From: Gallionella sp.
Lineage (GTDB): Bacteria > Pseudomonadota > Gammaproteobacteria > Burkholderiales > Gallionellaceae
Length of the DNA stretch: 64,000 nt
NCBI GenBank assembly: GCA_028714075.1
Contig: JAQTMZ010000005.1
Coordinates: 1-64,000 of the forward strand
Reading direction: 5' to 3'
Below, piece by piece: positions 1 through 64,000 of this stretch. The translations under genes and the position numbers were made by a program. Each line of letters opens with the position of its first letter. Position 1 is the stretch's first letter. Below the pieces are notes generated by a model, which was not told the origin of the DNA, did not search any database, and was given only the letters and a program-made list of their open reading frames with translations.

Positions 1-2418
1 AATAGCGCCATTCAGGCCGGCTACATTACCCATATCCTGCCGGTAGAGAAAATGCCGGAAGTACTGTCCGGCGGGCGCGCGCCGGGCCAGCAGCCGGAAA
101 CACCCGCCGCCGTAACCAGCGGCCTGAACCGCATCCTGATGCAGTTGCGCAGCGCCACCGGCCACGACTTCACCCAGCACAAGAAGAGCACCATCGGACG
201 CCGCATCGAGCGGCGCATGGCGATGCACAATATCGAGGATCGGGATGTGTATGCGCGCTACCTCAGGGAGCATCCGCCCGAGGTGCAACTGCTGTTCAAG
301 GAGTTGCTGATCAACGTCACCAATTTCTTCCGCGACCCGGAAGCATTCGACGTGCTGAAGCAGGATATTCTGCCGCAACTGTTTGCGGACAAGCCGGAAG
401 ACTACGTGTTGCGCGTCTGGGTGGCGGGCTGCGCGAGCGGCGAGGAAGCTTATTCGATCGCGATCCTGCTGCGCGAATATATGGATGAGGCCCACCGTGA
501 ATTCAAGGTGCTGCTCTATGCCACCGACCTTGACGACGATGCCATCGCCGTGGCGCGTGCCGGTTTCTATCCGCCCAATATCGCGCAGGACATCACACCG
601 GAGCGGCTGCGCCGCTTCTTCATCAAGGAAGATGCGGGCTACCGCGTGAAGAAAAATATCCGCGAGATGGTGGTGTTCGCGATCCAGAACGTCATCAAGG
701 ACCCGCCGTTCACCAGGCTCGACTTGCTGTGTTGCCGCAACCTGATGATCTACCTGGAGCCGGTAGTCCAGAACCGCCTGATCCCGGCCTTCCACTATGC
801 GCTGAAGCCGGGCGGCGTGCTGTTTCTTTCGCCGTCGGAGAGCATCAGCAGCCACCCGGAGCTGTTCGCGCCGCTCAACCGCAAATGGAAATTTTACCGC
901 GCCATCGGCAGTTTGGCTGCCGCCCGCACGATGATGCACGCGGATCTGGCGTGGGTCGAAAACCCCCACAAAAAAGGAGCCGAAGAAGTGGTAAAAAAGA
1001 TCAGTGAAACCAACTTTGCCGAACTGACCAAGCGCGCGCTGTTGCAATCTTTTGCGCCCGCCTCGGTGGTGACGGACGTAAAGGGCAACATCTATTACGT
1101 GCATGGCGATACCGGCAAATACCTGCGTCCCGCGCCGGGGCAGGCGACGCTCAACGTGATCGAAATGGCGCGCGAGGGGCTGCAACCGGAATTGCGTGCC
1201 GCGATCCTGCTTGCCGCCGCTACGGCAGTTTCCGGGCAGGGCGCGATGTTCCACAGCCGCGAAGTGTCGGTCAAGACCAACGGTCATTACCAGTTGGTGC
1301 ATCTCAACGTGCGTTCACTGCCCGCACCGGACAACGGCGAAAAACTGCTGCTGGTAAGTTTTCAGGATGTGGTGCAGGCCATATCTGAAAAATCGGGATC
1401 AGAAAAATTGGCACCCGCCCCGCATGGCAAGGGCGCCGCGGAAGAGGGCGAGCCACAGCGCGAGGAGGAGCTGAAACGCGAACTGGCCTACACCAGGGAG
1501 AACCTGCAAGCCACCATCGAGGAGCAGCAGGCCTCCAATGAAGAACTCAAATCCACCAACGAGGAACTGCAATCCACCAACGAGGAACTGCAATCCACCA
1601 ACGAAGAGCTGGAAACCTCCAAGGAAGAACTGCAATCCGTCAACGAGGAGCTGGTCACGGTGAACGCCGAATTGCAGGCCAAGATCGAACAACTGGCCGG
1701 GATGCAGAACGACATGAAAAACCTGCTCGACAACGTCAACGTCGGCACCATTTTCCTCGACGAACATCTGGCGATCCGGCGCTTCACCCGCGATGCGGTG
1801 GCGGTCTACCGCCTGGTCGGCACCGATGTGGGCAGGCCGCTGGCCGACATCAAGACGGATATCGAAGGCGAAGACCTGTCGGTCAGGGCGCAGGCCGTGC
1901 TCGATACGCTGGCGCCGTGGGAGCAGGAACTGCGCAGCGCGGGTGGCGCATGGTATCTGGTGCGCATCCAGCCCTACCGCACGCTGGACAACATAATCAG
2001 CGGCGTGGTGCTGACCTTCACCGACATCAGCCAGCGCATCAAGGCCGAGGCGGCGATCCGCACGGCGCAGGCGCTGGCCGAAAACATCATCGACACGGTG
2101 CGCGAGCCGCTGGTCGTGCTGGATGCCTCCATGCAGGTGGTCTCCGCCAGCCGTGCGTTTTACCAGGTATTCCAGACCGCACCGGAAAACACCGTGGGCC
2201 GCAAGCTCTATGAATTGGGCAACCGCCAGTGGGACATCCCCAAATTGCGCGAACTGCTGGAGACCGTCCTGCCGCGCGACCAGAGCTTCGAAGGCTATGC
2301 GGTGGAGCGCGATTTTCCCGGCATCGGCCAGCGCAAGATGCTGCTCAATGCGCGGCGCATCGTCGGCGGCAGCGGCGATACGCAGTTGATCCTGCTGGCG
2401 ATGGAAGAGGTGAAGTAG
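1..2418 (+). CDS. CheB/CheR fusion chemotaxis-type methyltransferase with coiled coil and PAS domains (5' end outside window)
   Basis: Frame is open from base 1. CheR features (RRIERRM, LLINVTNFFRD, VWVAGCASGEEAYSIAI, LLCCRNLMIYL), then a QSTNEELQSTNEELETSKEELQSVNEEL coiled coil and PAS-like segments. Confidence 0.93.
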   Translation, partial: NSAIQAGYITHILPVEKMPEVLSGGRAPGQQPETPAAVTSGLNRILMQLRSATGHDFTQHKKSTIGRRIERRMAMHNIEDRDVYARYLREHPPEVQLLFKELLINVTNFFRDPEAFDVLKQDILPQLFADKPEDYVLRVWVAGCASGEEAYSIAILLREYMDEAHREFKVLLYATDLDDDAIAVARAGFYPPNIAQDITPERLRRFFIKEDAGYRVKKNIREMVVFAIQNVIKDPPFTRLDLLCCRNLMIYLEPVVQNRLIPAFHYALKPGGVLFLSPSESISSHPELFAPLNRKWKFYRAIGSLAAARTMMHADLAWVENPHKKGAEEVVKKISETNFAELTKRALLQSFAPASVVTDVKGNIYYVHGDTGKYLRPAPGQATLNVIEMAREGLQPELRAAILLAAATAVSGQGAMFHSREVSVKTNGHYQLVHLNVRSLPAPDNGEKLLLVSFQDVVQAISEKSGSEKLAPAPHGKGAAEEGEPQREEELKRELAYTRENLQATIEEQQASNEELKSTNEELQSTNEELQSTNEELETSKEELQSVNEELVTVNAELQAKIEQLAGMQNDMKNLLDNVNVGTIFLDEHLAIRRFTRDAVAVYRLVGTDVGRPLADIKTDIEGEDLSVRAQAVLDTLAPWEQELRSAGGAWYLVRIQPYRTLDNIISGVVLTFTDISQRIKAEAAIRTAQALAENIIDTVREPLVVLDASMQVVSASRAFYQVFQTAPENTVGRKLYELGNRQWDIPKLRELLETVLPRDQSFEGYAVERDFPGIGQRKMLLNARRIVGGSGDTQLILLAMEEVK

Positions 2419-2429
2419 GCGCGGATTCA

Positions 2430-2518
2430 TTCGCATAAATTGGGTGAACAAGAGGTTTTGTAGGTGCGAATTCATTCGCACAAAATGCACAAACTGGGTG
2501 AATAAATTCGCCCCTACA
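2430..2518. repeat. REP-like repeats upstream of RAYT (GCGAATTCATTCGC and GAATAAATTCGCCCCTACA)
   Basis: Palindromic gcgaattcattcgc and aaattcgcccctaca, echoed at 2989-3014. Confidence 0.7.
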
Positions 2519-2529
2519 GGTGGCTGGAT

Positions 2530-2982
2530 ATGTCCTATGACGATTTGCGCAAAGGCCGTTACAGCGAACAACAACGCGCCTATTTCGTCACCACGGCACT
2601 GGCTGAACGGGAACAGCGATATTTTGCCGACTTTTCCTGTGCACGCTGTGTGGTGGCGGAGATGCGCGCTTTGCACGATAACGAGGTGGTGTGCTCCTTG
2701 GCATGGGTTGTCATGCCTGACCATGTTCATTGGCTGTTTCAGCTAGGAAAATATACGGATTTATCTGCGGTGATCAAGCGCTTCAAGGCTCGTTCCGCCC
2801 GCCGGATTAACGAACACCTCAATCGGCAAGGTACGTTATGGCAAAAGTCGTTTTACGATCATGCGTTGCGCAAAGATGAAGATGTGCAGGGTATTGCGCG
2901 GTATATCGTCGCTAACCCGTTGCGCGCCGGATTGGTTGAACATGTTGGCGACTATCCGTTATGGGATGCGATTTGGCTGTAG
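2530..2982 (+). CDS. REP-associated tyrosine transposase (RAYT, Y1_Tnp / IS200-like)
   Basis: 150 aa with VVMPDHVHWLFQLG (HUH-like motif), SARRINEHL..LWQKSFYDHALR and YIVANPLRAGLVEHVGDYPLW. Confidence 0.92.
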   Translation: MSYDDLRKGRYSEQQRAYFVTTALAEREQRYFADFSCARCVVAEMRALHDNEVVCSLAWVVMPDHVHWLFQLGKYTDLSAVIKRFKARSARRINEHLNRQGTLWQKSFYDHALRKDEDVQGIARYIVANPLRAGLVEHVGDYPLWDAIWL

Positions 2983-2988
2983 CATAAA

Positions 2989-3014
2989 GCGGGCGAATGA
3001 ATTCGCCCCTACAA
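2989..3014. repeat. REP-like repeat downstream of RAYT
   Basis: gcgggcgaatgaattcgcccctacaa, palindrome GGGCGAATGAATTCGCCC. Confidence 0.7.
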
Positions 3015-3036
3015 AGGCGCAAAATGCCAGTGCACC

Positions 3037-3127
3037 CCCCTCATGTCCTGTCAGGCAAACACCGACAGCAAAACTTCTCCATCCCCTACATCGGGATCAG
3101 ACGGGCGCTGATAAAATTCTTCGGATG
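3037..3127 (+). promoter_or_regulatory. Copy A of a repeated intergenic motif (TCAGGCAAACACYGA ... ~45 bp ... ATCAGAC)
   Basis: Aligns with copies at 6113-6181 and 6964-7033; partial copy at 10421-10460. Confidence 0.6.
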
Positions 3128-3171
3128 CGAGAAATATCATTTTGCAGATTGAGCCTCAACATGCCGTAGCC

Positions 3172-5360
<2,189 letters not shown>

Positions 5361-5364
<4 letters not shown>

Positions 5365-5999
5365 TCCGCATTATGATTGCCGACGACCATGCCATCGTGC
5401 GCCAGGGACTGGTGAGAATCCTGGAAAAAAGCGGTGAGATGAAGGTCGTCGCGGAACATGGCAACGGCGTTGACGCGCTGAACTGGATTCATACCCATGA
5501 CTGCGACATTGCGCTGGTCGATATTTCCATGCCCGGCATGAACGGCATCGACCTGCTCAAACAACTGCGCGAAGTGAAGCCGCACTTGCCGGTGCTGATC
5601 GTCAGCATTTATGCGGAAGACCAATATGCCGTGCGCCTCATCAAGGCCGGCGCATCCGGCTACCTTACCAAAGGTTGCTCGCCCGCAACCCTGCTGAAGG
5701 CGGTGGCACGCGTGGCGAGCGGCAAGAAATACATCACTCCGGCAGTATCGGAAATGCTTGCCGATGAAGTCGGCTCACCCGATGGAAAAATTTCGCATGA
5801 AACTCTGTCGGATCGCGAGTACCAGATTTTTATCTTGCTCGCCTCGGCCAAAACCGTTGCGGAAATTGCCGAAACACTCGCCTTGAGCGGCAAAACCATC
5901 AGCACTTACCGCAGCCGCATTCTGGAAAAAATGCACCTGCGCAACAATGCCGAGTTGATGCGCTACGCAGTCGATAAGCAGCTTGTGCAACAATTTTAA
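5361..5999 (+). CDS. LuxR/NarL-family DNA-binding response regulator
   Basis: MIADDHAIVRQGL receiver; LSDREYQIFILLASAKTVAEIAETLALSGKTISTYRSRILEKM HTH; overlaps the kinase stop codon. Confidence 0.95.
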
Positions 6000-6112
6000 A
6001 ATTGCAGTTGCCCAACCGGCGACTGCAATTTAGACACAATTTGCGAGAAGATTGCATCTGAAACACAGCAACAGCCGCAAGATTTCAGCCGCTCTAGCCA
6101 ACGCATTTCCCT

Positions 6113-6181
6113 CCCTGTCAGGCAAACACTGACAGAAAATTTCTCAACTCCCTACGCCACAATCAGACAAACACCGATGCA
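6113..6181 (+). promoter_or_regulatory. Copy B of the repeated intergenic motif
   Basis: CCCTGTCAGGCAAACACTGACAGAAAATTTCTCAACTCCCTACGCCACAATCAGACAAACACCGATGCA. Confidence 0.7.
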
Positions 6182-6255
6182 TATCCGGCGCGTTATGGGG
6201 CATTATTCTTCGGCTGCTTCAGCAAACAAAAGGCAAAGCAATACAGGGGAAGGCG

Positions 6256-6663
6256 ATGAACGTATTTGTCGTAGAAAATTCGGCGGTTGTGGACAGATGC
6301 CTGCAATCTGTGCTGTCCGGTATTTCAGGCATCACGGTAGTAGGCCATTCCATGAGCGAGCAGGATGCAATCGAGCATATCGACGCACTGTTGCCTGATG
6401 CCGTGATTCTCGATGCCAGCCTGCAATCCGGAGCGGGGATCGGTGTGCTGGAAAACGTCAAAAAACACCACCCGGAGATCAAGGTCATGGTGTTGGCCTA
6501 TTGCCCCGATGAATTTTACGTCAACCGTTGCAAGTATGACGGAGCCGATTATTTTTTCGACAAGTCTTCCCAGCTTGCAAAGGCCCATGCGGTATTTTGG
6601 CAATGGGCATACACCGACTACCTTGATCACAAGCCCAGCCCCGAAAAAAAACTTGATGCATAG
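6256..6663 (+). CDS. Stand-alone response regulator receiver protein
   Basis: MNVFVVENSAVVDRCLQ...PDAVILDASLQSGAGIGVLENVKKHHPEIKVMVLA receiver fold; no output domain. Confidence 0.82.
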   Translation: MNVFVVENSAVVDRCLQSVLSGISGITVVGHSMSEQDAIEHIDALLPDAVILDASLQSGAGIGVLENVKKHHPEIKVMVLAYCPDEFYVNRCKYDGADYFFDKSSQLAKAHAVFWQWAYTDYLDHKPSPEKKLDA

Positions 6664-6963
6664 CAGGGCGGATGAAATGTTTTTTTCATAAGCGGCAGGG
6701 AAAATTATGAGCTCAACAAAAGCCTCGATCTCACAGATCAATGATCCCGCAAATGACGATTTTCACGACTGCCGAGGAAGGTCGATTGGCGGCGTGGTGG
6801 AGTGCTTGACTGGAAGGCTTTCTTGCCAACGGGCAAGCCATTTTGGAAACGTAAGGCTCTGCTTGCACCCAAGCGCAAAAAAATTTGCTGAATTAAAAGA
6901 GTCCTTGCCAAAATACAAAAAAACATCAATAGGGTAACAACCACGCTGCCCGGTGCATTTCTC

Positions 6964-7033
6964 CCCATGTCAGGAAAACACTGACAGCAAATTTCTCGGC
7001 TCCCTACACCACAATCAGACAAACACCGATGCA
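6964..7033 (+). promoter_or_regulatory. Copy C of the repeated intergenic motif
   Basis: CCCATGTCAGGAAAACACTGACAGCAAATTTCTCGGCTCCCTACACCACAATCAGACAAACACCGATGCA. Confidence 0.7.
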
Positions 7034-7166
7034 CCGGCTGCGTGCAAAGGAGCAGAATCCCTTCTAGGTTTTGCAGGTTAAAACTTCGCAATGGGAGGTG
7101 AAGTTGACATATTTGCCGTGGAAAATTCAGCAGCCAAACAGTTTGATTTTTACAAGGAGATTAATT

Positions 7167-8216
7167 ATGAAAGCAATCAGCGGGCAAGGGCAGCAACCTT
7201 GCGGCAATTGTTTCGTTGCCGCACCATTGCGCCAAGCGCTCAAAAATATGGGCGCAAAAGATTTTCGGGGCAATGGTGGCGGGCCGGGAAGCGATTTTTC
7301 GGGAGCTCCGTCATTGCAAAACAAATCAGCGCGTGTTACCAAGCGCTTCCGTATAGCCAAACATTCCGTCATGGCCAAAAAACGCGAACTGGAAAGCGCC
7401 AATGACGCAACTATTGAACAGCTACAGGAATCTTTGACCAACGGCGGTGCGACATTGTCAGCGCAACAGGATACCTTTGATGGAAACTCGCTGTGCGTGA
7501 AAAACTTTCTGTTGAGCGAGGGCGATTCCGCCAGCATAGCGCCGATCGGGCACTCGCTGGCCACAGCTTATATATCGTCATGCCAGCAAGGCCATCGCAT
7601 GGTCTATGTGAGCCCGCAAAAAAACAATCTTGGATTCGCTCCGGAAGCCTGGCTGGGTGAAACGGATTTGCGCATACAGCAGGTTCATGAGGATGATTCA
7701 GCGCGGTTTGTTCAGGCTTTACAACATACCCGCAGCACAGGAGAGAAGTTTAATTGTCATTACCGTCTTTACGACAGCAGCGGAAAAGTGCGCTGGTTTC
7801 ACGATGAAGCCAGTGTGGTGCGCGATGAATCGGGTGTGCCATTGTTTATCCGGGGAGTCATGCTGGATATCACCGATAAAAAGGAGATGGAAGCTGAGTT
7901 GCATGGGTATCGCCATCATCTTGAACGGCATGTTGATCTGAGAACCGGGCAGTTGATGAAGCGTATCGCATTGCTGGAATCCTGTAACGCATCGCTGGGC
8001 GACAAGCTCGCGCTGACCCAGAGAGAGCTCGCCGCATTAAAACAACAATTGGCAGCATCGACCATGCGGCCAAGTCTGGCTACACAAGTAATTCCGGCCG
8101 CACAAACAATTCAGGCCATACCAACAAACGATTGTGATGAGCCGTTGGATGGCATTAGCGATTGGGCGCGCAATATGATCGGGTGGCGCGTGGCCGCCAC
8201 CGGGGCGATTTCCTAA
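7167..8216 (+). CDS. PAS domain-containing signalling protein
   Basis: RBS aaggag before ATG 7167; FNCHYRLYDSSGKVRWFHDEASVVRDESGVPLFIRGVMLDITDKKEMEAEL is PAS/PAC-like. Confidence 0.8.
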   Translation: MKAISGQGQQPCGNCFVAAPLRQALKNMGAKDFRGNGGGPGSDFSGAPSLQNKSARVTKRFRIAKHSVMAKKRELESANDATIEQLQESLTNGGATLSAQQDTFDGNSLCVKNFLLSEGDSASIAPIGHSLATAYISSCQQGHRMVYVSPQKNNLGFAPEAWLGETDLRIQQVHEDDSARFVQALQHTRSTGEKFNCHYRLYDSSGKVRWFHDEASVVRDESGVPLFIRGVMLDITDKKEMEAELHGYRHHLERHVDLRTGQLMKRIALLESCNASLGDKLALTQRELAALKQQLAASTMRPSLATQVIPAAQTIQAIPTNDCDEPLDGISDWARNMIGWRVAATGAIS

Positions 8217-8405
8217 GGAGTCGCCAAATAAACCCATTCATATTGATTCTTCTACTACGCTCAGGACAGGCTTTGCCCAACCTATGGAAAAGTTTGGTAA
8301 CCGGGTGGGCGGTACACACCATGTCGGGTGCAGCCCGACATGTATTTTTTATTCGGGCTCGTCTGGATCAGATTTTTACATTGCAGTTTTTTCGGAGGAA
8401 ATGCT

Positions 8406-8573
8406 ATGAAACAGAATCTTACCCAACCGGAGGAAATCGATCAGATATTGATGACGATGGAGGAGCAGGCGCAGAACCTGTCGGTTGGGGCATTCAAGGT
8501 AGAAGACGGAGCAAGTGGTGCTGCCATTGCGCATCGTGAACCGGCTTGTTACCCATGCAATTCCGGCAGGTAA
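8406..8573 (+). CDS. Small hypothetical protein (55 aa)
   Basis: cggaggaaatgctATG start context; MKQNLTQPEEIDQILMTMEEQAQNLSVGAFKVEDGASGAA. Confidence 0.45.
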   Translation: MKQNLTQPEEIDQILMTMEEQAQNLSVGAFKVEDGASGAAIAHREPACYPCNSGR

Positions 8574-8792
8574 TGCGGCCTGCCACACGTTGCTCCAAGG
8601 CCCGCTCACCCGGCCGCGGGCAAGCTTGCTCATCCTGCGGTAACCAAAGCCAAAGGGGGCATAGGGATGGCAAGCCGCTCATAAATACAAAGCAAAGATA
8701 GCGAATGGGCAGAGTTTTGAGGAGCCGGGTCTCCTCTCCCGCTGGCAGATTTCCTCCCCCCTTTTTCAGCCGGCGGGATTTTATTGGTCTTT

Positions 8793-8840
8793 CTCCCGCA
8801 TAACTTGGCTTCCACATAACCTGGCTCCCGCATAACCTGG
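8793..8840. repeat. Three tandem 16-bp units (CTYCCRCATAACYTGG)
   Basis: ctcccgcataacttgg / cttccacataacctgg / ctcccgcataacctgg. Confidence 0.85.
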
Positions 8841-9046
8841 CAGCAGTTGCGTGAGGCGGGATAGGGGGGCGTTGCAGACCGGGCTGCGCTTGCCCTGAGC
8901 CTGTCGAAACGGCTCTACATGGTGGGCGAGAAGCCCGCTCTGCGGTTACTGCATTTTCCTACGCATGACAACGGTATTTCGTACAGGTTTGCGCTAAACT
9001 CCCACCTTCGATTTGCAATAAAATAAAACGGAAGTGTGGCGTACCC

Positions 9047-10339
9047 ATGACCGACCCAACCATCATCTGCCCAAGCTGCAAAACTGAAATCCGGCTTACC
9101 GAGTCGCTTGCGGCTCCGTTGATCGCAGCCACACGCAGCGAATTCGAACAGCGGCTTGCGCAAAAAGACGACGAGATTGCCAAACGCGAACAAGGCATCC
9201 GCGACAAGGAGAAGCAGGTTGTGGAGGCCAGGCGCAACCTGGATGCGCAGATCGCCGACCAGGTCGCAACGCAGCTGAAAGCGGAGCGCGCCCGCGTCGT
9301 TGCGGAAGAAGCGCAAAAGGCAAGACTGGCCAGCGCAGCCGAACTGGAAAGCAAGGCGCATGAGCTGGCCGTGCTGCAGGAAGTGCTCGACATCAACAAC
9401 GAGAAACTGGCCGAGGCGCAGAAGGCGCAAGCGGAACTCATCAAGAAGCAGCGCGAGCTGGATGATGCTAGGCGCGAACTGGAGCTCACCGTCGAAAAGC
9501 GCGTGCAGGGTGGTCTGGCCGAAGTGCGTGCGCAGGCTAAGCGGGAAGCCGAAGATGGACTCAAGCTCAAGGTGATGGAGAAAGACCAGACCATCGCGTC
9601 CATGCAACAGAAGATCGAAGAACTCAAGCAGAAAGCCGATCAAGGTTCGCAGCAACTGCAAGGCGAAGTGCAGGAACTGGAGCTGGAGAACCTGCTGCGC
9701 GTGAAGTTCCCGTTTGATGGCATCGAACCCGTCGCAAAAGGCGAATTTGGCGGCGACGTGCTGCAAAGAGTGGTCAGCCCCGGCGGACAGTCCAGCGGAT
9801 CAATCCTGTGGGAATCCAAGCGCACCAAGAACTGGAGCGACGCATGGCTCACCAAGTTGCGCGAAGATCAGCGCAGCGCCAAGGCCGAGATTGCCGTCCT
9901 CGTCAGCCAGGTGCTGCCCAAGGGTGTGGAAGCCTTCGACGTTATCGACGGCGTGTGGGTGACCAGTCCTCGCGCCGCGATTCCGGTGGCGACCGCGCTG
10001 CGCCACACCTTGCTTCAGGTGAATATGGCCAGGCAAGTATCCGAAGGCCAGCAGAGCAAGACCGAAATGGTTTACCAATACTTGACCGGGCCGCGTTTCA
10101 AGCAACGGGTGGAAGCGATTGTCGAAGCATTTTCTTCCATGCAAACGGATCTCGACAAGGAGCGCAAGGCAATCATGAAACAGTGGGCCAAGCGCGAAGA
10201 GCAGATCGAGCGGGTCATGGGCGCGACAGTCGGGATGTACGGCGACTTGCAGGGTATCGCCGGGAAGTCATTGCAGGAGATCGAGGGGCTGGAGTTTTCG
10301 GCGCTGGAAGCGCCTGCTGAAAATAGTGAACGTGGTTGA
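9047..10339 (+). CDS. DUF2130 domain-containing coiled-coil protein
   Basis: N-terminal IICPSCKTEIRLTESLAAPL, long coiled coil, then GSILWESKRTKNWSDAWLTKLREDQRSAKAEIAVLVSQ. Confidence 0.88.
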   Translation: MTDPTIICPSCKTEIRLTESLAAPLIAATRSEFEQRLAQKDDEIAKREQGIRDKEKQVVEARRNLDAQIADQVATQLKAERARVVAEEAQKARLASAAELESKAHELAVLQEVLDINNEKLAEAQKAQAELIKKQRELDDARRELELTVEKRVQGGLAEVRAQAKREAEDGLKLKVMEKDQTIASMQQKIEELKQKADQGSQQLQGEVQELELENLLRVKFPFDGIEPVAKGEFGGDVLQRVVSPGGQSSGSILWESKRTKNWSDAWLTKLREDQRSAKAEIAVLVSQVLPKGVEAFDVIDGVWVTSPRAAIPVATALRHTLLQVNMARQVSEGQQSKTEMVYQYLTGPRFKQRVEAIVEAFSSMQTDLDKERKAIMKQWAKREEQIERVMGATVGMYGDLQGIAGKSLQEIEGLEFSALEAPAENSERG

Positions 10340-10462
10340 TATGTAATTACACAGTGCGCAGGCCGACGGCTACCAGTGTACCGGTGATGTTCAAAAAACG
10401 GCCAAAATTGATCTCGCATCCTGTCAGGAAAGCACCGATGCCCGTACTTCTCATTCTCCTAC

Positions 10463-10486
10463 GCCGAAATATATAGATATTTCGCC
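10463..10486. promoter_or_regulatory. Palindrome CGAAATAT-ATAG-ATATTTCG upstream of the receiver gene
   Basis: gccgaaatatatagatatttcgcc; same half-sites recur at 12581-12657. Confidence 0.6.
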
Positions 10487-10571
10487 CTATATTAATTAAT
10501 CAAAAACAGGAGTATATATTCTCTGCCCACCCGAGTAATTTCTGTCAGGGGCAAGACGGGGAGCTGTAGCT

Positions 10572-11024
10572 ATGACGATTCGTTTGATGGTAATTGACGA
10601 TCACGATCTGGTTCGTGACGGGTTGACTCAGTATTTTGGGATGCAGCCGGGTTTTGAAGTGATCGCTGAGGCGGCTAATTGCAAAGAGCTGCTGGGAAAG
10701 CTGAAGACGACCCCTGTCGATATATTGTTGCTTGATATGGTCATGCCCGGCATCGACGGCAAAGACATGATCTCTCTTGTCAGGGCGTTCTATCCTGATC
10801 TGAAAATACTAATACTCAGCGCACATGATGACATGCAATTGGTGCTGAGTGTAATGAAGGCGGGAGCCTCCGGTTTCATTAGCAAGACCTGTTCACCACA
10901 AGCTCTGCTCAAAGCTGTTAAGGAGGTTGTGGCGACGGGCAAATATATTCCCCGGGATATGGTTGAACGGCTGGAATACGCCGCCATTTCAATACAGCCG
11001 GATAATGCCAATGTTGAAGAATGA
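10572..11024 (+). CDS. Response regulator receiver protein
   Basis: MTIRLMVIDDHDLVRDGL...DILLLDMVMPGIDGKDMI...GASGFISKTCSPQ. Confidence 0.9.
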   Translation: MTIRLMVIDDHDLVRDGLTQYFGMQPGFEVIAEAANCKELLGKLKTTPVDILLLDMVMPGIDGKDMISLVRAFYPDLKILILSAHDDMQLVLSVMKAGASGFISKTCSPQALLKAVKEVVATGKYIPRDMVERLEYAAISIQPDNANVEE

Positions 11025-11056
11025 CGCGGGGGTGTGAAACCTACTGAAACGGGCTT

Positions 11057-12217
11057 TTAATGCTTGTGTTTTTCATTCCAAACCCTGGCCGCTTCCTGGG
11101 CTGTGGCAATTTGGTCGGGCGGTATTTGGTCTATGAGTAGACGGGCGCTTTTGTTTCCCCGTGCGGCTGCAAGAACAAACCATTTGTAGGTATCGGCAAC
11201 ATTTTGCGGCACCCCCCATCCCTGGTAATACATGCCACCCAGATTGAATTGGGCATCGGCGTGGCCTTGGTCTGCCGCCAGTTGATACCACTTTGCAGAC
11301 TCGGCATAGTCCTGCGGCACACCCTCACCACGGTAATACATCAGTCCCAGGTTGTATTGGGCAATAGCTTCACCCTGTTCGGCAGCAAGGCGATACCACT
11401 TCACAGCTTCGGTGTAGTCCTTTGGCACGCCATCGCCACGGTAATACATTGCTCCCAGGAATAATTGTGAGAGAACCTCGCCTTGCCCGGCGGCAAGACG
11501 ATACCATTTCACTCCCTCGGCGTGGTTCTGCGGCACGCCTTTGCCTTCGCGATGCATGTTCCCCAAGTGGAATTGCGCGCTGGCATTGCCTTTTTCGGCA
11601 GCGAGGCTATACCATTTCACCGCCTCGGCATCGTTCTGCGGCATGCCTTTGCCCATCCTGTGCATCTGCCCCAGGTTGAATTGCGCCTTGGAGTCTCCCC
11701 GATTGGAAGCAAGGCGGAACCACTTCACCGCCTCGGCATCGTTTTGCGGCACTCCTTTGCCTTCGGCATACATCACGCCCAGATTGTATTGCGCGCTGGC
11801 GTTCCATTGCTCGGCAGCAAGGCGATACCATTTCACCGCCTCGGCATAGTCCTGCGGCACACCAGTGCCGTGGTAATACATGACGCCAAGGTTGTATTGC
11901 GCTTGGGCAAACCCGTTGTCCGCAGCAAGGCGATACCACTTCGCCGATTCGGTGTAGCTTTGCGGCACACCGTTGCCTTCGTGGTACATGTTTCCCAAGT
12001 GTGATTGTGCACTGGCATTTTTCTGCTCTGCGGCAAGAGAGAATTCGCGCAGGGCTGTGGCATAGTCTCCCTTCTCGTATGCCCGCAACCCCTCGTCAAA
12101 ATCCGCCCGCGCCAAAGGTGGTGTCAGCAGAAAAAACAGCATACAGCCGGCGGCCATGCGGCGCGGCGTGCGGTAAAGCGAGGGTGGCAGTGATAGCGTA
12201 AAAACGAGTTTTTTCAT
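11057..12217 (-). CDS. Sel1-like (TPR) repeat protein
   Basis: ~36-aa repeats such as GVPQNDAEAVKWYRLAAEQGNASAQYNLGVMY; N-terminal signal-like segment. Confidence 0.95.
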   Translation of the reverse strand: MKKLVFTLSLPPSLYRTPRRMAAGCMLFFLLTPPLARADFDEGLRAYEKGDYATALREFSLAAEQKNASAQSHLGNMYHEGNGVPQSYTESAKWYRLAADNGFAQAQYNLGVMYYHGTGVPQDYAEAVKWYRLAAEQWNASAQYNLGVMYAEGKGVPQNDAEAVKWFRLASNRGDSKAQFNLGQMHRMGKGMPQNDAEAVKWYSLAAEKGNASAQFHLGNMHREGKGVPQNHAEGVKWYRLAAGQGEVLSQLFLGAMYYRGDGVPKDYTEAVKWYRLAAEQGEAIAQYNLGLMYYRGEGVPQDYAESAKWYQLAADQGHADAQFNLGGMYYQGWGVPQNVADTYKWFVLAAARGNKSARLLIDQIPPDQIATAQEAARVWNEKHKH

Positions 12218-12580
12218 TATGCCCAGTTACGAAAAGTAATTACTCGGAATGCGGCAATCAACTTTGCCGCTGTTGCCCAACAGGCTCGTTGGCCAACTTC
12301 GCACGTTGCACTTGCAATACATTTGCAATGCAAGCTGTCTCGACCGGAGCCATTGTACGCATTGTGATCTATTTGATTTGCCGGAATAGCGGCATTTTTA
12401 AGGGTATTAGCCAGTTTCAGCTGACGAAACGATGATACCCCTACACTTGGCAGAATTGCAATAGACGGGTTGCATTTCCTGTGGATGGCAGCAAAAAGCA
12501 ATTATCGCATTTATTTCAACCGCTTAAATGCTCAATCCGGGCAGAGATTATGTCGGCGATGGGCTTGAAATTTGTCTTGT

Positions 12581-12630
12581 CAATAGGCCGAAATATCTAG
12601 ATATAAATATATAGATATTTCGGCCTATTG
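12581..12630. promoter_or_regulatory. 19-bp-arm inverted repeat in the intergenic region upstream of the hemerythrin gene
   Basis: CAATAGGCCGAAATATCTA ... TAGATATTTCGGCCTATTG, exact complement. Confidence 0.85.
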
Positions 12631-12855
12631 TTTTTATAATTCCACCGGTCGAAATATATGTGGCTACCCTCATGAATCTGTCAGATTTATAGCGCGATAA
12701 ATTTATTTTGTGAGCTTTTTATTTGGGTAAGTGTGCTGTTAGCAACCTGGATGTTCTGGCGGCATACATAAAAGTGGAAACCTGACAGATTGTTGGTAGG
12801 GGGCTTTCAAGCGGCGAATATCGCTAAATTTTATAAGAAATAAATTTTAAGGCGA

Positions 12856-13278
12856 ATGATGGCATTGGAGTGGTCGAAACAGCTTAGTGTTGGAAATGCA
12901 ATTATCGATTCCGAACACAAGAATTTGATAGTCATGGTCAACAGTATAGAGCCGATAATTAAGGCAAGGGATGGCGTTGCGCTGTCGCAAGAACTTGAAC
13001 AGATCGAACATTGGTTATGCACTCATTTTGAAAATGAGGAAAGGATTGCATCGGCGGTTGGGTTTGATTTCACCAAAAACAAACTGGAACATCAGGATTT
13101 ACTGAAAGAGTTTCATCGCATAAAAGATGAGTTGATGGCAATGAATGGCATATGGTCTGACAAGGTTGCAAAACAGTACTTTAAATTTCTATGTGATTGG
13201 ATAGCGGGCCACGTTCTTGAAGAAGACATGCTGATGAAGCCAGTGCTGCAAACCCATGAGTATCACTTTCGCGGTTGA
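12856..13278 (+). CDS. Bacteriohemerythrin
   Basis: LEWSKQLSVGNAIIDSEHKNLI..HFENEERIASAVGF..HQDLLKEFH..WIAGHVLEEDMLM. Confidence 0.95.
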   Translation: MMALEWSKQLSVGNAIIDSEHKNLIVMVNSIEPIIKARDGVALSQELEQIEHWLCTHFENEERIASAVGFDFTKNKLEHQDLLKEFHRIKDELMAMNGIWSDKVAKQYFKFLCDWIAGHVLEEDMLMKPVLQTHEYHFRG

Positions 13279-13302
13279 TGAGCAGGCAGTTTCCCTTAAA
13301 AA

Positions 13303-14202
13303 CTACTTGCACAGCAAATTGCTGAGTGCACCGGCCAGATTGGCAAACTGAAAGCGATAGCCGGCAGCGGACATCTTGCCGGGCAATACTTTTTGCCCTT
13401 CCAGCAACAGGCAGGCGCGTTCGCCCATCGCCAGTTTCAGCAGCGGCGCGGGCGCCGCGAACAGCGCAGGGCGATGCAACACTTTCGCCAGGGCCGCAGT
13501 GAATTCCGCATTTGTGACCGGTTGCGGCGCGGTCATGTTATATGGCCCGCTGGCTTGGGCATCGTGCAACAGCCTGAGCAGCATCGCCACATAGTCGTCG
13601 ATATGCACCCAACTCATCCACTGTTTTCCATCGCCCAGGCGCGCGCCCAAACCGAGCTTGAACGGCGGCAGCATGCGCCCCAGCAAACCGCCGTGGCCGC
13701 TTAATATCAAACCGGTGCGCAACAGGCACACCCGCACCCCGGCTTGCTCTGCGGCACGCGCCGCGTCTTCCCACGCGTTGCACAACAGTGCGGCAAAATC
13801 CTCTCCGGCATGCGCCGTCTCGTCCAGCGCGACATCGCCGCGATTGCCGTAATAGCCTACCGCCGAACCGCTTAGCAATACGGTCGGTTTGTGTTTGGCA
13901 GACGCGATATGCCTGACCAGTTCCTGGGTTAAAGTGACGCGGCTGTCCCACAAAACCTGCTTGCGCCGCGCCGTCCAGCGTGCATCGACAATCGGCTCGC
14001 CCGCCAGATTGATAACAGCATCGAAATTTAGCCCGGAATGCCATTCGCCAAGCGATGCCAGCGCATGAACCCCCGCGCCGCATTTAACCGGAACAGATGC
14101 CGGGTTGCGGCTGAACACCGTCAGCTCATGGCCTTCCGCCAGCAATGCCTTGCAAAGTTGCCGGCCGATCAGCCCGGTACCGCCAGTGATAAGAATGCGC
14201 AT
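13303..14202 (-). CDS. TIGR01777-family NAD-dependent epimerase
   Basis: [56 protein letters not shown]; start placed at the internal Met. Confidence 0.92.
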
Positions 14203-14358
14203 ATAGCCTCCGTTCAATTCCAATCCTATCTGAATCTGCGCAGAGATGCTTTCGGTTTTTACCCAACCTGCAAAAAGGTCGCTGCCCATTTTTGGTTCCG
14301 GTTTACCCAGCTTAGGGTATGATAAAAACAACCAAACGTGCTACATGAGGACGGACGA

Positions 14359-14949
14359 ATGAATGACGCTGTGCAGGAAACGGAACTATCGGAGTTAGAA
14401 AGGCTGGAGTTTAACCGCCGCAGCGATGTGGCGTATGCAGTCGTTCCGGCCGCTGTCCGGCTTTTCAGTGAAAGGGCAAAGCTGGAGGAGCGGATCAAGC
14501 GCACGTCAAAGATAGCCCGCAGTTATTGGTACTGGATCGTTATTGCAGGGGGGGTTGTCCTTAACTACTTCTTGTCGGATGAAGGCCATAAAATTACCTG
14601 GGGGACAGGAGTCGCGTTATTGACTATTTTCATGTGGTATTCGAAACAGTATGAACTTGGGCAACTGGAGTCGCAGCGCGACAAATACAACGGAAGGCTT
14701 TATGAAATGGAAGTGATCTGGAATGGCGCGACAGGCAGCCATATCACTTTCTGGGACATCAACAGGTTTGCAGGCGAGTTTGGCTTTGACAGAGAGGCCG
14801 AGGTTTTTTGCGATTGGTGGACAACGCAATCAACATCGATTCTTGCCAGGGTATGTGAACGGGGAACGGCAGAGAAAATAGTTGAGGAATTGGCAAAGCG
14901 TCAGGCCAAGCTCCGGGAAGATCTCCGTGATTTCCGCATCATTCGGTAG
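14359..14949 (+). CDS. Hypothetical membrane protein
   Basis: YWYWIVIAGGVVLNYFLSD and TGVALLTIFMWY hydrophobic segments. Confidence 0.6.
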   Translation: MNDAVQETELSELERLEFNRRSDVAYAVVPAAVRLFSERAKLEERIKRTSKIARSYWYWIVIAGGVVLNYFLSDEGHKITWGTGVALLTIFMWYSKQYELGQLESQRDKYNGRLYEMEVIWNGATGSHITFWDINRFAGEFGFDREAEVFCDWWTTQSTSILARVCERGTAEKIVEELAKRQAKLREDLRDFRIIR

Positions 14950-15022
14950 ATGCGGGCAGCTTCGCAAGTTTACGATCTGACCCTGTTGAGGCGCTTCCGC
15001 GAATATGCGGGAAAAAGTAAAC

Positions 15023-15050
15023 AAAAACGACACCGCGAAGGTGTCGTTTT
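15023..15050 (-). terminator. Rho-independent terminator, probably the original ssrA terminator displaced by integration
   Basis: Minus strand AACGACACC-TTCGC-GGTGTCGTTTTTG hairpin plus T-run. Confidence 0.75.
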
Positions 15051-15056
15051 CGTTTG

Positions 15057-15080
15057 TTGGTGGGACGGCGGCTATTGAAC
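15057..15080 (-). repeat. Distal attachment-like degenerate copy of the tmRNA 3' end
   Basis: TTGGTGG-GACGGCGGCTATTGAAC versus TTGGTGGAGACGGCGGGAATTGAAC at 24145. Confidence 0.65.
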
Positions 15081-15119
15081 ATTGGCGTATTTGCTAGATT
15101 TACGCCGTTGTCTTGTCGG

Positions 15120-15143
15120 TATTACCCCCAATATTACCCCCAC
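15120..15143. repeat. Left-end candidate integrase arm repeats ATTACCCCCA
   Basis: attacccccaatattacccccac; matching repeats at 23944-24000. Confidence 0.65.
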
Positions 15144-15498
15144 GCGCAAACCGTGACTGGCAAAGTCCGCCCACTGTGGAATCCCACAGGTTAAAAAAAT
15201 ATTTTTCCGCGATCAAACCCTAAAACCGGAAAATTCATTGATTTTGTTGACTTTGAACGCGTTAAAAATACCTGTAACTGATTGAAAATTAACTTGAACT
15301 TTTGCGGGCTTATAGTATCATATTGCTTGCAATCGCAAATTGCTGGCACGCCAAGCGCCAGCAGCGAGCCCCAGAAACCTACTTTCCGGCATGACCGGGA
15401 TACGGGGGGCAGGTGGATTCAGGCCAGCGCAATGCTGGCTCCTCCAAAATAGCGCAACCCGTTGATAAATCAACGGACTAGCACTATTTGGAGGCTGT

Positions 15499-15714
15499 AT
15501 GCAACAAATCCGATTTATAGGTTTGCCGCAAGTTTGCGGCATGACGGGCCTATCGAAGACGTCCTGTTACACTATTCACGACTTCCCGAAACCCATAAAA
15601 ATCAAGGGTTCTGGCGCACCCGCGCAGGGCGGCGCGCGATGGGTTGAGTCAGAGGTACAAGATTGGATGCAATCGCGCATCCAGTTGCGTGATGCCGCGC
15701 AGGGAGGGGTGTAA
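15499..15714 (+). CDS. AlpA-family transcriptional regulator
   Basis: IRFIGLPQVCGMTGLSKTSCYTIHDFPKPIKIKGSGAPAQGGARWVESEVQDWMQSRI. Confidence 0.88.
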   Translation: MQQIRFIGLPQVCGMTGLSKTSCYTIHDFPKPIKIKGSGAPAQGGARWVESEVQDWMQSRIQLRDAAQGGV

Positions 15715-15716
15715 TC

Positions 15717-16607
15717 ATGAAGACCTTTCACTCCGCCGATCTTCTCGCCACCCCACCAAAGCCCATTCAATATATCGTGGACGGGCTATTGCCGCTTGGC
15801 GGAGGAGGCGATACCAGTGGCATGCCGGACTCCGGCAAATCCACAATTCTGCTTAGCATGGCCGCAGCCATATCGACTGGTGCGCCATGGTACGGGCTCA
15901 AGACCGCACAAACACCAACCGCTTGGATTACCGGCGAAGCGAGCGGTAGCGATGCGATACAGCGCGATCTGCACCGCCTGAAGGTCAAAGAGTCTGACAT
16001 TCTGTTTTTTCTGCCCGACGATGTGCTGTTCCGGTGGGTTGACGACCAGTGGATCACGACCGCGAATGGGCGCGCGGTCATCGACCGGATCCGCGAGTTG
16101 AGCATCGGGTTTATGGTCATGGACACGATCGGGAGCCTGGTTGCCGGGCTCAAAGAAGTCGACAACGACCAGCAGCGTCAGCTTGCGCGGCATCTTCGCG
16201 ATGAACTTCACGGCTTGACGTTTCAAACGATCTCGCACACCAACCAGGCCAGTGCGCGCGATGAATTGTCGTGGCGGCTGCATTACCTGAGCCGGGCTGG
16301 TGGCAATGGCTTCCCCGGCTTTGGCCGTTGGGCTGCTGGCGTGTCCCGGTTGCAATGCCACCGGCCAATCAACGCTGCGCTGGAAAAAAACGAAGGCGAG
16401 GCGTTCGGCATCAGCGGGAATGATGTAAAGGCTAAAAAGCTGGTGGCGTTTGGCGTCAGTAAGAATAACGAAGCGCCGCCCGCCGTTTGGACTCATCAGC
16501 ACCCCGCTATATTCGAGATTCGCCGGGATGGTGGGCTTGTGCTGGTGGTGGATGGGAGAGATGAAAAGAATGTAGAGGAGGCGCGCCATGACATCCCTCC
16601 ATACTGA
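15717..16607 (+). CDS. RepA/RecA-like AAA ATPase (replication helicase type)
   Basis: Walker A GMPDSGKSTILLSMAAAISTG; Walker B-like GFMVMDTIGSL. Confidence 0.75.
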   Translation: MKTFHSADLLATPPKPIQYIVDGLLPLGGGGDTSGMPDSGKSTILLSMAAAISTGAPWYGLKTAQTPTAWITGEASGSDAIQRDLHRLKVKESDILFFLPDDVLFRWVDDQWITTANGRAVIDRIRELSIGFMVMDTIGSLVAGLKEVDNDQQRQLARHLRDELHGLTFQTISHTNQASARDELSWRLHYLSRAGGNGFPGFGRWAAGVSRLQCHRPINAALEKNEGEAFGISGNDVKAKKLVAFGVSKNNEAPPAVWTHQHPAIFEIRRDGGLVLVVDGRDEKNVEEARHDIPPY

Positions 16608-17418
16608 TTTAGTCAAGACCCCAACGAGCGCATGTCGCATCCCTATATTTGCACCCACGCGCCGCCCGCTGGCAAAAACGGCATGGTGGGTTGATACGTC
16701 ATGGGGGCATGCAGTCATCACTGGCAGGTTAGGGCAGCAGCACCGTGACTTGCTGGATGCCGCACGGATGGTGGCAGAGCGCGAGGACTGGACTACAGAC
16801 GGACGGCTACACCTGCTTGTAGATCCCGCTAAATTGCGTGCTGCAATGGGCGGCGATGCCGTCAACTGGCCACTACTCAAGACGTGGCTCACCGACCTCG
16901 CGCAGGCCATCGTTGACTACCACGTCAACAAGCCGGACATAAACGGTTACGGTGACGGGTTCGGCGGGCTTTTATCGGATGTGAGGGTAGCGAACACAAC
17001 CCAACTGCCTATAACCCGCCCCGGCGCATGGATGGGGGGAAGGCAGTTTATGCGAATCAGTTTTGGGGTGGGCTGGTCACGGCTCATTGCGGACGACAAT
17101 GCGACCCGGTATCCCGTCCGGCAAGTCGTAGCCCTCAAGCACGGCTTTAGCCAGGCCGTAGCGCGCTATTGCTTGTCGCACGCTACTGTGAGGGATACCG
17201 TAGCGGGATTGATGCTTAAGCTGGATGCGCAGGGCGAGTTGAGGAAAAGGCGGAGAGAGCTGGCCGCCGACACCGCCGAACTTGCAGCGCTTGGCATCAT
17301 CATCGAAGGCGACAAAATCAGCACGGAGCGGAAGCAAAGTCCAGGTGACCGGAAGCAAAGTCCAGGTGACCGGAAGCAAAGTCCAGGTGAAACGCCCCCT
17401 TTATCAATAGATCAATAG
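16588..17418 (+). CDS. Replication-associated hypothetical protein with C-terminal tandem repeat
   Basis: Overlaps the upstream ATPase gene; C-terminus RKQSPGDRKQSPGDRKQSPGE. Confidence 0.55.
   Translation: MTSLHTDLVKTPTSACRIPIFAPTRRPLAKTAWWVDTSWGHAVITGRLGQQHRDLLDAARMVAEREDWTTDGRLHLLVDPAKLRAAMGGDAVNWPLLKTWLTDLAQAIVDYHVNKPDINGYGDGFGGLLSDVRVANTTQLPITRPGAWMGGRQFMRISFGVGWSRLIADDNATRYPVRQVVALKHGFSQAVARYCLSHATVRDTVAGLMLKLDAQGELRKRRRELAADTAELAALGIIIEGDKISTERKQSPGDRKQSPGDRKQSPGETPPLSIDQ
17329..17391 (+). repeat. 21-bp tandem repeat x3 (CGGAAGCAAAGTCCAGGTGAC)
   Basis: cggaagcaaagtccaggtgac repeated in frame at the gene 3' end. Confidence 0.9.
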
Positions 17419-17459
17419 ATCAATAGGGCGGGGCTCCAAAAGTCGCCCGCCCATAAAAA

Positions 17460-17600
17460 CCAAAGTCAAAAGCTAAGTCAAGGTCAAAAGCGGAAGTGTC
17501 AAAAGAGTCGGGACAGTCAAGAACAAATGCCAAATCAGATACCAGCCGCTCCCGTTGGTCGCTCTCGGTTTGCAGACCTCCTTTGACACTTCCGTTTTTG
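17460..17600. repeat. Direct and inverted GTCAAAAG-type repeats (possible iteron/origin region)
   Basis: Three GTCAAAAG units near 17466-17505; inverted pair CGGAAGTGTCAAA / TTTGACACTTCCG. Confidence 0.5.
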
Positions 17601-17736
17601 ATCTTGGTTTTATGAGCGGAGCGGCAGAATAACTGTATACGACTGTCTACACGCGTATTCACGGAGTGAACTAGGGCTATATCAGATAACGGTTGCAGGC
17701 GTATACAGATTACGAACTAATAAAGGAGACAGCGAC

Positions 17737-18066
17737 ATGAACAATGAGATAAGCACCAAGCCGATTTCAGCAAGAGTTTCGCCGGACATTTATCAAAGCA
17801 TCCAGCGAAAATCATTACAGCTTGGTATAACGAAGAGCGAGATTGTTGCGCTGGCACTTGCCGAATTCTTCAATGAGGAACGGGCGGCAGACAGCATCAG
17901 CACATCGCATCAGATGCTGGCCGAGCAAATCAAGAGGATTGCCGTAAAGCAAGATCAGTATGGTGCGCTGTTTTGCCAGGCCTTTGCGGCAGACAACACC
18001 AGGGATGTACGCGAAAACCTTGTTAAACGTGCCAACCGTATAGCCAATTTATCAGTGGAGGGTTAA
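17737..18066 (+). CDS. Ribbon-helix-helix-like protein
   Basis: ISARVSPDIYQSIQRKSLQLGITKSEIVALALAEFF; ggagacagcgacATG start. Confidence 0.6.
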   Translation: MNNEISTKPISARVSPDIYQSIQRKSLQLGITKSEIVALALAEFFNEERAADSISTSHQMLAEQIKRIAVKQDQYGALFCQAFAADNTRDVRENLVKRANRIANLSVEG

Positions 18067-18068
18067 CC

Positions 18069-18527
18069 ATGGACATCGGCGAAATCAAGTCAAAGGCTTT
18101 AGCTGGGGCGACGAAGAAGGAGCTGGTCGCAATGTTTATTGAAGCTGGCTGTTCGCAAGCAACGGCCTATCGTCGTGCGGACGCCATGATGCAAGAAATC
18201 GAGGCGGAGATCGTCGCCAAGATTCAGGGAAAACAAAACGAGGCGATAGATCAAATGGATCTGCCGCGCATATACGACATGCTTATGCGAGTTATCGCCT
18301 GGACGACTTGGGCGGAGCGCGCAACTAGACGAGACCCCAAGGCGGATATTCACTGGCGTACTATGGCGATGGAGTTGAGGCAAGCGCTAAAGGAAACTGG
18401 CTGTCCGATGAGCTATATTGAGGCAGCAATGTACAGCGGCCATGATTCTGACTACGATCCAATCGGCCACCAAAAAGTTACCTATGAGGCCATGATGGAG
18501 CGTGAGAAAAAATTGAGAATCGACTAA
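18069..18527 (+). CDS. HTH-containing hypothetical protein
   Basis: ATKKELVAMFIEAGCSQATAYRRADAMMQEIEAEI. Confidence 0.5.
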   Translation: MDIGEIKSKALAGATKKELVAMFIEAGCSQATAYRRADAMMQEIEAEIVAKIQGKQNEAIDQMDLPRIYDMLMRVIAWTTWAERATRRDPKADIHWRTMAMELRQALKETGCPMSYIEAAMYSGHDSDYDPIGHQKVTYEAMMEREKKLRID

Positions 18528-19017
18528 ATCGGTCATCGGATATGGGCTGAATTTGGCGTGAGAATGCTTTGAGAAAAGGGGTTTATTTCCGCTGAAAAAT
18601 GGTACAGGGTAGGGGGAAGTCGGACATTTTCGGCAAGCCTCAAATTCCGCTACCCCGCCTGGTCAGGCTACGCCCGACACCCAAACCCAATCGGCATCAC
18701 TCGGCACTTCGTTTCTCGCTAGGTAGTCTTGGTGGAATGCTTGCTGGTATGTGGTTATGTTTTGAGTGCCGGCTTTCAAGCGGTGGAGTAACATGGCACG
18801 CTAGACCGGTATGTGCCAATTTCGGTCTGTCAGGGTTAAAATCATTCAGCCTGTTAGGCTCGTTGAAGACGAAACTGTCAGGTAGCCCCCGCCAAGGCTT
18901 AAGGGAGCTATGCGGTGGGTAATAGGATAGAATCACAATTAAGATCACGTCTTCATAATTAAAGTTGTTCAACCTGCTGTATCAATCAAAAAGTGTTAGT
19001 AAGTTTAGGGGAACGCA

Positions 19018-20526
19018 TTGCCTAGAAGAAAATGGAAAGAACCAGCAGCTAACGTTCTGGAAGAGCATCTAAAGACGTATCCATGCCCTAAAAGCTGTTC
19101 AACTCACCAGCGCATGGTTGAGTTATTCGGTGTTTCCACTGCTGATATTGATAACGATGTCCGGACGAATAACACAAAAGTCCCGCTCTCCAAGCAAATG
19201 GTCAATGGGTTCAAGATGAGGGAGCTCATTGCCACTACGGTGCGCCTATTTGGGCAAGGACTTATGGGCGGACAGCTAGCAGACTTTCCAAAAATCAATT
19301 CGGAGTATTCTTCAAATCCGGCACGGCTGATGGGATTTGCATTCGGTGCAATCTCTGACTTTTGCTTCAATATTGAGTATGTCAGACGCATTACGGACAA
19401 GCGGTGGTCGTATTGCGCCAAGGCGAACGACAACAGGGTTTATTACCCCTATCTTGGTGTGTGCCCTCATTGCATAACAAGAGTCGAGAAACCCACACAA
19501 GCTGTCCTAGGTGCAGATTCAGATGCAAGCAATGCAGAAAAAGAGTCTCGAGCTAGATATTTCGGGAACAAGATTGAAAGTCACCACGTTGGGCGTATTG
19601 GTGAAAGAGTGATTGTTTATATTCTCGATCTCCTTACTAAGTCAAGGTTCGAGGATTCCACAACGCTGATGGTTTTTGATGACCAGCATGATGTTGATGC
19701 AGCAATCTTTTTCGATGGTATCGGAGTACTTGCGCAAATAAAGGCTAGTCCGTTGATATTGCTCCCCGTTATGTCAAAGCTAAGCGCTCCCTTAACAGAT
19801 GGCGTATCTGACAGCACCGGACTACCTGAAAAGCGCAAAGACCACACATTTACGGATTTTGCGGCATCAGAACATGAATTGAGTCTGTATTTTTCGCTTG
19901 ATGACACCAGCCTTTCAATTGGGAAGAAAGATGGAAAGAATTGGCCGTACGAGCCAATGCTGAGCCAGTTGGACGAAAAAACCGTAATGAAAATTATCGA
20001 AAACTGGTTGTCGATATATTTATCCTTTGAGATACCAAAAAAAGAGCGTGAGGGCGAGGATGTGAGTCGCGCCTACCTTACATCTGGGTGGGGGGCGCCA
20101 ATTGACGACAACAAGACTAAATCCGGCCTAGCCCGCTCAGACAACATGATGAAGGGTACATATGCCAGCCTAAAATATGGTGCGTACTATGTGCAAGGAT
20201 GTCAGCGAAAAACACTTAAGACTACGCTGGTCGCTAACATAGACCCCGCACATCAATATGCGGACTATTTAGAAAAGCTTGAGGACATTCGTTGGGGACA
20301 CAAGGGGGATTTTATTCCCGTTGATGTCAATGATGGCCCAGACATTTATTCAATTGAAGCAAAGAAGCTCACATACCTCTTTGACAGCGTATTTACGTTC
20401 AATCGGCAAATTATGAATGATGCGCAACTTGCGGATGCCTGGAATTTAGGTGGTTTTATCAAGCGTCTGGCGAATAATGAACTTGGTGAGTTTCTAGAAG
20501 ATTGGGGTAGTGTTGATGAGGAGTAA
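19018..20526 (+). CDS. Putative type II restriction endonuclease (PD-(D/E)XK-like)
   Basis: IESHHVGRIGERVIVYILDLL...DDQHDVDAAIFFDGIGVLAQIKASPL (D-x-QxK pattern); overlaps the following DNA methylase. Confidence 0.6.
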   Translation: MPRRKWKEPAANVLEEHLKTYPCPKSCSTHQRMVELFGVSTADIDNDVRTNNTKVPLSKQMVNGFKMRELIATTVRLFGQGLMGGQLADFPKINSEYSSNPARLMGFAFGAISDFCFNIEYVRRITDKRWSYCAKANDNRVYYPYLGVCPHCITRVEKPTQAVLGADSDASNAEKESRARYFGNKIESHHVGRIGERVIVYILDLLTKSRFEDSTTLMVFDDQHDVDAAIFFDGIGVLAQIKASPLILLPVMSKLSAPLTDGVSDSTGLPEKRKDHTFTDFAASEHELSLYFSLDDTSLSIGKKDGKNWPYEPMLSQLDEKTVMKIIENWLSIYLSFEIPKKEREGEDVSRAYLTSGWGAPIDDNKTKSGLARSDNMMKGTYASLKYGAYYVQGCQRKTLKTTLVANIDPAHQYADYLEKLEDIRWGHKGDFIPVDVNDGPDIYSIEAKKLTYLFDSVFTFNRQIMNDAQLADAWNLGGFIKRLANNELGEFLEDWGSVDEE

Positions 20527-22399
20527 TTCAAGACGTTATCTTATTGTCACCCTCAGGCACAACATTGGAATCGAAAGCGATGTAAAGCTGGCACTTGATG
20601 AATTTTCAGCAATTTGCAGCTTGCCGTCTTCTAAATCAATCCGTCAAATTGAGTCGGCGGAAGAGTTGTCGGCAATTCTGCGCAATCTGGAAGTAAACAA
20701 CCAGGCTTCAAGACTGCTAACGCACAACTTACGTCAAGATGGTGCAGTAGCTTTTGCAATTGAAGGCGTAACCGCAAAACAGTTCGAAGCAGTGTTGAAG
20801 AATTGTGCCTTTGGACAGGAGGTGTTGTATCTCTCTTCTCAGCAAGTGCAGATAGATGATTTGCTCTGCAAGAAGTTGTCGCGTGAATTTGTAGTCTCAG
20901 AGAAGGGGATTGGCGTTCGGGGAATAACGCTTTCCTCCTTGCTTGATTACAGTACCAAGATGGTTTCAAACAGAATGGCAGGAGGCAATGTTTCGGTTGC
21001 GCTTGATGCTTTAGTAGATTACTTGCTTGACGAAATTGAGCCTAGAAACGGAATGCTCGCGGCGATACGGGGGGCATTAGATGCAAAGAAAACTACGCTC
21101 TATCTGACGCACGAGTTGCACCTATACAAGGGGAAGTTCTTCCCCAGAATGGTTCGCAGTCTAATGAACCGTTTCTTGGTGAAGCCCAATAGCTTAGTTG
21201 TCGACCCATTTGCTGGAAGTGGAACTGCTCTACTTGAGGCTTCTTTGCTGGGACATGCCTCGATTGGGATTGATGTTGACCCCACATCTGTACTGATTAG
21301 CTCTCAAAAGCTGACTCCAAAAGATATTGATCCAATTGCAATGCAAGATGCCTGCGTTGCTATCTATGATGCTGTAAATGGCAATGAAGAAACGCTATTC
21401 ACAACCAGTCACTATAGCTTGGGTGGTTGGGAAAAATTCAAGGTTGATGCGCCTGAGCCAATGCGTAGCAGACTTATTAAGCGTGGGAATGAAGAAGGAT
21501 ATGACCTTCTTGGTGAAGTTGAAAATGACTCAGCTAAAGCCTTGTGTCTAATCAGCCAATTGCCAGTTGAGATTCAGCCAATTATGCGTGTGTGCTTATC
21601 TCATGCGCTGACAAAAAAGCTGAGACTGCGTTTTGTGGGCATTGGTAATGGTCGCTTTACAATCGATGTGGCAAAGGCTGGCGTACTAGATATGTTCGTC
21701 AAGAAGGCATTTCACATCGTTGCGATTAATGAAATATTTTTTTGGCTGAAGCGATATGGAATGGAATTTCCTGTTGCAGAAGTTATTAGAGGCTCAGCAA
21801 AGGATTTTCACAGATTGCTAGGTGGTAGAAAAGCGGATTTGATATTGACTAGCCCTCCTTACATTCCTGCATCCTCAGGAAGAGAGCACTATGCTAGGGC
21901 AAGAGCCATTCCGCTTGTATTTACAGGCGCTGCGACTCTAGAGGAGCTAGACCATCTTGACGAGGCATTCATTGGCGAAATGTCTGCTCAGACAGATACG
22001 CTTCACCTCGAACAGGCTATGCCGCCAGCTATCAAGAGAACCTTGACGTTTTTGCGTGAGGATAAACAACGGCTACCAAAATATTTGCCTACACTTAACT
22101 ATTACGTTGATCTTGAAAAGGTATTGATAAATACCCGACAGAGTTTAAGTGACAAAGGTAAAGCTCTATTTGTCGTCGCCTCTGCGCATACCTTTTACAT
22201 TCATAAAACAAAGGAAATATTGCACACGGTTGATGCAGTAACGGCGATTTCTGAATTGGGGGTCAAGGCTGGCTTAAAGCTAGAGGAAGTAATTCATATC
22301 CCTCTCAAGAAATCTGGCGGCCTGAATGCAAGACCTCGTTCTACCGATGAATATAGTGAATCGGTAGTTGTGTTTTCAAGATATGACTCCAAAAGTTAA
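20516..22399 (+). CDS. DNA methyltransferase (N4/N6 amino type) with long N-terminal extension
   Basis: VVDPFAGSGTALLEASLLG (SAM motif) and LILTSPPYIPASSGREHYARAR (catalytic SPPY). Confidence 0.85.
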   Translation: MRSNSRRYLIVTLRHNIGIESDVKLALDEFSAICSLPSSKSIRQIESAEELSAILRNLEVNNQASRLLTHNLRQDGAVAFAIEGVTAKQFEAVLKNCAFGQEVLYLSSQQVQIDDLLCKKLSREFVVSEKGIGVRGITLSSLLDYSTKMVSNRMAGGNVSVALDALVDYLLDEIEPRNGMLAAIRGALDAKKTTLYLTHELHLYKGKFFPRMVRSLMNRFLVKPNSLVVDPFAGSGTALLEASLLGHASIGIDVDPTSVLISSQKLTPKDIDPIAMQDACVAIYDAVNGNEETLFTTSHYSLGGWEKFKVDAPEPMRSRLIKRGNEEGYDLLGEVENDSAKALCLISQLPVEIQPIMRVCLSHALTKKLRLRFVGIGNGRFTIDVAKAGVLDMFVKKAFHIVAINEIFFWLKRYGMEFPVAEVIRGSAKDFHRLLGGRKADLILTSPPYIPASSGREHYARARAIPLVFTGAATLEELDHLDEAFIGEMSAQTDTLHLEQAMPPAIKRTLTFLREDKQRLPKYLPTLNYYVDLEKVLINTRQSLSDKGKALFVVASAHTFYIHKTKEILHTVDAVTAISELGVKAGLKLEEVIHIPLKKSGGLNARPRSTDEYSESVVVFSRYDSKS

Positions 22400-22669
22400 C
22401 TCTATATGTCAAGGGAGCAGAATGTAGATGTTGAGCGTTCAAAACTACCAATGGCCAGCGACAAAATAAACAGAACTAAAGAGCTCGGCATCGCATTTGA
22501 TTTGAACTGGCGTTAAAGACCGCTTCGTGTCGAGAACTGCTGATCACCAATGCTCGCTAACGGGCAGTATGTTTTTCTTATTCTTTCCTGCGTTGCGCTG
22601 CTGATGTTGATGATCCGTCTGCGTCCATCAGTACCTGAACATAAGCACGATATTGATATGAGTAGATAA

Positions 22670-23911
22670 TTAGCCCAACTTCTTGAACGGTAGTACGGTA
22701 GCGCCAGCGCGTAATCCATCCAAAAAATCCGCCCAAGCCTGCATCATTTTTCTGCGTTCATCGAGTCGCAGTAGATGCGTTTCTCTCTTGTACGCTGCCC
22801 GAACTTGGTCTTGATCCGCGTGCGCAAGTTGCAGTTCAATCAGTCGCACGTCGTAACCCAAATGCTCCAAGTTTGTGGATGCCATCGCACGGAAGCCGTG
22901 AGCGGTCATTTCCTCTTTCGTGTATCCCATCCGCCGCAAGGCGGCAAGTAAGGCTACATCAGATAAACATCGAGAAAGGGCACGAGGAGAAGGGAATAGG
23001 TATTCGCTTTCATGAGTTTTGCGCAACTCTTCCAGAATCGCCGCCGCCTGATCCGATAGCGGAACAATATGGGGGCGTTTAGCCTTCATCCGTCCCCCAG
23101 GGATCGTCCACAACCGCCCGCTAATATCAAATTCATCCCATTTGGCTTGCCGCAGTTCTCCCGGCCTTACAAACACCAATGGCGCGAGCTTTAGAGCCAG
23201 CCGCACCACTTCGGAGCCCTTGTATTCCTCTATGTTCCTCAGCAGCGCACCGATTGCTTGCGGCTCTGTAATCGCCCCTAAGTGCGTTTCTTTGGCTGGT
23301 GGCAATGCACCTTTCAAGGACAGCGTAACGTCATATTCCGCACGTCCTGTGCTGACCGCGTACCTCCATATCTGGCCGCAGTTCTGCAATAACCGATGCG
23401 CAGTTTCAAGCGCTCCACGCGCTTCAACCCTCCGCAGAACGGATAGCAACTCAATGGGCTTCACTGTATTTATCCCGACCCCCTTGAAGTGCGGGAATAA
23501 GTCACGCTCAAGCCGTCGGATGATCTTGGATGCGTGGCTGTCCACCCATTGGCTACCGAACTTTTCAAACCATTCCCGGCTGATTGCCTCGACTGCTTCC
23601 AATGCTTCAGCAGGCGCGGTAGCGGTGGAGGCTTTTGCTGCCGCCGCTTCTTTCTTCACTTCCATGGGATCGAGCCCGCCCGCAATTAGCTTGCGCGCCT
23701 CTATCGTCCATTCTCGCACGGTCTTTAATCCCACCTCCGGATATTGGCCGAAGCTCAACAGCTTTTCCTTGCCCTCGATCCTATACTTGAGCCGCCACAA
23801 CTTGCCGCCATTGGTTCTGACCAGTAAATGCAAACCATCACCGTCTGACAGCTTGTAATCCTTCGCGCCGGGTTTGGCCGCTGCCACGGCCTTGTCATTA
23901 AGCTTGCCCAT
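22670..23911 (-). CDS. P4-type tyrosine recombinase/integrase (DUF4102 N-terminus)
   Basis: MGKLNDKAVAAAKPGAKDYKLSDGDGLHLLVRTNGGKLWRLKYRIEGKEKLLSFGQYPEVGL..; VRPGELRQAKWDEFD..MTAHGFRAMASTNLEHLG..QLAHADQDQVRAAYKR. Confidence 0.96.
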   Translation of the reverse strand: MGKLNDKAVAAAKPGAKDYKLSDGDGLHLLVRTNGGKLWRLKYRIEGKEKLLSFGQYPEVGLKTVREWTIEARKLIAGGLDPMEVKKEAAAAKASTATAPAEALEAVEAISREWFEKFGSQWVDSHASKIIRRLERDLFPHFKGVGINTVKPIELLSVLRRVEARGALETAHRLLQNCGQIWRYAVSTGRAEYDVTLSLKGALPPAKETHLGAITEPQAIGALLRNIEEYKGSEVVRLALKLAPLVFVRPGELRQAKWDEFDISGRLWTIPGGRMKAKRPHIVPLSDQAAAILEELRKTHESEYLFPSPRALSRCLSDVALLAALRRMGYTKEEMTAHGFRAMASTNLEHLGYDVRLIELQLAHADQDQVRAAYKRETHLLRLDERRKMMQAWADFLDGLRAGATVLPFKKLG

Positions 23912-23943
23912 TTTCGCCCTTTCTTTTTTTTGTTTGGATATAA

Positions 23944-24000
23944 TTACGTTACCCCCAGTGCTCAAAAAAAGCAAGAATTACCCCCAACGTTACCCCCACA
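23944..24000. repeat. Right-end candidate integrase arm repeats (TTACCCCCA x3)
   Basis: acgttacccccagtg...agaattacccccaacgttacccccac upstream of the integrase start. Confidence 0.65.
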
Positions 24001-24112
24001 AAAAGTGAACACAGCGGAACGATTGCGAATAATGGCGAACCAATGAGGAAAGCTACAACATGGCTGAAAGTGGCTTGTTTATTGGTGTTTGCGTAGTAAA
24101 ACCCAATAAAAA

Positions 24113-24132
24113 AGCCACCGCGAAGGGTGGCT
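24113..24132 (-). terminator. Rho-independent terminator after tmRNA
   Basis: Minus strand AGCCACC-CTTCGC-GGTGGCTTTTTT. Confidence 0.75.
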
Positions 24133-24145
24133 GATTTATTGCTAT

Positions 24146-24514
24146 TGGTGGAGACGGCGGGAATTGAACCCGCGTCCGCAAGCACTCTACAGGCAGTTCT
24201 ACATACTTAGCCTGGCTGTTTGATTTAATCCCGTACACGCCAACCGGCGGGCTGGTAAAGGACGAGTCACCTTGTTTTTAGCTCCGATCAAAGTGACCCT
24301 GACCGGCACGATTCCATGTAATTTACCTCACTCATCTCGGCCTTGCGGCTTTGAGCCCCTCCATGGACAGCAGGGTGTGAGGTTCAGCCGACTAAGCGGC
24401 TAAAGCGTAGTTTTCGTCGTTTGCGACTAGTTTTTTCCAGCTGATTTACGAGGTGGCGGGTCCTCGGTATGCCCTACACTGCTTTGCAACCCACGTCGAA
24501 GCCAAGTCGTCCCC
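24146..24514 (-). ncRNA. ssrA: tmRNA (tag ANDENYALAA)
   Basis: 5' GGGGACG pairs with 3' CGTCTCC-ACCA; TTCAATTCC T-loop; reading frame GCAAACGACGAAAACTACGCTTTAGCCGCTTAG. Confidence 0.97.
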
Positions 24515-24553
24515 GGATGGTGATACTACAAAACGGTACAGATTGTAGCAGAG

Positions 24554-25207
24554 TCAGAGGGTGAGATAGCCGAGAAGTTCCGTCGGAATATCGATAATGC
24601 CGTGCGCGCTCCAGCTATCGAGCTGGGCATCGCCGCTGATGTAGCCGTAGCGTGCGATGATGCCGCGCATCGCGGCGGCGTTGGCGGCTTGCATGTCGCG
24701 CAGGTCGTCGCCGAGATACAGGCACTGTTCCGGCGTGACGCCGATGGTTTCGCAGGCCTTGAACATCGGTTCGGGATGGGGTTTCGCGTGTGCGCAGGTG
24801 TCGCCGCTGATCAGGCAGGCGGCGCGTTCGGCATAGCCCAGCGCCTGCATCAGCGGCACGGTGTAGCGGTGCGGTTTGTTGGTGACGATGCCCCAGCGGA
24901 TGCCGCGCTGTTCCAAAGCGACAACCAGTTCTGCCATGCCGGCGAACAGCCGCGTATGCACGCAGATGTTGCGCTCGTAATAGTCGAGGAAGATGTCGCG
25001 CAACGCGTCGTAATCCGGCGCATCCGGCTCGATGCCGAAGCCAAGCTTGAGCAGGCCGCGCGAGCCGTGCGAGGCTTGCAGCCTGGCAACCTCCAGCGGC
25101 AGCGGCGGCAGGTTGCGCGTGGCGCGGGCGTGGTTGAGCGCGGCGGCAAGGTCGGGTGCGGTGTCGGCGAAAGTGCCGTCGAGGTCGAACAGGACGGCCT
25201 TAATCAT
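24554..25207 (-). CDS. gph: Phosphoglycolate phosphatase (HAD family)
   Basis: MIKAVLFDLDGTFADTAPDLAAALN..GIVTNKPHRYT..YLGDDLRDMQAANAA. Confidence 0.93.
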   Translation of the reverse strand: MIKAVLFDLDGTFADTAPDLAAALNHARATRNLPPLPLEVARLQASHGSRGLLKLGFGIEPDAPDYDALRDIFLDYYERNICVHTRLFAGMAELVVALEQRGIRWGIVTNKPHRYTVPLMQALGYAERAACLISGDTCAHAKPHPEPMFKACETIGVTPEQCLYLGDDLRDMQAANAAAMRGIIARYGYISGDAQLDSWSAHGIIDIPTELLGYLTL

Positions 25208-25274
25208 AAATGGTCATGGCGCACTGCTACATGAGGGCGTATTGCCATGCGCCCCTACGCGTTTCAATATCCTG

Positions 25275-25970
25275 TCAATCACGGCGGCAGGCGATCATGT
25301 AGTTCACATCCGTATCGCTGCCCAGCGAATACACCTTGCTGAGCGGGTTGTAGCTCATGCCGGTGATGTCTGTCAGGCTCAAGCCCGCGTTGCGGCAGGA
25401 TTGCGCGAGTTCGGAGGGTTTGATGAAGTTGTCGAAGTCGTGTGTGCCGTGCGGCAGCAGGTTCAATATGTATTCCGCGCCGATCACGGCGAGGAGATAA
25501 GATTTAAAGTTGCGGTTGAGTGTGGAAAAGAACACCCAGCCGCCCGGCTTGACCAGCCTTGCGCAGGCCGCGACCACGCTGTGCGGGTCGGGCACATGCT
25601 CGAGCATTTCCAGGCAGGTGACGATATCGTAGTGGCCGGGTTGCTCGGCGGCCAATTCTTCCACGGCTATTTTGCGGTAATTGACCCGCTTGCCGCTTTC
25701 CAGCAGATGCAGCTTGGCGACTTGCAGGGCTTTGTCGGACAGGTCGATGCCGCTGACATCCGCATTCAACCCGGCCATGCTTTCCGATAAAATGCCGCCG
25801 CCGCAGCCGACATCCAGCACGGTCTTGCCGGCGAGTCCGGCGTGGCGGTCGATGTAGCCCAGACGCAGCGGGTTGATATCGTGCAGCGGCTTGAATTCGC
25901 TGTTCGGGTCCCACCATTTGTGGGCCAGTTGCGAAAATTTATCCAGTTCGATGGGGTCGGCGTTGGTCAT
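25275..25970 (-). CDS. ubiG: Ubiquinone biosynthesis O-methyltransferase
   Basis: [63 protein letters not shown]. Confidence 0.96.
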
Positions 25971-26125
25971 GGCGTGGGCGCTGATTAGCGGGGCGCTGAC
26001 TTTAACAAAACTTGGCGTTGCAGCCAAATAATATTGCTGCCCATGCGGGTGGCTCAGGGTTGCATCGCTGTGCTAAAATGCGCGCTTTGTTATGCGTCGG
26101 TTGCCTTTAGGTCAAAGCAAAATCC

Positions 26126-28690
<2,565 letters not shown>

Positions 28691-28774
28691 GGAGCGAGAA
28701 AAATCCTCTCCCTGCTTTTAACTCAACCCTCAACCCACGATTCTCAATCACGATCGATATTTGAGTTGCCATAA

Positions 28775-29857
28775 ATGACTATTTACAACTTCAGCGCGGG
28801 GCCGGCTGTATTGCCGAAAGAAGTCTTGCAGCAAGCGCAGGCGGAATTGCTCGACTGGCACGGCAGCGGCATGTCGGTGATGGAAATGTCGCATCGCGGC
28901 AAGGAATACATGAGCATCCATGCGCAGGCGATCGCCGATCTGCGCGAGCTGATGAATGTTCCCGCCAACTACAAGGTGTTGTTCGTGCAAGGCGGCGGGC
29001 ATTTGCAGTTTTCCATGGTTCCGCTGAACTTGCTGCGTGGCAAGGCTTCTGCCGACTATGTGAACACCGGGGAATGGTCGAAGAAGGCCATCGACGAGGC
29101 AAAAAGATTCGGCGGCGTGAACGTGGTGGCGAACAACGCCGACCGGAATTGCACCTATATCCCGGCATTCGATACCTGGCGGCGCGACCCGAACGCGGCC
29201 TACCTGCACTATGTATCGAACGAAACCATCGGCGGTGTGGAGTTCAACTGGATACCAGAAGTTGGCGATGTGCCGCTGGTGGCGGACATGTCGTCCAACA
29301 TTCTGTCGCGCCCGGTCGATGTGAGCAAATACGGGTTGATCTACGCCGGTGCGCAGAAAAATATCGGCCCGGCAGGGCTGGCGCTGGTCATCGTGCGCGA
29401 CGACCTGCTCGGGCGGGCGGCGGCGAATACGCCGACCATGCTGGACTACAAGATTCACGCCGACGGCGACTCGATGTACAACACCCCCCCGACCTACGGC
29501 ATCTACATGTCCGGGCTGGTGTTCCAGTGGCTGAAGAAAAACGGCGGCATCGCCGCGATGGAGCGGGTCAACATCAAAAAAGCGGAGTTGCTGTATGCGG
29601 CGATTGACGCCAGCGACGGTTTCTACAGCTGCCCGGTGGCGAAGAGCGACCGGTCGCGCATGAATGTTCCCTTTACGCTGAAGGACACGAAACTGGACGG
29701 TGAATTCCTCAAGCAAGCCGATGCGCGCGGGCTGTTGCAATTGAAGGGGCACCGCTCGGTGGGCGGGATGCGCGCCTCGATTTACAATGCCATGCCATTG
29801 GCGGGCGTGCAGGCGCTGGTGGACTTCATGAATGAGTTCGCCCAAGAGCGCCGCTGA
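28775..29857 (+). CDS. serC: Phosphoserine aminotransferase
   Basis: [51 protein letters not shown]. Confidence 0.98.
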
Positions 29858-29907
29858 CAACAAAACATTTAACGGCAATACAACCAACAGAAAGCCGCTG
29901 GCGGAAA

Positions 29908-31098
29908 ATGGCAAGCCAATATCGCATCCTTACGCTAAACAAAATTTCAGCCCTTGGGCTGAAACGCTTTCCTGCGCCTGCGTATCTGGTCGGCAATGAC
30001 ATCGCCGAGCCGGATGCGATTCTGGTGCGTTCGCAAGCGATGCACGACATGGATATTCCCGCCAGCGTGAAAGCGATTGCGCGCGCCGGTGCCGGAACCA
30101 ACAATATTCCGGTCACCAAAATGAATGCGCGCGGCGTGCCGGTGTTCAACGCGGCCGGCGCGAATGCCAATGCGGTGAAGGAGCTGGTGGTTGCAGGGAT
30201 GCTGCTGGCTGCGCGCAACATCGCCCCCGCGCTGCAATTCACCGCAGGATTGCAGGGCGACGATGCGGCCCAGCAAAAACTGGCCGAGGACGGCAAAAAG
30301 AATTTTGCGGGCATCGAGCTGAAAGGCCGCACGCTGGGTATTATCGGATTGGGGGCGGTCGGCCGCCTGGTCGCGGAAGCCGCGTTGGCTTTGGGAATGC
30401 GCGTGTACGGTTACGATCCGGGAATCACGGTAGAGGCTGCATGGGGCCTGTCAGCGCAGGTAAAGAAGGCAAACAGTATCGAGGAGTTGCTCAAGGACGG
30501 CGACTTCGTCACGCTGCATGTGCCGTTGCTGGATGCAACGCGCGGATTGATAAATGCGCAGCGCGTGCAGCAGATGAAGCCGGGCAGCGTGCTGCTGAAC
30601 TTTTCGCGCGATACGATCGTGGATAATGATGCGGTGCTGGAAGGCTTGGCGAGCAAGCATTTGCGCGGCTATGTGTGTGATTTTCCCGCGCGGAAATTGC
30701 AGGGGCAGGACAACGTGGTGGCTTTGCCGCATCTTGGCGCGTCCACCGAAGAGGCGGAAGAAAACTGTGCGGTGATGGTGGTAGACCGGTTGCGCGACTA
30801 TCTGGAACACGGCAACTTGGCTAATACGGTAAATTTTCCAACAGTGACGATGCCGCGGGAATCATCTTTTCGTCTGGCAATTTCCAATAGCAACGTGCCT
30901 AACATGCTGGGGCAGATTTCCACCAAACTGGCGCAGGCGGGCATCAACATCCACAATATGATGAACAAGTCGCGCGGTGAAATGGCTTACACGCTGGTCG
31001 ATACCGACAGCGCGCCGCCTGCCGCACTGATCGCACAGATCGCCGCCATTCCCGGCGTGTTGATGGTGCGCGACTTGCCTTTGGTAGAAACAATATGA
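29908..31098 (+). CDS. serA: D-3-phosphoglycerate dehydrogenase
   Basis: RAGAGTNNIPV..GRTLGIIGLGAVGRLVAEAALALGMRVYGYDPG; C-terminal ACT-like segment. Confidence 0.93.
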   Translation: MASQYRILTLNKISALGLKRFPAPAYLVGNDIAEPDAILVRSQAMHDMDIPASVKAIARAGAGTNNIPVTKMNARGVPVFNAAGANANAVKELVVAGMLLAARNIAPALQFTAGLQGDDAAQQKLAEDGKKNFAGIELKGRTLGIIGLGAVGRLVAEAALALGMRVYGYDPGITVEAAWGLSAQVKKANSIEELLKDGDFVTLHVPLLDATRGLINAQRVQQMKPGSVLLNFSRDTIVDNDAVLEGLASKHLRGYVCDFPARKLQGQDNVVALPHLGASTEEAEENCAVMVVDRLRDYLEHGNLANTVNFPTVTMPRESSFRLAISNSNVPNMLGQISTKLAQAGINIHNMMNKSRGEMAYTLVDTDSAPPAALIAQIAAIPGVLMVRDLPLVETI

Positions 31099-32159
31099 GC
31101 GAAAAACTAACACAGCTGCGCGAGCAGATCGACCGCCTGGATGACGAGTTGTTGAAACTCGTCAACCAGCGCGCCGCCCTGGCGCAGCAAATCGGGCTTC
31201 TCAAGGAAGATGGCGTGATGCTGCGCCCGGAGCGCGAGGCGCAGATATTGCGGCGTTTGCAAGGCGACAACAAGGGGCCGTTGGGCAATGCCGCCGTGGC
31301 GCAGTTGTTCACCGAAGTGATGTCGCAGTGCCGCGCGCTGGAAGCGCCGCTGACGGTGGCCTATCTGGGGCCGGAGGGAACCTTTACCGAGGCGGCGGCG
31401 CTGAAACGTTTCGGCAGCGCGATACAAAAACTGCCGTGCGCGAATATCGACGATGTGTTTAATGCGGTGGAATGCGGCACGGCCCAATACGGCGTCATGC
31501 CGGTGGAAAATTCCAGCGAGGGCGCTATCGGGCGCACGCTGGATTTGCTGCTGCACAGCTCGCTGCAAATATGCGGCGAAGTGAAGCTGGCTATCCACCA
31601 GTGCCTGCTGTCGCAGCATTGCGAATTGGGCGGGATCAAGACGGTTTATTCGCATTCGCAGTCATTCGGCCAGTGCCAGAATTGGCTGAATATGAACTTG
31701 CCGAATGCGTTGCTGGTGCATGTTTCCAGCAATGCCGAAGCGGCGCGCCTGGCCGCGGAGAACCCGCACAGCGCGGCCGTCGCCGGCATCCAGGCGGCGG
31801 AACTGTTCGGCCTTGGCGTATGCATGAGAAATATCGAGGACGACCCCAAGAACACCACGCGCTTCCTGGTATTGGGCAATCAACGGGTGGTGCCATCCGG
31901 CAACGACAAGACCTCGCTGGTGCTGTCCGCCGCGAACCGTCCCGGCGCAGTGCATGACCTGCTGGCCCCGCTGGCCAAACATGGCGTGAGCATGACCAAG
32001 CTGGAGTCGCGCCCGGCGCAGGCCGAGCTTTGGGAGTACGTGTTCTACGTGGATGTCGAAGGTCACCAGACCGATGTCAAAGTGGCGACGGCGCTGGCTG
32101 AAATCAAGAAAGTCGCCGCGTTCATGAAAATCCTCGGTTCATATCCGGTTGCCGCGTAG
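31095..32159 (+). CDS. pheA: Bifunctional chorismate mutase/prephenate dehydratase
   Basis: LTQLREQIDRLDDELLKLVNQRAALAQQIG; VAYLGPEGTFTEAAALKRFG; TRFLVLG; ESRPAQAELWEYVFYVD. Confidence 0.98.
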   Translation: MSEKLTQLREQIDRLDDELLKLVNQRAALAQQIGLLKEDGVMLRPEREAQILRRLQGDNKGPLGNAAVAQLFTEVMSQCRALEAPLTVAYLGPEGTFTEAAALKRFGSAIQKLPCANIDDVFNAVECGTAQYGVMPVENSSEGAIGRTLDLLLHSSLQICGEVKLAIHQCLLSQHCELGGIKTVYSHSQSFGQCQNWLNMNLPNALLVHVSSNAEAARLAAENPHSAAVAGIQAAELFGLGVCMRNIEDDPKNTTRFLVLGNQRVVPSGNDKTSLVLSAANRPGAVHDLLAPLAKHGVSMTKLESRPAQAELWEYVFYVDVEGHQTDVKVATALAEIKKVAAFMKILGSYPVAA

Positions 32160-32181
32160 GCGCTCGTTCGGGAGTAATTGA

Positions 32182-32958
32182 ATGGCAATGCCGCAACTGT
32201 GCTGGGATATCGAGTTCCTGAGAAACAACCCGACCCTGCTGGATAAAAATTACGGCATTCCTGCCGAAGTGAAGCGCACCGGCTATCCGGTGCGCATGGT
32301 GCGCTACTGGTTCATGTATCACTTCCTGCGCGAAGACGCGGCGCGCAAAGGCGCGCTGGATGTGTGCGAAATCGGCGTGGATGTCGGGCAGATGCTCGGC
32401 TTCATGCATGCGGCCGCCGAACACGGTGGCGAGAAAGTGCCGCTGGCCGGTTGGGATGCGGTGGATGCGCTGATTCGCAAGGATATTCTGGAACGCGCCG
32501 GATACAACCATTTCTACCAGGTGGACTTGGAAAGCGCGGAGTTCAAGCTGGATCAAGGCAAGCAATACGACGCGATGATCCTGTTGCATGTGCTGGAGCA
32601 TCTGTTCGAGCCGGAGCAGCTGATCGCGAAAATTGTGCCGCACCTGAAACCGGGTGGCATGCTGATCGGCGGATTTCCTTCCACACCGGAATGCATGGCG
32701 CAGGCGCGCGAAGATAAAATTCGCCCCGCTGCCAGAAAATACGGGCATGTCAGCGTGTTTTCGCCGCAGCGCGTGCGCGACATGGCGGCGGCGAACGGGC
32801 TGGAAGTGGAGTTTTTGAGCGGAGCATTTTTTATGCGCAAAAAAGGCTTCTTCCTGGAAAATTACCGCTGGTGGCTGCGCTTCAACCTGTGGTTCGGCGC
32901 GCTGTTCCCAAGTTGGCCGGGCGAGACGTACTGGATACTGCGTAAGCCTGTTAAATAA
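32182..32958 (+). CDS. Class I SAM-dependent methyltransferase
   Basis: DVCEIGVDVGQMLGF..YDAMILLHVLEHLFEPEQLIAKIVPHLKPGGMLIGG. Confidence 0.82.
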   Translation: MAMPQLCWDIEFLRNNPTLLDKNYGIPAEVKRTGYPVRMVRYWFMYHFLREDAARKGALDVCEIGVDVGQMLGFMHAAAEHGGEKVPLAGWDAVDALIRKDILERAGYNHFYQVDLESAEFKLDQGKQYDAMILLHVLEHLFEPEQLIAKIVPHLKPGGMLIGGFPSTPECMAQAREDKIRPAARKYGHVSVFSPQRVRDMAAANGLEVEFLSGAFFMRKKGFFLENYRWWLRFNLWFGALFPSWPGETYWILRKPVK

Positions 32959-32963
32959 CAGCG

Positions 32964-33062
32964 GGTCCGCAGATTACGCAGATGGGCGCAGATTGAAAAC
33001 CCTGAAACAGGTTAGTCGGTTTGCAAATAATCTGCGTGAATCTGTGTAATCTGCGGATAAAG
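32964..33062. repeat. Short inverted repeat family (TCCGCAGATTACGCAGA / TCTGTGTAATCTGCGGA)
   Basis: gtccgcagattacgcagatgggcgcagatt and aatctgcgtgaatctgtgtaatctgcggat. Confidence 0.8.
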
Positions 33063-33083
33063 TTTGCCTTTGATTATTAAGAA

Positions 33084-34190
33084 TTGAAAATGAATTATAG
33101 CGAGTTAGCACCACCCTACATCCGCGCCATCGCGCCCTACCAGCCCGGCAAGCCGATCTCCGAGCTGGAGCGCGAACTGGGCATCAGCGGCATCGTCAAG
33201 CTGGCGTCGAACGAGAACCCGTTAGGCGCGAGCCCGAAAGCGGTTGCCGCAGCGCATGCCGCGCTCGATGAGATTGGGCTGTATCCGGACGGCAACGGTT
33301 TCGCACTGAAAGATGCGCTGGTGCAACGCTATGGTGTGGCGCACGACCAAATCGTGCTGGGCAACGGTTCCAACGACATGCTGGAGCTGGCGGCGCGCGC
33401 CTTCCTGACCGTCGGTGACAAGGCGGTATATTCCGACCATGCATTCGCGGTGTATCCGCTGGCGACGCAGGCGGTCGGTGCGAGCGGCGTTTCTGTGCCC
33501 GCAATCAATTATGGTCACGACCTGAAGGCGATGCTGCAAGCCGCCGTCGAACACAAAGCCAAGCTGGTGTTTGTCGCCAACCCGAACAATCCGACCGGCA
33601 CCTTCCTGAGCGCGGCGGATTTGCTGGAGTTCATGCGCGCGCTGCCCGCGAATATCCTGGTGGTGCTGGATGAGGCGTACAACGAATACCTGCCGGAGGA
33701 ATGCCGCTACGATTCGGTGGCGTGGCTGAAAAAATTCCCCAACCTGATTATCTCGCGCACTTTCTCCAAGGCTTACGGGCTGGCCTCGCTGCGTGTCGGT
33801 TACGCGCTGGGTAACCCGCAAGTCATCGACATGCTGAACCGCGTGCGCCAGCCGTTCAACGTCAACAGTGTGGCGCAGGCGGCGGCGGTGGCGGCGTTGC
33901 AGGATACGGATTTCGTGCGGCAGACCTTTGCGCTGAACCGGCGCGGCATGGCGCAGATCACTGCTGAATTAGGCAGGCTGAAACTGGAATACATTCCGTC
34001 GTTCGGCAACTTCGTCAGCTTCAAAATTGAAAATGCTATGGCGGTATATCGCCGCCTGCTGGAACTGGGCGTGATCGTGCGCCCGATCGCCAATTACGAC
34101 ATGCCGGGCTGGTTGCGCGTGAGCATCGGGCTGGAAAAAGAGAATGAGAAATTTTTGTCTGCACTGAAGCAAATACTTGGAGAGCAATAA
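33084..34190 (+). CDS. hisC: Histidinol-phosphate aminotransferase
   Basis: [50 protein letters not shown]. Confidence 0.96.
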
Positions 34191-35207
34191 ATGATTATCG
34201 TAATGGGAAAAGATGTCACTGACGAACAGATTGGTGCAGTGGTAAAGAGGCTGGAAACAGCCGGTTTGAAAGCGAATATTTCGCGCGGCATCGAGCGCAC
34301 CGTGATCGGTGCAATCGGCGATGAAACTCCCCTGACCGAGGAAATGTTTACGCCGTTGCCCGGTGTGGAATCGGCGATGCATATTGCCAAACAGTACAAA
34401 ATTGTGTCGCGCGAATCGCATCGCGACAGCACTGTGATCGACATCGGCGGTATCCCGCTCGGCGGCAACCAGATCCAGGTGATCGCCGGACCGTGTTCGG
34501 TGGAAACGCAGGAGCAGATGGACTTGTCGGCCAAATATACGCATGAGGCAGGCTGCCGTTTGATGCGCGGCGGTGCGTTCAAGCCGCGCACCAGCCCGTA
34601 TGCTTTTCAGGGCAAGGGCAAAGAGGGTTTGGACATGTTCCGCAAGGCGGCCAGCCCGTACAAGCTGCCTATCGTCACCGAGTTGATGGACGTGCGCCAG
34701 ATCGATATGTTCATGGAATACGACGTGGACGTGATCCAGATCGGCACGCGCAACATGCAGAACTTCGACCTGCTCAAGGAAGTCGGGCGCATCAACAAGC
34801 CGGTGATCCTCAAGCGCGGCATGTCGGCGACCATTTCCGAATGGCTGATGTCGGCGGAATACATCGCGGCGGGCGGCAACCACAACATTATTTTTTGCGA
34901 GCGCGGCATCCGCACCTTCGAGACCGCCTACCGCAATGTGCTGGACGTGACCGCAATCCCGGTGCTGAAGAAGGAGACCCATCTGCCGGTGATCGTCGAT
35001 CCATCGCACGCGGGCGGCAAGGCGTGGATGGTTCCGGCGCTGTCGCAGGCCGCGCTTGCCGCGGGCGCGGACGGGCTGCTGGTCGAGATGCATCCGAATC
35101 CCTGCGAAGCATGGTGCGATGCCGATCAGGCGTTGACCCCGCAGGAATTGAAGAAGCTGATGGGCACGCTGGGAGCGATTGCCGGCGCGATCGGACGCAC
35201 GCTGTAA
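34191..35207 (+). CDS. 3-deoxy-7-phosphoheptulonate (DAHP) synthase, AroF/AroG-I-beta type
   Basis: IQVIAGPCSVETQEQM..RGGAFKPRTSPYAFQGKG..IIFCERGIRTFE..PVIVDPSHAGGK. Confidence 0.96.
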   Translation: MIIVMGKDVTDEQIGAVVKRLETAGLKANISRGIERTVIGAIGDETPLTEEMFTPLPGVESAMHIAKQYKIVSRESHRDSTVIDIGGIPLGGNQIQVIAGPCSVETQEQMDLSAKYTHEAGCRLMRGGAFKPRTSPYAFQGKGKEGLDMFRKAASPYKLPIVTELMDVRQIDMFMEYDVDVIQIGTRNMQNFDLLKEVGRINKPVILKRGMSATISEWLMSAEYIAAGGNHNIIFCERGIRTFETAYRNVLDVTAIPVLKKETHLPVIVDPSHAGGKAWMVPALSQAALAAGADGLLVEMHPNPCEAWCDADQALTPQELKKLMGTLGAIAGAIGRTL

Positions 35208-35211
35208 AAAT

Positions 35212-35275
35212 GGGAGCGCCGACGTCCTCGTCGGCATGAGTAAATTGCCGGCGAGACGCCGGCGCTCCCGGAGAT
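35212..35275. repeat. GC-rich inverted repeat (GGGAGCGCCGACGTC ... GACGCCGGCGCTCCC type)
   Basis: gggagcgccgacgtcctcgtcggc...gccggcgagacgccggcgctccc. Confidence 0.75.
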
Positions 35276-35295
35276 GAATTTAGCAGAGGGCAAAA

Positions 35296-36168
35296 GTGGT
35301 TGATCCGCAATTCAAAAAAATCATCATCTTCGGCGTCGGCCTGATCGGCGGCTCGTTCGCGCTGGCGTTGCGCAAGGCGCATGCCGTTGGCGAGGTGGTC
35401 GGCTTCGGGCGCAGCGAGACAACGCTGCAACAGGCCCGGCAACTCGGCATCATCGACCGTATCGGGCAGGATATTGCCGTTGAAGCGGGCGATGCGGATC
35501 TGATATTGCTGGCCACGCCGGTCGGACAGATGGCGGAGCTGATGGCGCGCATCGCGCCGCATCTCGGCGCGCACACGCTGGTTACCGATGGCGGCAGCAC
35601 CAAGAGCGACGTGGTAGCTGCGGCTTATGCGCAACTGGGCAGCAAGGCGGCGCAGTTCGTGCCCGCGCATCCGATTGCCGGAGCCGAGCAGAGCGGCGCG
35701 GCGGCGGCGCGCGCCGATTTGTATGTCGGCAAGAAAGTGGTGCTGACCCCGCTGCCGGAAAACACCCCCGAGGCCGTGGCGCGCGTGCAGGCCGCATGGC
35801 AGGCGTGCGGTGCGAACATTTACCGGCTGACCTACGCCGAGCACGACGCGGTGTTTGCGGCGGTCAGCCACTTGCCGCACCTGTTGTCGTTCGCGCTGGT
35901 GCATGATCTGGCGCAGCGCGACAACCGCGACCTGCTGCTGTCCTTCGCCGCCAGCGGCTTCCGCGACTTCACGCGCATCGCGTCCAGCTCGCCGGAAATG
36001 TGGCGCGATATTTGTCTGGCGAATCGCGAAGCGTTGTTGCGGGAATTGCAGACCTACATCGCGGAGCTGAACAAAATGAGCGCGGCGCTTGCGGCGGGCG
36101 ATGCGGTACAGCTCGAACAGACCTTCCGCAGCGCGCGCGAGTTGCGTGCCGGCTGGAAAGAACAATAA
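35296..36168 (+). CDS. tyrA: Prephenate dehydrogenase
   Basis: IIIFGVGLIGGSFALALRKAHAVGEVVGFGRS; THPIAG-type AHPIAGAEQSG; AAVSHLPHLLSFALVH. Confidence 0.94.
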   Translation: MVDPQFKKIIIFGVGLIGGSFALALRKAHAVGEVVGFGRSETTLQQARQLGIIDRIGQDIAVEAGDADLILLATPVGQMAELMARIAPHLGAHTLVTDGGSTKSDVVAAAYAQLGSKAAQFVPAHPIAGAEQSGAAAARADLYVGKKVVLTPLPENTPEAVARVQAAWQACGANIYRLTYAEHDAVFAAVSHLPHLLSFALVHDLAQRDNRDLLLSFAASGFRDFTRIASSSPEMWRDICLANREALLRELQTYIAELNKMSAALAAGDAVQLEQTFRSARELRAGWKEQ

Positions 36169-36173
36169 GAATA

Positions 36174-37973
36174 ATGAGCCGTATCCTGACCAGGTGGATT
36201 TGGTTGCTGCTTGCCGCCATTGCGCTGATCTGGTTTGCCAACCTCGAATACCGCACGCTGGTCAAGCCGGACGAAGGGCGCTATGCCGAGATTCCGCGCG
36301 AGATGGTGGCCAGCGGCGATTGGGTGACGCCGCGCCTGAACGAACTCAAGTATTTTGAAAAACCGCCGCTGCAATACTGGGCGACCGCCACCGCCTATAC
36401 CCTGTTCGGCGAGCACCAATGGACATCGCGCCTGTGGACCGGGCTGACCGGTTTTGCCGGCATCCTGCTGGTATGGTTTGCTGGGCTGCGCCTGTTCGGG
36501 CGCGAGACGGCGGGCTATGCCGCGCTGTTGCTGTCCAGCAGCCTGCTGTATGTGATGATGGGGCACATCAACACGCTGGACATGGGCGTGACATTTTTTC
36601 TCACGCTGGGCATTGTCGGGTTGTTGCTCGCGCAGGCGCAGGCGGATGTCGGCAAGCGGCGCAACCGCATGCTGCTGGCGTGGGCCGCGCTGGCATTGGC
36701 GGTGCTGAGCAAGGGATTGATGGGGCTGGTGTTGCCGGGTGCCGCGCTGTTCATTTATTGCGTGGTGCAGCGCGACTTCGGCGTGCTGAAACGCATGCAC
36801 TGGCTGCCCGGCCTGGCGGTGTTTCTTGCGATCACCGTGCCGTGGTTCCTGCTGGTGATGAAAGCCAACCCGGAATTCTTCGAGCGCTTCTTCATCTACG
36901 AGCATTACACGCGTTTCACCACCAAGGATCTGGGGCGCTATCAGCCCTGGTATTACTTCATCCCGATCCTGCTGGCCGGGGCGCTGCCGTGGACGGTGCT
37001 GATGTTCGACACCATGTGGCGCACCTTGCGCAACCGCAAGCTGCCGGACACGATGTTCAGCACGCAGCGCTTCCTGCTGGTCTGGGCGGTGTTCATCTAC
37101 GTGTTTTTTTCCATTTCCGGTTCCAAGCTGCCGTCCTATCTGCTGCCGATGTTGCCCGCGCTGGCCTTGTTGATGGGCAAGCGCATCGCCGGGATGCGCG
37201 CGCGGGTGCTGCTCTGGCAGGTCGCCCCGGTCGTGCCGGTCGCGTTGCTGCTGCTGGGGCTGGCGGTCAATGTGGACAAGCTGGCCGACACGCCGAGCCA
37301 GGCCGAACTGTATCCGCATTACGGCGAGTGGCTGGTTGTCGCGGCAATGATTATGCTGACCGGCTTGCTGACGGGGATGCTGCTGTTATGGTTAGAGATG
37401 AAATCCATTGCAGTGGCGATATTGGCGCTGAGCGCCCTGTTGTCCGCGCAAATCGGGCTGTCCGGCTACAACACGGTGGCGCAGGAGCGTTCCGCGAAGC
37501 ATATCGCCGAGGCGATACGCGGCGAGGTAACGGCGGGCGTGCCGTTTTATTCGGTGCTGACCTACGAGCAGACCCTGCCGTTTTATTTGCAACGCACCTT
37601 TACTCTGGTGCAGTATCAGGATGAAATGGCTTTCGGCATCCGGCAGGAGCCGCAACGCTGGATCCCCACCATCGAGGAGTTTGCCAAGGTATGGGCGACA
37701 CAGCGCGAAGCGTTCGCTATTATGCCGGCATATGTTTATGCGCAGTTGCAGGCCGCTTCGGCAGGCTCAGGACAGGCCGCTTCGGCAGGCTCAGGACAGG
37801 CCGCTTCGACGAGCTCAGGACAGGCCGCTTCGACAAGCTCAGGACAGGGGTTGGAAATGGAAATTATTTTTGAAGACGCGCAGCATATCGTGGTCAAGAA
37901 ACCAGCGAGTGCGATTACTATTAATCCCCTCTCCCCTGGCGGCAAAGGGGTAGGGGAGAAGGGGGCACCATGA
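36174..37973 (+). CDS. arnT: ArnT-like lipid A aminoarabinose/glycosyl transferase (PMT/GT-83)
   Basis: EYRTLVKPDEGRYAEIPREMVASGDWVTPRLNELKYFEKPPLQYW; multiple TM segments. Confidence 0.92.
   Translation: MSRILTRWIWLLLAAIALIWFANLEYRTLVKPDEGRYAEIPREMVASGDWVTPRLNELKYFEKPPLQYWATATAYTLFGEHQWTSRLWTGLTGFAGILLVWFAGLRLFGRETAGYAALLLSSSLLYVMMGHINTLDMGVTFFLTLGIVGLLLAQAQADVGKRRNRMLLAWAALALAVLSKGLMGLVLPGAALFIYCVVQRDFGVLKRMHWLPGLAVFLAITVPWFLLVMKANPEFFERFFIYEHYTRFTTKDLGRYQPWYYFIPILLAGALPWTVLMFDTMWRTLRNRKLPDTMFSTQRFLLVWAVFIYVFFSISGSKLPSYLLPMLPALALLMGKRIAGMRARVLLWQVAPVVPVALLLLGLAVNVDKLADTPSQAELYPHYGEWLVVAAMIMLTGLLTGMLLLWLEMKSIAVAILALSALLSAQIGLSGYNTVAQERSAKHIAEAIRGEVTAGVPFYSVLTYEQTLPFYLQRTFTLVQYQDEMAFGIRQEPQRWIPTIEEFAKVWATQREAFAIMPAYVYAQLQAASAGSGQAASAGSGQAASTSSGQAASTSSGQGLEMEIIFEDAQHIVVKKPASAITINPLSPGGKGVGEKGAP
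37749..37844 (+). repeat. Four tandem 24-bp units inside the arnT 3' end
   Basis: caggccgcttcggcaggctcagga x2, then cttcgacgagctcagga and cttcgacaagctcagga variants. Confidence 0.95.
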
Positions 37974-38341
37974 GCCTGGTCAGTTTCAGTTTGATTTTCA
38001 TCGGCGTGATGCTCAACGCCGCCGCGCAGATACTGATGAAGGCGGGAACCAACGTCATCGGCCATTTCGAGTTCAGCATGGAAAACATCCTGCCGATCGG
38101 ATTGAGACTGGCGACCGAGTGGCATATCGCCGCCGCGCTGTTCTGCTACGCGCTCAGCGTAATCATCTGGATACTCGCGTTGTCGCGCGTACCGGTCAGC
38201 ATCGCCTTTCCGATGCTGTCGATGGCCTATGTGGTGAATGCCGTCGCCGCCTGGTACCTGCTCGGCGAAGCCTTCAACCCGACCAAACTGGTCGGCATGG
38301 GCGTGATTATTCTGGGCGTGATTATTATTTCGCGGGCATAA
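37970..38341 (+). CDS. SMR/EamA-type transporter, ArnE-like flippase subunit
   Basis: VSFSLIFIGVMLNAAAQILMKAG..VSIAFPMLSMAYVVNAVAAWYLLGEAFNPTKLVGMGVIILGVIIISRA. Confidence 0.85.
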   Translation: MSLVSFSLIFIGVMLNAAAQILMKAGTNVIGHFEFSMENILPIGLRLATEWHIAAALFCYALSVIIWILALSRVPVSIAFPMLSMAYVVNAVAAWYLLGEAFNPTKLVGMGVIILGVIIISRA

Positions 38342-38357
38342 AATTCAAAAAATACTT

Positions 38358-38468
38358 GTCCACGAAAGACACGAAAAACACGAAAAACACGAAATATCCC
38401 CCAAAGACATGACAAGCCGATAGCTTAATTTTGAGGTTTTGTTCGTGCTTTTCGTGTCTTTCGTGGAC
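38358..38468. repeat. Inverted repeat, 20-bp arms GTCCACGAAAGACACGAAAA
   Basis: GTCCACGAAAGACACGAAAA (38358-38377) and TTTTCGTGTCTTTCGTGGAC (38449-38468), with extra ACACGAAAA units. Confidence 0.95.
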
Positions 38469-38508
38469 AGTTTGTAGCATTGGTTTTGAATTTTTTAGAG
38501 GTTTTGCC

Positions 38509-39639
38509 ATGAGTAATTTTCTTCCCTTCTCCCGCCCCACCATAGACGAAGCGACCATCGCTTCAGTAGGCGACGTGCTGCGCTCCGGCTGGATTACCAC
38601 CGGCCCGAAGGTGCAGGAATTCGAGAAAAAACTATCCGAATATTTCGGCGGGCGTCCGGTGCGCACCTTCAATTCCGGCACCTGCACGATGGAGATCGCG
38701 TTGCGCATCGCGGGCATCGGCGCGGGCGACGAAGTTATCACCTCGCCGATCTCATGGGTCGCGACCGCCAATGTGATCCTCGAAGTCGGCGCGACGCCGG
38801 TGTTCGCCGACATCGACCCGGTCACGCGCAACATCGATCTGGACAAGGTCGAAGCCGCGATCACGCCACGCACCAAGGCCATCATCCCGGTGTATCTGGC
38901 AGGTAAGCCGGTGGATATGGACCGGCTGTATGCGATAGCCAGCAAGCACAAGCTGCGCGTGGTGGAAGATGCCGCGCAGGCCATCGGCTCGACGTGGAAA
39001 GGCAAGCCCATTGGTTCATTTGGTGGCTCGTTCGGCGATTTCGTATCATTCAGTTTTCAGGCCAACAAGAACATCACCACCTCCGAGGGCGGCTGTCTGG
39101 TGTTGAACAATGAAGAAGAAGCCAAGCTCGCGGAAAAATACCGCCTGCAAGGTGTCACGCGCAGCGGTTGGGACGGCATCGACGTGGACGTGCTGGGCGG
39201 CAAGTACAACATGACCGACGTCGCCGCCGCGATTGGTTTGGGCCAGTTCTCGCAACTGGATGCGATCACCGCGCAGCGGCGCAAACTGGCGCGGCATTAT
39301 TTCACCACGCTCGGCAAGGATTTCGAGAAGCAGACCGGCGCGCAACTGCCGCCTGAGGATTGCGAGAGCACCAACTGGCACCTGTTCCAGATCGTGCTAC
39401 CGGAACGCATCACCCGCGCCGACTTCATGGCACGCATGAAGGAGTACAACATCGGCATCGGCTACCACTACGCGCCCATCCACCTGTTCACGCTGTACCG
39501 CGCACTGGGCTTCAGGGAAGGCATGTTCCCGGTCGCCGAGCGCGTCGGCAAGCAGATCGTTTCGTTGCCGATGTTCTATGCGATGAATGAGGGGGATGTG
39601 GAGCGGACTTGTGAGGCGATGCGCGAGGTGTTGGCGTAA
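38509..39639 (+). CDS. arnB: DegT/DnrJ/EryC1 aminotransferase, ArnB type
   Basis: LPFSRPTIDEATIASVGDVLRSGWITTGPKVQEFE; EDAAQAIGSTWKGKPIGSFG; SFQANKNITTSEGGCLV. Confidence 0.92.
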   Translation: MSNFLPFSRPTIDEATIASVGDVLRSGWITTGPKVQEFEKKLSEYFGGRPVRTFNSGTCTMEIALRIAGIGAGDEVITSPISWVATANVILEVGATPVFADIDPVTRNIDLDKVEAAITPRTKAIIPVYLAGKPVDMDRLYAIASKHKLRVVEDAAQAIGSTWKGKPIGSFGGSFGDFVSFSFQANKNITTSEGGCLVLNNEEEAKLAEKYRLQGVTRSGWDGIDVDVLGGKYNMTDVAAAIGLGQFSQLDAITAQRRKLARHYFTTLGKDFEKQTGAQLPPEDCESTNWHLFQIVLPERITRADFMARMKEYNIGIGYHYAPIHLFTLYRALGFREGMFPVAERVGKQIVSLPMFYAMNEGDVERTCEAMREVLA

Positions 39640-39687
39640 GGAGGCTTGGCGCATATTCATTCATCTGAATTTTAAGGGTCTACGAAC

Positions 39688-40434
39688 ATGACAATTGAGC
39701 AACTCATTACATTATTGGCAGGAATTGGAACTGTAGTATCGGCTGGCGTGGCATTCTGGGCCGTCCTTCAAATGAAAAAACAGCGCGAGTTGTCCTACCT
39801 ACCCGATCTTGTGATTTCTAGAATGTTTTTTGATGGTTGTCGCTGCCAGGATGCCGAATCATATTTTGCCAATGGGTGGACACCAAGCCCCTTTCTTAAG
39901 ATTGAGGGCGATGAAGAATTCGTGTTTTATCTGCCGCTTCGCAATGTAGGACTCGGTACCGCCAAGAATATTTCTGTTGCATGGTCATTTCCAATTGAGG
40001 AAATAGTCTGCAAACTGAACGATCTTGGTCAGAAAAACTTACCTTTAACACATTTTTCTTTCGATGATGGAAAGATAACCATACAGTCTGAGAGCCTTGG
40101 CAACCAAGGTCTAAATTCATGGTTTAACCAGCAGAAATCATCGCTAGAGTATTTGTTGCCAGTTACGGTAAAAAGTGAGCCAGTTAAATTGGAATTCCCC
40201 ATACTATTCACTCAACTTTGCTCATACCTATTCTTTTTTCATGAAAAGAATAATGATCCAAACTCAATGCAAAATTTTCCTGTTATCAGGGCGCATTTTG
40301 AATATTACGATATTGGTGGCGAATTACACAAAACCGACTTTGATATCAATGTGTTGTTACGCCACGCAGAAGGAGATGGCAGGATCGTTAGTGGTGAGTT
40401 AGAGGCTACAAAACTTAGCCAGCGTAGCACGTAG
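39688..40434 (+). CDS. Hypothetical protein with N-terminal TM helix
   Basis: MTIEQLITLLAGIGTVVSAGVAFWAVLQMKKQRELSYLPDLVI. Confidence 0.7.
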   Translation: MTIEQLITLLAGIGTVVSAGVAFWAVLQMKKQRELSYLPDLVISRMFFDGCRCQDAESYFANGWTPSPFLKIEGDEEFVFYLPLRNVGLGTAKNISVAWSFPIEEIVCKLNDLGQKNLPLTHFSFDDGKITIQSESLGNQGLNSWFNQQKSSLEYLLPVTVKSEPVKLEFPILFTQLCSYLFFFHEKNNDPNSMQNFPVIRAHFEYYDIGGELHKTDFDINVLLRHAEGDGRIVSGELEATKLSQRST

Positions 40435-40559
40435 GCTGGGGTGAGGCACGAACCCCAGCGTTTGCTTGAACATGCTGGGGTTCGCGTTGCTCGCCACCAG
40501 CATACACTGCTAATTCCCTAGATTTGGTTTGCCATCCCTCGCTTGATTTGGTATATTAT

Positions 40560-40579
40560 TGGTACTTAATTAAGTACCA
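40560..40579. promoter_or_regulatory. Perfect palindrome operator candidate upstream of the TA genes
   Basis: TGGTACTTAATTAAGTACCA. Confidence 0.75.
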
Positions 40580-40593
40580 GAAGGAGTCTTAAA

Positions 40594-40866
40594 ATGAACG
40601 CCATCCCAGCCCAAGAAATTAAACGTCGCGGCATCGCAGCGGTGGACGATCTCATCGCCAAGGGCGATCTGCATGTGATCAGGAATAACCAGCCGCAGTA
40701 CGTGGTGCTTTCCGAAGCACGTTATCAGGATTTGATTGTGGCGGAGCAGGAGGCGCATTACGCCCGTGTTCGTGCGTCGCTAGAGGATGTCAAGGGCGGC
40801 AAGGTCAAGAAATTTAAGACCGCTGCTGCACTGCTGAAGGCGCTGGACACAGACGAGACGGCTTGA
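40594..40866 (+). CDS. Type II toxin-antitoxin antitoxin (Phd/RelB-like)
   Basis: IPAQEIKRRGIAAVDDLIAKGDLHVIRNNQPQYVVLSEARYQDLI; overlaps the toxin start. Confidence 0.85.
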   Translation: MNAIPAQEIKRRGIAAVDDLIAKGDLHVIRNNQPQYVVLSEARYQDLIVAEQEAHYARVRASLEDVKGGKVKKFKTAAALLKALDTDETA

Positions 40867-41141
40867 TGTATGCCATTGTTACACCGCTCCAGTTTCTTCG
40901 TCAGGCACGCAAGTTTTTCAAGAAACACCCCGACTTGCGGCCACGCTTTGCCGAGGTGCTCGGCGACCTGCAAAAAGACCCGTTCCAGCCTCATCTGGAG
41001 TTGCATACCCTGAGCGGTAAGCTCGCCGGTTGTTATGCCGTCAGCCTCACGTACAGTTATCGCATTACCCTGACTCTGCTGGTTTCCGAAAAGGAAATTA
41101 TCCTGCTTGATATTGGCAGCCATGATGATGTGTACCGGTAA
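40863..41141 (+). CDS. RelE/YafQ-type toxin
   Basis: VTPLQFLRQARKFFKKHPDLRPRFAEVLGDLQKDPFQPHLELHTLSGKLAGCYAVSLTYSYRITL..EIILLDIGSHDDVY. Confidence 0.88.
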   Translation: MMYAIVTPLQFLRQARKFFKKHPDLRPRFAEVLGDLQKDPFQPHLELHTLSGKLAGCYAVSLTYSYRITLTLLVSEKEIILLDIGSHDDVYR

Positions 41142-41234
41142 GAATCTGTAGACGAATTGTTGGGTATCGCCTTGCTCCACCCAACCTACAACACAATTCC
41201 GCTAACTCCGCCCCATGCGGTAAAATGCCGACCT

Positions 41235-42329
41235 ATGAGTACACCCCAACTTTCCGTCGTCATCCCCGTCTATAACGAAGAGCAGGGCTTGCAGACTTTG
41301 TTCGACCGGTTGTATCCGGCGCTGGACAAGCTCGGCATTTCCTACGAGGTGCTGTTCGTCAACGACGGCAGCCGCGACCGTTCCGCCGCGATTTTGCGCG
41401 AGCAGTTCCAGAAGCGCCCCGATGTGACGCGGGTGATTCTGTTCAACGGCAATTTCGGCCAGCATATGGCGATCATGGCGGCTTTCGAGCAATCGCGCGG
41501 GCAGCGCGTGGTGACGCTGGACGCCGATTTGCAGAACCCGCCGGAAGACATCGGCCTGCTGCTGGCGAAGATGGATAAGGGCCACGACTACGTCGGCTCG
41601 ATCCGCCGCCAGCGCAGCGACAGTTGGTGGCGGCATGTCGCGTCGCGCGCGATGAACGGGCTGCGCGAGCGCATCACGCGCATCAAGATGACCGACCAGG
41701 GCTGCATGTTCCGCGCCTATGACCGGCGCATCATCGATGCGATCAACAGTTGCAAAGAAGTGAGCACGTTCATCCCGGCGCTGGCCTATACCTTTGCGCG
41801 CAATCCCGCCGAGGTGGTGGTGGGGCATGACGAGCGCGCGGCGGGCGAATCGAAGTATTCGCTGTACAGCCTGATCCGCCTCAACTTCGATCTGATGACC
41901 AGTTTTTCGCTGGTGCCATTGCAGATGTTTTCGATGCTGGGTATCGCGATTTCCGTGTTGTCGGCATTTTTCGTGGTGTTCCTGTTGGTGCGCCGCTTGA
42001 TCATCGGCCCGGAAGCGGAAGGGCTGTTCACGCTGTTTGCCATCGCGTTCTTTCTGATCGGCATCACGCTGTTCGGTATCGGCCTGCTCGGTGAATACAT
42101 CGGGCGCATCTACCAGCAGGTGCGTCACAGGCCGCGCTATCTGGTCGAGGCGATACTGGAAAAACAGGAGAAGGGTGAGGGGGGAAGGGTGAGAAGGGTA
42201 AAGGCACCGTCCGCTCCGCAGATGGCGGGAGAGGACGATCCGTTCTCCGCCACGGAACCTAAAAAGAAAAAGGCCAAGCCGGTCGATGATGCGGCGCATC
42301 CTTCCTTGTTTACGGATATTCAGGAATGA
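41235..42329 (+). CDS. arnC: Undecaprenyl-phosphate glycosyltransferase (ArnC type)
   Basis: LSVVIPVYNEEQGLQTLFDRLYPAL; NFGQHMAIMAAFEQSRGQRVVTLDADLQNPPEDI. Confidence 0.93.
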   Translation: MSTPQLSVVIPVYNEEQGLQTLFDRLYPALDKLGISYEVLFVNDGSRDRSAAILREQFQKRPDVTRVILFNGNFGQHMAIMAAFEQSRGQRVVTLDADLQNPPEDIGLLLAKMDKGHDYVGSIRRQRSDSWWRHVASRAMNGLRERITRIKMTDQGCMFRAYDRRIIDAINSCKEVSTFIPALAYTFARNPAEVVVGHDERAAGESKYSLYSLIRLNFDLMTSFSLVPLQMFSMLGIAISVLSAFFVVFLLVRRLIIGPEAEGLFTLFAIAFFLIGITLFGIGLLGEYIGRIYQQVRHRPRYLVEAILEKQEKGEGGRVRRVKAPSAPQMAGEDDPFSATEPKKKKAKPVDDAAHPSLFTDIQE

Positions 42330-43246
42330 GCCGGGCTGTCGTTTTCGCCTACCACAACGTAGGCTATAGATGTTTGTCCGTCCTGTTGGCGCATGGCGTG
42401 GATGTCGCGCTGGTGGTGACGCACCGCGACAATCCGAAAGAAACCATCTGGTTTGACAGCGTGGCGGAACTGGCGGCATTGCACGGCATCCCGGCCATCA
42501 CGCCGGACAACCCGAATACGCCGGAAGTGGTGGAACAAATCCGCGCGTTGCAGCCGGATTTCTTTTTTTCGTTCTACTACCGCGAGATGCTCAAGCGCGA
42601 GCTGCTGGAGATTCCCAAGCGGGGCGCGCTGAATATGCACGGCTCGCTGCTGCCGAAATACCGTGGCCGCGTGCCGGTGAATTGGGCGATAATCCACGGC
42701 GAAACGGAAACCGGCGCGACGCTGCATTACATGACCGAGAAGCCGGACAACGGCGATATCGTGGCGCAACAGGCGGTGCCGATTCTGCCCGACGACAACG
42801 CGCTGCAGGTATTCCAGAAGGTGACGGTGGCGGCGGAGATCGCATTGAATGGCGTGCTTCCCGCGTTGCTGGCAGGCAAGGCGCACGCGGTGCAACAGGA
42901 CTTGAGCAAGGGTGCGTATTTCGGCGGGCGCAAGGCCGATGACGGCATCATCGACTGGGCGCAGTCCGCGCAGGCCATCCACAATCTGGTGCGCGCCGTG
43001 GCACCGCCGTATCCGGGCGCGACTACACGGTTAATGGGCAAGCCGCTGCGTATTTTGCAGACGCTGGTCACCGGTTGCACGACGTCCGGCGAGAGACCGG
43101 CGTTCTACGTCAAGAATGGCAAGGCCTATGCGATCTGCGGCAGTGGCGTGCTGCGCGTGGTGCGCTTCGAGCTGGATGGCGTGGCGATAAGCGCGGCGGA
43201 GTTTGCCGCGCAGTATGGCGCGGCAAAATTTGAATTTAATTGTTAA
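42326..43246 (+). CDS. Formyltransferase corresponding to the ArnA N-terminal domain
   Basis: AVVFAYHNVGYRCLSVLLAHGVDVALVVTHRDNP; LNMHGSLLPKYRGRVPVNWAIIHGETETGATLHYM. Confidence 0.92.
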   Translation: MSRAVVFAYHNVGYRCLSVLLAHGVDVALVVTHRDNPKETIWFDSVAELAALHGIPAITPDNPNTPEVVEQIRALQPDFFFSFYYREMLKRELLEIPKRGALNMHGSLLPKYRGRVPVNWAIIHGETETGATLHYMTEKPDNGDIVAQQAVPILPDDNALQVFQKVTVAAEIALNGVLPALLAGKAHAVQQDLSKGAYFGGRKADDGIIDWAQSAQAIHNLVRAVAPPYPGATTRLMGKPLRILQTLVTGCTTSGERPAFYVKNGKAYAICGSGVLRVVRFELDGVAISAAEFAAQYGAAKFEFNC

Positions 43247-43256
43247 GGAAAGAGTA

Positions 43257-44300
43257 ATGAAAAAAGTATTGATTCTCGGCGTCAACGGCTTTATCGGCCA
43301 CCACCTGTCCAACCGCATCCTCGCTACCACCGATTGGGAAGTGTATGGCATGGATATGAATTCCGAGCGCATCACCGACCTGCTCGATCAGCCGCGCTTT
43401 CATTTCTTTGAGGGCGATATCACCATCAATAAGGAATGGATGGAGTATCACATCCGCAAGTGCGATGTGATCCTGCCGCTGGTGGCGATCGCCACGCCGG
43501 CCACTTACGTCAAAGAACCACTACGTGTTTTCGAACTGGATTTTGAGGCCAATCTGCCGATCGTGCGCGCGGCGGTTAAGTACCGCAAACATCTGGTGTT
43601 TCCATCCACCTCGGAAGTGTACGGCATGTGCCACGACGAGGAATTCGATCCGGAACATTCCGAATTGATCTGCGGCCCGATCAACATGCCGCGCTGGATT
43701 TATTCCTGTTCCAAGCAATTGATGGATCGCGTGATCTGGGGCTACGGCATGGAACAGGGGCTGAACTTTACGCTGTTCCGTCCGTTCAACTGGATCGGTT
43801 CCGGGCTGGATTCGATCCATACGCCAAAGGAAGGCAGCTCGCGCGTGTTGACGCAATTTCTGGGACATATTGTGCGCGGCGAGAACATCAGCCTGGTGGA
43901 TGGCGGGCATCAGAAACGCGCGTTCACTTACGTCGACGATGGCATCGACGCGCTGATGAAAATCATCGCCAACAAGGACGGCATCGCCTCCGGCAAGATT
44001 TACAACATCGGCAACCCGGTCAACAACTATGCGATCCGCGACCTCGCCGACATGATGCTCAAGCTGGCCGGCGAATATGCCGAATACCGCGACTCCGCAA
44101 AAAAGGTGAAGATCGTCGAGACGACTTCGGCGGCGTATTACGGTAAAGGCTATCAGGACGTGCAGAACCGCGTGCCGAAAATCACCAACACCTGCGAGGA
44201 ACTCGGCTGGAAGCCGACCACCAATATGGCTGACACGTTGCGCAAGATATTTGATGCGTATCGCGGCCAGGTAGCGGAAGCGCGCGGTCTGGTCGATTAA
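43257..44300 (+). CDS. NAD-dependent epimerase/decarboxylase corresponding to the ArnA C-terminal domain
   Basis: MKKVLILGVNGFIGHHLSNRIL; FPSTSEVYGMCHDEEFDPEHSELICGPINMPRWIYSCSKQLMDRVIWGYG. Confidence 0.93.
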   Translation: MKKVLILGVNGFIGHHLSNRILATTDWEVYGMDMNSERITDLLDQPRFHFFEGDITINKEWMEYHIRKCDVILPLVAIATPATYVKEPLRVFELDFEANLPIVRAAVKYRKHLVFPSTSEVYGMCHDEEFDPEHSELICGPINMPRWIYSCSKQLMDRVIWGYGMEQGLNFTLFRPFNWIGSGLDSIHTPKEGSSRVLTQFLGHIVRGENISLVDGGHQKRAFTYVDDGIDALMKIIANKDGIASGKIYNIGNPVNNYAIRDLADMMLKLAGEYAEYRDSAKKVKIVETTSAAYYGKGYQDVQNRVPKITNTCEELGWKPTTNMADTLRKIFDAYRGQVAEARGLVD

Positions 44301-44422
44301 TTCCAATCCGATTTCATCGGTGAAACTGCGTTGGCTTCCTCGCTCGCTCCTAGCCGTGCCATTAGCACTGTCTGCGTCGTTCGCTCGTCGCCGCCTTGTT
44401 TGACCTTCGAAATCGAACCGGA

Positions 44423-45337
44423 ATGAGTATGGCACAACAACTTGCTCTCAAAATCGATGTAGACACCTATCGCGGCACGCGCGAAGGCGTGCCGCGTCTG
44501 GTTGAAACATTGCAGCGCTATAACGCGCAGGCCACTTTTTTCTTTTCGCTCGGCCCGGATAACACCGGGCGTGCCATCAAACGCGTGTTTCGTCCCGGCT
44601 TTCTGGGCAAGGTATCGCGCACTTCGGTGCTGGAGCATTACGGTGTCAAGACCCTGCTGTACGGCACGTTGCTGCCCGCGCCGGACATCGGCAAAAAATG
44701 TGCGGCGATCATGCGCAGCGTGCGTGACGCGGGCTTCGAGGTCGGCATCCATTGTTACGACCATATCCGCTGGCAGGATTATGTCGCCGGCAAGGGCGCC
44801 GAGTGGACGCGCCGCGAGTTGCAGCGCGCGGTGGATCGTTACACGGAAATCTTCGGCGAAGCGCCGCACGCGCACGCCGCCGCCGGCTGGCAGACGAACC
44901 GCCACGCGTTGCGCCTGACGCAGCGCATGGGGTTTGACTACAGTTCGGATACGCGCGGCACGCACCCCTTCATTCCGACCTGGCAAGCCGAGATCGTCGC
45001 CTGCCCGCAACTGCCTACCACCCTGCCGACACTGGACGAACTGATGAACCGCGACGGCATCACGCTGGACAACATCGCGCAACACATCCTGCAGCTCACC
45101 GAAAAACCGCCCGCTACCGGCCATGTGTTTACCCTGCACGCCGAACTGGAAGGCGGCAAATGGATGCCGGTATTCGAGCAACTGCTGCAGGGCTGGCAGG
45201 CGCAGGGTTATGTGTTGGCGTCGATGCAGCAATATCTGCAAGGGCTGGATGCCGGCGCGTTGCCGCGCCATGAAGTGGTGATGTGCGAAGTGGAAGGACG
45301 GGTCGGCAAGCTGGCGGTTTCAATGGATAATGCGTAA
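44423..45337 (+). CDS. arnD: Polysaccharide deacetylase, ArnD type
   Basis: LKIDVDTYRGTREGVPRLVETLQRYNAQATFFFSLGPDNTGRAIKR; GIHCYDHIRWQDY. Confidence 0.92.
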   Translation: MSMAQQLALKIDVDTYRGTREGVPRLVETLQRYNAQATFFFSLGPDNTGRAIKRVFRPGFLGKVSRTSVLEHYGVKTLLYGTLLPAPDIGKKCAAIMRSVRDAGFEVGIHCYDHIRWQDYVAGKGAEWTRRELQRAVDRYTEIFGEAPHAHAAAGWQTNRHALRLTQRMGFDYSSDTRGTHPFIPTWQAEIVACPQLPTTLPTLDELMNRDGITLDNIAQHILQLTEKPPATGHVFTLHAELEGGKWMPVFEQLLQGWQAQGYVLASMQQYLQGLDAGALPRHEVVMCEVEGRVGKLAVSMDNA

Positions 45338-45432
45338 ATTGTAAAAAACTGCCCTGTGCATGGCGTGAAGGCACTATGAATGAACTGTTGGCATAAGCAG
45401 CCGGGCGGTATTTTCGAGCGGAAGGATTTGCG

Positions 45433-46623
45433 ATGGCGAGAAAATTGATTACGATCGAGCAGTTAGCCCCAGGTATGTATATTGATGAAATCAAATGCGG
45501 GCTGAGGGAGCGGATGCGGATCGGAGAAACTAAAAATTTCATAATAGAGAGCAAAAATGAAATCGCATTGATTGCAAAACTGGGCATCAAAAGCCTATAC
45601 ATTGACCCGGAAAAAGGGCCGGATGTTTGCGACGAATCTGAAGAGGAGCATGTCAAACCCGAGATTGAATCCCACCGGAAGCAGAGGCCGCTGGAGGAGG
45701 AGCTTCGCGATGCCAGAATTATTTTAAGCAAGGCCAGCACCATCCTGGAAAATTCCATTAACGAAATCCGCTCCGGTGGAAAGATAGCAATGGAGCCGGT
45801 AAAACTGTTGCTTGAGGAAATTTATAGTTCGGTCAATGAAAACAAGGATGCCATTGTCACGGTTTGCCGCAAGAAGAAAAAGGATGGCTATACGCTGGAG
45901 CATTCGGTAAGCCATTGCGCGTTGATGATGGCCTTTGGGCAGACCATGGGGATGGACAAGGATGCGTTGCTCGATGTGGGACTGGGCGGCCTGTTCCATG
46001 ATATTGGAACCATTCGGATCCCCGCTGACATCCTGGAAAAACCGGGAAAGTTGACCCCCGAAGAACTGGATATCGTCAAAAAGCATCCGCTATGGGGAGG
46101 CGAAATAATGATCGATTCGGGTACCTTCCCCGAGAAAGCGATTTCGATAGCCATGGAGCATCACGAGCGGTATGACGGAACCGGTTATCCCTATCAATTG
46201 GCGGGGAATGACATTTCCTTGGTTGGCCAGATGGCAGCCATCGCGGATGTCTATGACGCCAGTATTTCCATTCGCCCCTATGGGGCAGCCGAAGACCCTT
46301 GCCAGGTCATCAAGAACCTTTACCAGGGAGCGGGAAAACTGTTTCACATGGATATGGTTCAGCAGTTCATCAAAACGATCGGGATTTACCCTGTCGGAAC
46401 ATTGGCGCGGCTGGAAAGCGACAAGCTCGGGATCGTTATCAAGCAGAACAAAAACCTGACCCAGCCGGTAGTCAGGATCGTTTATGACCTGAAAACCAAC
46501 TGCTACCTGCCCCCCAGAGATATTGATTTGTCACGCGCCAGCGGCAGAGAGGATAGGGTTGTAGGGGCGGAATCCCCGGATAAATGGAAAATTTATCCGG
46601 GCCGTTTCATGTTCGCCGAGTAG
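45433..46623 (+). CDS. HD-GYP domain phosphodiesterase
   Basis: HSVSHCALMMAFGQ..GLGGLFHDIGTIRIPADILEKPGKLTPEELDIVKKHPLWG..MEHHERYDGTGYPYQLAGNDISLVGQMAAIADVYDA. Confidence 0.95.
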   Translation: MARKLITIEQLAPGMYIDEIKCGLRERMRIGETKNFIIESKNEIALIAKLGIKSLYIDPEKGPDVCDESEEEHVKPEIESHRKQRPLEEELRDARIILSKASTILENSINEIRSGGKIAMEPVKLLLEEIYSSVNENKDAIVTVCRKKKKDGYTLEHSVSHCALMMAFGQTMGMDKDALLDVGLGGLFHDIGTIRIPADILEKPGKLTPEELDIVKKHPLWGGEIMIDSGTFPEKAISIAMEHHERYDGTGYPYQLAGNDISLVGQMAAIADVYDASISIRPYGAAEDPCQVIKNLYQGAGKLFHMDMVQQFIKTIGIYPVGTLARLESDKLGIVIKQNKNLTQPVVRIVYDLKTNCYLPPRDIDLSRASGREDRVVGAESPDKWKIYPGRFMFAE

Positions 46624-46789
46624 CGTGGTGCCAAGGGTCTGTGATATTTGGCAGCGCTGTTTGCTGTTGTCCGTCTTGCCTTGAATGCAACTTGAAAAAA
46701 ACCGCCCCGGATTTGCCGTTTATCAGCCGGCTTGAGATAATCTGCGCATAGCATTTTCACGTTGCCTGCGTATTTTTGGTGTTCAGAAT

Positions 46790-50792
<4,003 letters not shown>

Positions 50793-50795
50793 TCT

Positions 50796-51347
50796 ATGAG
50801 TATTTCGGCTCAGCGCTCCCGCGATATACTGCAACAGGCCGAATTGCTGTATTCGGATGGGCAGGTGCAGGCCGCCTTGCAGCGTGTCGCACAACAGATT
50901 AATGCTGCTTTGGCGGACACGCATCCGCTGGTGCTGTCGGTAATGGGTGGCGCGGTGGTCTTTACCGGGCAGTTATTGCCGTTGCTCGACTTTCCGCTGG
51001 ATTTTGATTATGTGCATGTGTCGCGTTATGGTGATGCGCGGCAGGGCGGGCAGATGCACTGGAAAGTCGAGCCGCGAGAAAATGTCCGCGATCGCGTAGT
51101 ATTGGTGCTGGATGATGTTCTCGATGAGGGGCATACGTTGGCGGCATTGCACCAGCGCGTGATGAAACTCGGCGCAAGAAAAGTTTACAGTGCGGTGTTT
51201 GCCGACAAGCAGCACGGCAAACCCAAGCCGATCCATGCCGATTTTGTCGGCGTGGAATTGCCGAACCGCTTTGTGTTTGGCTACGGCATGGATGTCGAAG
51301 GGGCGTGGCGCAATTTGCCTGCCATATACGCAGTAAAGGGAAAATAA
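50796..51347 (+). CDS. hpt: Hypoxanthine-guanine phosphoribosyltransferase
   Basis: SVMGGAVVFTGQLLPLLDFPLDFDYVHVSRYG; RDRVVLVLDDVLDEGHTL. Confidence 0.94.
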   Translation: MSISAQRSRDILQQAELLYSDGQVQAALQRVAQQINAALADTHPLVLSVMGGAVVFTGQLLPLLDFPLDFDYVHVSRYGDARQGGQMHWKVEPRENVRDRVVLVLDDVLDEGHTLAALHQRVMKLGARKVYSAVFADKQHGKPKPIHADFVGVELPNRFVFGYGMDVEGAWRNLPAIYAVKGK

Positions 51348-51349
51348 CT

Positions 51350-52096
51350 ATGTTGGCAATTATTGGTGGTCATGGACTGACCGAACTGGCAAATCTGGAA
51401 ATTACCCACCGGCAGGTAATGCGCACGCCTTATGGCGAACCGTCCGGTGCCTTCCTGTTTGGCACACTGAATCAGCAGGAGGTGATTTTTATGGCGCGCC
51501 ATGGCTATGGGCATACCATCCCGCCGCACTTGGTGAATTATCGTGCCAACCTGTGGGCGTTGCGCGAACAGGGTGTGAGCAAGGTCGTTTCGATTTCGAC
51601 GGTGGGCGGCATCCGCACCGATTTGACTCCCGGCACCCTTGTCGTGCCGGATCAGATCATCGACTACACCCACGGGCGCGATGCCACTTTTTACGATACG
51701 CGCGACGCGATCTATACCAACGCCAATTTCACATTGCCCTATTGCCCGCAATTGCGCGCGCATATTTTGCGCAGCGCGAGCATTGCGCAGCAGCCCTGCC
51801 TGGATGGCGGCGTATATGCCGCAACGCAAGGGCCGCGCCTGGACAGCATCGCGGAAATCAACCGCTACGAGCGTGACGGTGCGGACATGGTCGGCATGAC
51901 CGGCATGCCGGAAACCACGCTGGCGATGGAACTGGATCTTAATTACGCCATCATCGCCGTCGTCGTGAATTATGCGGCCGGGCGCGGCGACAACAAGCAG
52001 GGCATCAACATGGAGCGGGTCAACGCTACCGCGAATGCGGCGATGGAGCAGGTGCGCGGCATCCTCGAATGCGTGGTGGGTCGTAATGGCGATTAG
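51350..52096 (+). CDS. S-methyl-5'-thioadenosine/thioinosine phosphorylase
   Basis: [73 protein letters not shown]. Confidence 0.93.
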
Positions 52097-52610
52097 ACCG
52101 GTGCTGCGCATGGGTGATGCGCGGCTGTTGCAGTGTGCCGGGTTGGTCGGCAGCTTCGGTAGCGACGAGCTGCACAAGCTGTTGGTGGATATGCGCGATA
52201 CCATGCAAGCTCTGGAGGGCGTGGGTTTGGCCGCACCGCAACTCGGCGTTGGCCTGCGTGTCGTTATTTTTGGAGTGCAAAAGAGCTCGCGTTATCCGGA
52301 TGCGGAAACCGTGCCGGAAACCGTGCTTATCAACCCTGTCATTACGCCGCTGGACGATCAGACCGAACAGGCGTGGGAAGGATGTTTGAGCTTGCCCGGA
52401 CTGCGCGGGCTGGTGCCGCGCTTCCAGAATATCCGCTATCAAGGCTATGACGAAAACGGCACGCCGATAGACCGGACGGTAAGCGGGTTTCATGCCCGCG
52501 TGGTGCAACATGAATGCGACCATCTGGACGGAATGCTGTATCCGGCACGCATCCAGGACATCACCCAATTCGGTTACACGGAAGAGTTGTTTTCGGAGAG
52601 TGAGGCGTAG
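52086..52610 (+). CDS. def: Peptide deformylase
   Basis: [46 protein letters not shown]. Confidence 0.96.
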
Positions 52611-52695
52611 GACGGTTGATTATTGCAGTAGACAGTAACCGTATTTTTTCTGCTGCCTGAGAGTGGTAATGCTCCTGTAAATATCGGGAGCCATT

Positions 52696-53031
52696 TTGAA
52701 GCGATCTCATTATGAGGTGACGGTAATGCTTGACTCAGGCGAAATAGACTACAAGCGCAAAGATACCCGCGAAACAATCCTTTCCAAGGCGAAAATATTG
52801 GTTGACGGAGATTGGCATGACTGCAGGATATTGAACATTTCTACCGGTGGCGCGAAATTGCAAATAGGCCACCACATTAGCCATGGAATCGCAGTTGCCT
52901 TGCAAATCGGCGACTTTGGCCAGTTCGGCGCGACGGTTGCCTGGCAGCAGAGCGGGGAGGTCGGAGTGAAATTTACCCATGATGCAATAGAAATAGCCGG
53001 GGTGATAATGGGATTGGCTTCATACGGGTAA
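52696..53031 (+). CDS. PilZ domain protein
   Basis: YKRKDTRETILSKAKILVDGDWHDCRILNISTGGAKLQIG. Confidence 0.85.
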   Translation: MKRSHYEVTVMLDSGEIDYKRKDTRETILSKAKILVDGDWHDCRILNISTGGAKLQIGHHISHGIAVALQIGDFGQFGATVAWQQSGEVGVKFTHDAIEIAGVIMGLASYG

Positions 53032-53162
53032 ATCCTGGTTTGATCTGACAACTTGTGGACTTGACGGCTGCAACCGTCGTACCAGCCCGATTTGTCCGAA
53101 AAATGATGCGCGACTTTCGTTTGAAGCCCCTCAAGCTTTCGGATACAATGCGCGTCCTTTAT

Positions 53163-53239
53163 AGGCGCGTAGCTCAGCTGGTTAGAGCACTTGGTCGACA
53201 TCCAAGGGGTCGTTGGTTCGAGTCCAATCGTGCCTACCA
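53163..53239 (+). tRNA. tRNA-Val (GAC), encoded CCA
   Basis: AGGCGCG/CGTGCCT acceptor, AGCTCAGCTGGTTAGAGC D arm, CTTGG-TCGACAT-CCAAG anticodon arm, GGTTCGAGTCC T arm, A-CCA. Confidence 0.95.
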
Positions 53240-53247
53240 ATAAAGTC

Positions 53248-53286
53248 AATGGCTTACAGCTTAACTGTTGTGAGCCATTTTATTTT
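53248..53286 (+). terminator. Rho-independent terminator after tRNA-Val
   Basis: AATGGCTTACAGC-ttaact-GTTGTGAGCCATTttatttt. Confidence 0.7.
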
Positions 53287-53295
53287 CTGCTGTTT

Positions 53296-53320
53296 AGGGG
53301 TAAACCCAGGGGTAAACCAA
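53296..53320. repeat. Candidate integrase arm repeats GGGGTAAACC x2
   Basis: aggggtaaacccaggggtaaacc; same orientation relative to the RNA gene as GGGGGTAA repeats at the ssrA element. Confidence 0.5.
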
Positions 53321-53658
53321 AAAATTCCTAGGCACTTAAAACGGCATCAGTAATTCCAGAAAATAATAACCACAATTATTCTCTGTAAGCTGCGCCACAC
53401 ATGGGGGTGGTTTCGGACAGTCGCCTGCTGGTACTTCGTACACTGTCGGACAGTCTGACTTACGATTAAAGGCAATAAATTTTCCGGTAGTAAACTTTAT
53501 GAGTGATGCATTTAAGCTATAACCGTGCCATGATCAGCAGCAAGATTCAACGTCACTTGTCAGTGTGGCGCAGCCAAAGTTGTGTTAACATTTTTACAAT
53601 TTGTGCATAATTCGCAGCATTGCTCCGTCTATTCACTGACAAATACTTCGCAGGGAAC

Positions 53659-55458
53659 ATGATGTACCAAAGGAATCGTAGTGCCCCGAGAAAAGCTCAG
53701 ATAGAGGATAAATCTAATCCCATAAAAAGCCCACACTCGCTTCAGGCATACTATAAATTAGAGGATGCTGTCAATTTTGCAAAAATCAAAAAACCCAATG
53801 TACCATTAACATCTGAAACTATAGTGCATTATGCAGCTGCGGAATTAATTCAACTGTTTACGCCCGTTCAAAGTACATTACGTCTGGTTCTTATTGATAA
53901 AGGTAAAGTATTCACCGGTTTCGCATCTTCATTAAATGATCGCCCTACCAATTCCCCTGATATGTTGGTTTTGGATAAGAATGATTGCATTGAAATTGAA
54001 GTAAAAGGCAAAACTGAGCAAAGTGATTTCCAAACTGGCTATACGTATTTCAAAGGCACGCTTCATGAGACTCACATCGCTGGTAGCGGATGGGCATGGC
54101 GAACTATTTGTGATCCGCATCGTCAGATGGATGCCGCTGAAGGCGGAGACGGATCACCGGCCCATAAAAAGCCTTTGAGCCACATGGGTATGAATCGCAG
54201 GTCGATATCTGCCCCGCTTGATCTGTCCCTTGAAATGGAGGGTTTTAACAGTCAGGGGCAGATTGTTAAACATTATCCCAAAACATTTGAACTAAACAAA
54301 AAAAATATATTAATTTCTAGAGATGCACTGAATTGGCTAATTCAGCAAATTGACGACGAAATTAAACGCAATGATGCCAACAATAATCAGCAAAATTTGT
54401 CGAAAATCATAAGCAGTGACTCTGTAAATGTATTAGGTAATACAGGGCAAAATCATGGCAGTGAAGCACATAATCCAACGCTGACGACATCCTCTGAGTC
54501 TCAGAATAACGAAATACATGAGACCGCCAAAGCTAATGCAGATCATTTTGCAGTAATAGGTAAAGTTAAAACTGTTCAGGTTGAAATTAGAACAAAGCTA
54601 GGTCGCAAGAATGTCACAATTTGCAAATATCTGCCACAACAGCAAAGGCCCCCTGTGCTTAACGAGTTCGAAATACCAGAGCAGACAAAAGTTATGCTAG
54701 TAGGTAAGAGTTACCGTTCATTGGCTGAAGCAGCTGAAATTACTAAGCGTACAGAAGATAAATTACTGGAATTGGGAGGGACGGGTGACCTGGGTTTTAT
54801 CACGCCCGTTCCAAATGGAATATATCTGCATCCGGTTGATGAAAAAACAATGTCATGGAACACAAAACCAAAAAATGTTCCCAAGTTTTTGGTTTTGGAT
54901 AAGTTGGATTGCAAGGAAATTGTAATTAACGACGTATATAAGCAAAAAAATTTCAAAAATGGCTGTGACCTTTGCTCAGGCAAAGCCATACACGCCTATC
55001 TGGATGAATCAAATAGTGAAAGCGCCTGTGTATGGCGAACGTTCAGTCACCTAGCCAAAGACAGAGACATTGTAATAACCCGTGATCGTGTCTACATAAA
55101 GCACTCTGATTTGACTCAGTTAATTGAGACTAAGGGCAAATCAGATCACCATGAAACAAAATCTGAAGGTAATGATGCTGCAAATGAACAGCAGAAAAAG
55201 AAAGGTGGGGATGAAAGCCATTCAGAATCCTCAGGGAAAAGTACCGGCCTCTCCAGAGGCTTCTATACCATGAAAGAAGTCATGGGTCTGACAAAATACT
55301 CAAGATCAACAATCAATGAAAAAACCAAGGTAGGCCATGACCACTACGCCCCGGACTTTCCCAGAAAAATCCATTTGTCGGACAAGCCGAGTGGTAAGGT
55401 GGGATTTGATGTGACAGAGGTGGATGCTTGGATTGAAACGCGCAAGAGCAAAAGGTGA
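53659..55458 (+). CDS. Protein with two copies of an unassigned domain and a C-terminal AlpA-like HTH
   Basis: LVLDKNDCIEIEVKGKTEQSDFQTGYTYFKG..WAWRTICD..NILISRDALNWLIQQI paralleled by LVLDKLDCKEIVINDVYKQKNFKNGCDLCSG..CVWRTFSH..DIVITRDRVYIKHSDLTQLIE; C-term FYTMKEVMGLTKYSRSTINEKTK. Confidence 0.75.
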   Translation: MMYQRNRSAPRKAQIEDKSNPIKSPHSLQAYYKLEDAVNFAKIKKPNVPLTSETIVHYAAAELIQLFTPVQSTLRLVLIDKGKVFTGFASSLNDRPTNSPDMLVLDKNDCIEIEVKGKTEQSDFQTGYTYFKGTLHETHIAGSGWAWRTICDPHRQMDAAEGGDGSPAHKKPLSHMGMNRRSISAPLDLSLEMEGFNSQGQIVKHYPKTFELNKKNILISRDALNWLIQQIDDEIKRNDANNNQQNLSKIISSDSVNVLGNTGQNHGSEAHNPTLTTSSESQNNEIHETAKANADHFAVIGKVKTVQVEIRTKLGRKNVTICKYLPQQQRPPVLNEFEIPEQTKVMLVGKSYRSLAEAAEITKRTEDKLLELGGTGDLGFITPVPNGIYLHPVDEKTMSWNTKPKNVPKFLVLDKLDCKEIVINDVYKQKNFKNGCDLCSGKAIHAYLDESNSESACVWRTFSHLAKDRDIVITRDRVYIKHSDLTQLIETKGKSDHHETKSEGNDAANEQQKKKGGDESHSESSGKSTGLSRGFYTMKEVMGLTKYSRSTINEKTKVGHDHYAPDFPRKIHLSDKPSGKVGFDVTEVDAWIETRKSKR

Positions 55459-55519
55459 CTCTAACCTTGATGGAGTTGCCGCACAGTTTATGCTGCAACC
55501 AATACCTTAACGGTACTAC

Positions 55520-55981
55520 GAGCCTATTTCAGTAGGCCAGTTGCGCGCCAAGTGATGATGCCGCAGGCGAGATGCAACGCGGACAAGTATTCTCCGAAAG
55601 CGGTTCGTCCAGCTATGAGTGCGCTCCACCCACGGCGTGCCTTGAAACCGGCTTCTTGCTTGATGGCCTTGGCCTCTTCGCCGCGAGCGCGGATGTGCGC
55701 CGTAAAGCCGAATTTCTGGACGATTTCACGAACCTCGTCGAAATCGTACCCCTTGTCGAGGCACAACCCTTGAGGCGTGTCCGCTGTCGGCAACGGGCGC
55801 AGCAAAAACAGGATCGCGTTCATCGCGTTTCGAGCCGTTGCTACCGGCACGCAAGCCGCACCCACACTTCGTCTGTCAGACGCCATCATCATCTTTCGTT
55901 ACCAGTCCCATTTCAGCCCCCCTTTTCAGTGTTTTGATGGGATGGTTATCGGCAAAAATTGCCGCCTACTGAAATAGGCTC
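55520..55981 (-). mobile_element. Internally deleted IS5-family element with both terminal inverted repeats
   Basis: IRs GAGCCTATTTCAGTAGG (55520-55536) / CCTACTGAAATAGGCTC (55965-55981), exact complements. Confidence 0.88.
55524..55892 (-). pseudogene. IS5-family transposase remnant
   Basis: LCLDKGYDFDEVREIVQKFGFTAHIRARGEEAKAIKQEAGFKARRGW..LHLACGIITWRATGLLK: C-terminal part only. Confidence 0.85.
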
Positions 55982-56028
55982 TAAGTCGCTGTCAATGGTG
56001 TGTGATAGCAAAATGGATTGTACCGAGA

Positions 56029-56155
56029 CTGTCCGAAGTTGTGTGAGTGTCCGCAACGCTTGGTCAATGATTGTCCGAAGAGGTGCGAAATATATGCAGA
56101 AGGCTGTCCGATAGTGACCGAAAAGTCCGTCGACTATTGTCCAATAGTGTACGAA
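56029..56155. repeat. Cluster of TGTCCGA-type motifs (possible iterons)
   Basis: gactgtccgaag, agtgtccgcaac, attgtccgaaga, ggctgtccgata, aaagtccgtcg, attgtccaata. Confidence 0.55.
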
Positions 56156-56456
56156 AATTGAGAATTAGGTTGATTGGGCTGTTTAATAATATTTACGCAA
56201 CTATTTGTTTGTGAACAAATATCCATAAATTACAAATACTGCAATTTGTGAGAACCCATACCGCAATCTCGCCCTTGTACGCGTGTATCGGGCCGTTTCA
56301 TCGAGGCTCATGCAGATGGATGCTTGATCGGTTCAACCAAGTATGGGAGCCTATCAAGGCAATCCACCTTCTGGAATCGCTGTACAAGCAGGCTCAATGT
56401 TGCTAACCAGTGCATCAAGGTTCAAGGGACTCTTCACTTGCTGTTTAAATCGTCAG

Positions 56457-57623
56457 TCAAGCTTTCATTTTTTTGTGCCTACTAGGCCCGTACCCCTTTC
56501 CGCAGAGCCTATGCTTGCCATTGCATAGCTTAGTGGTCAACAACACCTGATCCGGCTTCAGCATGTACCCAACTATCGTATTCAGCAAGATGTTACGCTT
56601 GTCGATGTCTAAATCGTCGGCAGGGTCATCATGTATTCGACCGATCTTACCGATCCCACATTGACCGTTAACCTCGAATCTTTTTTTGTTTTCAGGCGTG
56701 TTTCCGTTATAAAAGCGTCCCCGTCCCTTGGTGACCACCTCAGACCAATAGGTGCCATATTTGTTTGCCCAAAACTCCTCATTCTGGACGGCAGCACTAT
56801 CGAGCAGAAACAGCATGTGAAAGTGCAATTTTTTTAATGGAGTAAATTCGATTTTCCAGAGGTATCCTTCCAGATTCTCTGACAGCTCCTTGTTGCGCCT
56901 CATGTTGTAGAGGAAGTGAGCCAAATCCTTTCTCGCTTCCTCAACGGTTATGCAGTTAGCGTGTTGAGACAGATAATATAAATCAACTCGTAACACCAAT
57001 AATCTGCGAGCAAATAATTTTTTTATGAATTCAACTGCGCTCTTAAAATTACGAGCCGCATTGTATTGTCGGCTATAAATCTTTCTATCGAACTCTGCGG
57101 TACGTGATTCAATGCGGATCAAATTGAGCAAATCGTTAAAGAGTTCAAATTGCCTCTTAGGTTTATCGCTACGTTTGGTAGTGTAAGCAAGAGGATCGGT
57201 AAACCATTCTCTGCCAAGCCCAAATTCAAAGCAGCAGTTGAAAAACAGTTCTACATTAGGACTGTAAGCATATTCAGGAGAGTAATGCTCAAATAGTTTG
57301 ATGACAGAGGTGAAGTATCTAGCAAGATTAAATTTTTTTAATTCATTTTTTGCTGGTTTTAAGTCGTCTTTCTCAATCAGTTCTTCAGCCATTCGGAATG
57401 CTGGAGTATCGCTTTGTAAAACACGATCCACAAACGTTTCAATGGAAATAAGGCCATCGATGAAGCCACGATAAGCCTGGTCAATTACCGATGTAATATG
57501 CCCATCAATATCCGTTATCGTGTATGTGGAATCTTCAGCCTTCCACTGGTACATTTCCTGTATTGTTAATTCGGTGCTATGTGCCTTGCCATTCATTTTG
57601 GTTATCCTCTGCGGTTGACTCAC
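56457..57623 (-). CDS. Inovirus Gp2-like / YagK-YfjJ C-terminal domain protein
   Basis: LLVLRVDLYYLSQHANCITVEEARKDLAHFLYNMRRNKELSENLEGYLWKIEFTPLKKLHFHMLFLLDSAAVQNEEFWANKYGTYWSEVVTKGRGRFYNGN. Confidence 0.78.
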   Translation of the reverse strand: MSQPQRITKMNGKAHSTELTIQEMYQWKAEDSTYTITDIDGHITSVIDQAYRGFIDGLISIETFVDRVLQSDTPAFRMAEELIEKDDLKPAKNELKKFNLARYFTSVIKLFEHYSPEYAYSPNVELFFNCCFEFGLGREWFTDPLAYTTKRSDKPKRQFELFNDLLNLIRIESRTAEFDRKIYSRQYNAARNFKSAVEFIKKLFARRLLVLRVDLYYLSQHANCITVEEARKDLAHFLYNMRRNKELSENLEGYLWKIEFTPLKKLHFHMLFLLDSAAVQNEEFWANKYGTYWSEVVTKGRGRFYNGNTPENKKRFEVNGQCGIGKIGRIHDDPADDLDIDKRNILLNTIVGYMLKPDQVLLTTKLCNGKHRLCGKGYGPSRHKKMKA

Positions 57624-58204
57624 AGGGTATGGATAACCAGTTTATTTTTACTACGTTAAGGATATTAATTTGAATGGCTACAGGACTAGGATAGATAACC
57701 AGAATGGATAACTAGAAATTAGATTGGGAAATTAATTGAATATATTAACCAAGATTTTATTGAAGAAAATTAATAGTTAATTCACTAATCAAAATTTGAT
57801 ATGTGTTATTGATTGGTATCTTGATTAGTGCTGGCCATACCAAGTTATGCGGAAATATGTGTTATTTCAATGTTTGATCTCATCACAATTGATACTGGGC
57901 AGTTCAAACTGTTGTATTGTCCATGCCAACGTCACGCACAAGAAAATCAAGCAAAAGCCACCTAACTAGCTACAATTAGTATTATCACTAGTCAGTTTTA
58001 CGCTGATTTTCGCTTGCAACCGCCCGGTTCTCGGCCTAAGCGGACTTTTCAGGACGTCCAAAATTACTTTCGTTTTATACGCCAGAGCAGCCGTAATGGA
58101 GCGTTGGTTGCGTCCGCTTTTGCTGTTAGTTATTATGCGGACAGAAATTTTTAACCCTTGGAAGATAAATGAAAATATGCGTATCGCCTACGATTGTGTG
58201 GTTA

Positions 58205-58236
58205 TTACTATACGGACAGGCCTGTCCGTATAGTAA
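58205..58236. promoter_or_regulatory. 32-bp perfect palindrome
   Basis: TTACTATACGGACAGG|CCTGTCCGTATAGTAA. Confidence 0.9.
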
Positions 58237-58269
58237 CTGTTGGGGCTCTTAGTCCCACGCTGCGAAACA

Positions 58270-58857
58270 ATGAATACGACTACAACGCAAGATACCGCTC
58301 TGGTGAATGCCATTTTGGATTTATGCAAGAAGTCCAAAACGGTAAACCATCTATCGTTGCCGCTTTCCCTTCGGAGCCAAAGCCACCTTCTGGATGGTCA
58401 GCCAATCGAGAACGATCCGACAACGTTTGCCGAGAAAGTCAGATCGAGAAACTTCTCCCGCTATTGTCTCGCGGTCATGGACTTTCTTGTGAGAGCAAAA
58501 CTCTGCTACTTAGTGCAAGAAGTAATCAACAACGGAATGTACCCTCAGGATGTCCAGTATCTTCGCATAACGCGTTTGGGTGCCGTCTATGCTTGTCTGC
58601 CACTAATTGCCCAGCGGGCGGTCATCTACTGCATCGACAAGGCATTCTGGATATCCAGTCTGGTCGCAAAGTACAAGTGGCTGGGCACGATCATATCTGG
58701 TGTGGTTGCCGGAGTCGGCTGGCTCCGCACTCACGATGTCTCAACCTACTTGGTGGCGCTCTCTGTGGCGGCTGGTATTGTTGCCATGTTTTTTGCCAAC
58801 TGGCTGCACGGCGGGCCTTCGACAGAAGGAGGTTCCTCTGATGACACATTGGCCTAG
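58270..58857 (+). CDS. Hypothetical protein with C-terminal membrane segments (integron cassette 1 ORF)
   Basis: MNTTTTQDTALVNAILDLCKKSK...WLGTIISGVVAGVGWL..YLVALSVAAGIVAMFFANWL; followed by an attC-like site. Confidence 0.7.
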   Translation: MNTTTTQDTALVNAILDLCKKSKTVNHLSLPLSLRSQSHLLDGQPIENDPTTFAEKVRSRNFSRYCLAVMDFLVRAKLCYLVQEVINNGMYPQDVQYLRITRLGAVYACLPLIAQRAVIYCIDKAFWISSLVAKYKWLGTIISGVVAGVGWLRTHDVSTYLVALSVAAGIVAMFFANWLHGGPSTEGGSSDDTLA

Positions 58858-58875
58858 TCACGTGAGAGCCGCGAG

Positions 58876-58941
58876 CCCCAACCCGGCAGTCGAGCGGACC
58901 TGCGCGAAAAGTCGCGCAGGCCGCTCACTTCCACGTTAGGA
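58876..58941 (+). other. Integron attC-like site 1
   Basis: CCCCAAC-CCGGCAGTC-GAGCGG-A-CCTGCGCGA-AAAG-TCGCGCAGG-CCGCTC-ACTTCCAC-GTTAGGA. Confidence 0.8.
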
Positions 58942-58947
58942 GTAAAA

Positions 58948-59358
58948 ATGCGCATCTCAGAAATTCTTAAAAAAGAAACGCCCTACGAAACTTTTACTTT
59001 TGAAGTTGATGGCTATGTCATTAGCATTTTTATACGCCGCGATGACCAAGTTACAATTCCACTAAACGAGGCAAAGCAAAAAGGCATTTCGTTAGGCGGG
59101 CAATACTCCGCCCTTCGTCACACGGTGCCAGAGCCAGGGAAAGAGCACATTCATGTATATGCTAAAGGCAATGATATTTTTGCGCTGAATAAAGATGGTA
59201 CGGCACATGACCAAAGTCACGGAGTAAAAATCCCTAACAGGGTTGCAGATGCCATCCGAACCCATTTCCCTAACTTCTCGCTGCCGCCCAACAATTTTAT
59301 TGAGTCCGCGCCAACTGCAATAGAACTCTCATACAAAATGCAGGTACTGGTGGGGTGA
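58948..59358 (+). CDS. Hypothetical protein (integron cassette 2 ORF)
   Basis: MRISEILKKETPYETFTFEVDGYVISIFIRRDDQVTIPLNEAKQKG; starts 7 nt after attC 1 and ends just before attC 2. Confidence 0.75.
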   Translation: MRISEILKKETPYETFTFEVDGYVISIFIRRDDQVTIPLNEAKQKGISLGGQYSALRHTVPEPGKEHIHVYAKGNDIFALNKDGTAHDQSHGVKIPNRVADAIRTHFPNFSLPPNNFIESAPTAIELSYKMQVLVG

Positions 59359-59367
59359 GCATGACAC

Positions 59368-59430
59368 TCCTAACCCTACGCTCAAGCGGGACTGCGCAAA
59401 AGCGCGCAGCCCCTTAGCTCCACGTTAAAT
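59368..59430 (+). other. Integron attC-like site 2
   Basis: TCCTAAC-CCTACG-CTCAAGCGGGA-CTGCGC-aaaagc-GCGCAG-CCCCTTAG-CTCCAC-GTTAAAT. Confidence 0.85.
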
Positions 59431-59761
59431 GTCTGGCATTGCCAAGTGCCGGAGCAAATTCTGAATGAGTCGGAAGGGCGGCTAAGGCCGAACAGTGTGC
59501 ATTATCGCGAGTCCCAAATTTCTGACTATCGATAACATCACTTATAGCTAAGTGATCTGCCTCTTTACCTAATACTTCAATCACCACCGGCTTCCGCCGA
59601 TGGTGAGTCAAAAGAATGCTTCTTGCCTGAAACCTATAGAATCCCTCGTTCGGTAAAGCTGAGCACCGATGCGCCCACCACGATGAAGTGGTCGAGTACA
59701 CGAACATCCACCAATGCCAAGTACAGTATCAACGGCATCACTGTCAGCCAAAATAGGATCG

Positions 59762-60634
59762 TCAGTAATATTTTGCTGTTCCTGCTATTGCCTTGGCATG
59801 ACGGTCAACAGACACCTTGACCACCCAATTGCCATTACCTTCCTGCTGTTCCAAACCCGCACTTCCGGCCTTCCAGAACCGACTGACCGTAACTCCGCCG
59901 CCCTTGATTGACGGATGGGTTGAAGCCAAGCTCAACAGTAGCTCCTTGGCCTCCTCTAACACCTTAGCTGCTTCCTCAGTTTGAACTTTGGCAGCACAAT
60001 ACTGCTCTGCTGCTGCAATCCACTCAGCATCATTACGAAACTCGCTATCGTATTCCGAGAGTGGTGGAGGGGTGTCGGTATCAACGTAGTGCTGAAACTC
60101 GTCCCAAGCGTTCCTGATACGTTGCTGGCATACTTCATCTTGGTCAACATCGAGCAGCAAACCTTCATTTCCATCGAACACCCAGAGATGTGCCAGCGTT
60201 GCTCCAGACACCATGAGTTGATGCTGAATCTGGATACGGTACATCTCCGGTATTTCCCCTGCTTCAACGGATTGCCACAGCTCGGATGACTGCCCCTTGT
60301 ACGGGCATTTGACTTCGACGATCAGATTACCGCTCAAGTTGATGCCATCCAAGCTAGCCGAGTATTCACCGGAAGTCATCACCAATGGTTGCATCACTGT
60401 TCCCGCCTTGGCCTCATACGCAGCTCTGGCCTGTGGTTCCATCTCGGTGCCGTGCTTCATAGGAGCCGTTGCCCCATCTGGCTGTGCCCTACCAGTTTTG
60501 ATTAACCATAACTTATAGGGCGTCATCCAAGGTGATAGCCCCATTACGGCAGGACTTTCGGAGGCATTTCGATGCTGCTTACGATGCTCGTGCCATTCGG
60601 GGGTTCCCTGTACCATCTTCCGTAGGGCGTTCAT
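59762..60634 (-). CDS. YqaJ-type viral recombinase (lambda-exonuclease-like)
   Basis: GTPEWHEHRKQHRNASESPAVMGLSPWMTPYKLWLIKTGR..MKHGTEMEPQARAAYEAKAG..SLDGINLSGNLIVEVKCPYKG. Confidence 0.93.
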   Translation of the reverse strand: MNALRKMVQGTPEWHEHRKQHRNASESPAVMGLSPWMTPYKLWLIKTGRAQPDGATAPMKHGTEMEPQARAAYEAKAGTVMQPLVMTSGEYSASLDGINLSGNLIVEVKCPYKGQSSELWQSVEAGEIPEMYRIQIQHQLMVSGATLAHLWVFDGNEGLLLDVDQDEVCQQRIRNAWDEFQHYVDTDTPPPLSEYDSEFRNDAEWIAAAEQYCAAKVQTEEAAKVLEEAKELLLSLASTHPSIKGGGVTVSRFWKAGSAGLEQQEGNGNWVVKVSVDRHAKAIAGTAKYY

Positions 60635-61260
60635 GCCGCCTCCTTCTGCCGGTTGTTTTCCAGCACACGGATCACTCGATTTACTTCAACCTTAGGGATA
60701 TTTTCCAGAGAATCGAATCCGAAGAAAGTAAGCAACTGCTGAACATCGGTTTTGGTTTCTGCTACAAGCTTGTTGATGTATCCAAGCTGTTTGCCAGTTA
60801 GAAATACAACCTCACCTTGACGAACAGGCTGACTGGGTTTTGGCGTGGCAACTGCTCTACTTGCATCGCCTTGGTTTTCTACTTGCGGCAAATCCTCACC
60901 GGCATAGATATATAAACCCAGCCCATGCAACGCCACAGCCTTGACCAAGCACCGCTGAAGGCTTGTATTGATCTCAAATGCAGACGGTTCCAGCAGCGGT
61001 TTATTCTTGCCATCCAGCACAGGATGAATCTGTGACAGAGTTACTCCCTGAACAGTCACGGCCACTTCGACAAATACACCCAGCTCGGTTTTCTGGTAGG
61101 GCAGGTCATCGGTAAAACGTTTTACTTCCCAGCTTGCATTCGGATCAGCCAGCCTTAGTTGAGCCACTGCATACGGCCAGGACAAATACGAGAATTCCCC
61201 TTTCTTTTCCACATGCTCATTGACGTTGGTTTCGTACAGTTTTTTGAATACGGATTCCAT
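60631..61260 (-). CDS. DUF1071 single-strand annealing protein (Sak-like)
   Basis: NVNEHVEKKGEFSYLSWPYAVAQLRLADPNASWEVKRF..NTSLQRCLVKAVALHGLGLYIYAGEDLP; ATGA overlap with the exonuclease. Confidence 0.85.
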   Translation of the reverse strand: MESVFKKLYETNVNEHVEKKGEFSYLSWPYAVAQLRLADPNASWEVKRFTDDLPYQKTELGVFVEVAVTVQGVTLSQIHPVLDGKNKPLLEPSAFEINTSLQRCLVKAVALHGLGLYIYAGEDLPQVENQGDASRAVATPKPSQPVRQGEVVFLTGKQLGYINKLVAETKTDVQQLLTFFGFDSLENIPKVEVNRVIRVLENNRQKEAA

Positions 61261-61400
61261 GAAGCTTCTCCTTGTAGAAATGAAAACGCCCCACCGAGAA
61301 ATATTCCCGATGAGGCGTTATCTGTTTGGTCAACGCGACCTAGTAATGCGGCATTTTCAGTTTATTGAGCCCATAACTCCGCAAAAGACTCTTGTTGTGC

Positions 61401-62372
61401 CTATGCTGCCAGTGCCATTGCTTGTTCAAATGCTTTGCCCTTGATCTGTGCTCCTTGGCCAAACCAAGCTGAATCCAAGCGGTAATCTTGGTTTCTGGCA
61501 CGTCGATGTGTGTCAACGTATTCCGTGACACCGTTGAGCAGCCCCCATGCCGTACCGTTGGCGGATTGCAGCTTACTGCCCTTGCCTTCGCCGGAGTAGA
61601 GACCGTAGACCGTCTGGATGGCTTTCTGGTTGGGTTGCTCATTCAGCGGCAAGGCTGGATCACCCAACACGTTCACGAGGTATGACATGGCTTCAAACTT
61701 GTTCACTGGCCTGTTGGAAAGTTCTTTGATACTGGCCATGAACACTTCCCACGACGACATGCCCAGCCCCAGCTCCTGCTTGACTGCGGCAGGATCGAAG
61801 GCCGTGGAATGGGGAACGCGGACAGCACCCTTGCTATCCCCTACGGCCATCTGGAGCGTGTTGTTGCACACCACACGGATTGAAGTGAACTGTGCGGTCG
61901 TGGCAAGGCTTCCGTCGCAGCTTGTGGCTAGCAGCAGGTAGGCTTTTACCTTGTCCAGACCAGGCAGCAAGGTTTCCTGTCCCGTCTTGGCCAGCGCCCA
62001 GAGTTTTTTACCGCCCTTGAGAATGCCTGCCGTTTCCAGCTCAAAACCGCCGACAGAAACAAGGTCGCGATAAAAACCCAGCACGTCTTTGGGTTGCACC
62101 ACTTTGTAGCGCTTCGACACAACCGACAGCGGTTCATTGTTGTCGGAACGATATAGAACGGTTGCATCCGAGTTACTGCGCAGGTTGAGTAAATTGCCAT
62201 CGCCGTTTGCAGCGTTGAACAGCACGTCGGTTTGCCTGATCTCGAAGTCCATGCCGGCGGACTTCTGCCAGACCTCGATGGGCTGTTTTTTGGGTAATTT
62301 GTTGCCCAGGCCATGCCAGGGTGTTTCCCCGACAAAGGCCATGTCATTTGCTGATGCCAGTTCATGTGCCAT
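61401..62372 (-). CDS. DUF932 phage/plasmid-like protein
   Basis: MAFVGETPWHGLGNKLPKKQPIEVWQKSAGMDFEIRQTDVLF..SVVSKRYKVVQPKDVLGFYRDL. Confidence 0.92.
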   Translation of the reverse strand: MAHELASANDMAFVGETPWHGLGNKLPKKQPIEVWQKSAGMDFEIRQTDVLFNAANGDGNLLNLRSNSDATVLYRSDNNEPLSVVSKRYKVVQPKDVLGFYRDLVSVGGFELETAGILKGGKKLWALAKTGQETLLPGLDKVKAYLLLATSCDGSLATTAQFTSIRVVCNNTLQMAVGDSKGAVRVPHSTAFDPAAVKQELGLGMSSWEVFMASIKELSNRPVNKFEAMSYLVNVLGDPALPLNEQPNQKAIQTVYGLYSGEGKGSKLQSANGTAWGLLNGVTEYVDTHRRARNQDYRLDSAWFGQGAQIKGKAFEQAMALAA

Positions 62373-62500
62373 GATTGGTTTCCTTTTTAGAATGAATAAA
62401 GCCCCGGAACGGAACACGTTGGGGGTGATGGGGTGGGTGAAGCTAAACGGGGTGAAGCTGTGCTGATGCAGAGGGATGAAGCTATGCCGATACCGGTCTG

Positions 62501-62875
62501 TCAGATATCTTGCTTGCCAAACGAGTGATCGCAATCCAGGCAGTAATAGTTCTCCAGCATGGTGTCGTCTACGATTTTCCCGATGCCAGCACCTGCGGAA
62601 CCGCCGGCTGCCGCCCCGACAAGCCCGCCCATGATGGCGCCGAACAGCCCGCCGATAGCGACGCCGACGGGGCCGCCAGCCAGCCCGACAGCCGCCCCCG
62701 TTTCCGCGCCGCTCATCGCTCCGGCGATACCCGCCGTGGCTCCTGCGGCAGCACCGAGGGTGCCGCCGGTTTTCATGCCGATATTACGGGTTTCGATGCG
62801 CTCCGATTGGCAGATGGGGCACTTGATTTGCACTTCGCCATTCTCATTTGTGAATACTACATCGCCTTGTTTCAT
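62501..62875 (-). CDS. Glycine-zipper protein between two CxxC pairs
   Basis: IKCPICQSERIETRNIG, Gly/Ala-rich GXXXG-like core, YYCLDCDHSFGKQDI. Confidence 0.65.
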   Translation of the reverse strand: MKQGDVVFTNENGEVQIKCPICQSERIETRNIGMKTGGTLGAAAGATAGIAGAMSGAETGAAVGLAGGPVGVAIGGLFGAIMGGLVGAAAGGSAGAGIGKIVDDTMLENYYCLDCDHSFGKQDI

Positions 62876-62992
62876 GGTTGCTCCTTTATATGGTTGTAAA
62901 TCGAAAAATGAAGGCCTAAACGGGGTGATTAGGCGCAGACCTTGCCTAGTCACACTTAGGTAATATGTGGCTGAAAAAATCTACAATCGACG

Positions 62993-63430
62993 TTATGGCG
63001 GCATAGGTGCAGTGGAATTAGATTTTGCCAACGCAAATGCTTCGTCGATGGCCGTTTTCACGATTTCGGCTTGCTCGTCCGCCATGTACTGAGTAAAGAA
63101 TTCCCTGATATGGAAAACCAGCCATGTCTGGACGTTTTCTGGTGAGGGTTCATCACCATGTTCCAGAATGTATTCGCCGAACCACTTGCCAAAAGGGCTG
63201 CTGACCTCGTAATCGAATACGCCCGGATAATTCCCGTCGCACGCAACTGCTGCGGCTTCGCATAACGTGACCGTCAAGGGGACATAGCTGACGAGCGAGT
63301 CCACCATTTCGATACAGCCTCTGCCCCAGGTTTCGACCAATACGTCATAGTTTGGTTTGACGTTGTGATCGGGCCGTGCGTCGTGAAGCCCTTCCATAAA
63401 AAATGCTGCGGTTATAAGGTGGTTCCTCAT
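62993..63430 (-). CDS. Hypothetical protein
   Basis: MRNHLITAAFFMEGLHDARPDHNVKPNYDVLVETWGRGCIEMVDSLVSYVPLTVTLCEAAAVACDG; collinear with neighbouring genes. Confidence 0.6.
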   Translation of the reverse strand: MRNHLITAAFFMEGLHDARPDHNVKPNYDVLVETWGRGCIEMVDSLVSYVPLTVTLCEAAAVACDGNYPGVFDYEVSSPFGKWFGEYILEHGDEPSPENVQTWLVFHIREFFTQYMADEQAEIVKTAIDEAFALAKSNSTAPMPP

Positions 63431-63529
63431 GTTGATCTCCTGGTGATTGCCATCGGTTGAATACAACAAAAAGCCCCCGATCTTGGAGAGAAGGAGGGCT
63501 GGTCATAGCGGGGTATAGACGGGTAGTGC

Positions 63530-64000
63530 TCATGCATCATCGTCATCACGCCCTTCCGGCTTGTATTTCAGTTGTTTCGTGGTGCAGGCGTTGATATCCA
63601 GATCGGTACGTTTGCCGTGATACACCGGCTGATAAAGGCTTCCACCCTTGTAGGCGTACAGATATTCCACCTCCACGATGTCCCCCGCAGCAGGGATGGC
63701 ATGGTTCGGTGGAATCGTCACGTTGCCGACCGTAACCATCATTCGGCCTTCGACCGCGTTGGAACGGTCACTGGAATCAAGCAAGCTGATCCTGACGCTA
63801 CGCTTGCCGGAATTGATTTCCATCACGAAACAACTGGCCGACTCGGTGAACTTGAACTTCAGCCAGTCGCCGCCCGTGTTTGGGCGACCCTCCTTGACCT
63901 TGCCATCCAATAGCTTGAACACCACGCCTTCGCCGTGTGCTGCCTTGACCTTGTTCCACAGGCTGCGTTTCTCAGAAGTGGTGACCGCAACCGGTACTGC
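63530..64000 (-). CDS. ATP-dependent DNA ligase-like protein (5' end outside window)
   Basis: Frame open to the window end: ..WNKVKAAHGEGVVFKLLDGKVKEGRPNTGGDWLKFKF; EGVVFK resembles ligase motif IV, KFKF motif V. Confidence 0.6.
   Translation of the reverse strand, partial: AVPVAVTTSEKRSLWNKVKAAHGEGVVFKLLDGKVKEGRPNTGGDWLKFKFTESASCFVMEINSGKRSVRISLLDSSDRSNAVEGRMMVTVGNVTIPPNHAIPAAGDIVEVEYLYAYKGGSLYQPVYHGKRTDLDINACTTKQLKYKPEGRDDDDA

Follow-up and report, generated by a model that had tools for sequence, protein, structure and literature searches.

Clusters of attC sites that lack an integron-integrase are known as CALINs (IntegronFinder 2.0, PMC9024848). In Xanthomonas, CALINs occur outside the ilvD locus, and intI has been lost in part of the genus (PMC12444791). 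The insertion of cassettes at attG sites has been described as well (Loot et al., 2024, Nat Microbiol 9:228, as cited in PMC12901181 and PMC12690207). Here we analyzed a stretch of 64,000 nucleotides (the window) from Gallionella sp., an iron-oxidiser-type member of the Gallionellaceae. The window forms the beginning of contig C5 in a draft assembly (2.83 Mb, 27 contigs, completeness 100%). We are confident that it contains two integron gene cassettes clustered without an integrase, that is, a CALIN. The two-cassette array is a further example of this known element type and an unusually clear case. The features of the locus are as follows.

53163-53239, plus strand: tRNA-Val(gac), left end of the island carrying the array
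58090-58239, plus strand: left-edge element, possibly a divergent relative of a module of about 150 bp at the 5' end of integrase-less Gallionellaceae arrays
58205-58236, no strand: perfect inverted repeat of 32 bp, separated by 3 bp from the cassette 1 cut to its right
58240-58935, plus strand: gene cassette 1, 696 bp, with the 5' end GTTGGGGCTC complementing its own R'' side at every base
58270-58857, plus strand: ORF1, 195 aa, orphan, predicted to be helical with likely C-terminal transmembrane helices (judged by eye)
58876-58941, plus strand: attC site 1, with R'' CCCAAC, L'' GAGCGG-A, stem CCTGCGCGA/TCGCGCAGG, L' CCGCTC and R' CG|TTAGGA
between 58935 and 58936, plus strand: cut of attC site 1
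58936-59424, plus strand: gene cassette 2, 489 bp, with the 5' end GTTAGGAGT complementing its own R'' side at every base
58948-59358, plus strand: ORF2, 136 aa, orphan
59368-59430, plus strand: attC site 2, with R'' CCTAAC, L'' AAGCGGGAC, L' GCCCCTTA and R' CG|TTAAAT
between 59424 and 59425, plus strand: cut of attC site 2
59640-59761, minus strand: frame-broken C-terminal remnant next to the yqaJ gene in the right flank (read directly from the letters)

Both attC sites were scored with a covariance model built in this analysis (R1). The model was trained on 32 attC sites from arrays of relatives, none of them from the focal genome; the majority of these adjoin a true IntI, and their arms show covariation. 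As a positive control, R1 recovered the class 1 integron attC sites of blaOXA-2, aac(6')-Ib, blaOXA-1, blaGES-5, qacG2 and aadB with 25-61 bits. Full-length matches were obtained for site 1 (60.1 bits, E 7e-14) and site 2 (83.0 bits, E 4e-20), and the third-best match across the 64-kb window reached 12.2 bits, so that exactly two sites stand out. According to the R1 scoring, the boxes with the GTT core, the stem and the unpaired base are present in both sites, the starts of which are 492 bp apart. The bottom strand of site 1 folds more stably than the top strand (−28.0 versus −23.2 kcal/mol; z −6.7 versus shuffles), and the same holds by a small margin for site 2 (−14.2 versus −11.9 kcal/mol; z −2.6 versus shuffles). 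The two window sites are confirmed as true attC sites by sequence and structure. An earlier note on this DNA had read attC architecture at precisely these coordinates, and the covariance scoring and bottom-strand folding that it had proposed bear this reading out for both sites. A third candidate attC at 58005-58135 (GCGGAC...GTCCGC) was rejected, showing a weak fold and no match to the covariance model.

In the closed circular form of a cassette, its first bases are paired with the R'' box. The sequence GTTGGGGCTC at 58239-58248 is complementary to GAGCCCCAAC, the R'' side of the cassette 1 attC, in 10 of 10 positions, while the next candidate reaches 5. Cassette 1 therefore starts at 58240 and not at 58124, the left boundary given in the earlier note, which lies too far to the left. 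For cassette 2, GTTAGGAGT is complementary to the R'' side of its attC in 9 of 9 positions, and this start coincides with the site 1 cut. Both cassettes are thereby confirmed as complete, with exact ends. ORF1 begins 30 nt and ORF2 12 nt past the respective cut, both in the same direction as the attC sites, which is typical of cassette genes. The Shine-Dalgarno-like AGGAG of ORF2 is provided by the 5' end of its cassette, and an alternative TTG start at 58240 would extend ORF1 to 205 aa.

Neither ORF1 nor ORF2 has a significant match in Pfam, NCBIfam, PADLOC, PHROGs, plasmids, 300 genomes of the order or viral contigs. For ORF2, nothing significant was found among phages and PDB sequences, or in a fold search with the predicted model. 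The structure models of ORF1 and ORF2 are poor (pLDDT 43 and 61, respectively). Given the lack of relatives and the low confidence of the models, we name no function for either protein. Both had been listed as unassigned before, and they are orphans in all collections searched; the accessory or defence function suggested at the same time found no support from Pfam through to the viral contigs. That they might be small accessory factors is a guess, extrapolated from the usual content of cassettes.

An integron integrase was searched for with TIGR02249, applying a cut-off of 265 bits. No intI was found in the window or in the rest of the assembly: all TIGR02249 matches stayed far below the cut-off, and the best one, located on contig C26, is XerD. 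The absence of intI, first remarked for the window, is hereby extended to the entire draft assembly. A relic of intI near the array was not detected by tblastn either. The combination of intI and attI that marks a complete integron is not present at the array, which has at least two attC sites close together and no integron integrase nearby. Two attC sites and no IntI in the assembly make the array a CALIN. On C26 (1.8-2.7 kb, L001), a toxin-antitoxin-like pair lies at the xerD end and is followed by a duplicated C-terminal xerD fragment. This fragment was considered as a scrap of intI and discarded, since it is a copy of the xerD end that follows a small antitoxin-like gene.

The last 46 nt of tRNA-Val(gac) recur with two differences at 85.68 and 90.74 kb of the contig, beyond the window. 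One tyrosine-integrase-like gene (84.06-85.49 kb) stops immediately ahead of the first of these repeats, another follows the repeat, and predicted metal-resistance genes lie within the island at contig positions 65.8-75 kb, right of the window (all types read from sequence). The tRNA-Val repeats together with the tyrosine-integrase-like gene place the array inside an island of about 32 kb. With 0.43-0.53, the GC content of the DNA surrounding the array is below that of the left flank (0.51-0.62), and the island genes include yqaJ, sak and DUF932. The remnant in the right flank is one that we take to be RadC-like. No Rfam families were found around the array. The proposal of a CALIN within a mobile region is thus supported by R1, by the absence of IntI and by the tRNA-Val island. 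The 46-nt repeats and the two tyrosine-integrase-like genes belong to two tRNA-Val islands in tandem on contig C5 (53.2-90.7 kb), the first of which holds the putative metal-resistance genes.

The attC sites have close relatives elsewhere. Over 65 bp, site 1 shares 97% identity with an attC from the blaGES-5 class 1 integron on the Citrobacter freundii plasmid pTTHS031_GES (NZ_LC589514.1), and about 84% with the blaOXA-2 attC in a plasmid search that matched 656 plasmid records. It is nearly identical, then, to an attC of a clinical class 1 integron, and cassettes from such bacteria therefore use sites already present in resistance integrons. Across 58 bp, site 2 does not differ from an attC adjoining intI in the congener G013 (100% identity), and the attC sites adjoining intI in G007 and G019 show 97-98% identity to it. 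A 47-bp core of site 2 is found without mismatch in 64 stretches of public genomes. Most of these belong to Gallionellaceae and other Betaproteobacteria, Methylophilus rhizosphaerae CBMB127 and Sulfuricella sp. T08 being named strains among them; matches in further phyla are mostly in metagenome bins, where misbinning is possible.

The genome-wide search for intI and further attC sites, also proposed in the earlier note, yielded no IntI above the cut-off and five additional attC loci. With R1, the focal genome has attC sites at six loci: the window pair and those at C2 31-32 kb, C2 87-88 kb, C4 25-28 kb, C1 235-236 kb and C8 160 kb. An IntI above the cut-off is encoded in 18 of 40 congeners searched (15 of a set of 36 searched together, plus 3 of 4 additional genomes). 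Within the genus, the same attC type is found both in integrase-bearing integrons and scattered singly. In the congener G334, which is assembled into a single contig, 18 attC matches are spread over about ten chromosomal places, with no IntI encoded. Since the same scatter is seen in this single-contig genome, it is not an effect of assembly.

The first junctions of arrays were compared in a set of 75 rows, duplicates included. Many array starts, here called the first type, adjoin intI and terminate in a TACTTTACG|TT-like sequence; in a second type, the end is TAATAACTG|TT. Three Gallionellaceae loci, L201 (near 11.3 kb), L202 (near 7.4 kb) and L123 (1463-1593), have about 135-150 bp in common with 75-83% identity, ending exactly at the cut. 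These module copies lie at different chromosomal places, with no intI in the sequence fetched. The best match of a profile of the three copies to the window is the left edge of the array, where it ends exactly at 58239 (E 0.0038, last part of the module only). The similarity without the last 12 nt was equalled by 2 of 1000 shuffles. Pairing of the inverted repeat is largely kept across the four copies, two pairs being changed on both sides; the covariation score, calculated from four copies only, was reached by 23 of 500 shuffles. The apparent resemblance of the left edge to the integrase-less module is a lead, not a result. A pattern search of viral contigs did not detect the left module. L203 was dropped as an extra copy, its similarity not being significant against shuffles, and so was a conserved leader peptide in the module, the start codon of which is lost in L202 and the frame of which is shifted in the window (judged by eye). 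Array starts of other kinds were also seen. In two deltaproteobacterial bins (L137 at 4492 and L155 at 6540, minus), a common array start ends in TAAATATATAG|TT with no intI detected upstream, possibly representing a second integrase-less type. In a Zoogloea sp. bin (L114, near 98), the array start resembles attI1 of class 1 integrons.

To form the array, an IntI that was once encoded in the lineage, or was supplied by another cell or element, would have used the bottom strand of each attC, in its folded form, as substrate. Recombination of each attC at G|TT would have placed the cassettes one after another at the present left junction, for which the candidates are a non-classical site in the genome (attG) and an attI-like platform. 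A DNA search of 60 relatives found no empty insertion site, only attC being matched and the flanks having no DNA match, so the insertion step itself is one that we infer. Without intI, the cassettes would now be fixed, incapable of self-excision and moved only together with the island; both attC sites should remain recognisable to any IntI that arrives.

We give somewhat less than an even chance to insertion of the cassettes into a non-classical site (attG) by IntI acting in trans, as opposed to their being left by a local integron that lost its integrase. No trace of intI is present upstream of the array, the attC sites of congeners are equally scattered, those of the one-contig G334 included, and the joined site would read AACTG|TTAAATG, which contains the G|TT core. 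A diffuse attG would not be expected to have such a left junction, which is nonrandom and resembles a module of about 150 bp common to other genomes.

It is possible, and we lean against it, that the array began as a complete integron of the island, whose own attI formed the left edge, and that a later deletion removed intI. In favour are the likeness of the left edge to a conserved module that, as expected of an attI, stops precisely at the cassette cut, and the persistence of attI sites without intI elsewhere in the focal genome. At the C1 locus (235.0 kb, L162), an attI ending exactly at the cut is kept without intI and is 84-88% identical over 49 bp to attI sites adjoining intI. The C4 locus (28.5 kb, L077), directly behind smpB, has likewise kept an attI without intI (92% over 48 bp), together with a 26-bp block that in L133 lies within the 5' end of intI. 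The C2 87-kb array adjoins an ABC-transporter gene that flanks intI in G008 and G335. These three loci look like the remains of chromosomal integrons after loss of intI. At the window array, however, an intI remnant is missing upstream, and the module is beside intI in no copy seen. Among loci fetched regardless of intI, 11 of 12 with the first junction type, and none with the second, had a whole or fragmentary intI beside the junction, the two classes having been drawn up after the data were seen.

We regard it as unlikely that the left edge belongs to a family of orphan, portable attI-like platforms of about 150 bp, which would take up cassettes from an integrase supplied in trans. Each such module would carry a conserved inverted repeat and a TAATAACTG|TT-like terminus at the cut, and would sit in unrelated places in several Gallionellaceae genomes, away from intI. 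This integrase-less platform is the sole part of the analysis that could be new. If the left module is indeed an integrase-less insertion platform, it would help to explain the entry and expression of dispersed cassettes.

An integrase gene that exists in the strain and is merely missing from the assembly is improbable. The assembly consists of 27 contigs, and draft assemblies inflate CALIN counts (PMC9024848); on the other hand, its completeness is 100%, and the array lies deep within a 226-kb contig, in the first 155 kb of which no other attC was detected, showing that the array is not truncated by the contig end. Although similar hairpins are widespread across the genus, we see next to no chance that those in the window are ordinary intergenic repeats or terminators (the latter named in the earlier note as the refuting case) resembling attC by coincidence: R boxes, stem, extra base and cut all agree with attC, such sites form arrays opposite to intI at cassette spacing, the cassette starts complement the R'' of the same cassette, and the hairpins have no T-run on their 3' side and are absent from the terminator scan.

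This CALIN on a tRNA-Val island documents an environmental, genus-wide store of integron cassettes that are scattered, largely apart from any integrase, some of them riding an integrative island. Compared with CALINs as defined (PMC9024848), the array has two attC sites within 0.5 kb, cassette ORFs and no integrase nearby or in the assembly searched. It differs in lying on a tRNA-Val island and in the many scattered loci of the genus, which is a difference of setting and not of kind. The Xanthomonas CALINs (PMC12444791) are likewise integrase-less arrays at other loci in a genus that has partly lost intI; theirs are at fairly conserved positions, whereas the one described here is on an integrative island. 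With the attG insertions of Loot et al. (2024), as the citing papers report them, the array has in common that cassettes are found at scattered places away from intI. Its left side, in contrast, resembles a recurrent module, and a role of attG here is putative. The blaGES-5 class 1 integron of pTTHS031_GES contains the near-identical counterpart of site 1, but its cassette holds other small ORFs and the DNA similarity ends at the attC. The chromosomal integrons of Gallionellaceae and other Betaproteobacteria (G005, G007, G013, G019, Sulfuricella sp. T08) have the same attC family, with identity of up to 100% over 58 bp, but possess IntI and mostly another type of left site.
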